In this document: positions 1-43,201 of the stretch, piece after piece
Numbering within the stretch: the stretch's first letter is position 1
Layout of the letters: each line of letters starts with the position of its first letter
NCBI GenBank assembly: GCA_018607905.1
Contig: JABBAP010000044.1
Span: 1-43,201, forward strand
Source of the DNA: Paracoccaceae bacterium
Lineage (GTDB): Bacteria > Pseudomonadota > Alphaproteobacteria > Rhodobacterales > Rhodobacteraceae
DNA length: 43,201 nucleotides
Direction: 5' to 3'
The notes under the pieces: generated by a model
What the model was told of the DNA's origin: nothing
Seen by the model: only the letters and a program-made list of their open reading frames with translations
The model's database searches: none
Translations under genes and position numbers: made by a program

Positions 1-27
1 GGTGTTGTGTCAAAAATCATCAAGTAA
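1..27 (+). CDS. tuf: Elongation factor Tu, C-terminal end only
   Basis: The first eight codons read GVVSKIIK followed by TAA, which matches the usual C-terminus of bacterial EF-Tu (…GAGVVSKII-). EF-Tu delivers aminoacyl-tRNA to the ribosome. The gene is cut by the window edge. A tuf gene just upstream of rpsJ is the usual str-S10 arrangement in alphaproteobacteria, which supports the call. It is followed by a strong terminator. Confidence 0.85.
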   Translation, partial: GVVSKIIK

Positions 28-52
28 GTCTTAGGGCTTAGCGAATTAGGAG

Positions 53-79
53 GGCGCGTGGGAAACCACGCGCCTTTTT
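53..79 (+). terminator. Intrinsic terminator after tuf
   Basis: A perfect 9-bp GC-rich stem (53-61 with 66-74) closes a GAAA tetraloop and is followed by five T (75-79). It lies 26 nt after the tuf stop and separates the str operon from the S10 block. Confidence 0.95.
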
Positions 80-101
80 GCGTTTTGGGGCGAGTCCCCA
101 T

Positions 102-572
102 TCAAAGGTGTGGATGGTACCGAGCGGCATACGCTGCCATCAAACTTTGCAATTCATCTAGCGATGCTGGGGACTGTGAAAAACTGTGCGACACGGGAAC
201 TTCTGCCCATGGCATCTTCTCGTCGGTCATCACTTCTACAAATGGCTCAAACACCGCCGCTTCGTGCAATACTGATGTGCGCAGATTGATCCGGTGGTCT
301 GCGCCTTCAATCTGGGAATAGATGAAATTCAAACATGATTTGCAAAAATAGTGAGCGCGGCCATGTGTTTTAAGGCCGCCTGTTATCATAGCGCCCGTGA
401 CTGAGAAGCTTTCGCTTGGAAACATCGTGGTGAGAGAAAAGGCGCTAGCGCTGAATTTTTGACAGCCACGACAGTGGCACGCGAGGGTTAAAAAAGGTAA
501 TGCGGCGACACAGACTTGAACGGCGCCACATAAACAGGCGCCTTCAAATGGAGGGTTAAGACCATTTTTCAT
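102..572 (-). CDS. GFA / CENP-V family zinc protein
   Basis: A 156-residue protein of the GFA family (glutathione-dependent formaldehyde-activating enzyme-like, CENP-V fold). Family-typical zinc ligands are visible: C-x-C at residues 13-15 (GACLCGAV), a CHCxxC cluster at 32-37, and FCxxC at 77-80. Length fits a single-domain member. Members bind zinc and a few bind glutathione adducts, but the substrate of this one cannot be read from sequence. It is transcribed away from rpsJ, alone between tuf and the S10 block. The start at 572 has only a weak Shine-Dalgarno. Confidence 0.85.
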   Translation of the reverse strand: MKNGLNPPFEGACLCGAVQVCVAALPFLTLACHCRGCQKFSASAFSLTTMFPSESFSVTGAMITGGLKTHGRAHYFCKSCLNFIYSQIEGADHRINLRTSVLHEAAVFEPFVEVMTDEKMPWAEVPVSHSFSQSPASLDELQSLMAAYAARYHPHL

Positions 573-719
573 TGATGGAGTCTCACTTTTTTAGGAATCT
601 GGACGAAATTTTGGAAATTATGGAGGATCTGACCCATCGTTGATTTCGAGCGGGATCAACTTGATGCAACGAGCAGCGTATTCAAAATGTCGGGGGAAGA
701 CCTAGGCGGTAGTCGGCAA

Positions 720-748
720 TTGGCTTTCCGTCAATGCGGCTGTAAAAT
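720..748 (+). promoter_or_regulatory. Promoter of the rpsJ (S10) block
   Basis: The -35 element TTGGCT (720-725) and -10 element TAAAAT (743-748) are separated by exactly 17 bp. The expected start near 755 gives a leader of about 195 nt before rpsJ at 951. It is the best sigma70-like pair in the gap. Confidence 0.65.
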
Positions 749-842
749 CCTCGCAACACTTTTCAATAAAGGAAGGGTGGGAAAACCCGAATTACCCCCT
801 TGCTTTGTTGTGCGACTCGCCCTAAACGACACAAGTCCTGAG

Positions 843-868
843 AGGGTGCGTTTGGCGTGCCCTTTTTT
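843..868 (+). terminator. Terminator-like attenuator in the rpsJ leader
   Basis: AGGGTGCG (843-850) pairs with CGTGCCCT (856-863) through eight pairs, two of them wobbles, followed by six T (863-868). No gene ends just upstream on this strand, and the promoter at 720-748 would transcribe into it. That suggests attenuation rather than ordinary termination. CGCCCT at 818-823 could pair with AGGGTG at 843-848 and so compete with the stem. Confidence 0.6.
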
Positions 869-950
869 GGTTATGTAAGATGCGATGAGGGTTTGCGGTG
901 ATCGTCTGTCCTCCTCTCCATTTAAATCCCTAATTCAAGGGGTATGTTTC

Positions 951-1262
951 ATGGCACAGAGCCAGAATATCCGAATTCGGCTGAAAGCGTTTGATTACCG
1001 TGTACTGGATGCGTCCACACAGGAAATCGTAAACACAGCCAAGCGCACAGGCGCACAGGTTCGCGGCCCAATCCCGCTGCCGAACCACATCGAAAAATAC
1101 ACAGTTCTACGGGGCCCACACGTTAACAAAAAAGCCCGTGAGCAGTTCGAAATCCGGACGCACAAGCGTTTGTTAGACATCGTTGACCCAACTCCACAAA
1201 CAGTAGACGCGCTGATGAAGCTCGATCTTGCTGCTGGTGTGGATGTTGAGATCAAGCTTTAA
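951..1262 (+). CDS. rpsJ: 30S ribosomal protein S10
   Basis: A 103-residue protein beginning [15 protein letters not shown], with S10 features throughout ([46 protein letters not shown]). S10 sits in the 30S head and, as NusE, partners NusB in antitermination. The open frame extends upstream to 885, but family length and the conserved N-terminus place the start at 951, behind an AAGGGG-like ribosome site. First gene of the S10 block, 15 nt before rplC. Confidence 0.98.
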
Positions 1263-1277
1263 GGGGGTATTGAACAG

Positions 1278-2147
1278 ATGCGCTCTGGAGTAATTGCAAA
1301 GAAACTGGGCATGACCCGGTTGTTCATGGAAGACGGTCGTCAGGTTCCTGTAACCGTTCTTCAAATGGAAAACCTACAAGTTGTAGCACAACGCACTGGC
1401 GAAAAAGACGGCTATTCAGCTGTTCAGCTGGGCGCGGGTGCTGCAAAAGCAAAACGCACAACTGCTGCGATGCGCGGCCACTTTGCCGCTGCTAAGGTTG
1501 AACCAAAACGTAAGATTGCGGAATTCCGCGTTTCTGCTGAAAACATGATTGAGGTTGGCGAGGAAATTATCGCTGATCACTATTTTGAAGGTCAGTTTGT
1601 AGACGTGTCCGGCATTTCTATCGGTAAAGGTTTTGCTGGTGCGATGAAGCGTTGGAACTTTAAAGGTTTGCGCGCGACGCACGGTGTTTCCGTGTCTCAC
1701 CGCTCACACGGTTCCACCGGTCAGTGTCAAGAACCTGGTAAGGTTTTCAAAGGCAAAAAGATGGCTGGTCATATGGGCGCTGCGCGTATCACCACTCAGA
1801 ACCTGCAAGTTGTCAAAACTGACAGCGACCGTGGTTTGCTGATGATCAAAGGCGCCGTTCCTGGCTCCAAAGGTGGTTGGGTGACTGTTAAGGATGCGGT
1901 TAAGAAACCGTTCCCTGAAAACGCCATTTTGCCTGCTGCATTGCGGTCCGCCGCTGCTGCTGCTGCGAAATCTGCTGAAGAAGCTGCTGCCGCTGCTGCT
2001 GCTGAAGAGGCTGCGGCCGCTGAAGCCTTGGCTGCCGAAGCTGCTGCTGCAGAAGAAGCTGCGCTGAAAGCTGCTGAAGCTGACATCGCTGCGGACGCTG
2101 CTGGTGAAGCTGCACCTGCTGACGACAAGAAAGAAGGTGACGCATGA
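1278..2147 (+). CDS. rplC: 50S ribosomal protein L3 with long Ala/Glu tail
   Basis: A 289-residue protein. Residues 1 to about 215 are ordinary L3, including [14 protein letters not shown], the GSTGQ loop whose Gln149 corresponds to the glutamine methylated by PrmB in E. coli, and [15 protein letters not shown]. Residues from about 222 to 289 form an extra tail almost entirely Ala and Glu with a few Lys and Asp, predicted helical. L3 is normally about 210 residues, so the tail adds about a third. It overlaps rplD by four bases (ATGA), implying translational coupling. Confidence 0.98.
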
Positions 2148-2764
2148 AACATGACGTGATCAAACTCGACGGCGGCAAAGCCGGTTCCGTTGACTTGGAC
2201 GAGGCCCTGTTCGGCCTTGAGCCACGCAAAGACATTCTGCACCGTGTTGTGCGCTATCAGCTGGCAAAACGCCAAGCGGGTACACACAAAGTTAAGACAC
2301 GTTCAGAAGTCAGCTATTCCACTAAGAAGATCTATCGCCAAAAAGGTACTGGTGGCGCACGCCACGGTGCACGTTCGGCGCCGATTTTCCGCGGTGGTGG
2401 TGTTTACAAAGGCCCTACGCCACGTAGCCACGCACACGACCTGACCAAAAAGTTCCGCAAATTGGGATTGCGTCACGCATTGTCTGCAAAGATGACTGCT
2501 GGCGAATTGGTCATCATCGATGTAGCCGACATGTCCACAGCAAAGACGAGCGAACTGGCGAAAGCCGTGAAAAACCTCGGTTGGAAGCGTGCGTTGGTTG
2601 TTGATGGTTCCGAAGTGAATGCAAACTTTGCATTGGCTGCGCGTAACATCGACGGCGTTAACGTTCTGCCAAGCCAAGGTGCCAACGTCTATGACATCCT
2701 GAAAAGCGACACTTTGGTTTTGACCAAAGCTGGCGTCGAAGCATTGGAGGCCCGTTTGAAATGA
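2144..2764 (+). CDS. rplD: 50S ribosomal protein L4
   Basis: A 206-residue L4, with the exit-tunnel loop motifs [31 protein letters not shown] and [26 protein letters not shown]4 binds 23S rRNA and in gammaproteobacteria represses its own operon. Whether it does so here is unknown. It overlaps rplC upstream and rplW downstream by ATGA, so rplC-rplD-rplW are tightly coupled. Confidence 0.98.
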
Positions 2765-3057
2765 GCACTAAAGCTGAACTCTATGACGTGATCCGCAAGC
2801 CGATCATCACCGAAAAAGCAACACTGGCTTCCGAGCATAACGCTGTTGTTTTCGAAGTGGCGATTAGCGCGAACAAACCACAGATCAAAGAAGCTGTTGA
2901 AGGCTTGTTTGGTGTGAAAGTGAAGGCTGTGAACACATCCATCACCAAAGGTAAAGTGAAGCGGTTCAAGGGCAAACTGGGCGTTCGTAAGGACGTGAAG
3001 AAAGCCTATGTGACGCTTGAAGAAGGTAACACGATCGACGTGTCTACTGGTCTTTAA
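2761..3057 (+). CDS. rplW: 50S ribosomal protein L23
   Basis: A 98-residue L23 ([59 protein letters not shown]). L23 lies at the exit tunnel and is the docking site for trigger factor and SRP. It starts inside the rplD stop (ATGA). Unlike the standard order, rplB does not follow directly: a terminator and about 3 kb of unrelated genes intervene. Confidence 0.98.
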
Positions 3058-3080
3058 GTTAAGTCATTATTGATTGAGGA

Positions 3081-3108
3081 AGCCCTGCTGGAAACAGCGG
3101 GGCTTTTT
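3081..3108 (+). terminator. Intrinsic terminator after rplW
   Basis: AGCCCTGCTG (3081-3090) pairs with CAGCGGGGCT (3095-3104) around GAAA, ten pairs with one G-T, and runs into five T (3104-3108). It ends the rpsJ-rplW block before rplB, splitting the S10 operon. Confidence 0.93.
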
Positions 3109-3205
3109 CGGTTTGTGGGTGGCGCAATCACAGCTGCGTGCGCGGGCTCGAAATCGGGCGGGGCGTGCTATAGTAAAGTGAGATGGAATTATGAGGAGCG
3201 TTAAA

Positions 3206-3487
3206 ATGGCGATGAGATTTTCCCCGGTCGTGTTTTTAGTGGCTGTTTCGATGGCGATGATGGCATCTGGGCCGAGCGGTGCGCGCACGTTGGTGAGCCT
3301 GCAGGTGGCGGAACAGATTTGTTTGGAGCGTGTGCAGAGGTTTGCCCAACGCTCTTTTGGGATTGATTTTGATCACCCAGATAGAAACCAGATCAAAGAC
3401 CGGTTTCGCGCGTGTGTTTTTGCCAAATCGAAGCAGTATCCGCAGCGTAAACTGAAGGTTCGTGGGGCTGTTGTTACGTTGCCTTGA
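3206..3487 (+). CDS. Small secreted protein of unknown function
   Basis: A 93-residue product with an N-terminal signal sequence (MAMRFSPVVFLVAVSMAMMASG, probable cleavage after GPSGARA-like residues near 22-26) and a basic mature part with two cysteines that could form a disulfide. The start at 3206 is preferred over an in-frame ATG at 3191 because AGGAG at 3194-3198 is 7 nt upstream. I do not recognise a family. It lies in the rplW-rplB gap. Confidence 0.6.
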   Translation: MAMRFSPVVFLVAVSMAMMASGPSGARTLVSLQVAEQICLERVQRFAQRSFGIDFDHPDRNQIKDRFRACVFAKSKQYPQRKLKVRGAVVTLP

Positions 3488-3489
3488 AC

Positions 3490-3517
3490 GGTATGTCGGG
3501 CCGAAGCCCGACCTACC
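3490..3517. repeat. REP-like palindrome
   Basis: GTCGGGC (3495-3501) and GCCCGAC (3506-3512) are perfect complements around CGAA. The palindrome extends to GGTA/TACC (3490-3493, 3514-3517) across one T.C mismatch. There is no T-run. It sits between two convergent genes, a usual place for extragenic palindromes. Confidence 0.55.
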
Positions 3518-3528
3518 GATGAATTTAG

Positions 3529-3561
3529 AAAGCCCTGCCCGTTGGCGGGGCTTTGGTTTTT
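3529..3561 (+). terminator. Terminator between convergent genes
   Basis: An 11-bp stem AAAGCCCTGCC (3529-3539) with GGCGGGGCTTT (3544-3554) around CGTT is followed by GG and a run of T. It serves the secreted-protein gene at 3206-3487. The A-run on the other side may let it act on the opposing gene too. Confidence 0.85.
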
Positions 3562-3566
3562 TTGGG

Positions 3567-3908
3567 TTAGTCGTAGGCGGCGTCTACGATGATTTCGACC
3601 CGCAGGATTTCGCGCGCGAGTTTTGCTTCGCCGCAGGCGCGCGCTGGGGAATGACCTGTGGGAACCCAGTCGTTCCAGACCTCGTTCAGGCCCGCAAAAT
3701 CGGACATATCGGCCAGCCAGATGGTGGCGCGCAGCATCTTTTCGCGCGATGACCCCGCTTGGATCAAAAGAGCGTCGATTTTATCGAGGCAGCCTTGGAC
3801 TTGTTCCTGGATGGTCGCGCCCTCTGCCACTTGGCCAGACAGATAAGCCACGCCGTTGTGTTTAACGATCTTGGAGGCGCGGGGGGAGACGTCGATGCGT
3901 TCGATCAT
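3567..3908 (-). CDS. RidA / YjgF-YER057c-UK114 family protein
   Basis: A 113-residue Rid-superfamily protein. The signature near the C-terminus (HSPARACGEAKLAREILRVEIIVDAAYD) contains the conserved arginine before CGEAKLA that binds the carboxylate of imine or enamine intermediates in active members. N-terminal YLSGQVAEGATIQEQVQGCLDKIDALLIQAG fits. Rid proteins hydrolyse reactive enamines or imines from PLP enzymes, but this one is not classic RidA and its substrate is unknown. ATG at 3908 was chosen over a TTG at 3950 because the upstream residues look unlike the family. Confidence 0.85.
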   Translation of the reverse strand: MIERIDVSPRASKIVKHNGVAYLSGQVAEGATIQEQVQGCLDKIDALLIQAGSSREKMLRATIWLADMSDFAGLNEVWNDWVPTGHSPARACGEAKLAREILRVEIIVDAAYD

Positions 3909-4101
3909 GGGGGAGGGGTGTCCTTTGTGTGGGTGTTGGTGGTTTAGCAAGGTGGTGGGGATGGGTAAATGGCCTGAATGTAGGTAACAAGGTCGATTAT
4001 CATTTGGCTGTAAATTGCATCTTTACAGAGTTGAGAAGCCAGAAGTGAACAGTGGGGCCTTTTGCGGTGTACTTACCGGATGTGCCAAATGTCCTTGCGG
4101 A

Positions 4102-5319
4102 TTATTCAGCGGGTATGCGCAATCGGGCTTTGCCTAGGCGGGGATGAAGGCGCCCTGCAATGCCCCACGCCACAAAGCAAGCAGCGCCAGCAATCGCAAA
4201 CACGCCTGAAATAGGTGCGGCCAAAAGCACGAGCCACGCAATGCCAGGAGTCGCGATGCCTGAAACATCACGATAAGAGGAGTAAATCGCTGACATTTCA
4301 GTTCGTTCTGACGGCTTAACGGCCATCAAGAAAGGCAGCCCTGCACAGATATCCAATAGGATTAGGAAGAAGCTGCCAATGAACAGGGATGCGATTGCCA
4401 TCCACGGTGCAAGGGATCCGATGCTGGCGATGGAAAATAAAATGGTGACAGCAATGAACCCGGTCCTGACAGAATAACGGATAGAGTGTTTTTGCATCCA
4501 TTTAAGAAGCAGCGGAGATGCAAACAACGCGCCGTTTGTCAAAGACAGAAGAATACCACCGAGTTGATCGCCCAAGCCATTTTCGACTGCATAAATTGGC
4601 AGATACACGACATAAGCCCACCAGCCACAGGATCGTATGACAGCGAAAAGCCAGCCTGCGATTAGCCTGGGTTGCTGAAAGAACCGACCGAGGAAGCCTA
4701 GAGGGTTTGGTGATTGGTGTTTGGAGCGTGTGATTAACTTGCCGTTGCCCAGTCGTAGATACAAAAACATGCCCAGCATCCCGACAGCCGCGAGTGCCGA
4801 GATAATGAAGGGGGCGGGTTCCCACCACGTCCAAAGAAGAACCCCTAAAACGGGGCCGACTGTCCAGCCTAAGGCAGAATAGAACATTCGAAGGGTTTCG
4901 CATTTGCCCAGTTCAACACGCGCAATGTAATCGAGAACGTAAGTGTTAAAGCAGACGAAGGTGATGACTGTGGCCATAGAATTCAGAACCAGAGACAAAA
5001 CAATCATTTGAGGGCTGCCAAGAATCGCGAGACTGGAACCCAAGATGAAACCAAATGCGCCGATTGAATACATCCAGCGGCGGGGAATAAACCTAATGAG
5101 GAAGGGAACAAGCAGCCCAGTGATCAGAGACAGAACGCCAATGAGGAAATAGATTGAGCTGATTACTGCTGCATCTTGAAGCGCATCGTACATTGCTACG
5201 GGGAACACGGAGATTAGAATGCCGCGCACGACGGCCTCTAACCCAGCCAAAGACGCAAATCCTTTGACTGAGGGGGTTGGGGCGTGGCGCAACCATTCGG
5301 GAATTCGGCGTTCAAACAT
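4102..5319 (-). CDS. Major facilitator superfamily transporter
   Basis: A 405-residue polytopic membrane protein with about 12 hydrophobic segments in two halves and a basic cytoplasmic loop near residues 192-205 (KLITRSKHQSPN) between them. The loop motif RFIPRRWMY after TM2 resembles the MFS motif A region. MFS carriers move small molecules using ion gradients, but the substrate cannot be told. A Shine-Dalgarno AAGG lies just before the ATG at 5319. It is transcribed alone, opposite to the ribosomal genes. Confidence 0.8.
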   Translation of the reverse strand: MFERRIPEWLRHAPTPSVKGFASLAGLEAVVRGILISVFPVAMYDALQDAAVISSIYFLIGVLSLITGLLVPFLIRFIPRRWMYSIGAFGFILGSSLAILGSPQMIVLSLVLNSMATVITFVCFNTYVLDYIARVELGKCETLRMFYSALGWTVGPVLGVLLWTWWEPAPFIISALAAVGMLGMFLYLRLGNGKLITRSKHQSPNPLGFLGRFFQQPRLIAGWLFAVIRSCGWWAYVVYLPIYAVENGLGDQLGGILLSLTNGALFASPLLLKWMQKHSIRYSVRTGFIAVTILFSIASIGSLAPWMAIASLFIGSFFLILLDICAGLPFLMAVKPSERTEMSAIYSSYRDVSGIATPGIAWLVLLAAPISGVFAIAGAACFVAWGIAGRLHPRLGKARLRIPAE

Positions 5320-5631
5320 TGTGGGGACCTTGCAGTGCTGCCCCTAACCTGCGCTGATTTTGGGCGGTTTCTGTTCAAACTGCGGCATCAACGATGAAAA
5401 ACGACACTTGTGTTGGCGATTTGTTGGTTCGGGGGTGGTGGGCCGCAGGCCGCTGTGCCAGCGTCGTCCTCTCGGGTTTTGTTTACAAAACCCTGTCGTC
5501 AACGCCCGATCCTATGGGGCGGCGCTTTGGTTGGGTTTGGGCTTCAAAGTTGGGGTGTTTGGATTTGGCGGGATAAAGGGGGTGTCACTTGGTTCTGCGC
5601 GCCACCCCGCGGGTCGTCGCTGGTGCGGCTT
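5320..5631. other. Intergenic stretch without a convincing gene
   Basis: Three overlapping + strand open frames are present, but all are Gly/Trp/Cys-rich, mutually overlapping and lack ribosome sites. The only structure seen is the palindrome at 5474-5493, part of a repeat shared with the 16.8-kb gap. Confidence 0.5.
5474..5493. repeat. Dispersed palindrome, copy 1
   Basis: GGGTTTTG (5474-5481) and CAAAACCC (5486-5493) form a perfect 8-bp hairpin around TTTA, flanked by TCTC before and TGTC after. The same layout recurs at 16885-16903 (copy 2), suggesting one repeat family in two of the superoperon gaps. Confidence 0.55.
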
Positions 5632-5826
5632 TTACTTTGCTTGGGGTCTATTTGAAGTTGGTTTGTTACCCTGAAGGCGTTCCTGCTCTGGCTGTTTTTC
5701 TTGTTCGGTTTCGACATTGGGTTTGACAAAACGCTGAAAGAACCAGATGGCGAGTCCGGTCAAACCTACGATCACAATGTATCGCAGAATTATGTAGGGG
5801 ACGTCGGGCGAGAGTAGATAATCCAT
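5632..5826 (-). CDS. Small single-span membrane protein, hypothetical
   Basis: A 64-residue reading from the ATG at 5826 (MDYLLSPDVPYIILRYIVIV…): one transmembrane segment at about residues 10-30, then a charged Glu/Gln/Lys-rich cytoplasmic tail. A longer reading from 5865 adds 13 residues that look non-coding. No clear ribosome site precedes either start, so the gene is only moderately supported. No family is recognised. Confidence 0.4.
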   Translation of the reverse strand: MDYLLSPDVPYIILRYIVIVGLTGLAIWFFQRFVKPNVETEQEKQPEQERLQGNKPTSNRPQAK

Positions 5827-5915
5827 ATGAAGAATGTATGAGTTGAACTGAACTTTACAACACATTGGGGTGCTGGCCCGCGGATTGTCGCTGAGACCCG
5901 CTTATCTTTGGTTTG

Positions 5916-5942
5916 AAAACCCACGATTGGGATTGGGTTTTT
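5916..5942. terminator. Hairpin with T/A flanks, possible terminator
   Basis: AAAACCCA (5916-5923) pairs perfectly with TGGGTTTT (5934-5941) around a 10-nt loop, and T residues continue to 5942. Because the arms are A- and T-rich it could act in either direction. It lies just upstream of the rplB promoter and may insulate it. Confidence 0.4.
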
Positions 5943-5954
5943 GGCCTTTCTCGC

Positions 5955-5983
5955 TTGACCCAAACCCTTCTCTTTCATAGAAG
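5955..5983 (+). promoter_or_regulatory. Promoter of the rplB block
   Basis: TTGACC (5955-5960) and TAGAAG (5978-5983) lie 17 bp apart, matching the sigma70 consensus at 5/6 and 4/6. A start near 5990 would give a leader of about 160 nt containing the three tandem hairpins at 6059-6126. Confidence 0.6.
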
Positions 5984-6058
5984 CCACTATCTGCACCGTC
6001 CTAGATTCGTCTGGGGCGTTGTTGTTTTGGGCGTATGTTATCTGCGCCTGCCTAAATC

Positions 6059-6126
6059 GGGGACCTTCGGGGCCTTATAATTGCAGACCTACGGGGCTGC
6101 TTCACATTGCGGACCTACGGGGCCGC
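6059..6126 (+). promoter_or_regulatory. Triple UNCG-hairpin leader of rplB
   Basis: There are three consecutive hairpins of the same design. H1 is GGGGACC-TTCG-GGGCCTT (6059-6076), H2 GCAGACC-TACG-GGGCTGC (6083-6100) and H3 GCGGACC-TACG-GGGCCGC (6109-6126). Each has a UNCG tetraloop closed by C-G, a second C-G pair, an A.G mismatch, and four outer pairs. The outer pairs differ between copies yet stay paired (A-T in H2, G-C in H3, two G-T in H1). No T-run follows, so these are not terminators. The array ends 23 nt before the rplB ATG. Confidence 0.7.
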
Positions 6127-6149
6127 CACATACACGGAAGACAGTAAGA

Positions 6150-6989
6150 ATGGCACTTAAGTCGTATAAACCGACGACGCCGGGCCAGCGCGGGCTGGTA
6201 CTGATCGACCGTTCAGAGTTGTACAAAGGCCGTCCGGTCAAAGCCCTCACTGAAGGCTTGACCAAAAATGGCGGACGTAACAACACTGGGCGGATCACGA
6301 TGCGTCGCAAAGGCGGTGGGGCGAAACGCCTGTACCGTATCGTTGATTTCAAACGCAACAAAATGGATGTTCCAGCTACCGTTGAACGGATCGAATATGA
6401 CCCGAACCGGACTGCGTTCATCGCACTGATCAAATATGAAGACGGCCAACAGGCCTATATCATTGCTCCACAGCGTTTGGCTGTTGGGGATAAGGTGATT
6501 TCTTCGGCTAAGGCAGACGTGAAGCCGGGCAACACGATGCCGTTCACAGGTTTGCCAATCGGTACAATCATCCACAACATCGAGCTGAAACAAGGCAAGG
6601 GCGGGCAGATTGCACGTGCTGCTGGTACGTATGCTCAGTTTGTTGGTCGGGATGGTTCCTATGCTCAGATCCGTTTGTCTTCGGGCGAACTGCGTCTGGT
6701 GCGCCAAGAATGTATGGCCACTGTCGGTGCCGTGTCTAACCCAGACAACAGCAACCAGAACTTTGGTAAAGCGGGCCGCAACCGTCACAAGGGCATCCGT
6801 CCAAGTGTTCGTGGTGTGGTTATGAACCCTGTCGATCACCCGCATGGTGGTGGTGAAGGACGTACATCGGGTGGTCGTCACCCAGTGTCACCTTGGGGTA
6901 AGCCTACCAAAGGTGCGCGTACGCGCTCTAACAAGACAACGGATAAATTCATTGTTCGTTCCCGTCACGCCAAGAAGAAGGGTCGTTAA
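6150..6989 (+). CDS. rplB: 50S ribosomal protein L2
   Basis: A 279-residue L2, starting [15 protein letters not shown]. It shows the RNA-binding and peptidyl-transferase-proximal motifs ([54 protein letters not shown]). The frame is open upstream to 6081, but those codons lie in the hairpin array, and GGAAG at 6136-6140 marks 6150 as the start. It heads a second transcription block and is followed 3 nt later by rpsS. Confidence 0.98.
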
Positions 6990-6992
6990 TAG

Positions 6993-7271
6993 ATGCCTCG
7001 TTCAGTATGGAAAGGCCCGTTCGTCGACGCTTATGTGCTTAAGAAAGCAGAAGTATCGCGCGAATCTGGTCGTAAAGAAGTTATCAAAATTTGGTCTCGT
7101 CGTTCGACGATCCTGCCACAGTTCGTTGGTTTGACTTTCGGCGTTTATAACGGCCGCAAGCACATCCCAGTAAACGTATCTGAGGATATGATTGGTCAAA
7201 AGTTCGGTGAATATGCTCCGTCGCGTACCTATTATGGGCACACTGCGGACAAAAAAGCGAAACGGAAATAA
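6993..7271 (+). CDS. rpsS: 30S ribosomal protein S19
   Basis: A 92-residue S19 ([77 protein letters not shown]). It sits in the 30S head beside S13. It is spaced 3 nt from both rplB and rplV, inside a compact operon. Confidence 0.98.
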
Positions 7272-7274
7272 GCC

Positions 7275-7661
7275 ATGGGAAAGTCTAAAAACCCCCGTCG
7301 CGTAGCAGAGAACGAAGCGTATGCCGTTTCTCGTATGCTGAAAACCAGCCCACAGAAGATGAACCTTTTGGCTCAGCTTATTCGTGGCAAATCGGTAGAA
7401 AAAGCATTGACCGACCTTACGTTTTCGAAAAAACGTATCGCCGCTGATGTGAAGAAGGCGCTGCAATCCGCGATTGCCAACGCTGAAAACAACCACGGTC
7501 TGGATGTTGACGAGCTGATCGTTGCAGAAGCCTGGGTTGGTAAAAACCTTGTCATGAAGCGTGGTCGTCCTCGGGCCCGTGGTCGTTATGGCCGCATCCT
7601 GAAGCCGTTCGCCCAAATAACCATTCTGGTGCGTCAACCAGCAGCAGAGGAGCAAGCATAA
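7275..7661 (+). CDS. rplV: 50S ribosomal protein L22
   Basis: A 128-residue L22 ([59 protein letters not shown]). The beta-hairpin containing the [12 protein letters not shown] tip lines the exit tunnel. Its TAA overlaps the ATG of rpsC by one base (TAATG), so the two are likely coupled. Confidence 0.98.
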
Positions 7662-8362
7662 TGGGTCAAAAGATCAATCCAATTGGCTTTCGTCTGCAAG
7701 TCAACCGCACATGGGATAGCCGCTGGTACGCCAACAAGCGTGATTTCGGCGATCTGTTGCACGAAGACCTGAAAATTCGGGAATTCATCAAAAAAGAATG
7801 CATGCAAGCGGGTATCGCGCGTGTGATCATCGAACGTCCGCACAAGAAATGCCGCGTGACAATCCATTCGGCACGTCCGGGTGTGATCATCGGCAAAAAA
7901 GGCGCTGACATCGAAACCCTTCGTAAGAAGCTGACACAGTTCACGGACAGCGAATTGCACCTCAACATTGTTGAAGTTCGCAAGCCAGAGCTGGATGCGC
8001 AGTTGGTTGCAGAAAGTGTTGCACAGCAATTGGAACGCCGGGTTTCTTTCCGTCGTGCCATGAAACGCGCAGTACAGAACGCGATGCGTATGGGTGCCCT
8101 TGGTATCCGCATCAACTGTGCTGGTCGTTTGGGCGGTGCAGAGATCGCGCGGACCGAATGGTATCGTGAAGGTCGCGTGCCGTTGCACACACTTCGTGCC
8201 GATATTGACTATGCACGCGCAGAAGGTCTGACTGCTTATGGTATCATTGGTATCAAAGTGATGATCTTCAAAGGCGAGATCATGGAACATGATCCAGCTG
8301 CACGTGATCGTCGTCAGGCTGAAATGCAAGAAGGTGGGCCTTCGCGTCCGCCTCGCCGCTAA
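7661..8362 (+). CDS. rpsC: 30S ribosomal protein S3
   Basis: A 233-residue S3 ([24 protein letters not shown]). It has an N-terminal KH domain with the GxxG-type loop ([13 protein letters not shown], near residues 70-82) and the C-terminal domain ([38 protein letters not shown]). S3 forms part of the mRNA entry channel. The stop is 11 nt before rplP. Confidence 0.98.
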
Positions 8363-8373
8363 GGAGAGTATAG

Positions 8374-8787
8374 ATGCTATCACCAAAGCGTACCAAATTC
8401 CGCAAGGCGTTTAAGGGCCGTATCCACGGTCAAGCCAAGGGCGGTTCCGATCTCAATTTTGGGTCATACGGCCTGAAGACAATTGAACCAGAGCGTATCA
8501 CTGCGCGTCAGATTGAGGCTGCTCGTCGTGCGATGACCCGCCACATGAAACGTCAGGGCCGTGTTTGGATCCGGATCTTCCCTGATTTACCAGTGACCAA
8601 AAAGCCTACCGAAGTTCGGATGGGTAAAGGTAAAGGTTCCGTCGAATTTTGGGCAGCCAAAGTTAAGCCGGGCCGGATCATGTTTGAACTCGACGGTGTT
8701 ACCGACGAAGTTGCACGCGAGGCCCTTCGCCTTGCAGCGATGAAGTTGCCGGTAAAAACCCGCATCGTTCAACGCGAAGACTGGTGA
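8374..8787 (+). CDS. rplP: 50S ribosomal protein L16
   Basis: A 137-residue L16 ([70 protein letters not shown]). It includes the conserved region around the arginine that is hydroxylated in some bacteria (IRIFPD…RMGKGKG). It is the last gene of the rplB block. Instead of rpmC, a terminator and 8.3 kb of other genes follow. Confidence 0.98.
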
Positions 8788-8824
8788 TTTAACGCGAAAG
8801 CGATAAATCTTGTTGTAAGAATAG

Positions 8825-8856
8825 AAACCCCTGAGCAAACGCTTGGGGGTTTTTCT
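8825..8856 (+). terminator. Intrinsic terminator after rplP
   Basis: AAACCCCTGAGC (8825-8836) pairs with GCTTGGGGGTTT (8841-8852), 12 pairs including two G-T, around AAAC, and continues into a T-rich tract. It splits rplP from rpmC and lies only about 17 nt before the next gene's start. Confidence 0.9.
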
Positions 8857-8872
8857 TTTCTGGGAGATTGGA

Positions 8873-9343
8873 ATGAACAAGAATTTTGCAGAACTAATAG
8901 AACCGTTGGATCGCCGACTTAGTGCAATGGTAGAAATGCCACCGATTTTGGACGGAAATTTACCCAAAAACATGCCGTTGGAGGGCGTCTATTTGTTCTC
9001 GGAAAAAGGAAGATACCTATATGTTGGGCGGTCGCGCAACATTCGAAACCGTTACCGAATGCATCGCCGGCTAAGCGCCCCGGACAATCAAGCGAGCTTC
9101 GCGTTCCTAATTGCAAGAAAACGCTTTGAGCTGGTAAGAGAAAAAGTTGAACCGACGACTTGGACACGAAAAAATTTAATGGCTGATGAAACTTTTAGCG
9201 AGTTGTTTACCGAAGCAAAGAAACGAGTAAGCCTAATGGAGTTTCGTTTTGTTGCTGAAAAGAACGATGAGCGGCAAGCCTTATTGGAAATCTACTGCTC
9301 GGTTTCCTTGAGGGCGTGTTACAATAAATTTCGAACGCATTGA
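8873..9343 (+). CDS. GIY-YIG nuclease-domain protein
   Basis: A 156-residue protein with a GIY-YIG-like module: GVY at residues 38-40, YVGRSRNIRNRYRMH at 50-64 (with the arginine expected after the YIG strand), and a possible catalytic glutamate in ALLEIY near 145-150. The N-terminal ~35 residues have no recognised domain. GIY-YIG proteins cut DNA in repair, restriction or homing. This one is stand-alone and its role is unknown. The start at 8873 has GGAG 8 nt upstream and the sequence is more AT-rich than the flanking ribosomal genes. Confidence 0.75.
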   Translation: MNKNFAELIEPLDRRLSAMVEMPPILDGNLPKNMPLEGVYLFSEKGRYLYVGRSRNIRNRYRMHRRLSAPDNQASFAFLIARKRFELVREKVEPTTWTRKNLMADETFSELFTEAKKRVSLMEFRFVAEKNDERQALLEIYCSVSLRACYNKFRTH

Positions 9344-9364
9344 AAGCTGGCGTAAGAATTAAAC

Positions 9365-9398
9365 GACCCTCAGTGGATACGCTAGGGTCTATTGCTTT
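9365..9398 (+). terminator. Probable terminator after the GIY-YIG gene
   Basis: GACCCT (9365-9370) pairs with AGGGTC (9384-9389), and the stem continues inward through AG/CT after a bulged C. The tract TATTGCTTTT follows. It is weaker than the ribosomal terminators because the T-run is interrupted. Confidence 0.5.
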
Positions 9399-9464
9399 TG
9401 GGGTATTGGGAATGGGGCTTATCTGCTTAACTGACTGCGTGGGATGTGGTTGGGGAGTATCGAC

Positions 9465-9872
9465 ATGAGATTTAACACATTTGGATGGGCGGTTCTGCTT
9501 TCGCTGGGGCTTGGTGGCGCTGTGAATGCCCAATCGGAAAACGAGGCCTTGTTGTGTGAAGCAGCGAAGACAGGGCGGGTGATTGAGCTGGTGTACGACA
9601 AAGACGTCAGCAAAGGCTGTTTGCCGCGTATTTTGGATGTGCACCAAGTGGCGATTGGTAAAAACGGGTCGCTGTACCTGCATGGTTGGCAGAGCCGTGG
9701 CTGTACCAAGGGTCGCGATTTTGAGGCCAAGCGGATTTTCAAGTTTGAGAAGGTTAAGTCCGTGCAAATGATTGAGGGTGATTTTGGTGAAAAGTCACAG
9801 GCTGCCAAAGACAAGGGCTGGGATGGTTGCTTGGGAACGAACTGTTTTATCGAAAAGAATATCTGCGAATAG
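9465..9872 (+). CDS. Secreted protein with a WYL-like core, unknown function
   Basis: A 135-residue product with a signal peptide (about residues 1-23, ending GAVNAQS). The mature part has a strand pattern like WYL domains (VIELVYDKD… LPRILDVHQVAIGKNGSLYLHGWQSRG… RIFKFEKVKSVQMIEGDF), which are normally cytoplasmic regulators. It has six cysteines in the mature part, consistent with disulfides in the periplasm. The start at 9465 follows GGGGAG. The WYL similarity is my reading of a pattern, not a proven homology. Confidence 0.55.
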   Translation: MRFNTFGWAVLLSLGLGGAVNAQSENEALLCEAAKTGRVIELVYDKDVSKGCLPRILDVHQVAIGKNGSLYLHGWQSRGCTKGRDFEAKRIFKFEKVKSVQMIEGDFGEKSQAAKDKGWDGCLGTNCFIEKNICE

Positions 9873-9881
9873 AGGTGCATT

Positions 9882-10868
9882 ATGGGCGTCGTTTTAACAG
9901 AAAAGATTACCGGGCCAGCGGCGTGGTGCGCTGCGGATTTTGTCGGGGACGACAGTTGGGTGCACCATTTAACGCCTCAGGATATCGCGAAAATTGACGC
10001 GGCGCTGGCGCAGGCGCGCGCAAACGGGGTTGCGTTTCCAAACATCACAAAGGATGACATCGCGCTGGATGGGTTTGCGGATTTGTTCGCCGCGTTTCGC
10101 GAGGAGCTGGAAAACGGGCGCGGGTTTTTGTTGCTGCGCGGTTTGCCTGTTGAGCGGTATACCGACGACGAGATTAACCTAATTTATTACGGCATTGGCC
10201 TGCATCTGGGGCAGCCTGTGGGGCAAAACCCGAGGGGCGATCTGCTGGGCAAGGTCATGGCCGTTGGCGACCCAACCAAAAAGGAAACGCGGGTTTACGA
10301 AACGAACCTGTATTTGCCCTATCACACCGACCCGTCCGACGTGGTCGGCCTGTTGTGTTTGCGCAAGGCCAAGACGGGCGGGCTGAGCAGTTTGGTCAGT
10401 GTCGCGTCGATTTATAACCATATTCTGGAACATCACCGCGAACTGTTGGGGATATTTTACAAACAGTTTTACTATGCGCATTTAGGCGATGGCGAACCCA
10501 AGCTGTCGTCGTTGTTTTCATTTCATGAGGGCAAGTTGAGCTGTCGGTATTTGCGCCAATACATCGAGTTGGGGCATGAGGTGATGGGGCTGCCTTTGTC
10601 GGGCGTAGAAATCGAGGCGCTGGATACGTTTGATCGGATTATGCACGACCCCGCGTTGCGCATTGATATGATGCTGGAGCCGGGCGATTTGCAGTTTGCC
10701 AACAACTATGCGGTGCTGCATTCGCGCACGGATTTTGTGGATTTTGAGGCCGAGGAAAAGCGGCGCAAGATGCTGCGATTGTGGCTAAAGATGCCGAATG
10801 CGCGAAGGCCGGGGCCAGGGTTTCCGGGGCGCAACGGGTTTGATTTGCCGGTGGTGGCGGGTCGCTAA
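9882..10868 (+). CDS. TauD/TfdA-family Fe(II)/2-oxoglutarate dioxygenase
   Basis: A 328-residue enzyme of the TauD/TfdA clavaminate-synthase-like fold. The iron facial triad is visible as H148-x-D150 (PYHTDPSD) and distal H280 (YAVLHSRTDF), with the 2-oxoglutarate-binding arginine probably R299 (KMLRLWLK). Such enzymes hydroxylate small molecules using O2 and 2-oxoglutarate. The substrate cannot be inferred, although family members without a sulfonate pocket act on many carboxylates. AGAGG lies 6 nt before the start. It is encoded near a P450 and a second 2OG oxygenase. Confidence 0.85.
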   Translation: MGVVLTEKITGPAAWCAADFVGDDSWVHHLTPQDIAKIDAALAQARANGVAFPNITKDDIALDGFADLFAAFREELENGRGFLLLRGLPVERYTDDEINLIYYGIGLHLGQPVGQNPRGDLLGKVMAVGDPTKKETRVYETNLYLPYHTDPSDVVGLLCLRKAKTGGLSSLVSVASIYNHILEHHRELLGIFYKQFYYAHLGDGEPKLSSLFSFHEGKLSCRYLRQYIELGHEVMGLPLSGVEIEALDTFDRIMHDPALRIDMMLEPGDLQFANNYAVLHSRTDFVDFEAEEKRRKMLRLWLKMPNARRPGPGFPGRNGFDLPVVAGR

Positions 10869-11506
10869 TTTATGATCCAAGGGCGTCCGACGCCATCATT
10901 TTCGGAATCTGTGAACATGCCGCGCGCATACAACGGGTCGGTCAGGATACTGGTCGAGAGTTCCAATATTGACCATCTGGAGATGGGTTGATTGTTGTAC
11001 ACTTGTTCTGCGATTTTCCAGGCCGCCCTTGCCCGAGCCGAGTTGTGAGTAGACTCTGCGGGGCGTGCATTTAATTGTTCCAAACTGGCCCAAATCACAG
11101 AATAATGCGCAATGTAAGAGAGCATTTCGTTTTCAAGGTGGGTCATTGAGCCCAATGCCAGCAGGTCAGTGCCCGCATGGGTGCATTCGTGAACGATGAC
11201 GCCCGCCATCTTGATTCGTTCACTTCGGGTGTGGCCCAGCGTTGCCCTCCGTAAACATATTACGTCAAAAACCGTATTAGAATTGAACTTTTCTTCGTGC
11301 ACGTATCGCGCCTGTGCATTTGCGTTCAAAAGCGAGTTTGTTACGATCACGCTGATTTTGCCTTCGACGATCGCATCGCTCACTTTTTGATACATACTGG
11401 GCCTGATCGACCATCGTCCCATTGTAAAGCTGAGGTTTTCGACAATGGGGTCGGCCAGAACATCCAAGATCAATTCGCGGGCTTCTATGTTTTCTTCTTC
11501 GCTCAT
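10865..11506 (-). CDS. HExxH-motif protein, unknown function
   Basis: A 213-residue, probably cytoplasmic protein. Residues 106-110 are HECTH, a zinc-metallopeptidase type HExxH motif, inside a helix (MAGVIVHECTHAGTDLLAL), with a downstream glutamate (HLENEMLSYIAHYS) that could be a third ligand. No family is recognised and proteolysis is not shown. It overlaps the TauD-family gene tail-to-tail by four bases and is less GC-rich than its neighbours. Confidence 0.6.
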   Translation of the reverse strand: MSEEENIEARELILDVLADPIVENLSFTMGRWSIRPSMYQKVSDAIVEGKISVIVTNSLLNANAQARYVHEEKFNSNTVFDVICLRRATLGHTRSERIKMAGVIVHECTHAGTDLLALGSMTHLENEMLSYIAHYSVIWASLEQLNARPAESTHNSARARAAWKIAEQVYNNQPISRWSILELSTSILTDPLYARGMFTDSENDGVGRPWIIN

Positions 11507-11598
11507 GGGCGGCTCCGAACATTGGATAAATAATCAACCGTTAAGGGCTTAGTCGATAAATGATTTTGCTCAATTTTTCTTGGGCGGCGTGTGGTAAA

Positions 11599-11847
11599 TT
11601 AATGCAGCCGCGCGCGCACGACGTAGCCTTCGATCTGTTCTTCGCCAAGGGCGCGCATGGCTTCTAGGCGGTGATAGCCTTCGATCAGTACGAAGCCCGT
11701 TTTGCCTTCGCGCACTTGGATCGGGGTCAGTTGCCCGTTTTCCAAAATGTCTTCGGCAATTTCAGTGACCTTATCCGCCTTGAGCGTCTTTTTACGCTTA
11801 ACGGGGATGCGAAGGTCGGCGATGGAGAACATTGATTTTATCGGCAT
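11599..11847 (-). CDS. Stand-alone ParB/sulfiredoxin-type domain protein
   Basis: An 82-residue protein consisting of little more than a ParB N-terminal-like fold: IRVPV-like entry (LRIPVKRKKTLKADKVTEIAEDILENGQLTPIQVRE), then the signature GFVLIEGYHRLEAMRALGEEQIEGYVV. In ParB this region binds CTP, and in relatives it can be a nuclease or sulfiredoxin. There is no HTH or dimerisation domain, so a role in chromosome partition is unlikely. An alternative start at 11832 is possible. Confidence 0.75.
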   Translation of the reverse strand: MPIKSMFSIADLRIPVKRKKTLKADKVTEIAEDILENGQLTPIQVREGKTGFVLIEGYHRLEAMRALGEEQIEGYVVRARLH

Positions 11848-11957
11848 GGGCTGAGTGTGCAGCAGCGGATCGATTTTAGCCAGCGCGGATTTTTCAGTTC
11901 GCAGTTTCCATTGGCGATGGTCTGTTGCAGTATTTCATCCAAAGGCAGGAGTTTTTG

Positions 11958-13139
11958 ATGAACGTTCCGACAATTGATCTGCGTGATCCACGGTTTCAGA
12001 CAGATAAATATGCTCTGATCGAGGAGCTGCGCGCGCAGGGGCCGTTTGCGCGAACGGTTGATGGCGCGGTGGTGTTCTTTAATCAGGATGACGTGAGCCA
12101 TGTGCTAAAGTGCGAGGATTTCCGTTTTGCGTTTAGCGAGATCAATCCAGAGCGCAGCCCGTATTTGGCCAAAGCGATTGAGCACGAGTTGCTGAATATG
12201 CACGGCGAGCCCCATGCGCGGCTGTCGCGGTTGTTAAAAAAGGCGCTGCGCGATCGGGTGTTTGAGGATATTCGAAGCAAGATTGAAGACATCGTTTCGG
12301 AGCTGATTGAGGAAATGCCTGCGGATGGCGAGTTTGAGTTTTGCGCCGGCTTTGCCGATCCGTTGCCCGCGCGGGTGCTGGGGCCGATGTTTGGCATTCC
12401 GTATGAACGGGTCGATGGGTTGAGCGCGTGGATACAGGTGGGCGGGCGCAAATCGGATGCGCTGTTGTCGGGCGTTGGGATCGAAGAGGTTGAGGACGCA
12501 AACCGAAATATCCACACGTATTTGCGCGGGTTGTTGGCAGAGCGCAAAGACAATCTGGGCGAGGATTTGCTGAGCGAGTTGATCCAAGCTGAAATTGACG
12601 GCGATAAAATGTCAGAGGACGAGTTGGTGTATTTGGTCGGAGAGCTGGCATCGGCTGGCGTGGATACCACGCGGGCGCAATTGCCGTTGATCCTGCATGC
12701 ACTGCTGACCCATCCAAACGAGTTGGCAAAGCTGCGCGGTGATACTGGGTTAAGTTTACGCGCGGTGGATGAGGGGATGCGATGGGCGCCGTTGCCGTGG
12801 GCGTTGCCCCACGCGGCGACGCGGGCCAGTGAATATCGGGGTGTTTCGTTCAAGGAAGGCGATCTGGCGTTTGTGCTGGTTCCCGCTGCGAACCGCGACC
12901 CGAATGTGGTGGAGGAGCCGAATGCGTTCAACATCACGCGGGATCGCGCCAAACATTTCGCCTTTGGTGGCGGGATGCATTCGTGCCCCGGGGCGCAGTT
13001 GGCGCGGATGGAAATGTCGAGCGCGTTGGCGAGCTTGGTGGAGCGTTTGGACGTGATCGAGTTGGTTGAGGCAGAGTGGGAAGTTGGCAATGTTGGGAGA
13101 ACGCTGAAATCGTTGCGGCTGCGGATTAGGAAGGGATGA
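11958..13139 (+). CDS. Cytochrome P450
   Basis: A 393-residue soluble bacterial P450. The heme-binding loop FAFGGGMHSCPGAQLAR holds the axial cysteine near residue 343. The I-helix motif SAGVDTTRAQ and the K-helix ExxR (DEGMRW) are intact, so it should be active given an electron-transfer partner. No ferredoxin or reductase is encoded nearby. ATG at 11958 follows AGGAG at 8 nt. The next gene begins inside its stop (ATGA). The natural substrate is unknown. Confidence 0.93.
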   Translation: MNVPTIDLRDPRFQTDKYALIEELRAQGPFARTVDGAVVFFNQDDVSHVLKCEDFRFAFSEINPERSPYLAKAIEHELLNMHGEPHARLSRLLKKALRDRVFEDIRSKIEDIVSELIEEMPADGEFEFCAGFADPLPARVLGPMFGIPYERVDGLSAWIQVGGRKSDALLSGVGIEEVEDANRNIHTYLRGLLAERKDNLGEDLLSELIQAEIDGDKMSEDELVYLVGELASAGVDTTRAQLPLILHALLTHPNELAKLRGDTGLSLRAVDEGMRWAPLPWALPHAATRASEYRGVSFKEGDLAFVLVPAANRDPNVVEEPNAFNITRDRAKHFAFGGGMHSCPGAQLARMEMSSALASLVERLDVIELVEAEWEVGNVGRTLKSLRLRIRKG

Positions 13140-13771
13140 GTATGCGAAAGATTGAGTATTTCTATTCGGCGCATTCGGCGTTTGCCTATATCGGGTCGGC
13201 AAAGTTGGCGGCGATTTGTGCGGCAAATGGGTGCGTCTTGGAACATCACCCGATTGCGTTGAGCCCTGTGGTGGAGGCCGTTGGCGGGTTGTCGTTTGCG
13301 GTGCGAACGCGTGGGCATGTGAATTACTATTTCGGGCGCGAGGTGGAGCGTTGGGCAGAGTTTCGGGGCGCAGAGATTTTGAACCATCGACCGAGCTATC
13401 ACGATAATTCGTTGGACCTGTCGAACGGAATGTTGATTGCGGCGATTGAACAGGGCGGCGATGTGGATGCGTTGGCGCACGCGGTTTTGCAGGCCCATTG
13501 GCGCGATGACATTGATTTGGCGGATGCGGCCACGTTGGCGGGTGTGGCAAAGTCGGTCGGGATTGATCCCGCGCCGTTGTTGGATGCCGCGTTAACTGCG
13601 CCCATTCAGGCGACCCACGCGGCCAATACCGCCGAGGCGATTGCGCGAAGTGTGTTTGGATCACCGACGTATTTTGTGGACGGGGATATGTTTTACGGGC
13701 AGGACCATTTGGAAATGTTGGACCGTGCGCTGCAAAAACCGTTTGCGCCACATTCGTTCAAAAACCCATAG
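13136..13771 (+). CDS. DsbA-fold 2-hydroxychromene-2-carboxylate isomerase-like protein
   Basis: A 211-residue thioredoxin-fold protein of the HCCA-isomerase (NahD/kappa-GST-like) type. The N-terminal strand-loop YFYSAHSAFAYIGSAKL contains a serine rather than CxxC where DsbA has its active site, as in HCCA isomerases. The C-terminal motif VFGSPTYFVDGDMFYGQDHLEMLDRAL is family-typical. Known members isomerise aromatic-degradation intermediates with glutathione. It overlaps the P450 by four bases (ATGA), so the pair is co-translated and may act in one pathway. Confidence 0.85.
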   Translation: MSMRKIEYFYSAHSAFAYIGSAKLAAICAANGCVLEHHPIALSPVVEAVGGLSFAVRTRGHVNYYFGREVERWAEFRGAEILNHRPSYHDNSLDLSNGMLIAAIEQGGDVDALAHAVLQAHWRDDIDLADAATLAGVAKSVGIDPAPLLDAALTAPIQATHAANTAEAIARSVFGSPTYFVDGDMFYGQDHLEMLDRALQKPFAPHSFKNP

Positions 13772-13780
13772 GAGCGGGCC

Positions 13781-14404
13781 ATGCCAGAGATTAAATCCCT
13801 ATTTGTCACGCGGTTGTACCGTGCGGCCTTGTCCGAGCAAAAACCAGCGGTGGATGCAGCCGAGATGGAAGCGACCTGCCTGTCGATTGCCGAAGATGAC
13901 GAGGCGGGGCAGGATTGGTGCGAGGAAAATGATTTTCCAGGCTACACCAGTTACGCGAGTTTGGATGATCTGCCTTGGCGGTTCCCGATCTTTGCGGATT
14001 TGGTCAAGGTTTTGGATGCGCACGTAGCCACATTTGCCAAGGATTTGGCGTTTGATCTGGATGGTCGCGCGCTAAAGCTGGACAGTTTGTGGATCAACAT
14101 TCTGCCGATGGGCGGCGTGCACACCGGCCATATTCACCCCCATTCTGCGATCAGCGGCACGACCTATGTTGCGATGCCAGACGGGGCCAGCGCGATCAAA
14201 TTCGAAGACCCGCGATTGGCGATGATGATGGCCGCCCCCGTGCGCAAGAAAGATGCGCCGATGGAGTTGCAGCCGTTTCGATATGAGGCGCCTGTGGTCG
14301 GGGATGTGTTGTTGTGGGAAAGCTGGCTGCGCCACGAGGTGCCGCTGAACATGTCCGATGATGAACGGATTTCGGTGAGTTTCAACTATGCGTGGGCAGA
14401 TTGA
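13781..14404 (+). CDS. 2OG-Fe(II) oxygenase of the TIGR02466 type
   Basis: A 207-residue protein resembling the 2OG-Fe(II) oxygenase family TIGR02466. A histidine cluster HIHPHS (H117, H119, H121) begins the core, and the end has the typical WESWLRHEVPLN…RISVSFNYAW with H185 and R197 as likely iron and 2-oxoglutarate ligands. It follows the isomerase by 9 nt with AGGAG before its ATG, so it is in the P450 operon. The substrate is unknown. Confidence 0.8.
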   Translation: MPEIKSLFVTRLYRAALSEQKPAVDAAEMEATCLSIAEDDEAGQDWCEENDFPGYTSYASLDDLPWRFPIFADLVKVLDAHVATFAKDLAFDLDGRALKLDSLWINILPMGGVHTGHIHPHSAISGTTYVAMPDGASAIKFEDPRLAMMMAAPVRKKDAPMELQPFRYEAPVVGDVLLWESWLRHEVPLNMSDDERISVSFNYAWAD

Positions 14405-14808
14405 ACGAAGATTATAGCTATATCATCGAGGGGCCGGATGGTGGCGCGCTCGGCTCGCAGGCGGATGTGATAGCTGGGCTGCGCCAATGTTTTGGCGAAG
14501 TGCGCGGCGACTTGAAGTCAACGCCAAGGCAGCATAAGGGCCTTGTCGGCTGGAACAAGATGTTTGGTGTTTGGACGGATATCGCCAATTTCGCCAGTTA
14601 TGGGCGAAACATACGGTTTCCCCAGTTTGAAGCCTATGTTTTTGATCCTGATGGCTTTGTGGTGTTTCATGTTGGCGATAAGGTGCAGCGGCTGAGCTGT
14701 GTGGTGTATGTTTCACCCCAAGAGGCCGAGCAGTTTGAACAATCTATTGCGGGTTTGGGTTGGACCCATCGGCAACGCAATTGGCGCGATTGGTTTCGAA
14801 CGCACTAG
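14392..14808 (+). CDS. Conserved-looking hypothetical protein in the P450 operon
   Basis: A 138-residue cytoplasmic protein, mixed alpha/beta, with no recognised family and no signal sequence. The reading begins at GTG 14392 inside the end of the preceding oxygenase gene (13-nt overlap in another frame). A TTG start at 14401 is also possible. The overlap and lack of a gap suggest translation coupled to the P450/isomerase/2OG operon. Confidence 0.55.
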   Translation: MGRLNEDYSYIIEGPDGGALGSQADVIAGLRQCFGEVRGDLKSTPRQHKGLVGWNKMFGVWTDIANFASYGRNIRFPQFEAYVFDPDGFVVFHVGDKVQRLSCVVYVSPQEAEQFEQSIAGLGWTHRQRNWRDWFRTH

Positions 14809-14863
14809 GCGATGTATTAGCGGTTGCCTTTCCTGCGCAAAGTAAGCAGTGTTCACTTAACGA

Positions 14864-14882
14864 GCGGCGCAATTCGTGCCGC
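14864..14882. repeat. Short palindrome before the DUF1993 gene
   Basis: GCGGCGC (14864-14870) pairs with GTGCCGC (14876-14882) around AATTC, with one G-T. There is no T-run. It lies in the gap just upstream of the ribosome site of the next gene. Confidence 0.4.
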
Positions 14883-14898
14883 GATTTAGGAGAACACC

Positions 14899-15387
14899 AT
14901 GCAATCCCCAGTTCCAGCCCTGAGCCATTCTTTAACTGCGCTGTCCACTATTTTGAAAAAAGCCGAGGCCCATTGCGAGGCCCATAAAATTGCGCCCGAC
15001 GTGATGCTGAACGCGCGGTTGTACCCCGACATGATGCATCTGACGCGCAATGTGCAGACGGTTTGTGACACGGCCAAGGGCGCGGCGGCGCGGCTTTCAC
15101 AAACGGAAAACCCGAGTTTCATGGATGATGAGGCGACGTTTGAACAGTTGCAGGCGCGAATCCAGAAGACTCTGGAATTTATGGCGAGCGTGCCAGAGGT
15201 TGCGTTTGACGGGGCCGAGGATCGCGAAGTGGTTTTGCCCGCAGGTGGCGATGAGTTTAAGTTTTCGGGTGCAGGGTATATGGCGACGTTTGTGATGCCG
15301 AATTTCTATTTTCACATGGCCACTGTGCACGGCATTTTGCGCCACAACGGCGTGGTGATCGGCAAGCGCGATTTCTTGGGCGCGTAA
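14899..15387 (+). CDS. DUF1993 family protein
   Basis: A 162-residue, mainly helical protein that matches DUF1993 in length and features (ARLYPDMMHLTRNVQTVCDTAKGAAARL near residues 40-66; a terminal AGYMATFVMPNFYFHMATVHGILRHNGVVIGKRDFLG). The family resembles DinB-like four-helix bundles and has no established function. AGGAG lies 6 nt before the ATG. Confidence 0.8.
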   Translation: MQSPVPALSHSLTALSTILKKAEAHCEAHKIAPDVMLNARLYPDMMHLTRNVQTVCDTAKGAAARLSQTENPSFMDDEATFEQLQARIQKTLEFMASVPEVAFDGAEDREVVLPAGGDEFKFSGAGYMATFVMPNFYFHMATVHGILRHNGVVIGKRDFLGA

Positions 15388-15414
15388 AACACCAAACACA
15401 CGCAAATGCGATTT

Positions 15415-15453
15415 GGGGCGGCTCGACATTGTTGGGCCGCCCCGCTAGTTTTA
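15415..15453 (+). terminator. Terminator after the DUF1993 gene
   Basis: GGGGCGGC (15415-15422) is perfectly complementary to GCCGCCCC (15436-15443), with a 13-nt loop. A short T-tract (15449-15452) follows a 5-nt gap, so efficiency may be modest. Confidence 0.6.
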
Positions 15454-15501
15454 GGAAACTATTTTTTGCGCGAGGGCAGGACCATTCTTAGACGATTTTT
15501 T

Positions 15502-16050
15502 ATGTTCGCACCGATGCTGTTGGTATTGGCGCTTGGGGCTTGCGGCACGCACGAACTTTCGCCCGTTTCACAAAACGATTTTGCAAAACTTGAGGCGCGG
15601 CTTTTGTCGCTGGGGCCTGATGTGGACCCGAGCGAGGCGGCGCGGGCGGCACGGATTTCGCTGACCTATCCACGCCAATTGCGGGTGGAATACGGCGTGA
15701 CCGACGGGCCGTTGATCCACAACACCAAGGTGAATGCTGGGACGCGGCCCCGTGGGTTGTGCTGGCATTGGGCCGAGGATTTGGAGAACCGTCTGGCATC
15801 AGAGCAGTTTCAGACGTTAGATTTGCACCGCGCCATTGCCAATTCAGACGTGGCGCTGCGGATCGATCATTCCACGGTGCTGATCAGCCGCAAAGGCGCA
15901 ACCATGCAAGACGCGATTGTGCTGGACGGCTGGCGGTACGGCGGGGAATTGTACTGGGGGTCACTGGCGGAGGACGCGAAGTATCGGTGGTTGCCGCAGA
16001 CGGAAGTGCTCAAGAAGCGCGCTGAGGAGCAGGCGCGGACGGGGTGGTGA
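15502..16050 (+). CDS. Predicted lipoprotein, unknown function
   Basis: A 182-residue reading from ATG 15502. The signal sequence ends in a lipobox (VLALGAC), so the protein should be lipid-anchored through Cys15. The mature domain (LCWHWAEDLENRLASEQFQTLDLHRAIAN; VLISRKGATMQDAIVLDGWRYGGELYWG) has conserved-looking Cys, His and Asp reminiscent of papain-like or transglutaminase folds, but that is speculative. The ATG has no ribosome site. In-frame ATT at 15484, 8 nt after GAGG, would add ILRRFF and a better positively charged N-region. Confidence 0.7.
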   Translation: MFAPMLLVLALGACGTHELSPVSQNDFAKLEARLLSLGPDVDPSEAARAARISLTYPRQLRVEYGVTDGPLIHNTKVNAGTRPRGLCWHWAEDLENRLASEQFQTLDLHRAIANSDVALRIDHSTVLISRKGATMQDAIVLDGWRYGGELYWGSLAEDAKYRWLPQTEVLKKRAEEQARTGW

Positions 16051-16054
16051 CGAG

Positions 16055-16657
16055 ATGATTCTGGGGAAAGTTAGAGGTACCATATTACTATTTTGCAGCT
16101 TGATTGCAGCCCCTGCCATTGCTCAATTCCATAATGGGGAGAACTTGAGACGAGTATTGTTTGAGATGGGGTCCCATAGTGTGAATCTGGATGGTTACAT
16201 GCTTGATTACTCCGTTGATCTTGAAGTTCCTGATGTGAAATATCGACGATGGGTAGATTTAACCAAGTTCGATTATGAAACTATTTCGCCAATCAGATTG
16301 CAGATGAACAAAGGTAAAAAAGAATACTATTTTAACGTTGTGCGTAGTGACCTTTTCTATGAAGAGACGATTCCATATCTCAACTTTGAAACTTGGGTTC
16401 GGAAAGAGCATCCGAATACTCGTTGGCCTTTAGAGTTGGATGAAAATACAAAGTCGATAGAAGACAGTTTACGCATTGCGGTTCCAAACATATCTGAAAT
16501 TACAAGATTTGAATTTGACGATGATGGCCAAAAACGAACTGTGGTAGAACTCCAGCGGTTTACTATGGGTCACGATAACAGAATTGAGGTCGAAAAATTT
16601 AGACGATATTTTCTAGCTTATGCAAATGAATTAGGATGCGTTGGCGCTGAGGCTTGA
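16055..16657 (+). CDS. Secreted protein of unknown function
   Basis: A 200-residue product with a signal peptide (MILGKVRGTILLFCSLIAAPAIAQF, cleavage after AIA). The mature part is hydrophilic and beta-rich with many Tyr, Arg and Glu. No family is recognised. Composition is clearly more AT-rich than the preceding genes. The ATG at 16055 is 4 nt after the lipoprotein stop, so the two are probably one transcript. Confidence 0.65.
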   Translation: MILGKVRGTILLFCSLIAAPAIAQFHNGENLRRVLFEMGSHSVNLDGYMLDYSVDLEVPDVKYRRWVDLTKFDYETISPIRLQMNKGKKEYYFNVVRSDLFYEETIPYLNFETWVRKEHPNTRWPLELDENTKSIEDSLRIAVPNISEITRFEFDDDGQKRTVVELQRFTMGHDNRIEVEKFRRYFLAYANELGCVGAEA

Positions 16658-16998
16658 AATTAGTGAGCTTTTGCTAAGAGGATGAATTTAAACTGAGTGC
16701 ATTGCCTGACCGCGGGTGGGCTTTGCTTTGTTTTTGACAGCCACTTTATGGTTCCGCGTCTTCCTACCTATCTTTGAATTGTGGCGTTGCAGGAGAGCCC
16801 GCCCATGGGGCGGTCGGGCTCTGCACGGCGGCTACGCCTTGAATCCGTGCTTTGGAGTGCGATGCGTTTATGGGGCACATTCTCGTGTTTTGTTTCAAAA
16901 CACTGTCACGTCGGTGGGATCGGGCTCTGCACGGCGGGCTTCGCCCTTGATTTCGTGTGGGGAGCAAAAACAGCGATAGAAACAATCCCCACAAGGGG
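16658..16998. other. Intergenic repeat-rich stretch before rpmC
   Basis: No gene is supported here. The region carries a perfect stem AGAGCCCG/CGGGCTCT (16794-16801, 16815-16822), a palindrome at 16885-16903, and two imperfect copies of a ~38-bp unit starting CGGGCTCTGCACGGCGG (about 16815-16850 and 16921-16957). It reads as accumulated extragenic repeats. Confidence 0.55.
16815..16957. repeat. Imperfect direct repeats with an intervening palindrome
   Basis: The two repeat units share CGGGCTCTGCACGGCGG, then CT-CGCC and TTGA with TCCGTG or TTCGTG, at about 16815-16850 and 16921-16957. Copy 2 contains its own GGGCTTCGCCC hairpin. Between them lies the palindrome GTGTTTTG-TTT-CAAAACAC at 16885-16903, copy 2 of the element seen at 5474-5493. 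Confidence 0.55.
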
Positions 16999-17027
16999 TT
17001 GCCACACACCCACTTCCCGCCTATAGA
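16999..17027 (+). promoter_or_regulatory. Promoter of the rpmC block
   Basis: TTGCCA (16999-17004; 5/6 to consensus) and TATAGA (17022-17027; 4/6) with 17 bp between. By eye 25 of 31 positions, spacer included, match the promoter before rplO (24067-24095). It should drive rpmC through rpmD with a leader of about 95 nt. Confidence 0.65.
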
Positions 17028-17127
17028 CCGCGTTCGTACTGTACTCCATTGGAATCAGTGTGACCTATTTGTGTGCAAAATTGCATGATGCGGGGCACTC
17101 CGATGATGTTGAAAAAGGAAGATGGCC

Positions 17128-17334
17128 ATGGATGCCAATGATCTTCGGGGAAAAACCCCGGACGAGCTTCGCACGGAGCTTGTAGCACTAAAAAAAGAAG
17201 CGTTTAACTTGCGTTTTCAAGCTGCGACAAACCAGCTGGAAAATACTGCACGTGTGCGCGTTGTTCGCCGTTCCGTTGCGCGGGTGAACACTATCCTGAA
17301 CCAAAAAGCTGCTGATGCAGCTTCTGCTGAGTAA
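17128..17334 (+). CDS. rpmC: 50S ribosomal protein L29
   Basis: A 68-residue L29 ([57 protein letters not shown]). L29 is a two-helix protein near the exit tunnel, next to L23. ATG 17128 is chosen over ATG 17122 because the AGGA at 17116-17119 would be only 2 nt from the earlier start. It heads the third block. Confidence 0.96.
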
Positions 17335-17347
17335 GAAGGTCTGAATT

Positions 17348-17590
17348 ATGCCAAAGCGTATTTTGAACGGCACAGTCACAAGCGACCAGAATGCTCAGAC
17401 TGTAACAGTTTCCGTAGAGCGTCGGTTTACACACCCCGTTCTGAAAAAGACCATTCGTAAGTCCAAAAAATATCGGGCACATGATGCGAATGAACAATTC
17501 AAAGTTGGTGATAAAGTTCGCATTCAAGAATGCGCACCAATTTCGAAGACCAAACGCTGGACGGTTCTGACCTCTGCTGACGCAGAATAA
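17348..17590 (+). CDS. rpsQ: 30S ribosomal protein S17
   Basis: An 80-residue S17 ([71 protein letters not shown]). It is a primary 16S rRNA-binding OB-fold protein. It lies 13 nt after rpmC and is the last gene of the S10 set. Confidence 0.97.
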
Positions 17591-17614
17591 GAATTTACAG
17601 TTTAATCGAAACCC

Positions 17615-17642
17615 TGGGGCCTAGACTGCATTTAGGTCCCCA
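17615..17642 (+). promoter_or_regulatory. Leader hairpin before rplN
   Basis: TGGGGCCTA (17615-17623) pairs with TAGGTCCCCA (17633-17642), nine pairs with one bulged T. There is no T-run. It lies 18 nt before the rplN ATG, exactly at the classical S10/spc operon boundary. A regulatory or processing role is inferred only. Confidence 0.45.
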
Positions 17643-17660
17643 AAGGTCGGAGTATCTACC

Positions 17661-18029
17661 ATGATCCAGATGCAGACCAATCTTGAAGTAGCTGACAACA
17701 GCGGCGCACGCCGTGTTCAGTGTATCAAGGTTCTGGGCGGTTCCCACCGGCGCTATGCGTCCGTGGGAGACATTATCGTTGTTTCTGTGAAAGAAGCCAT
17801 TCCACGCGGTCGCGTGAAAAAAGGTGAAGTTCGCAAGGCAGTGGTTGTGCGTACCGCTAAAGAAGTCCGTCGTGATGACGGCACAGCAATTCGGTTTGAC
17901 ACCAATGCTGCAGTCCTTTTGAACAATGCGGGTGAGCCAGTTGGCACACGTATCTTCGGCCCAGTGGTTCGCGAGCTTCGCTCCAAGAACTTCATGAAGA
18001 TCATCTCGCTTGCGCCGGAGGTCCTGTAA
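17661..18029 (+). CDS. rplN: 50S ribosomal protein L14
   Basis: A 122-residue L14 ([69 protein letters not shown]-type end [28 protein letters not shown]). It forms an intersubunit bridge with 16S rRNA and binds the silencing factor RsfS. Its stop is followed by rplX after one nucleotide (TAATATG). Confidence 0.98.
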
Positions 18030-18030
18030 T

Positions 18031-18345
18031 ATGGCTGCTAAGCTGAAAAAAGGTGACAAGGTCATCATTCTTGCCGGTAAGGACAAGGGTAAAGAGGGTT
18101 CTATCAACTCTATCAACCCATCCACTGGCAAAGCTGTTGTGTCTGGCGTGAATGTTTCCATTCGCCACACCGCGCAAACGCAAAACTCTCAGGGTGGACG
18201 TGTTCCAACCGAGATGCCGATCCAACTGAGCAACCTTGCTTTGATCGATCCAAAAGATGGCGGCCCAACACGGGTTGGTTTCAAAATGGATGGTGACAAA
18301 AAAGTACGTTTTGCCAAGAAATCGGGAGAAGTGATTGATGGCTGA
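18031..18345 (+). CDS. rplX: 50S ribosomal protein L24
   Basis: A 104-residue L24 ([25 protein letters not shown], the KOW motif; [31 protein letters not shown]). It is an assembly initiator of the 50S. Its frame is open back to 18010, but the L24 N-terminus fixes the ATG at 18031. It overlaps rplE by 8 nt. Confidence 0.97.
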
Positions 18346-18889
18346 TTATCAACCACGTCTAAAGGCCGCGTATAAGGAGACTATCCGCGCAGCCATGAAA
18401 GAAGAGTTCGGTTACAAGAACGACATGCAAATCCCCAAGCTCGAGAAAATCGTGCTGAACATGGGTGTTGGCGAAGCCGTAAACGACTCTAAGAAAATCC
18501 GTTCTGCTGTTGCTGATATGGCCGCGATTGCGGGTCAGCAGCCGGTGATTACCAAAGCGAAGAAATCTATCGCTGGTTTCCGCGTTCGTGAAGACATGCC
18601 TTTGGGTGTGAAGGTTACGTTGCGTGGCGATCAGATGTACGAATTCTTGGATCGTTTGGTAACAGTCGCAATGCCACGTATTCGTGACTTTCGCGGCGTA
18701 TCGGCCAAGAGCTTTGATGGACGTGGCAACTATGCCATGGGCCTGAAAGAGCACATCGTATTCCCAGAGATCGACTACGACAAAGTAGACGTGATGTGGG
18801 GCATGGATATTGCGTTTAACACAAACGCAGACACAGACGCGGAAGCGAAAAGCTTGCTAGGGCACTTTAACGTGCCGTTCACAAGCTGA
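18338..18889 (+). CDS. rplE: 50S ribosomal protein L5
   Basis: A 183-residue L5 ([102 protein letters not shown]). It contacts 5S rRNA and the P-site tRNA. ATG 18338 lies inside the end of rplX. An in-frame TTG at 18335 is less likely. Confidence 0.97.
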
Positions 18890-18908
18890 TCGCGGAGGAG
18901 ATTAGAAC

Positions 18909-19214
18909 ATGGCTAAAAAAGCAATGATCCAACGCGAACTGAAGCGTCAAGCATTGGTGGCAAAATACGCTACTAAACGCGCTGCGCTGAAAGAAATCGC
19001 ATCGAACATGGACCTTCCGATGGAAGAGCGTTTCAAGGCCCGCCTAAAGTTGGCGGAACTTCCACGCAATTCTTCGGCCACACGCCTGCACAACCGTTGT
19101 CAGGTCACTGGTCGTCCGAAGGCCTATTACCGTAAACTGAAAATGTCTCGGATTGCGTTGCGCCAGTTGGCGTCTGACGGCCAAATCCCTGGCATGGTCA
19201 AATCGAGCTGGTAA
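18909..19214 (+). CDS. rpsN: 30S ribosomal protein S14, long form
   Basis: A 101-residue S14 ([40 protein letters not shown]-like [27 protein letters not shown]). This is the long, zinc-independent form: only one cysteine is present in the region where short forms have CxxC pairs. GGAGGAG precedes the ATG. Confidence 0.97.
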
Positions 19215-19226
19215 GGAGAAGTACAG

Positions 19227-19619
19227 ATGAACGATCCTATCGGTGATATGCTCACACGGATTCGCAACGCACAACTGCGCGGCAAGTCTACTGTGAAAAC
19301 ACCTGCATCTAAACTGCGTGGTTGGGTTTTGGACGTGCTCCAAAGCGAAGGCTACATTCGCGGTTACGAAGCTGGAACAGGCGTCGACGGACACCCAGAG
19401 TTGGAGATTTCTTTGAAATACTTCGATGGGGTTCCTGTGATCAAAGAATTGAAACGGGTTTCTACACCTGGCCGTCGCGTTTACGCGGGTGCCAAAGAGA
19501 TCCCAACAGTTCGTCAAGGTCTTGGCGTTTCAATCGTATCGACACCGCAAGGTGTTATGTCAGATGCACAAGCACGCGCAGCCAATATCGGCGGCGAAGT
19601 GTTGTGCACAATCTTCTAA
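19227..19619 (+). CDS. rpsH: 30S ribosomal protein S8
   Basis: A 130-residue S8 ([83 protein letters not shown]). It is a primary 16S binder and in E. coli the translational repressor of the spc operon. Twelve nt after rpsN. Confidence 0.98.
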
Positions 19620-19629
19620 GGGGTGACAG

Positions 19630-20163
19630 ATGTCTCGTATTGGTAAAAAACCGGTCGAGCTGCCCAGTGGCGTTACTGCCTCTGTGTCTGGCCAGACCGT
19701 AGAAGTTAAAGGCCCTAAAGGTGTTCGCACTTTCACGGCTGCTGACGATGTATCCATCACAGTTGGCGACAACGGTGTAGAAGTGAAACCACGTGGCATG
19801 TCCAAACGGGCACGTCAGCAGTGGGGCATGTCTCGCACTCAAATCGGCAACTGCGTAACTGGCGTGACCGAAGGCTTTAAGAAAGAGCTTGAGATCAACG
19901 GCGTTGGTTATCGTGCAAGCATGCAGGGCACTGTCCTCAAGCTGGCATTGGGTTTGTCGCATGATGTGGAATACCAAGTGCCTGACGGCATTACGGTAAC
20001 TGCACCAAAACCAACTGAAATCATTGTGGAAGGCATCGATCAACAAGCTGTTGGTCAAGTTGCCGCCAATATTCGTCAGTACCGCAAGCCAGAGCCTTAC
20101 AAGGGCAAAGGCATCAAGTACAAAGATGAGTATATCTTCCGCAAAGAAGGTAAGAAGAAGTAA
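19630..20163 (+). CDS. rplF: 50S ribosomal protein L6
   Basis: A 177-residue L6 ([31 protein letters not shown]; the end [36 protein letters not shown] is the family signature). It lies at the base of the L7/L12 stalk. Short spacing to rpsH and rplR keeps it in the operon. Confidence 0.98.
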
Positions 20164-20174
20164 GGAGCGTAACA

Positions 20175-20534
20175 ATGGCTATGAGCAAGAGAAATCTGTT
20201 CCTGAAGCGTCGTATGCGCAACCGGAGCAAAATGCGGAAGGTGGCTGCTGGTCGCCCCCGTCTGAGCGTTCATCGTTCAAACAAGAACATCAGTGTTCAG
20301 CTGATCGACGATGTAAATGGCGTGACACTCGCGTCGGCTTCCTCACTGGAATCCGTGCTGGGTGTTATCGGCAAAAACAACGTCGAAGCGTCTGCCAAAG
20401 TTGGCGCAGCGCTCGCAGAACGTGCAAAGAAAGCAGGCGTAGACACCTGTTACTTTGACCGTGGCGGGTTCCTGTTTCACGGCAAAGTTAAAGCGTTGGC
20501 TGATGCTGCCCGTGAAGGTGGCTTGAAGTTCTAA
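20175..20534 (+). CDS. rplR: 50S ribosomal protein L18
   Basis: A 119-residue L18 ([89 protein letters not shown]). It binds 5S rRNA. AGGAG at 20163-20167 fits ATG 20175, with ATG 20181 as a second choice. Confidence 0.97.
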
Positions 20535-20638
20535 TTATTGTAGGCGGCCCTCTCGGGCTGCCTCGATGATCCGGGGTGTGTTCGCACATCACTAGGATTG
20601 GATTTACGGGCAGTGCCCACAAAATATGGAGGCCTTCA

Positions 20639-21220
20639 ATGGCTAGAGATGACAACCGCGGCGGTGGCAGACGCGACCGCGACGAGAACCCAGAATTTCA
20701 GGATCGCTTGGTTGCAATTAACCGCGTATCCAAAACTGTAAAAGGCGGTAAGCGCTTTGGTTTTGCAGCACTTGTTGTTGTAGGCGACCAAAAAGGCCGC
20801 GTTGGTTTCGGTAAAGGTAAAGCAAAAGAAGTACCTGAAGCGATCCGCAAAGCGACTGAAGCTGCGAAACGCAAAATGATCCGCGTTCCTCTGCGTGAAG
20901 GCCGTACATTGCACCACGACGTAAAGGGCCGTCACGGCGCTGGTAAAGTTGTGATGCGGACAGCCCCTGCGGGTACTGGCATCATTGCTGGTGGTCCAAT
21001 GCGTGCGATTTTCGAAATGTTGGGTGTTCAGGACGTTGTGTCCAAATCCATCGGTTCTGCGAACCCGTACAACATGATCCGTGCGACTATGGATGGTTTG
21101 TCCAAAGAATCTTCTCCGCGTAACGTTGCACAACGTCGTGGCAAGAAAGTTTCTGACATTCTGCCAAAGACTGATGCACCTGTTGAAGCAGCAGCAGACG
21201 CTGCAAGCGAAGAGGCTTAA
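20639..21220 (+). CDS. rpsE: 30S ribosomal protein S5
   Basis: A 193-residue S5 ([106 protein letters not shown]). It acts in translational fidelity and mRNA unwinding at the entry channel. GGAGG (20628-20632) sets ATG 20639, so the upstream open frame from 20576 is not coding. A 104-nt gap separates it from rplR. Confidence 0.98.
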
Positions 21221-21224
21221 GATT

Positions 21225-21413
21225 ATGGGTAAAACTATTGTTGTAAAACAGATCGGTTCCCCGATCCGTCGTCCAAAAGACCAACTGCAAACGCTGGTTG
21301 GCTTGGGCCTGAACAAAATGCACAAAACACGCGAGCTGGAAGACACACCTTCCGTACGCGGCATGGTGCGCAAGATCTCTCACATGGTAGAGATCATCGA
21401 AGAAAAAGGTTAA
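21225..21413 (+). CDS. rpmD: 50S ribosomal protein L30
   Basis: A 62-residue L30 ([62 protein letters not shown]). It starts 4 nt after the rpsE stop. It is the last gene of the third block; rplO does not follow directly because of a terminator and 2.8 kb of other genes. Confidence 0.97.
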
Positions 21414-21463
21414 GCTGCGGCTTGATCGGTGCGTGCATAGCACACACCCTACACAGATAGAGG

Positions 21464-21494
21464 CGCCCTCGCAGGATTGTGGGGGCGTTTTTTA
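21464..21494 (+). terminator. Intrinsic terminator after rpmD
   Basis: A 10-bp stem (21464-21473 with 21478-21487, two G-T pairs) around GGAT runs straight into seven T (21488-21494, one A after six). It separates rpmD from rplO and is only about 10 nt before the next start codon. Confidence 0.92.
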
Positions 21495-21504
21495 TAGGAG
21501 TTGA

Positions 21505-22230
21505 GTGTTGTTTTCTAGAGAAATTATTTCTGAATTAAAGTTTTACGTCTATCGGCTAATTGATCCGCGTAATGGGGAAACCTTTTATGTTGGAAAAGGA
21601 AACGGTAACCGAGTATTTGAACACGCATTTGGCGAAATAAGCGTGGGCGATGAAGATTTGTCCGACAAATTACAGCGGATACGGGAAATAAAATTATCCG
21701 GATTTGAGGTGCAACACGTCATTCACAGGCACGGTCTGGACGAAAACACGTCCTTCGAAGTCGAAGGAGCCTTGATCGAGGCATATCCGAGTGTGACAAA
21801 TTTGGCTGGCGGACATCACAATGCAGATCGAGGCGTCGCGCATGCCCAACAAATCATCGAAAGATACACCGCTCCAGATGCTGTCTTGAAGGACAAGATC
21901 ATTGAGATAACAGTGAATCTAAGTGCAGCAAATTTTTCTCTTTACGATGCGACACGTTTTGCTTGGAGAGTCTCTTTGCCACGAGCTTCAGAAGCAGAAT
22001 TTGCTGTAGCGGTCGTCAATGGCCTTATCGTCGAGGTTTTTGAGATTGAAAAGTGGTTACCTGCGACAATAGAAAACTTTCCCACCTTGGGATACATTGG
22101 CGAAGATACTGGTCGGTTTGGTTTTGAAGGTAAAGTAGCGCCTGATACTATTCGAACGGATTTGCTTCGTCACAAGGTTCCTCGTCGACCTAAAGGCGCA
22201 GCCAATCCAATTCGTTACTACAACATTTAG
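21505..22230 (+). CDS. LEM3-like GIY-YIG domain protein
   Basis: A 241-residue protein with an N-terminal GIY-YIG-like nuclease module: YVY at residues 14-16, FYVGKGNGNRVFEHA at 27-41 with the expected arginine, and an acidic EVEGALIEAYPSVTNLAGG segment about residues 85-103. Spacing resembles the LEM-3 type. The C-terminal half (about 120-241) has no recognised domain. GTG at 21505 follows TAGGAG, and TTG 21508 is an alternative. Composition is AT-richer than the ribosomal genes. Function unknown. Confidence 0.72.
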   Translation: MLFSREIISELKFYVYRLIDPRNGETFYVGKGNGNRVFEHAFGEISVGDEDLSDKLQRIREIKLSGFEVQHVIHRHGLDENTSFEVEGALIEAYPSVTNLAGGHHNADRGVAHAQQIIERYTAPDAVLKDKIIEITVNLSAANFSLYDATRFAWRVSLPRASEAEFAVAVVNGLIVEVFEIEKWLPATIENFPTLGYIGEDTGRFGFEGKVAPDTIRTDLLRHKVPRRPKGAANPIRYYNI

Positions 22231-22318
22231 AATACAACCTGTTCAGTTTACTCGCTCAACAGATACGTCAAAATGATCAAAGAGGCGTTGGATATTTGGA
22301 TTTCTTAGGTATTGCTCT

Positions 22319-22705
22319 CTAACTCCCCAAATACAACAGCCCTGAACACACGAACCACACTGTCCAGTGTGGGAGGCGCAGTAAACTCGCGGCGGGGCGT
22401 TTTAGCCATTGGACTTGGGCGATCCAGACTACTCCCCACAGGAAAAATAGTCCGCTGAAGAGTTGGATGGCTAGGGGCTCGATGTCTCCGAAATCTTTTA
22501 GGGCGATGGCGAAGAGGGCGAGGGCGACCACCAGCAGATCGACGGAGAGCATTTGAAAGGCGCACATGGCTTGGACCCAGTGGGTGGTTAGCTTTGCGTT
22601 GCTGGGATCGGGCTCAATCGCGGCGGTTTCGCGGGTTCCGCCGATGACGTGCGCGACGACGGCCAGCAAGGTGATACAGGCGACGATGAGGACTGGGATG
22701 TTCAT
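22319..22705 (-). CDS. Small four-helix membrane protein, unknown function
   Basis: A 128-residue protein with four hydrophobic segments (about residues 3-22, 50-72, 76-97 and 108-127). ATG 22705 follows GGAAG and removes 13 unlikely residues from the longest reading. I do not recognise a defined family. It runs opposite to the ribosomal operon. Confidence 0.65.
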   Translation of the reverse strand: MNIPVLIVACITLLAVVAHVIGGTRETAAIEPDPSNAKLTTHWVQAMCAFQMLSVDLLVVALALFAIALKDFGDIEPLAIQLFSGLFFLWGVVWIAQVQWLKRPAASLLRLPHWTVWFVCSGLLYLGS

Positions 22706-22792
22706 GGGGCTTCCTTTGCGTGGCAAGGTCTTGGCCCATAACACGCGTGTTTGCGGCTTACAGCTATGTGTCGCGAGGTCGCATGGGTTGAG

Positions 22793-23416
22793 TTAGCCCG
22801 CCACTGGGACGCCAAACACGATCAGGACGGCGTAGTCCTTTTTGGTGCAATCGGCCACGGGTGGTGGGCTTTCGCCTGGTCGCAGCGGAAATTTGGAGAT
22901 GTCGGCGTTTGCGGGGGAGCAGACCGCGCCGTCAAATTCGGGGGTGTATCGGGATGATCGGCAGGGGCCGTGGGTCACGTCTTTGATGCGCTTGTCGTCG
23001 GATAGGTTCCATGTTTGTGCGCCGTTTGCATCGGGCGCGTCCACTGTCAGTAGGGAGATATGCTCTTCGCCGTTGGTGACGTAGTATTGGCCTGCGGGCA
23101 TGGGAAATTCGGGGGCCTTCATGATCAGGCCGTTTTCGTCGATCCACCAATCGTTGATATCGAACCGCCAGCCAGACGGCGCGATGTTGCCCGCTTTGGC
23201 GAGGAGTTTGTAGAATTTGAGCCAGACGCCGATTGGTCCGGGATCAACGCGCCAAAGGCCCCAGGTTTCAGCACCCGTGCCAGATGTTTCGTTCTCAAGC
23301 CCGAGGGCGGCGATGTATTGCACGCGCTTGAAACGGCGGAATTTGCGCTGCGCGAGGGCAGGGGTTGCGAAGAACGCGAGGGCGGTGGCGATAAGGGTGC
23401 GGCGGGTTAGGGGCAT
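22793..23416 (-). CDS. Exported protein of unknown function
   Basis: A 207-residue product. MPLTRRTLIATALAFFATPALAQ is a signal peptide with a twin arginine (TRRTL) that is weakly Tat-like, cleaved after ALA. The mature part is rich in Trp, Gly and Pro, with three cysteines (CRSSRY, VCSPAN, DCTKKDY). No domain is recognised. It lies 87 nt from the small membrane protein gene and may share its transcript. Confidence 0.6.
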   Translation of the reverse strand: MPLTRRTLIATALAFFATPALAQRKFRRFKRVQYIAALGLENETSGTGAETWGLWRVDPGPIGVWLKFYKLLAKAGNIAPSGWRFDINDWWIDENGLIMKAPEFPMPAGQYYVTNGEEHISLLTVDAPDANGAQTWNLSDDKRIKDVTHGPCRSSRYTPEFDGAVCSPANADISKFPLRPGESPPPVADCTKKDYAVLIVFGVPVAG

Positions 23417-23531
23417 TGGTTTGGGTCCGTGCTTGGTAGGAAAGAAGGTAGCACATCTTGGGGTGTTGTCGAATGGTTGAAGCCAAAGGGATGACGTTGC
23501 TACTGAAAAAAGACCTGCGCTGAAATGGCAG

Positions 23532-23560
23532 TTGAAATGCCAATAAGTTCACGATATATT
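23532..23560 (+). promoter_or_regulatory. Strong promoter of the repeat-protein gene
   Basis: TTGAAA (23532-23537; 5/6) and TATATT (23555-23560; 5/6) lie exactly 17 bp apart. It is one of the best sigma70-type matches in the window. A start near 23567 leaves a 24-nt leader with GAGG 6 nt before the ATG at 23591. Confidence 0.7.
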
Positions 23561-23590
23561 CTTGTTACGTTCGTAAGCACGAGGATTCTA

Positions 23591-23956
23591 ATGTCGAAAT
23601 TTCTAGGACAAGACGGTCAGTACCATGAAACGGGATCATTTTTAGGGCAAGACGGTAGATATCATCCAGCAGGCTCATTCCATGGGGTAGATGGAAAATA
23701 CCATCCTGCTGGAGCATTTCAGGGGCAAGATGGTAAGTACCATCCGACAGGCAGTTTCTTAGGACAGGACGGTTTGTATCACTACCAAGGGTCTTTTTTT
23801 GGTATTGATGGAAAGTACCACTTGATAGGTTTTTTTGTAGGGGTGGATGGTAGATATCACCCGCCAGGAGCGTTTGTGGGAGTGAGTGGCGCTTATGTGG
23901 AATCCGCTTCGCTAGTCAGGAAAGATATTCGTAATCAACAGGGTGTAGATTGTTAG
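23591..23956 (+). CDS. Tandem 13-residue repeat protein, unrecognised
   Basis: A 121-residue protein made almost wholly of eight tandem 13-residue units (residues 4-107, DNA period 39 bp from 23600 to 23911). Consensus is F-x-G-x-D-G-x-Y-H-x-x-G-[SA]. The first seven units keep the aromatic F, the DG and the YH; the eighth is degenerate (FVGVSGAYVESAS). A 14-residue tail follows. It has no signal peptide or membrane segment. It resembles short Gly/aromatic repeats that fold as beta-hairpin solenoids, but I know no family with this unit. It has its own promoter. Confidence 0.75.
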   Translation: MSKFLGQDGQYHETGSFLGQDGRYHPAGSFHGVDGKYHPAGAFQGQDGKYHPTGSFLGQDGLYHYQGSFFGIDGKYHLIGFFVGVDGRYHPPGAFVGVSGAYVESASLVRKDIRNQQGVDC

Positions 23957-24066
23957 TGCCCTGTAAATAAGAGTAGATTCTATCGGGATGATTTCGTCAA
24001 TTTTCTACTAAGAAGCCGCCGTTTCTTTGGAAATTCGGATACTATGGCCACTATCCGTCTCAACAC

Positions 24067-24095
24067 TTGCCACACCCTCACATCCCGTCTATACG
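24067..24095 (+). promoter_or_regulatory. Promoter of the rplO block
   Basis: TTGCCA (24067-24072) and TATACG (24090-24095), 17 bp apart, in a context nearly the same as the rpmC promoter, including the shared CCCG within the spacer. It should drive rplO, secY and perhaps adk. Confidence 0.65.
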
Positions 24096-24102
24096 CCACC
24101 CT

Positions 24103-24120
24103 TCTGGGAACCTTTCCAGA
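24103..24120 (+). promoter_or_regulatory. 5'-end hairpin of the rplO leader
   Basis: TCTGGGA (24103-24109) pairs with TTCCAGA (24114-24120), six or seven pairs. It begins at about the expected transcription start, so the mRNA would start with a stem-loop. That could affect stability, though this is inferred. Confidence 0.4.
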
Positions 24121-24193
24121 ATCACATCGTAACGCCGTGTTTGCCCCTTTCGTCGCTGATCGGGGGTAGTTCCGGCAAAAGGAGATAGCGACA

Positions 24194-24676
24194 ATGAAAC
24201 TGAATCAACTTTCAGACAACCCAGGTGCAACCAAAAAGCGCAAGCGCATTGGTCGTGGTCCGGGTTCCGGTACTGGTAAAATGGGTGGCCGTGGTATCAA
24301 AGGGCAAAAATCCCGTTCGGGTGTTGCCATTGGTGGCTACGAGGGCGGCCAAATGCCTTTGTACCAACGTCTGCCTAAGCGCGGCTTTAACAACATCAAC
24401 GCGAAAACGCATGCTGTTGTGAACCTTGGCCTGCTGCAAAAGTTCATCGACGAGAAGAAAATCGACCCTAAGAAGCCAATCACTGAAGAATCTTTGGTTG
24501 AATCTGGTCTGGTGCGTCGCGTTAAAGATGGCGTTCGTATCCTGAACAAGGGCGCGATCACATCCAAGATTGATCTGACTGTAACGGGTGCTTCTAAGAC
24601 TGCGGTTGCAGCTGTTGAAGCGGCTGGCGGTAAACTTACGGTCACAACTGCGGCAAAAGCTGACGCGGACGCCTAA
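24194..24676 (+). CDS. rplO: 50S ribosomal protein L15
   Basis: A 160-residue L15 ([93 protein letters not shown]). AAAAGGAG precedes the ATG. It heads the fourth block and is separated from rpmD by about 2.8 kb. Confidence 0.98.
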
Positions 24677-24732
24677 TAGGTCTTGTGAGCGACGCATTCG
24701 CCGCTTACATATTCTTCGATCAAGTTTTTCGG

Positions 24733-24762
24733 CGCCGCGCGATCTGAAACGATCTCGCGGCG
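24733..24762 (+). promoter_or_regulatory. Long hairpin between rplO and secY
   Basis: CGCCGCGCGATC (24733-24744) pairs with GATCTCGCGGCG (24751-24762), eleven pairs with one C.T mismatch, around TGAAAC. No T-run follows, so it is not a standard terminator. It sits in the 137-nt rplO-secY gap and could modulate secY mRNA. Confidence 0.5.
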
Positions 24763-24813
24763 TTCGTGTTTCACGCCCCTTATCGGGCGACTGTTCTTTA
24801 GAAAGGAACGTTC

Positions 24814-26178
24814 ATGGCGTCTGCTGCTGAACAAATGGCATCCAACATCAGTTGGGGGGCCTTCGGTAAAGCCAAGGAACTGCAATCGCGGATTTTATTC
24901 GCGCTGGGTTTGTTGATTGTGTATCGCATCGGGACGTTTATCCCTGTGCCTGGTATCGATTCAGTTGCGCTCGAGCAGTTTGTTGAAAGCGCGCAGCAAG
25001 GTGTGGGCGGCATTCTTAATATGTTCTCGGGCGGGGCGATTGGTCGGATGGCCATTTTCGCGTTGGGGATCATGCCGTATATTTCGGCCTCGATTATTGT
25101 TCAGTTGATGACGGCGATGGTTCCGGCATTGGAGCAGTTGAAGAAAGAGGGCGAGCAAGGCCGCAAAAAGATCAACCAATACACACGCTATGGCACGGTA
25201 GTTTTGGCGATGTTCCAGTCCTATGGCATGAGCCGTGGTTTGGAAGCGGGCGATTTGGCGTCTAATCCTGGGTTCTTGTCCTTCCAGTTGCCAGCGATGA
25301 TTACGCTGGTGGGTGGTACGATGTTCCTGATGTGGATCGGTGAACAAATCACTGCACGTGGTATCGGCAACGGTATTTCTTTGATTATCTTCGTGGGCAT
25401 TATTGCTGAGCTGCCAGCCGCGCTGGCACAGTTCTTTGCCTCTGGTCGTTCTGGTGCGTTGTCGCCTGCCGTGATCGTTGGTGTGATGATTATGGTGGTG
25501 ATCGTGATTGCCTTCATCGTTTACATGGAGCGCGCCTTGCGAAAGGTGCATATCCAGTATCCCAAACGCCAAGTCGGCATGAAGGTTTATGGCGGCGAAA
25601 GCAGCCACCTGCCGATCAAACTGAACCCAGCGGGCGTTATCCCACCGATCTTTGCCTCTGCGCTGTTGTTGTTGCCAACGACGATTTCAACATTCTCTGG
25701 CACGCAAACAAGCCCGTTCATGAACACGCTGTTGGCGTATATGGGCCCGGGTCAACCGTTGTATCTGGCGTTCTTTGTCGCGATGATCGTGTTCTTTAGC
25801 TATTTTTACACGGCCAACGTATCGTTCAAGACGGATGATGTTGCGGACAATCTGAAAAAGCAGAACGGTTTTGTGCCAGGCATTCGCCCAGGTAAAAAGA
25901 CCGAGGAATATCTGGATTACGTGGTTGCACGTTTGCTGGTTCTTGGCTCTGCATATTTGTGTGCCGTGTGTTTGTTGCCAGAAATTCTGCGCGCCCAACT
26001 GGCGATCCCGTTCTACTTTGGGGGTACGTCTTTGCTGATCGTTGTGTCCGTTACGATGGATACGATCACGCAGGTTCAATCGCATCTGTTGGCGCATCAA
26101 TACGAAAGCCTGATCGAGAAATCGAAACTGCGTGGTAAGAACCGTAGCAAGGCACGTGGCGGTCGTCGCGGTCGCTAA
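24814..26178 (+). CDS. secY: Protein translocase subunit SecY
   Basis: A 454-residue SecY with ten predicted membrane helices, forming the protein-conducting channel with SecE and SecG. Recognisable segments include GTFIPVPGID, FSGGAIGRMAIFALGIMPYISASIIVQLM, the large cytoplasmic loops (ALRKVHIQYPKRQ) and the C-terminal loop KTEEYLDYVVARLLVLGSAYL. The ATG at 24814 follows GAAAGGA. Typical in position after rplO. The C-terminus is basic (SKARGGRRGR). Confidence 0.98.
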   Translation: MASAAEQMASNISWGAFGKAKELQSRILFALGLLIVYRIGTFIPVPGIDSVALEQFVESAQQGVGGILNMFSGGAIGRMAIFALGIMPYISASIIVQLMTAMVPALEQLKKEGEQGRKKINQYTRYGTVVLAMFQSYGMSRGLEAGDLASNPGFLSFQLPAMITLVGGTMFLMWIGEQITARGIGNGISLIIFVGIIAELPAALAQFFASGRSGALSPAVIVGVMIMVVIVIAFIVYMERALRKVHIQYPKRQVGMKVYGGESSHLPIKLNPAGVIPPIFASALLLLPTTISTFSGTQTSPFMNTLLAYMGPGQPLYLAFFVAMIVFFSYFYTANVSFKTDDVADNLKKQNGFVPGIRPGKKTEEYLDYVVARLLVLGSAYLCAVCLLPEILRAQLAIPFYFGGTSLLIVVSVTMDTITQVQSHLLAHQYESLIEKSKLRGKNRSKARGGRRGR

Positions 26179-26201
26179 GATCAAAATAACCCAAGAATTT
26201 G

Positions 26202-26233
26202 AGGCCATGCTGATCCCAGTGTGGCCTTTTTTC
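26202..26233 (+). terminator. Terminator after secY
   Basis: AGGCCA (26202-26207) pairs with TGGCCT (26222-26227) around a 14-nt loop and runs into six T (26227-26232). It is a moderate terminator in the 165-nt secY-adk gap, so adk may have partly independent expression. Confidence 0.75.
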
Positions 26234-26343
26234 GTTGGCGGATTTTGATACTGCTGCGACGTGTATGCGCAAGTATACGATTCCTGATTTCGCTAGCTTG
26301 AAAAAGACGTTATCAATACGCTGCACTTCGAAGGGAATTTACA

Positions 26344-26994
26344 ATGAACATTATTTTGCTTGGACCACCGGGCGCGGGTAAGGGTACTCAGGCTGCCGTA
26401 TTGGTGGAAGATCGCAACATGGTTCAGCTGTCCACGGGCGATATGCTGCGGGCGGCGCGTACATCAGGCACTGAAATGGGTAAGATGGTTGCGGGTGTGA
26501 TGGATCGCGGTGAATTGGTAACAGACGAGATTGTAATCGGGTTGATCCGCGAACAGTTGGAAACGGCAAAGGCGGATGGCGGGTTCATTTTTGACGGATT
26601 TCCACGCACGCTTGCACAGGCGGATGCCTTGGGTGAATTGTTGCAAAGCGTTGGGCAGAAACTGGATACGGTTGTTGAGATGCGTGTCGATGACACGGCA
26701 TTGGTGGCGCGGATTACCGGGCGTTACACCTGCGGAAATTGTGGTGAGGGATACCACGACGAAGCGAAAAAGCCTGCAGTTGAAGGCAAGTGCGATAAAT
26801 GCGGCGGCTCTGAGTTTAAGCGCCGTGCGGATGACAATGAAGACAGCTTAAGAACACGTTTGATGGCGTATTACAAAGATACCTCGCCGTTGATCGGGTA
26901 TTACTATGCCAAGGGTCAGTTGCAGAGCATTGACGGGTTGGCATCGATTGATGATGTGAAATCTTCGATTAGTGGGGCGTTAAGCAACGTTTGA
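26344..26994 (+). CDS. adk: Adenylate kinase, zinc-LID type
   Basis: A 216-residue adenylate kinase (ATP + AMP to 2 ADP). The P-loop [10 protein letters not shown] is at residues 7-16, the AMP-binding segment at [11 protein letters not shown], and the LID carries four cysteines ([11 protein letters not shown]… GKCDKCGG), a structural zinc site common in many bacteria. DGFPRT and the arginines RITGRY and [13 protein letters not shown] complete the active site. A secY-adk order is typical of alphaproteobacteria. Confidence 0.98.
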
Positions 26995-27014
26995 TTTGCG
27001 CGCGGTGCTGAGCC

Positions 27015-27041
27015 CTGCGGCGCGGGGTGCCTGCGGCGCGG
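27015..27041. repeat. Direct repeat CTGCGGCGCGG, REP-like
   Basis: CTGCGGCGCGG occurs at 27015-27025 and 27031-27041, followed by GGATATTTTTGGCCAGAAGA. It lies between convergent genes. From memory, a sequence ending GGCCAGAAGAA is frequent between genes in Rhodobacteraceae, but that cannot be checked here. Confidence 0.45.
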
Positions 27042-27061
27042 ATATTTTTGGCCAGAAGAAA

Positions 27062-28453
27062 CTAAAGCCGTTCGAGCAATCGGGCGGCTTTTTCTATTTC
27101 GGGGCCGAGGGGACGGTCGGTTGTTAGGAGTGGCAGCTCGTTTGACAGGGTCGCGACAATGGGCGCGGCGTTTGGGCCGAGGATTGGGTTGCGCAGGTGG
27201 ATGGCTTGCAGGGCGGTGCGTGCCTCTAGCCCGAGGAGGAGTTTGAGGGGCGCGGTGAGGGCGTGCAGTTTGGTGGCGGATTGCGGGGTCATGGGGGCCA
27301 CGTCTTCGACGCTGTCAGACACCGGGGCAGGTGGGTGCGTTGGGTGTGATTGGTTCTGGATATCGGCCAACAGGGCGGCGGCGGTTTTTTGGGCGGGGAC
27401 GAAGCCTGCGGATGCGCCGCCTGTGGGGGAGAGGTATTTTGGCAAGGCGGTGAGGTCTGGATTCATCAGGCGTTGAATGCGCTGAAGGCTGTCGTTTGCG
27501 ACGCGGGTGAGGGCAAGGATGGTTGTGTCGAGCGCGAGGGCCAGCGCGGGTGTGTGGAAGTTGGCGGTGGAGGTGAGCGTGCCGTCTGGCAGCAGGGCGG
27601 GGCTATCGGAGGTGGCGTTCAGTTCGGTCTCGAGGGTTGCGATAGCTTGATCCAGGGCGTGTTGTGCCGCGCCGAGTGTTGTGTGCGCGGTGCGAATCGA
27701 CAGTGCCTCTTGGATGCGGCGGGGGGTGTTTTGCGTGCCGCTGAGGTGATCGCGCAGCCACGCGGCGCAGGTGGTTTGGCCGTTGGCTGGACGCAGGGCG
27801 TTGGCGGCGGCTGATAGGACGTCACGATTGGCGTCATATCCGATGTAGGTGAGCAGGAGCGCGTGGTGGGCCATGCGCAGGGTGGTTTGGGCGGCTGTCA
27901 GGGCGTTGGCGGCGAGGGCGACGGTGAGGCCTGTGTGATTGATGAGCGCCATTGCGTCTTTGGCTTGCAGCGGTGGTGCGTTTGGGGCGTCGCAGATTTG
28001 CAAGGCCCACGGGGCGAGTTGGGTGAGGTCGCCAGCGCCGATGGAACCGTATTGCGGGATAGCTGGGGAGAGGCCTGCGTTAAAGCAGGTGATTAGGTGG
28101 GTGAACAGGTCGGGCGAGATGCCAGAGTGGCCTTTGGCAGCGGAGAGGATGCGGTAGAGCAGGACGGCGCGGCCTGTTTTTTCTGGGAGGTTTGGGCCGA
28201 CGGCGCTGGCGCGACCATTGAGGATTTGACGTTGGAAAGCGGTGATTTCATCAGTCGAGAGGCGATGGTCGAGGTTTGCGCCGAGGCCTGTGTTCAGACC
28301 GTAGATCGGTGCGTCGCCGCCGACAGCTGCATCAATGTGAGCGCGGGCCGTTTGCAAGGTTTGCGTGACTTGGGGCGCGACGGTGAGTTGGGTGGTGGCG
28401 TCAACGGCGGCTTGGAATTGCGCCAGCGTTATTGGGCCGCCGTCGATCAGCAT
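27062..28453 (-). CDS. HAL/PAL-family lyase homologue without the MIO serine
   Basis: A 463-residue member of the aromatic amino acid lyase family. Tyr51 lies in the conserved YGLNTGLGANLDH, and the GSIG loop is present. Where HAL and PAL have Gly-Ala-Ser-Gly-Asp-Leu, from which the MIO cofactor self-assembles, this one reads GAGDL (residues 139-143) with no serine. A standard MIO group cannot form, so normal ammonia-lyase chemistry is doubtful. It is shorter than usual HAL (about 510). It overlaps the upstream gene by one base. Confidence 0.75.
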   Translation of the reverse strand: MLIDGGPITLAQFQAAVDATTQLTVAPQVTQTLQTARAHIDAAVGGDAPIYGLNTGLGANLDHRLSTDEITAFQRQILNGRASAVGPNLPEKTGRAVLLYRILSAAKGHSGISPDLFTHLITCFNAGLSPAIPQYGSIGAGDLTQLAPWALQICDAPNAPPLQAKDAMALINHTGLTVALAANALTAAQTTLRMAHHALLLTYIGYDANRDVLSAAANALRPANGQTTCAAWLRDHLSGTQNTPRRIQEALSIRTAHTTLGAAQHALDQAIATLETELNATSDSPALLPDGTLTSTANFHTPALALALDTTILALTRVANDSLQRIQRLMNPDLTALPKYLSPTGGASAGFVPAQKTAAALLADIQNQSHPTHPPAPVSDSVEDVAPMTPQSATKLHALTAPLKLLLGLEARTALQAIHLRNPILGPNAAPIVATLSNELPLLTTDRPLGPEIEKAARLLERL

Positions 28454-29469
28454 CAGTAGAACCGCAGGCGTTGGCCGACGCCCATTGATTTTGCTTTGGT
28501 CAGCATGGCGTGGCCGAGCGCGATATCGGACAGGGACAGGCCGCGATGCCAGAACAGGATGGTTTCATCGTCAGATTCGCGTGCGGGTTTGACGCCTGCA
28601 ACGATCTGGCCAAGTTCAGCGTGCAAGGTTTCTGCGGTGATGCGTTTTGTGTCGACGTGTTCGCGCAAGCTGCCGAATTTGCCAAAGGCTTGGCCCCAAT
28701 CGTCCATCACGACTTTGGCCATGATATCGGTGAGGTTGAGTTCCACGGCGGACATGGTGCCGTAAGGGATGACGAGCGCACCCTTTTTGATCCATTCGGT
28801 TTTGAATAGAGGTGTTGGCTCGGACAGGCGCGAGGCCTCGACCATAATGTCTGCGCCTTCTAGGCAGTCTTGCCAGTTGTCGGTGACGATGATTTTGCGG
28901 CCCAAGTCTGCCTCTAACTTGGTGGCGAAGGCGTTGCGGCTCTCGGGGCGGCGGGAGTGGATGCGGACCTCGTCGAAATCAAACAGGTGGCAGAGCAGGC
29001 GGATGTTCCAATAGGCCGTGCCGCGCGCGCCGATGTGGGCGAGGATTTTCGGGTTTTTCGGCGCGAGATATTTTGCGCCGATGGCGGTGACCGCGCCTGT
29101 GCGCATGTCGGTGATGCCGCCTGCCTCGACTATGGCTTTGGGGGCGCCGTTGCGCGGATCAAACAGAGTGAGGAGGCCGTATTCAGAAGGGCGGTTGGTT
29201 TTGTAGTTATCGACAAAATCGCCGACGACTTTGGTGCCAGCCGCGTCGATGTCTTCGCCGATCCAACCGCGCAACACGTTGAAGTGGCCTTCGACCCCAG
29301 CGCGGGGATGGATGTGCATACGCGGTTCAATCGAGGTTTCACCGCGCCCTTGCATCGCGAGGCTGTCCTCGATTGCGGACAGGATTTCAGCGTCGGTGAG
29401 GTTGAGAGCCTCGATATCAAAGCGGTTGAGGAAATCGAGATAGACGGGGGGTGTGTTTTCTGGAGCCAT
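28453..29469 (-). CDS. Ornithine cyclodeaminase / mu-crystallin family protein
   Basis: A 338-residue protein of the OCD/mu-crystallin family. It has an N-terminal dimerisation part and a Rossmann core (KILAHIGARGTAYWNIRLLCHLFDFDEVRIHSRRPESRNAFA, with GARGTA as the NAD(P)-binding turn). Family members are ornithine cyclodeaminases, ketimine reductases or amino-acid dehydrogenases. Its substrate is undecided. Start 29469 has no clear ribosome site, and ATG 29529 adds 20 residues. The stop shares a base with the lyase start (TGATG), so the two form an operon. Confidence 0.8.
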   Translation of the reverse strand: MAPENTPPVYLDFLNRFDIEALNLTDAEILSAIEDSLAMQGRGETSIEPRMHIHPRAGVEGHFNVLRGWIGEDIDAAGTKVVGDFVDNYKTNRPSEYGLLTLFDPRNGAPKAIVEAGGITDMRTGAVTAIGAKYLAPKNPKILAHIGARGTAYWNIRLLCHLFDFDEVRIHSRRPESRNAFATKLEADLGRKIIVTDNWQDCLEGADIMVEASRLSEPTPLFKTEWIKKGALVIPYGTMSAVELNLTDIMAKVVMDDWGQAFGKFGSLREHVDTKRITAETLHAELGQIVAGVKPARESDDETILFWHRGLSLSDIALGHAMLTKAKSMGVGQRLRFY

Positions 29470-29589
29470 GCCAAATTGGTAGCGGGGAAAATTGGTGGGG
29501 GGAAGTGCGCGTTTGAAAAGGTGTGGCATTTCGATTGGAATTGTCTTTAGGTGAGTGCGGGAGAATTTCAGTTTAACAGGGAGACCGCC

Positions 29590-31287
29590 ATGACCCAGCC
29601 GTGGACAAAATACTATTCCGAGGATGCCAAGAATTTTGATATGGCAAATATGGGGGCGCAAACCTTTGGTGCGCTTTTGGACGCGGCGGCGGCAACGCAT
29701 GGTGATAAGCCTGCGATGACGACGATCCTGCCAACGGGCGCAGAGGCGACGATTTCGTACACCCAAATGAAGGCCGAGGCGGAGGCGTTTGCGGTGTATC
29801 TGCGCGGTGTTCTGAAGTTGACGGCGGGAGATACGGTTGCGGTGATGACAGCCAATTGCATTGGGTTTGGTGTGGCGTCGATGGGGATCGCCAAGGCGGG
29901 CTGTATCAGCACAAATGTGAACCCGCTGTATACCGCGCCAGAGTTAGAGCATCAGTTGAACGATAGCGGTGCCAAGGTTTTGGTGATCATTGATCTGTTT
30001 GGCGACAAAGTGGATGAGGTGATTAAAAACACCGGCGTTCAGCAGGTGATTACGCTGTCGTTGCTGGAGTATTTTTCAACGGTAAAGCGCGCGTTGTTGG
30101 GGTTTGTTTTAAAGCGGGTGAAGAAGGTTATTCCTGATATGGCAACGCCCCATATCACGCTGAAGGCCGCGTTGGCGGCCGGTAAGGCGGCATCGGGCGG
30201 TGTGGATATCGCGGAATATTCTGCGCATGTTTTGCCAACAGATGTGGCGTTGTTTCAGTACACCAGTGGGACGACGGGGCGCAGCAAGGGCGCAGAGCTG
30301 ACCCACCAATCGGTGATCGCAAATGCCTATCAGGCGGAGTTGATGACCGAGGATTTGATGAGCGGGACGGGCGAGACTGTTTTGGTGATCCTGCCGTTGT
30401 ATCACATCACGGCGTTCGCGCTGATCTTTGTGGCGGGGATGCGCACGGGCGCACACAGTATTATGATCCCGAGTCCGCGCCCGCCATCGAACCTGAAGGC
30501 GGCGTTTGAGAAGCATAAAATTACGTGGTTCACGGGGATTAACACGCTGTACGCGGCGCTGTTGGTGGAGCCTTGGGCCAAGAAAGAGCTGTTCAAGGAT
30601 GTGCGGTTCTGTGGGTCTGGCGGCGCGGCGCAGACCACGGGTGTGGCGCAGAAATGGGAAGATATGACAGGTATCCCGATCCGTCAGGGCTATGGCATGA
30701 CGGAATGTTGCGGTGTGCTGACGTTCAATCCAACGGACGACAATCGGCTGGGGTCGGTTGGGATACCTGTGCCGGGCATGGAGGTGCGGATCGTGGATGA
30801 TGCGGGCAAAGACGTGGCGCTGGGCGAACCTGGTGAAGTGATCGGGCGTGGGCCGACGGTAATGAAAGGCTATATCAATCGCCCCGAGGCGACGGCGGAA
30901 ACTATTGTCGATGGGTGGCTGCATTCGGGCGACATCGGGGTGATGGACGCCGACGGATTTATCGAGATCGTGGATCGAAAGAAGGACATGATTTTGGTGT
31001 CTGGGTTCAACGTATCGCCAAACGAGATTGAGGACACGATTTCCAAAATGGCGGGTGTCGTTCAAGTGGGTGTTGTTGGCATCCCTGACGAAAAGATGGG
31101 CGAAGCACCAGCGGCGTTTATTGTGCGGGCGGATGACAGCGTGACCGAAGAGAGCGTTGTGGAAGCATGCCGCGCTGGGCTGACGAATTACAAAATCCCG
31201 AAACGAGTGCAGTTTGTGGACGAGGTGCCAGTGACGTTGTCTGGGAAGGTTCTGCGCAGGCAGTTGCGGGATGAGTATTTGGGGTAG
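29590..31287 (+). CDS. Long-chain acyl-CoA synthetase-like AMP-binding enzyme
   Basis: A 565-residue ANL-superfamily ligase that adenylates a carboxylic acid and joins it to CoA. The phosphate-binding motif YTSGTTGRSKGAE starts near residue 224. Later come GYGMTECCGVLTF, the hinge GWLHSGDIGVMDADGFIEIVDRKKDMILVSGFNVSP, and the C-terminal catalytic lysine region (LSGKVLRRQLRD). Length and motifs fit fadD-like enzymes; the chain-length preference cannot be read. GGGAG is 7 nt before the ATG. Divergent from the OCD gene. Confidence 0.88.
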   Translation: MTQPWTKYYSEDAKNFDMANMGAQTFGALLDAAAATHGDKPAMTTILPTGAEATISYTQMKAEAEAFAVYLRGVLKLTAGDTVAVMTANCIGFGVASMGIAKAGCISTNVNPLYTAPELEHQLNDSGAKVLVIIDLFGDKVDEVIKNTGVQQVITLSLLEYFSTVKRALLGFVLKRVKKVIPDMATPHITLKAALAAGKAASGGVDIAEYSAHVLPTDVALFQYTSGTTGRSKGAELTHQSVIANAYQAELMTEDLMSGTGETVLVILPLYHITAFALIFVAGMRTGAHSIMIPSPRPPSNLKAAFEKHKITWFTGINTLYAALLVEPWAKKELFKDVRFCGSGGAAQTTGVAQKWEDMTGIPIRQGYGMTECCGVLTFNPTDDNRLGSVGIPVPGMEVRIVDDAGKDVALGEPGEVIGRGPTVMKGYINRPEATAETIVDGWLHSGDIGVMDADGFIEIVDRKKDMILVSGFNVSPNEIEDTISKMAGVVQVGVVGIPDEKMGEAPAAFIVRADDSVTEESVVEACRAGLTNYKIPKRVQFVDEVPVTLSGKVLRRQLRDEYLG

Positions 31288-31377
31288 GTGGGGGATGGGC
31301 AGCTACGCGGGGACTATGCTGCCACTGGTTGCAAAGGCATCAATGGCAGCTTTAAGAAATTGTCTTGCTAGAAGATG

Positions 31378-31875
31378 TCACGGCATCAACTGCGACCAAA
31401 TCATTCCCGCCACGTAAATTCCGACACCGAAGGACAAATGGGCGAACAGGCTGCGTTGTCGTGCGACCCAAGGCGATGGGGTCTTCGAAGCGGCCAATCC
31501 AAATCCAAAAGCAGGCTGCATTATGCAGAATGGCGCGCAAAGGCTCAGCCCTCCAGTGACAAGCGGGTACCCTAAACTCGGGGAGAGATACCAATTTGCC
31601 CCCATGAATGCGAACATCAGCAGAACGAAAAACACACCGATACCGTAGTGAAAAAACCAACCAACAGTCCGTTCGTAGCGCCGTGGAGGGGATTGCAGAA
31701 TAGTGTCATGGAAAAACTGGCCCTCTGGTAGCCCAATGATCCATCGGCCAACCAATGCGTAGTTTAAACTGGGTATCTTGAAAAAATACCTTTGAAGCCA
31801 AGCAAAGGCATCCATGAACGCCGTTGCGCCAATACCAATAACAACCGCAGCAATCGCTGCATCTATCAAGTTCAT
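31378..31875 (-). CDS. DUF2938-type membrane protein
   Basis: A 165-residue polytopic protein (about four or five hydrophobic segments; MNLIDAAIAAVVIGIGATAFMDAFAW; VGRWIIGLPEGQFFHDTI; GWFFHYGIGVFFVLLMFAFMGANWY) that resembles DUF2938. Its role is unknown. AGGAAG is 5 nt before ATG 31875. It is divergent from a MerR regulator across an intergenic dyad, the arrangement expected for a MerR target gene. Confidence 0.75.
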   Translation of the reverse strand: MNLIDAAIAAVVIGIGATAFMDAFAWLQRYFFKIPSLNYALVGRWIIGLPEGQFFHDTILQSPPRRYERTVGWFFHYGIGVFFVLLMFAFMGANWYLSPSLGYPLVTGGLSLCAPFCIMQPAFGFGLAASKTPSPWVARQRSLFAHLSFGVGIYVAGMIWSQLMP

Positions 31876-31922
31876 AATACTTCCTTTTTCTTGCGCTGAA
31901 TGCGGACCGAATATACTTTGCC

Positions 31923-31942
31923 ACTTCAAGTCAACTTGAGGT
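31923..31942 (-). promoter_or_regulatory. MerR-type operator dyad
   Basis: ACTTCAAGT (31923-31931) and ACTTGAGGT (31934-31942) form a near-perfect inverted repeat (one mismatch) around CA, like the SoxR-type CCTCAAGTTAACTTGAGG core. On the minus strand TTGACC overlaps the edge, so the dyad sits where a MerR protein would twist an over-long spacer. No good -10 follows. The dyad also covers the GAGG ribosome site of the regulator gene, suggesting autoregulation. Confidence 0.7.
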
Positions 31943-31947
31943 CAAGT

Positions 31948-32361
31948 ATGAAAACCATCGATATCGCTGAACTTTCACAGCAAACTGGACTACCCGCATC
32001 TACGCTGCGATATTATGAAGAACAGTCCTTGATCAGCGCGATCGGGCGAAGAGGTCTCCGGCGACTGTTCGACACTTGTGTCTTCCAGCGTCTTGCCCTT
32101 GTAGCATTAGGTAAGTCGGCAGGTTTTTCGCTGTCAGAAATCGCCGCGTTTCTTCTATCCAATCATACTTCATCCATTGATCGCGGCGCCCTCCGTGCAA
32201 AGGCCGACGAAATTGATCGCCAAATACATGTGCTGCAACAAGTTCGCGATGGTCTGCTACATGTAGCCAAATGCCCGGAACCAAGCCACCTAGAGTGTCC
32301 CAAGTTTCAAAAGATGATGCGTATCGCCGCCAAGAAACAAGCGCGAGCGGTAAAGCATTAG
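31948..32361 (+). CDS. MerR-family transcriptional regulator
   Basis: A 137-residue regulator with the MerR winged HTH at the N-terminus (MKTIDIAELSQQTGLPASTLRYYEEQSLISAIGRRGLRRLF) and a helical dimerisation region. Three cysteines (44, 109, 117), two of them in KCPEPSHLECPKF, could bind a metal or sense redox state. The ligand is not known. ATG 31948 is 5 nt after GAGG, which is inside the operator dyad. It probably controls the divergent membrane-protein gene. Confidence 0.88.
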   Translation: MKTIDIAELSQQTGLPASTLRYYEEQSLISAIGRRGLRRLFDTCVFQRLALVALGKSAGFSLSEIAAFLLSNHTSSIDRGALRAKADEIDRQIHVLQQVRDGLLHVAKCPEPSHLECPKFQKMMRIAAKKQARAVKH

Positions 32362-32440
32362 CCGACCTTCGCGCGCGGTGCAGCATCGGTCAATGTGGGC
32401 TCAAAGCGGACATTGCTTTCGTATTCTCACCCTAGCCCAC

Positions 32441-32469
32441 TTGACGAAACGCCACTTCCCCCGTAAGGC
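32441..32469 (+). promoter_or_regulatory. Candidate promoter of the rpsM block
   Basis: TTGACG (32441-32446) lies 17 bp before TAAGGC (32464-32469), a poor -10. The spacer contains CCACTTCCC at the same position as in the rpmC promoter, which is why it is listed. The real start point is uncertain. Confidence 0.4.
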
Positions 32470-32579
32470 ACGACTTCCTTAATGAATCGGTCATATTTCG
32501 CCCTCAGGGTGATTCGGCCAAAGCATTGAGGGAAATAGGCCCGATGCCACGGTGGCGTTGGGTTTTTGTTGTGAAAAAA

Positions 32580-32599
32580 GGTTCTGGAGAGACGGAACC
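32580..32599 (+). promoter_or_regulatory. Hairpin in the rpsM leader
   Basis: GGTTC (32580-32584) pairs with GAACC (32595-32599), extended by a T-G pair. It is a short stem about 24 nt before the rpsM start. No T-run follows. Any role in autogenous control of the alpha operon is inference. Confidence 0.35.
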
Positions 32600-32622
32600 G
32601 CAACCATGAAGGAAGACGCACT

Positions 32623-32991
32623 TTGGCACGTATTGCTGGCGTGAACTTGCCGACCCATAAACGGGTCCCAATCGCCCTCACATATATTCACGGTATCGGA
32701 CCAACCTCCGCTGCTAAAATTTGCGAAGAAACTGGTATCGACGTGACACGTCGTATCAACGAATTATCCGATGCGGAAATTCTGAAAGTTCGTGAATCAA
32801 TCGACGCTAACTTTGACGTAGAAGGTGACTTGCGTCGCGAAGTTTCCATGAACATCAAACGTCTGATGGACCTTGGTTGCTATCGCGGTCTGCGTCATCG
32901 TCGTGGTTTGCCTGTTCGCGGTCAACGCACCCACACAAATGCTCGTACTCGTAAGGGCCCTGCCCGTGCGATTGCTGGCAAGAAGAAATAA
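32623..32991 (+). CDS. rpsM: 30S ribosomal protein S13, TTG start
   Basis: A 122-residue S13 ([92 protein letters not shown]). The first codon is TTG, because no ATG or GTG lies in frame before the conserved MARIAGV and AAGGAAG (32609-32615) is 7 nt upstream. S13 contacts P-site tRNA. It heads the alpha-operon block, about 5.6 kb from adk. Confidence 0.97.
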
Positions 32992-33005
32992 GGAGGGCTT
33001 GAATT

Positions 33006-33395
33006 ATGGCACGTGAAAAACTTCGCGCTAAGAAGAAGGTCAAAAAGAACATCACCACTGGTGTTGCTCACATTAACTCCTCTTTCAACAACACAAAGAT
33101 CCTGATTGCAGACGCCCAAGGCAACGCAATCTCTTGGTCTTCTGCTGGTACTATGGGCTTCAAAGGCTCGCGTAAATCCACACCTTATGCAGCACAGATG
33201 GCTGCCGAAGATGCGGCTAAGAAAGCGCAAGAGCATGGCGTGAAAACGCTGGAAGTTGAAGTTCAGGGTCCAGGTTCTGGTCGTGAAAGCGCACTTCGTG
33301 CGTTGGCTGCGGTTGGTCTGAACGTCACATCTATTCGTGACGTTACCCCGATCGCCCACAACGGCTGTCGCCCACCAAAGCGCCGTCGGGTTTAA
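33006..33395 (+). CDS. rpsK: 30S ribosomal protein S11
   Basis: A 129-residue S11 ([95 protein letters not shown]). It lies on the 30S platform at the E-site mRNA. It is 14 nt after rpsM with AGGAGG upstream. No rpsD follows (it lies elsewhere in many alphaproteobacteria). Confidence 0.98.
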
Positions 33396-33413
33396 TTCGA
33401 CAACATATTCTTA

Positions 33414-33446
33414 CGGAACCGTGCATTCGTGCGGTTCCGGATTTTT
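33414..33446 (+). terminator. Hairpin with T-run between rpsK and rpoA
   Basis: CGGAACCGTGC (33414-33424) pairs with GTGCGGTTCCG (33429-33439), eleven pairs with two wobbles, around ATTC. A GATTTTT tract follows (T 33442-33446). It looks like a terminator inside the alpha operon, 63 nt before rpoA, and could lower or regulate rpoA and rplQ expression. Confidence 0.65.
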
Positions 33447-33508
33447 AAATACCCCTCGGGTGTTCCCGACCACACCGGATCCGGTCGGCGAACGAGAATG
33501 GAGGCACT

Positions 33509-34525
33509 ATGATCCATAAGAATTGGCAAGAGCTCATCCGTCCAACACAATTGGACATCAAACCAGGTGGCGACCCGCTGCGTCAGGCAACCTGTGTTGC
33601 TGAGCCGCTAGAGCGTGGCTTTGGTTTGACACTTGGCAACGCGCTGCGTCGTGTTTTGCTGTCATCCTTGCAGGGTGCTGCAATTACATCCGTTCAGATC
33701 GACAACGTTCTGCACGAGTTTTCATCCGTTGCTGGTGTACGTGAAGACGTAACCGACATCGTGCTGAACCTAAAAGGTGTGGCTGTCGCAATGGAAGCAG
33801 AAGGCACGAAACGTGTGTCTATTGCAGCCAAAGGCCCAGGTGTTGTGACCGCTGGTGACATCTCTGAAACTGCTGACATCCAAGTCCTGAACAAAGAGCA
33901 CGTGATCTGTCATCTTGACGATGGCGCATCCTTGTTCATGGAAATGACTGTGGAAACTGGCAAAGGCTATGTTGCTGCGGACAAAAACCGCCCAGAAGAT
34001 GCACCAATTGGTTTGATCCCAATTGATGCGTTGTTTTCACCTGTTGTGAAAGTGTCTTACGACGTTCAACCAACACGTGAAGGTCAGGTTTTGGATTATG
34101 ACAAACTGACACTAAAACTGGAAACAGATGGGTCTATCACGCCAGATGATGCCGTAGCTTATGCTGCGCGTATTTTGCAGGATCAACTGTCTGTGTTTGT
34201 GAACTTTGACGAGCCAGAGTCTGCTTCTCGCCAAGAAGAAGAAGACGATCTGGAATTCAACCCGCTGCTTCTTAAGAAAGTGGACGAGTTGGAATTGTCA
34301 GTCCGTTCCGCAAACTGTCTGAAGAACGACAACATCGTCTACATCGGCGATTTGATCCAAAAGACCGAAGCAGAAATGCTGCGCACGCCAAACTTTGGCC
34401 GCAAGTCTTTGAACGAGATCAAAGAAGTTCTGACGGGTATGGGTCTGCACCTCGGTATGGATATCGTGGATTGGCCACCGGACAACATCGAAGATCTGGC
34501 TAAAAAGTACGAAGACCAGTTCTAA
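33509..34525 (+). CDS. rpoA: RNA polymerase subunit alpha
   Basis: A 338-residue alpha subunit. The N-terminal domain that dimerises and assembles the polymerase ([36 protein letters not shown]) and the C-terminal alpha-CTD that binds UP elements and activators ([63 protein letters not shown]) are both complete. GGAGG is 7 nt before the ATG. Confidence 0.98.
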
Positions 34526-34531
34526 GAATTA

Positions 34532-34555
34532 GAGGCGCGGCTTTGGTCGCGCCTC
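34532..34555. other. Hairpin without T-run after rpoA
   Basis: GAGGCGCG (34532-34539) and CGCGCCTC (34548-34555) are perfectly complementary, but the sequence after is GACACTAAAA, not a T-run. It is listed as a possible mRNA-stabilising hairpin in the 174-nt rpoA-rplQ gap. Confidence 0.45.
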
Positions 34556-34699
34556 GACACTAAAATGCCCGCTTGGTGCGGGGAATTGGTTGGATTTTTG
34601 AGAAGCAAAATTCCAACTCGGGTAATTCTGCCCCAAGGAGTGTGAGACCCAACGCAGGCTCACCAGACAAAGTATAAAGACTAGATAAGGAAATATGAC

Positions 34700-35119
34700 A
34701 TGCGTCACGCACGTGGATACCGCCGCCTAAACCGGACACACGAACATCGTAAAGCGTTGTTCTGTAACATGGCTGGCTCGCTCATTGAGCACGAACAAAT
34801 CAAAACAACTTTGCCAAAAGCAAAAGAACTGCAGCCAATCGTCGAGAAGATGATCACATTGGCGAAACGCGGTGATTTGCACGCGCGCCGTCAGGCAGCA
34901 GCAAAGTTGAAAGAAGACAAGTATGTGAGCAAATTGTTCGACATTCTTGGCCCACGCTATGCTGAACGTCAGGGCGGTTACATCCGCGTGATGAAAGCTG
35001 GCTTCCGCTACGGCGACATGGCGCCAATGGCGATCATCGAATTTGTTGATCGTGATGTTGATGCGAAAGGCGCAGCCGACAAAGCGCGCGTTGCAGCCGA
35101 GATGGATGCAGAAGAATAA
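34700..35119 (+). CDS. rplQ: 50S ribosomal protein L17
   Basis: A 139-residue L17 ([99 protein letters not shown]). It lies near the exit tunnel. It is the last ribosomal gene and follows AAGGAAA. Confidence 0.98.
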
Positions 35120-35172
35120 AAACGGATTAAATTCCGGGACAGTAGTGCAACGGCCTTTCGGTTGACGCGCAG

Positions 35173-35210
35173 AACCCCGCAACGGCTTGATCGTTGCGGG
35201 GTTTTTCTTT
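35173..35210 (+). terminator. Intrinsic terminator after rplQ
   Basis: AACCCCGCAACG (35173-35184) is perfectly complementary to CGTTGCGGGGTT (35192-35203), 12 bp, around GCTTGAT, with TTTCTTT after it. It ends the ribosomal superoperon. Confidence 0.95.
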
Positions 35211-35296
35211 GAGTATTTAACGACAAAAGAAGCGGGGCGCGGTGCTTTACCTTTTGGGGGTGTGGGGGCAGAGTAATTGCGAAGTGTGATGATTAG

Positions 35297-35405
35297 AGCG
35301 GTTTGCTATGACATTTAAATCACCTGCGTTTCGTTAACCGCTTGACGGTAAAGGGGGGGCTAATGTCTCAATCACCACAAATGGCTCAAGTTGAAAGCGA
35401 AACGC
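35297..35405. repeat. Inverted-repeat-bearing stretch before rarA
   Basis: AGCGGTT (35297-35303) and AACCGCT (35336-35342) are exact complements, and GCGTTTCG (35326-35333) is complementary to CGAAACGC (35398-35405). They enclose an AT-rich core. It may be a small non-coding repeat element. The last arm ends 4 nt before the rarA start. Confidence 0.4.
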
Positions 35406-35409
35406 GGTA

Positions 35410-36723
35410 ATGGCTGATTTATTTGATAGTGTAGAGCCGGGTGCGGCGGGCGGGAAACCTGCGCCGCTGGCGGATCGGTTGCGCCCTGCCACATTTTCGG
35501 AGGTGATTGGCCAGCAGCATTTGTTGGGCGAAGACGGCGCGTTGCGGGTGATGTTGGAAAGCAGCAATCTGTCGTCGATCATTTTCTGGGGGCCGCCCGG
35601 GGTTGGTAAGACGACGCTAGCGAAATTACTGGCCGATGAAACCGAGATGGAGTTCGTGCAGATCAGCGCGATCTTTTCGGGTGTTGCGGATTTAAAGAAG
35701 GTGTTTGAGGCGGCCAAATTGCGGCGGCAAACGGGGCGCGGGACGCTGTTGTTTGTGGATGAGATTCATCGGTTCAACAAAGCCCAGCAGGATGGGTTTC
35801 TGCCCCACATGGAAGATGGCACCATTGTTTTGGTTGGGGCGACCACCGAAAACCCGTCGTTTGAGTTGAACGCGGCGGTGATGAGCCGTTCGCAGGTGAT
35901 GGTTTTGGAGCGTTTGACGCTGATTGATTTGGAATTGATGGCGCAGCGGGCTGAACGGTTGTTGGATCGCCCTTTGCCATTGGTGGCGGATGCGCGCGAG
36001 GCGGTTTTAGAAATGGCGGACGGGGACGGACGTGCGCTGATCAACATTCTGGAGCAGTGTTTTGCGTGGAATGTTACGAGCAAGGTGAAACGCGAGGATT
36101 TGGAAAAGCGGCTGTCGCGCCGCGCGCCAAAATACGACAAATCGGGCGAGGAGCATTACAATCTGATTTCTGCGCTGCATAAATCGGTGCGCGGGTCTGA
36201 TCCTGATGCGTCGATGTATTGGTTTTGCCGAATGTTAGAGGGCGGCGAGGATCCGCGATTTTTGGCGCGACGTCTGACGCGGTTGGCGGTTGAGGATATC
36301 GGACTGGCCGACCCGCAGGCACAGAATGTGTGTTTGCAGGCGTGGGAAACCTATGAAAGGTTGGGATCGCCCGAAGGAGAATTGGCGTTAGCGCAGGCGG
36401 TTATTTACATCGCGCTCGCGCCGAAATCAAATTCGGCCTATGTGGCGTATAAAGCGGCGCGAAATGCGGCCAAGACAACGGGGTCGGAGCCACCGCCCAA
36501 AGTTATCCGCAATGCGCCGACAAAATTGATGAAAGACGAAGGCTACGGCGCTGGATATCAGTACGACCATGACGCGAAAGATGGGTTTTCGGGGCAGAAT
36601 TATTTTCCCGATGATATGAAACGGGGCGTTTACTACATCCCTGTGGATCGTGGATTCGAGCGAGAGTTGAAAAAGCGCACTGAATATTTCGCAAAACTTC
36701 GCAAAAACATCACCAAAAGTTAG
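35410..36723 (+). CDS. rarA: Replication-associated recombination protein A (RarA/MgsA)
   Basis: A 437-residue AAA+ ATPase. Walker A GPPGVGKTT and Walker B LLFVDEIHRFNKAQQD are intact, with sensor-type VLVGATTENPSFELN. The C-terminal domain (KSVRGSDPDASMYWFCRMLEGGEDPRFLARRLTRLAVEDIGLADPQAQ; YQYDHDAKDGFSGQNYFPDDM) is the RarA tetramerisation part. RarA acts at stalled replication forks. No Shine-Dalgarno is obvious at 35410. Confidence 0.96.
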   Translation: MADLFDSVEPGAAGGKPAPLADRLRPATFSEVIGQQHLLGEDGALRVMLESSNLSSIIFWGPPGVGKTTLAKLLADETEMEFVQISAIFSGVADLKKVFEAAKLRRQTGRGTLLFVDEIHRFNKAQQDGFLPHMEDGTIVLVGATTENPSFELNAAVMSRSQVMVLERLTLIDLELMAQRAERLLDRPLPLVADAREAVLEMADGDGRALINILEQCFAWNVTSKVKREDLEKRLSRRAPKYDKSGEEHYNLISALHKSVRGSDPDASMYWFCRMLEGGEDPRFLARRLTRLAVEDIGLADPQAQNVCLQAWETYERLGSPEGELALAQAVIYIALAPKSNSAYVAYKAARNAAKTTGSEPPPKVIRNAPTKLMKDEGYGAGYQYDHDAKDGFSGQNYFPDDMKRGVYYIPVDRGFERELKKRTEYFAKLRKNITKS

Positions 36724-36745
36724 ATTTGCACCGCTTTTATGCAAT

Positions 36746-36775
36746 TTTAAGGTGATTTGCAGAATCAACCTTAAA
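36746..36775 (+). terminator. AT-rich hairpin after rarA
   Basis: TTTAAGGT followed by GATT (36746-36757) pairs with AATC and ACCTTAAA (36763-36775), 12 pairs with one bulged A. T and A residues flank both sides, so a bidirectional terminator is possible, though the low GC makes it weak. Confidence 0.4.
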
Positions 36776-36897
36776 TAAATGTACTTCTAAAAACTCTCAG
36801 GCTAGAAACACTCCTAAGTTGAATTGTATTCGTTTTTTAGCGGATAGGTATGCCTAGGTTGTTGCATCTGCTTGGCATATTAAGCGAAGGGAAGTTG

Positions 36898-37275
36898 ATG
36901 CTTCGTTTATTGTTTGTTTGCCAATGTCAGCCGATGCACAGCGATGCGCAAATAGATGGCATACAGAAAGATGTTTGGCGGCGGTGCGCGAAAAAGAAGC
37001 TTGGCGGTTTCATGGTTCGCAATGAGCGAAATCTGGTTGGTCTTCTTGAAGGGCCTGAAAAAACTGTGGTTGGCCAGATTGAGCATTTGATCCGTAAACA
37101 CAAAGTGCATTCTGTCGATGTTTTGCACGAAGCCACCGTCGAGACCCGGGGGTGGCCGATGTGGATTACCCAGTTTGAAACGCTGGCTGAGGTGCAAGGT
37201 GCGGATGCGTTCGACCTTGGAGGTCTTGCGCAGAATGTGATGGATGCGGTAGAGGCGGGTCAGCGAAACAACTAG
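36898..37275 (+). CDS. Degenerate BLUF-fold protein
   Basis: A 125-residue protein with the BLUF-domain pattern: first strand LRLLFVCQ, middle GLLEGPEKTVVGQIEHLIRKHKVHSVDVLHEA, late WPMWITQFETL. In photoactive BLUF proteins a Tyr in strand 1 and a Gln before the LEG motif hold the flavin. Here the positions are F6 and G48, and the usual Asn is missing, so blue-light photochemistry is not expected. It is probably a ligand- or protein-binding relative. GGGAAG precedes ATG 36898. Confidence 0.65.
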   Translation: MLRLLFVCQCQPMHSDAQIDGIQKDVWRRCAKKKLGGFMVRNERNLVGLLEGPEKTVVGQIEHLIRKHKVHSVDVLHEATVETRGWPMWITQFETLAEVQGADAFDLGGLAQNVMDAVEAGQRNN

Positions 37276-37334
37276 ATTCCCGTTTGGGTGTTTGGTTTTG
37301 GGCGTGGATACATCGAACTGCGCAATGGTCTGTG

Positions 37335-37712
37335 ATGAACATAATTCTACAAATTGCCTTGGGCGGTGCGCTTGGTGCCGTTTTACGGTATTGTTCAGTG
37401 CTGGCTGCGGTGCGGTTGTTTGCTGTTGGTACGCCTGTCGGGACGGTTTTTGTAAACGTCATCGGGTCCTTTGTGATGGGGCTGGTTGCGGTTTGGTTTG
37501 TTGAACGGATTGGTGATGCAAAGGCAGCGCCGTTTGTGATGACAGGAATACTGGGCGGATTCACCACGTTTTCAGCGTTTTCGTTGGATGCGATTACCCT
37601 GTGGGAACAGGGGCGTCAGACGGTGGCCATGGCGTATGTCATGGGATCGGTTCTGGGTGCGATTGTGGCCTTAATGGCAGGAGTAATAGTAATGCGGACG
37701 GTATTGGCATGA
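37335..37712 (+). CDS. crcB: Fluoride ion channel CrcB/Fluc
   Basis: A 125-residue four-helix membrane protein. LGGALGAVLRY at the N-terminus, FVNVIGSFVMG with the channel asparagine, and GILGGFTTFSAFSLD with the FTTFS segment (phenylalanine box and sodium site) are the Fluc signatures. It exports fluoride as an antiparallel dimer. There is no fluoride riboswitch that I can see upstream. Its end overlaps rluC by ATGA. Confidence 0.92.
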   Translation: MNIILQIALGGALGAVLRYCSVLAAVRLFAVGTPVGTVFVNVIGSFVMGLVAVWFVERIGDAKAAPFVMTGILGGFTTFSAFSLDAITLWEQGRQTVAMAYVMGSVLGAIVALMAGVIVMRTVLA

Positions 37713-38755
37713 GCGGTGTACAACACATAACTGTTTCAGATGATGAAGCAGAACAACGGGTAGATCGGTGGCTGCGCCGCATGTTTCCGCACGTCAGCCA
37801 AGGCATGGTCGAAAAGATGTGCCGCAAGGGCGATCTGCGTGTAGATAAGGGCCGCGTCAAAGCAAACTCGCGCATTGAACCCGGGCAAATTGTGCGTGTG
37901 CCGCCGTTGCCAGAGCCAGGATCAGTTGCGCCCAAACGCGAAGCCGTGATTTCAGAGGCTGACGCGCAGATGATGCGCCATTCTGTCCTTTATAAAGACG
38001 ATGACATCATTGTTTTGAATAAGCCTGCGGGTTTGGCGGTTCAGGGTGGCTCTGGCCAAACGCGCCACATTGATGGGCTAGCGGATGCGTTGCGGTTTGG
38101 CATGGATAGCAAGCCGAAGCTGGTGCACCGTTTGGACAAAGACACAAGCGGAGTGTTTGTGATGGCGCGCACAGGCCGTGCGGCCGCTGGTTTGGCGAAA
38201 AGTTTTCACATGCGTACAACGCGCAAGATTTATTGGGCGATTGTGGCTGGCAACCCGTTCCCCAAGGTTGGGACAATCCGGTATGGTTTGGTCAAAGCAT
38301 CGGGTCACGGGCCAAACGGCGCGGGCGAGCGGATGCACTGCATTCATCCCGATGAAGTAGACGAAACGCACGGTGCGAAACGCGCGACCACGGATTATGC
38401 GGTAATTGAAACTTTGGGGCAGCGGGCCACTTGGGTTGGATTGGCACCGATCACGGGGCGGACACACCAATTGCGCGCGCATATGGCGGAAATGGGTCAT
38501 CCGATTATTGGCGACGGGAAGTACGGAACCAGTTCGCAAACCAACGACGGCGAAGGGTGGGGCGCGCAATTGGGCGGCTCGGTCAGCAAAAAGTTGCATC
38601 TGCACGCGCGGTCTTTGACGTTGGAGCATCCTGTGACGCGCAAAGAGATGAGTTTTACAGCGCCATTGCCAGATCACATGAAACAGACGTGGGATTTCTT
38701 TGGGTTTAACATGGCCTATGCCCCTGAGGACCCGTTTGAGTATTACGAAGGCTGA
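37709..38755 (+). CDS. rluC: RluA-family 23S rRNA pseudouridine synthase (RluC-like)
   Basis: A 348-residue synthase. The N-terminal S4 RNA-binding domain is at about residues 10-75 (EQRVDRWLRRMFPHVSQGMVEKMCRKGDLRVDKGRV), followed by the RluA catalytic domain with HRLDKDTSGVFVMAR, whose aspartate is the nucleophile, and ITGRTHQLRAHMAEMGHPIIGD. RluC modifies U955, U2504 and U2580 in E. coli. Which sites apply here is not known. It is coupled to crcB by a 4-nt overlap. Confidence 0.88.
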   Translation: MSGVQHITVSDDEAEQRVDRWLRRMFPHVSQGMVEKMCRKGDLRVDKGRVKANSRIEPGQIVRVPPLPEPGSVAPKREAVISEADAQMMRHSVLYKDDDIIVLNKPAGLAVQGGSGQTRHIDGLADALRFGMDSKPKLVHRLDKDTSGVFVMARTGRAAAGLAKSFHMRTTRKIYWAIVAGNPFPKVGTIRYGLVKASGHGPNGAGERMHCIHPDEVDETHGAKRATTDYAVIETLGQRATWVGLAPITGRTHQLRAHMAEMGHPIIGDGKYGTSSQTNDGEGWGAQLGGSVSKKLHLHARSLTLEHPVTRKEMSFTAPLPDHMKQTWDFFGFNMAYAPEDPFEYYEG

Positions 38756-38758
38756 GTA

Positions 38759-39478
38759 ATGAGTTTCTTGAGGAAAAAGCGGTTTTGGAGCGATGTTTCG
38801 GTCGTCGGGAGCACGGGTGGGTTTGTTATTCATCTGGATGGTCGCGGTGTTAAGACGCCTGCGAAACACGATCTGAATGTGCCAACGCGAGCGGCTGCGG
38901 AAATGATCGCGGCGGAATGGGCGGCGGTTGAGGAAGAGATTGACCCCGCGTTTATGCCAGCGACCCTTTGGGCGAATGTTGCGATTGATCGTGTCGGCGA
39001 AAAACACGGTGAGGTGGTCGATATTTTGGCCGCGTATGGCGCCACGGATTTGCTGTGTTACCGCGCCACCCATCCAGAGGTTTTGGTGAAGCGGCAGGCG
39101 GCTGTTTGGGATGCGCCGTTGGCGTGGGCTAAGGCCGCTTTTGGGGCACCGTTAAACGTGACGCAGGGCATCATTCCGGTGGATCAACCGAATCAGTCTG
39201 TCGCCAATTTGCGGTTCGAAGTTGCCAGAATGGAGCCGTTCACCCTGTCTGCGTTCCATGATTTGGTTCATATTTCGGGGTCTTTGGTGCTGTCGCTGGC
39301 GATTTTTCATCAAGAAATGGACGTAGAATCGGTTTGGGAAGCGGCTCAGGTCGATGAAATTTGGCAAAGTGAGTTTTGGGGCGAAGATGAAGATGCCGCT
39401 GCCGCCGCCACAAAAAAACGCGCGAGCTTTGTTTTTGCCGCTAAGTTGCTCGATTCCGTTGCGGATCATGCCTATTAG
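38759..39478 (+). CDS. ATP12-family F1-ATPase assembly chaperone
   Basis: A 239-residue ATP12 family protein (FVIHLDGRGVKTPAKHDLNVPTRAAAEMIAAEWAAVEEEIDPAFMPATLWANVAIDRV; AYGATDLLCYRATHPEVLVKRQAAVWDAPLAWA; LRFEVARMEPFTLSAFHDLVHISGSLVLSLAI). Mitochondrial and alphaproteobacterial ATP12 bind the F1 alpha subunit during assembly of ATP synthase. It lies 3 nt after rluC, so it belongs to the crcB operon. Confidence 0.92.
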   Translation: MSFLRKKRFWSDVSVVGSTGGFVIHLDGRGVKTPAKHDLNVPTRAAAEMIAAEWAAVEEEIDPAFMPATLWANVAIDRVGEKHGEVVDILAAYGATDLLCYRATHPEVLVKRQAAVWDAPLAWAKAAFGAPLNVTQGIIPVDQPNQSVANLRFEVARMEPFTLSAFHDLVHISGSLVLSLAIFHQEMDVESVWEAAQVDEIWQSEFWGEDEDAAAAATKKRASFVFAAKLLDSVADHAY

Positions 39479-39791
39479 CGTCTCTTAGGGCAGAATTACT
39501 TACCTATTTGGTGTATTTCGCGCCGAAGTTGCAGGTGGATTGGGCGGTGTCTTGATCCCCTCGAGAACGGCCAATTTAGATAGGTCAGGGATGCTGACAT
39601 TGTCATTTCCCCTAGGGAACCCCCCTTAAACTATTCACGAAAACTCCTTGACCTAAAGGGGCTGGGATAAGATGATGGAGCTTACCTTTTTAGCGTTGCT
39701 GAAACTTTTGGTATGCTGAAGGGGTAGGGAGAAAGCCGCACACGCGCGGCATGCCGTTCGACCATGAACGGTTCATCAGGAAGAGGTAAAA
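39479..39791 (+). other. Regulatory gap before aapJ
   Basis: A 313-nt intergenic region with no gene. It contains a candidate promoter and a 6-bp inverted repeat CCGTTC (39754-39759) / GAACGG (39766-39771) just before the ribosome site (AGGAAGAGG). Nothing else was identified. Confidence 0.5.
39648..39676 (+). promoter_or_regulatory. Candidate promoter of the aap operon
   Basis: TTGACC (39648-39653) and GATGAT (39671-39676; 4/6) are 17 bp apart. The start would be near 39683, giving a leader of about 110 nt. A nitrogen-regulated promoter is possible but no NtrC site was seen. Confidence 0.4.
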
Positions 39792-40811
39792 ATGAAAAAT
39801 TCAACATTCGTCGGCACACTGGCCGCTGCAACTTTTGCAGCTGGTTTTGCTGCTGCTGGCACACTCGACGACGTAAAAGCAAAAGGCTTCGTGCAATGTG
39901 GTGTTTCCACTGGTCTCGTAGGTTTTGCTGCTGCTGACGCAAACGGCAACTGGGATGGTTTCGACGTATCCGTATGTCGCGCTGTTGCTGCTGCTGTATT
40001 GGGCGATGCTCAAGCTGTTAAATTCACACCAACAACTGGTAAGACACGCTTCACTGCGTTGGCTTCTGGCGAAGTTGATGTGCTTGCACGTAACACAACA
40101 TGGACGTTCTCTCGTGACGTCGACCTTAAGTTCACTTTCGTAGGTGTTAACTACTACGATGGTCAGGGCTTCATGGTTCCAAAAGAGCTGGGCGTTGCAT
40201 CTGCAAAAGACCTGGACGGCGCAACTGTATGTATCCAAACTGGTACAACAACAGAGCTGAACTTGGCTGATTTCTTCCGCACAAACAACATCTCTTATGA
40301 GCCAGTGCCGATTGAAACAAACGCAGAAGCACAACAGCAGTACCTTGCTGGTGCATGTGACGTGTACACAACTGACGCATCCGGTTTGGCTGCGACACGT
40401 GCGACATTTGAATCACCAGACGCACACACTCTGCTTCCAGAAATCATTTCCAAAGAGCCACTCGGTCCTCTGGTTCGTCACGGCGACGACCAATGGGCAG
40501 ACATCGTTCGTTGGACAATGAACGCACTTATCGCAGCTGAAGAGCTGGGTGTGACATCTGCGAACATCAAAGAGTCCGCAATGGAAGCTGGCAACAACCC
40601 AGAAATCAACCGTCTGCTCGGCACCGAGGGTAACCTTGGCGAGCAGTTGGGTCTGTCCGCAGACTGGGCTAAAAATGCTATCGCTGCTGGCGGTAACTAC
40701 GGCGAGATCTTCTCCCGTAACATCGGTGAATCGACTCCGATCGGTCTGGCACGTGGCCTGAACGCTCAGTGGACTGATGGTGGCCTGATCTACACGCCTC
40801 CTTTCCGTTAA
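39792..40811 (+). CDS. aapJ: General L-amino-acid ABC transporter, substrate-binding protein
   Basis: A 339-residue periplasmic binding protein (family 3) with a signal peptide (MKNSTFVGTLAAATFAAGFAAAG). The mature domain has the expected start TLDDVKAKGFVQCGVSTGLVGFAAADANGNWDGFDVSVCRAVAAAVLGD and the end AKNAIAAGGNYGEIFSRNIGESTPIGLARGLNAQWTDGGLIYTPPFR, which are AapJ/BztA-type. It captures L-amino acids for AapQMP. The separation from aapQ by a terminator hairpin fits its need for higher copy number. Confidence 0.93.
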   Translation: MKNSTFVGTLAAATFAAGFAAAGTLDDVKAKGFVQCGVSTGLVGFAAADANGNWDGFDVSVCRAVAAAVLGDAQAVKFTPTTGKTRFTALASGEVDVLARNTTWTFSRDVDLKFTFVGVNYYDGQGFMVPKELGVASAKDLDGATVCIQTGTTTELNLADFFRTNNISYEPVPIETNAEAQQQYLAGACDVYTTDASGLAATRATFESPDAHTLLPEIISKEPLGPLVRHGDDQWADIVRWTMNALIAAEELGVTSANIKESAMEAGNNPEINRLLGTEGNLGEQLGLSADWAKNAIAAGGNYGEIFSRNIGESTPIGLARGLNAQWTDGGLIYTPPFR

Positions 40812-40818
40812 GTCTTAG

Positions 40819-40850
40819 AAAAGGGCGCAACTTCGGTTGCGCCCTTTTTT
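40819..40850 (+). terminator. Terminator between aapJ and aapQ
   Basis: AAAAGGGCGCAAC (40819-40831) is perfectly complementary to GTTGCGCCCTTTT (40836-40848), 13 bp, around the TTCG tetraloop, with T continuing. It is the strongest hairpin in the window. Partial termination here would make more binding protein than permease, and the stem would also protect the aapJ mRNA 3' end. Confidence 0.9.
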
Positions 40851-40961
40851 CTTTGTACGACAAGAACTACACAAAAAAAACAAGGTGCAATCAGTTCGCC
40901 GTGGTTTGACCACGGAGTTGGAAATTGACGCCATACAACAGACAAAAGGGAGCGTGGACAC

Positions 40962-42179
40962 ATGTCTGCAATTACCGACCCCCCAAAGGGCGGCTTCCAA
41001 CTCAGTCAGCTAATCTACGACACGCGCTATCGGTCCATGACGATTCAAATCGTGGCACTTGTGTTGTTTTTGGTCGGCGTTGGTTGGTTGCTGAACAATG
41101 CGGCACAAAATCTCGCGGCTCTAGGGAAGCCACTTGGTTTTGGATTTCTAGGAGAAGCCGCCGGTTATGATATTAACCAAAAACTAATCGAATATAACAA
41201 CCAGATGTCCCACGGTCGTGCGGCGTTGGTTGGTGTAATGAATACACTTCTTGTTGCCGTGCTTGGGTGCGCACTTGCGACAGTTTTGGGTGTAACAATC
41301 GGGGTTCTGCGCCTGTCCAACAACTGGATCGTGGCACGGATCATGACCTTCTACATCGAAGCACTGCGCAATGTGCCTGTGTTGTTGTGGATCGTTTTGT
41401 TGATGGCGATTTTCATCGAATCATTCCCCCAACCCAAAGACTTTCGAGGTGACGATGCTGTTGCGACGTTGAAGATATTTGAATCCGTCGCGTTTACAAA
41501 CCGCGGGTTCTATATTCCGAAACCAGACATGTTCGCGGGCAGCATGTTCGTTGTGTTCGTGTTCTTGGCATCGATTGTCGGCATGTTCTTTTTCAGGTCG
41601 TGGTCGCGCAAGCGCCAAGAGGCCACAGGGGAAATTCTGCCAAACTTTTGGATTAGCCTTGGCATTCTGATCATTCCTGCGTTGTTGGTTTATTTCGTTC
41701 TGGGGCGTCCCATCGGGTTGGAGTATCCAGAGCTGAAAGGCTTTAACTTCAAGGGTGGCATTTATATGCGGAACTCCTTGATTGCGCTGACGCTTGCGCT
41801 GGCCTTGTATACTGCGGCCTTTATCGCAGAGAACGTACGCGCTGGCATCATGGCGATTAGCAAAGGTCAATCAGAGGCAGCCTTCGCGCTGGGTCTGCGG
41901 CCAAGCCGCACCATGAACCTAGTGATTTTGCCACAAGCCTTGCGGGTGATTATTCCACCGCTGATTTCACAGTATCTGAACCTGACTAAAAACTCGTCTT
42001 TGGCGATTGCCGTTGGGTACATGGATGTCACGGGTACGCTGGGCGGCATCACGCTGAACCAGACTGGCCGCGAGATGGAATGCTTGTTGATCTTGATGGC
42101 CATCTATCTGGCGATCAGCTTGACCATTTCTACCGTGATGAACTGGTACAATGAATCTGTTAAGTTGAGGGAGCGTTGA
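40962..42179 (+). CDS. aapQ: General L-amino-acid ABC transporter, permease AapQ/BztB
   Basis: A 405-residue permease with about eight membrane segments. The EAA-type cytoplasmic loop (EAAFALGLRPSRTMNLVILPQALRVIIPPLISQYLNLTKNSSLAIAVGY) contacts the ATPase. The N-terminal half is typical of AapQ (LLNNAAQNLAALGKPLGFGFLGEAAGYDINQKL; LRNVPVLLWIVLLMAIF). It is 151 nt after aapJ and 1 nt before aapM. Confidence 0.93.
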   Translation: MSAITDPPKGGFQLSQLIYDTRYRSMTIQIVALVLFLVGVGWLLNNAAQNLAALGKPLGFGFLGEAAGYDINQKLIEYNNQMSHGRAALVGVMNTLLVAVLGCALATVLGVTIGVLRLSNNWIVARIMTFYIEALRNVPVLLWIVLLMAIFIESFPQPKDFRGDDAVATLKIFESVAFTNRGFYIPKPDMFAGSMFVVFVFLASIVGMFFFRSWSRKRQEATGEILPNFWISLGILIIPALLVYFVLGRPIGLEYPELKGFNFKGGIYMRNSLIALTLALALYTAAFIAENVRAGIMAISKGQSEAAFALGLRPSRTMNLVILPQALRVIIPPLISQYLNLTKNSSLAIAVGYMDVTGTLGGITLNQTGREMECLLILMAIYLAISLTISTVMNWYNESVKLRER

Positions 42180-42180
42180 T

Positions 42181-43201
42181 ATGAGCAATCTTGGTTATGT
42201 TCGCACTGAAATGCTGCCAGAACAGGTGCCGCCTAATTCGGCCCCTGGTCCGATCAAATGGGCGCAGGAGAACTTGTTCTCTAGTGTCTTGAATTCGATC
42301 CTAACAATCGCTTCGATTGCATTCTTGTATTACATCCTTTCAAGCATATTGCCTTGGATTTGGAATGGGTCTTGGACTGCGTCTTCGTTGAAAGAATGCC
42401 GTGAAATCATTGCTGCTGCGGCAAGCGATGGTGCAGGGCATCACGGTGCAGCCTGCTGGGCCGTGATCAGTGAGCGGTATTTGCAGCTGATTTACGGGTT
42501 CTATCCAGCAGAGATGTATTGGCGCGCAAATGCGGCATTTGTTCTAATGCTGGTTGCTCTGTCACCGATCCTGTTTAACAGCGTGCCGCGCAAAGTGTTG
42601 TGGTTCTCGGCTGTTTACCCCTTCGTGGCCTTTTGGTTGTTGTGGGGCGGTTCGATCTTTATTCCTTTGGGTATTATGGTCGGGTTTGTTCTGGCCTACG
42701 CTTGGATGGAGGTCATTGGCCGCCGTTTTGGGTCTATTGCAGGAACAGTTGCTGCGATTATTGTGCCTGTCCTTTGGTGGATGCTTGCGGTTGTGCCGAT
42801 TGATACGGCGCTTTCGGGAATGGTTGCCAATGCACGGATGGATTCAATGCCAGCCAAGCTGGAGCAACAGATCGAGACGCTAACGGCCGTGAACGAAGCG
42901 GATAGCTCTAGCAAATTTACTTTGGATGCATTGAAAGCGCAAAAAAATGCGTTTGATAATCTTCCTGCTCTTCCAGCGAAAGTAATGGCAGCGAAAGAGG
43001 CTCTGGCCCAAGCCCAATCAGAGGGTGCGGCGGAGGATGTTCTTGAACAGCTTCAAGGCGCGCTAGATGGTGCTCAAAGTGAACTTGCGGTCACGCAACG
43101 AACGGCGGGTCGACTGGGGCTTATCCCAGTTGAATCATCCAAGTTTGGTGGCTTTATGCTGTCGATCATCATTGGTGTGACGGGCATTGTTCTGTCGCTG
43201 C
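42181..43201 (+). CDS. aapM: General L-amino-acid ABC transporter, permease AapM/BztC (cut by window end)
   Basis: The first 340 codons of the second permease, open to the window edge. It starts 1 nt after aapQ with MSNLGYVRTEMLPEQVPPNS. Several membrane segments (about residues 36-60, 115-133, 140-160, 162-180, 186-206) precede a hydrophilic, heptad-rich stretch at about 218-312 (PAKLEQQIETL; AKEALAQAQSEGAAEDVLEQLQGAL) before the next membrane segment at 323-340. The remaining part, including the EAA loop, lies outside. Confidence 0.9.
   Translation, partial: MSNLGYVRTEMLPEQVPPNSAPGPIKWAQENLFSSVLNSILTIASIAFLYYILSSILPWIWNGSWTASSLKECREIIAAAASDGAGHHGAACWAVISERYLQLIYGFYPAEMYWRANAAFVLMLVALSPILFNSVPRKVLWFSAVYPFVAFWLLWGGSIFIPLGIMVGFVLAYAWMEVIGRRFGSIAGTVAAIIVPVLWWMLAVVPIDTALSGMVANARMDSMPAKLEQQIETLTAVNEADSSSKFTLDALKAQKNAFDNLPALPAKVMAAKEALAQAQSEGAAEDVLEQLQGALDGAQSELAVTQRTAGRLGLIPVESSKFGGFMLSIIIGVTGIVLSL

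Follow-up and report, generated by a model that had tools for sequence, protein, structure and literature searches.

Our analysis showed that the three UNCG hairpins preceding the ribosomal protein gene rplB in the 43,201-nucleotide stretch of Paracoccaceae DNA analyzed here (the window) are part of a leader that belongs to an already listed RNA family, RF03142, in an unusual three-copy form. The initial annotation had described tandem hairpins with a shared A.G mismatch and four outer pairs, and direct reading of the sequence agrees: in each of H1, H2 and H3, four outer pairs are followed by the A.G mismatch and by two inner pairs that close a UNCG loop, and 12/12 outer pairs are formed, with two G-U pairs, both in H1. 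H2 and H3 differ by one compensated pair, and the gap between H3 and the rplB ATG (6150) is 23 nt, as previously noted. The features of the region are:

5955-5960 and 5978-5983, plus strand: promoter-like hexamers TTGACC and TAGAAG, 17 bp apart, read from the sequence, with a predicted transcription start.
5997-6018, plus strand: 5' hairpin, CGUCCUAGA(UUCG)UCUGGGGCG, nine pairs, with a T-rich tail at 6019-6028.
6030-6048, plus strand: possible small hairpin GGCG...CGCC, from direct reading.
6059-6076, plus strand: H1, UNCG copy 1, GGGGACCTTCGGGGCCTT, read directly as GGGG A CC UUCG GG G CCUU.
6083-6100, plus strand: H2, UNCG copy 2, GCAGACCTACGGGGCTGC, GCAG A CC UACG GG G CUGC.
6109-6126, plus strand: H3, UNCG copy 3, GCGGACCTACGGGGCCGC, GCGG A CC UACG GG G CCGC.
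6083-6147, plus strand: match to RF03142, the L2-Alphaproteobacteria ribosomal protein leader.
6136-6144, plus strand: GGAAGACAG, Shine-Dalgarno-like region within the conserved tail of RF03142.
6150-6989, plus strand: rplB, encoding ribosomal protein L2 (Pfam PF00181 and PF03947), the first gene behind the leader.

The match to RF03142 scores 47.1 bits against a gathering threshold of 37.8 and spans the whole model (1-66 of 66), which supports the earlier suggestion of a ribosomal-protein leader. In the alignment, H2 takes the place of the family's conserved hairpin, H3 that of the plain second hairpin, and the ribosome-binding region that of the tail. For H1 the match is partial and scores 17.4 bits, below gathering. 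The window leader and the family share the position before rplB, the ACCUnCGGGG hairpin, the linker and the ACGGAAGACAG tail, and the leader sits directly 5' of rplB-rpsS-rplV-rpsC (identities by Pfam), as expected for RF03142. The family was published in 2020 (BMC Microbiol), where it was rated a borderline candidate and L2 was given as its ligand as a best guess from the closest gene (PMC7247131). In RF03142 as printed, a single UNCG hairpin precedes a plain, variable one, whereas the window has three UNCG hairpins, the third occupying the plain slot between the conserved hairpin and the tail. In this slot the congener G792 (L304/L077) carries an H3 identical to that of the window, and three other relatives (L071-L073) an ordinary hairpin. 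The pairing also differs, since the RF03142 model has a bulged A and a 3-nt loop, whereas the changes seen in relatives favour an A.G mismatch and a UNCG loop; in addition, the upstream A(UUCG)U hairpin of the window leader falls outside the model. The word 'tandem' is absent from the main text of PMC7247131, and our literature search found no paper naming RF03142. The earlier statement that no described ribosomal leader with this triple layout is known does not hold for the leader itself; the triple layout lies outside the printed model. Judged by RF03142 as printed, the text of that publication (supplement aside) and our literature searches, the pairing register, the multiple copies with their spacing, the UNCG copy in the plain-hairpin slot and the recurrent upstream hairpin seem to be new.

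To analyze the pairing in relatives, we used an rplB-based sample, not chosen by leader, in which 149 genomes of the family yielded 132 with rplB and 120 leaders that were read; the 12 remaining loci were left out because of contig edges or an rplB in two pieces (5) or because no start was found (7). We scanned for c(UNCG)g hairpins in which three or all four of the outer pairs form, requiring neither the mismatch nor the inner pair. This identified 104 hairpins in 82 of the 120 leaders, compared with 4 on the reverse strand and a mean of 5.8 (maximum 14) in 50 shuffles. The A.G mismatch is present in 96 of the 104. Of the inner pairs, 89 are C-G, 8 U-A, 4 G-C and 3 other (among the 96 A.G hairpins: C-G 87, U-A 6, G-C 3). 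The A.G hairpins with a changed inner pair, either U-A (AUCUNCGGAG) or G-C (AGCUNCGGCG), occur in L261, L265, L268, L269, L285, L295, L244, L275 and L277; these nine hairpins comprise four distinct sequences and thus reflect few independent events.

We then aligned 29 distinct copies, including 24 with the exact core, 4 with A.G and a changed inner pair, and 1 with A.A; we set aside seven hairpins of other make-up (L194, L195, L226, L251, L252, L257 and L297), as well as copies whose core has a single mismatch (for example in L188, L192, L304 and L032). Row selection fixed the loop and closing pair in all 29 rows, the inner pair and mismatch in the 24 exact-core rows, and at least three outer pairs in the five other rows, leaving the outer stems of the exact-core rows unselected. 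In the A.G/UNCG register, 95.4% of cells pair, and both letters of the inner pair are changed in 4/29 rows. The copies have a covariation score of 0.501 in this register, compared with 0.131 in shuffled alignments, and 0/500 shuffles reach the observed value. In the Rfam register, 92.6% of cells pair and the covariation score is 0.376; here, 3 rows do not form pair 6-14 and 5 do not form pair 7-13. For pairs with both partners changed, 23/500 shuffles reach the observed number in the A.G/UNCG register, compared with 100/500 in the Rfam register; as the aligned rows are related, none of these shuffle fractions is a probability. The unselected stems, 17 of them distinct, pair at 92.6%, compared with 64.2% when shuffled (maximum 76.5% in 1000 shuffles). 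This covariation and the strand-specific conservation upstream of rplB support the earlier proposal of a structure kept by compensatory change, and the conserved pairing in relatives, whose absence had been named as a possible refutation, is present in the 104 hairpins found across the 120 leaders. We favour the register with the A.G mismatch and UNCG loop, which from the aligned copies appears to fit the relatives better than the RF03142 consensus. A borderline leader candidate hereby gains much stronger support as an RNA structure, with a corrected pairing proposed.

When the tract 6055-6152 of the window leader is folded in isolation, all three UNCG hairpins are predicted to form; H1 then adopts the Rfam-like register, whose energy for this hairpin equals that of the A.G/UNCG register. 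The minimum fold of 5988-6152 (-52.6) disrupts the outer stem of H2, and keeping all three hairpins costs 0.6 kcal/mol relative to this minimum. The fold of the 181-nt leader is not more stable than those of shuffled sequences (z -0.29).

RF03142 has a match in 330/394 genomes of the window's bacterial family at E<=0.01 and is over the cut-off in 249/394, counts that are lower bounds given our strict filters. Within the genus, 26/33 genomes are over the cut-off, the window's own included. In the class sample, 16/385 genomes match at E<=0.01 and 4/385 are over the cut-off, all four from the window's bacterial family, again with its own genome included. Within 200 nt of rplB, the 120 leaders of the rplB-based sample carry no exact core in 51 cases, one in 52, two in 16 and three in 1 (the window), so that 17/120 have two or more. 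With a looser core, in which the inner letters are free within limits and the A and G of the mismatch are kept, the corresponding numbers are 42, 61, 16 and 1; the element is therefore dispensable in the family, as 42/120 leaders lack the A.G/UNCG core.

We also used a larger set of 166 leaders, made up of these 120 plus 46 from model-selected and congener loci and thus biased towards having the element. If as many as two core mismatches are tolerated, three of the 166 have three copies, namely those of the window, the congener G792 (L304) and G756 (L032). Among the 166, a copy starting fewer than 55 nt ahead of the start codon was found only in the window and G792. Neighbouring copies in this set start 24-26 nt apart in 33/34 cases, the remaining distance being 75 nt. 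A strict triple pattern searched in 84,980 species genomes matched 95 stretches, none of which encodes L2 according to tblastn, a search that found 3/3 added positive controls. Because the pattern tolerates no mismatch, G792 and G756 escape it, and the genome search may omit records very close to the window. One such match, in Sulfitobacter (L102), was rejected as a simple repeat elsewhere.

Upstream of the hairpins, the initial annotation had placed a good promoter at 5955-5983. Its hexamers and 17-bp spacing recur as TTGACC-17-TA(G/C/A)AAG in five close relatives (L062, L071, L072, L073 and L077), but our consensus promoter scan does not call the TTGACC/TAGAAG pair of the window. The sequence of the promoter region differs in L069. 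Approximately 200 nt before rplB, L070 has a ATGTGTATAAGAGACAG stretch that resembles a sequencing adapter, and the promoter region of L070 may thus be an artefact. By eye, and without counting, hairpin-like stretches of other sequence are visible at the equivalent of 6030-6048 in L069-L073 and L077.

Taking into account the family membership, the paired structure, and the number, spacing and position of the copies, we consider it fairly probable that this is an autogenous leader of the RF03142 type, in which the three copies, 24-26 nt apart, bind a ribosomal protein and lower translation of the block. The promoter at about 5955-5983 would start an rplB-rpsS-rplV-rpsC-rplP mRNA, whose leader would offer three copies of one small RNA target, namely four variable pairs, the A.G mismatch, two pairs and the UNCG loop. 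A ribosomal protein in excess over free rRNA, most likely L2, could bind these repeated hairpins, and several copies could bind several protein molecules. H3 lies 9 nt from the GGAAGACAG ribosome-binding region, so that a protein bound to it would hinder 30S loading there and reduce translation of the block. Against this mechanism we counted the borderline rating of the family, the gene-based guess of its ligand, the lack of an A.G copy in the 23S rRNA of a relative (see below), the fold energies, the 42/120 leaders without a core and the 23/500 shuffles.

The step with the strongest competitor is the identity of the ligand. L2 is the first candidate because rplB is the first gene behind the leader; S19, L22, S3 or L16 were also considered, and it is possible, at clearly lower probability, that one of these block proteins or a non-ribosomal RNA-binding protein is the ligand. 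This alternative draws on the 23S rRNA of the relative G154 (in L207), in which we found neither the pattern A[CTG]CTNCGG[GAC]G nor a c(UNCG)g hairpin with an A.G mismatch; a single c(UNCG)g hairpin close to the 5' end of this 23S has a C-G pair in place of the mismatch. The helix that we take to be the L2 site in 23S rRNA has a GCAA loop. Mimicry of 23S sequence and secondary structure by the leader hairpin was accordingly rejected for the 23S of G154; a 23S search of the window's own assembly gave no match. Nothing positive points to any of the other proteins. Multiple sites are known from the E. coli L20 leader, where one mRNA contains two L20 sites that mimic 23S rRNA (PMC7247131). The window leader is similar in having multiple putative ribosomal protein sites in one leader, but differs in its sequence and genes and in having no visible mimicry. 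With respect to 16S rRNA, none was identified in G154 by model, or by three marker words looked for in the 7 kb that flank this 23S copy (L328), on its rRNA strand.

A role without any ribosomal protein ligand, in which the hairpins merely stabilise or process the rplB mRNA as nuclease barriers, is in our view unlikely. UNCG loops are very stable, copy number varies among close relatives, and a recurrent hairpin lies upstream near the predicted 5' end, all of which would suit such a function. An A.G mismatch, however, would weaken a pure stability element, and yet it is kept in 96/104 hairpins while the stem letters change; the 24-26 nt spacing likewise argues against this role.

Transcription attenuation, with the terminator-like hairpin at 5997-6018 as the switch and the UNCG hairpins as modulators, also appears improbable. 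This hairpin sits between the promoter-like hexamers and H1 and may be terminator-like or 5'-protective. Within 120 nt upstream of the first copy (or of rplB), a terminator-like hairpin is present in 65/120 leaders versus a mean of 1.5 in 20 shuffles, and an A(UUCG)U/C hairpin in 57/120 versus a mean of 0.35 (20 shuffles); among the 78 leaders with a copy, each of the two types is found in 52. Such recurrence and the T-rich tail in the window would be compatible with a switch, but the hairpin precedes the UNCG copies, which would be made after the polymerase has passed, and the tail (TTGTTGTTTT) is interrupted by G. Furthermore, an antiterminator pairing was discarded, as pairing of the 5' arm with the last hairpin of the same leader is no stronger than with swapped ones (mean of -14.02 versus -14.03 kcal/mol in 55 leaders). 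No T-run directly follows H1, H2 or H3, which argues against intrinsic terminators there, and the hairpin/terminator scan listed hairpins only upstream of them, within 5997-6033. The earlier remark that the region has no T-run is thus accurate for the three UNCG hairpins and fails for the further hairpin at 5997-6018 with its T-rich tail.

Finally, we compared the core ACCTNCGGGG with its background. Counting both strands, the window contains three copies versus 0.30 expected, and 0/100 shuffles reach three. In the window's assembly (76 contigs, 95.9% complete), the core has 20 copies compared with 19 for a reversed control pattern, and the outer pairs are 4/4 only in the three cores upstream of rplB, the other 17/20 having 0-3; the bare core is therefore ordinary, while the paired and clustered form is not. 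Chance or a dispersed DNA repeat, to which the lack of genomic enrichment of the bare 10-mer (20 versus 19) would lend itself, is extremely improbable in view of the complete outer stems confined to the rplB copies and the strand-specific conservation upstream of rplB in relatives.

Returning to the RF03142-type leader, we analyzed the descent of its copies in a tree built from the rplB genes of 26 genomes within the genus (L061, L063 and L080 were dropped for want of a usable gene, and L081 because it duplicates the genome of L064). The nearest to the window by path is G792, which has three copies, one of them decayed and the third identical; next are G774, G784 and G776, each with two copies and an ordinary second hairpin, and G780, sister to G792, has one copy. 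The fork joining these genomes is open, so the order of gains and losses is not derivable from the tree. The H2 of the neighbours differs in sequence from that of the window, and copying between slots is a possible source of the likeness between H2 and H3 of the window. We tentatively propose that the L2 leader may be a modular array, in which units of ~25 nt, each an A.G/UNCG hairpin with its linker, would be gained or lost and would be copied from one fixed slot to another, and the copy number (0-3) would tune the cooperativity of ribosomal protein repression of rplB; in the window's lineage, the array would occupy the slot beside the ribosome-binding site. If true, the leader would present a ribosomal protein with a target of variable valency that shows no visible mimicry of rRNA. 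The predicted, likely binding unit occurs in one to three copies at near-fixed spacing, and close relatives with one, two and three copies offer a ready series for relating site number to the response of the leader and for finding its real ligand.

As for the gene context of the leader, rplB in the window is followed by rpsS (PF00203), rplV (PF00237), rpsC (PF00189/PF07650) and rplP (PF00252). The S10 block is split by ~3.1 kb between the end of the L23 gene (3057) and the start of rplB (6150), a segment that carries an L-PSP/RidA-like gene (PF01042) and an MFS transporter gene (PF07690), both on the minus strand. The A.G/UNCG core is present in 49/58 leaders without an rplW signature within 400 nt upstream, the kind to which the window belongs, compared with 29/62 leaders with one (Fisher p 1.9e-5, kinship ignored). 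Directly behind the L16 gene, the window has an ORF at 8843-9343 with weak similarity to GIY-YIG nucleases (PF01541; 20.2 bits, under the cut-off of 22.6).
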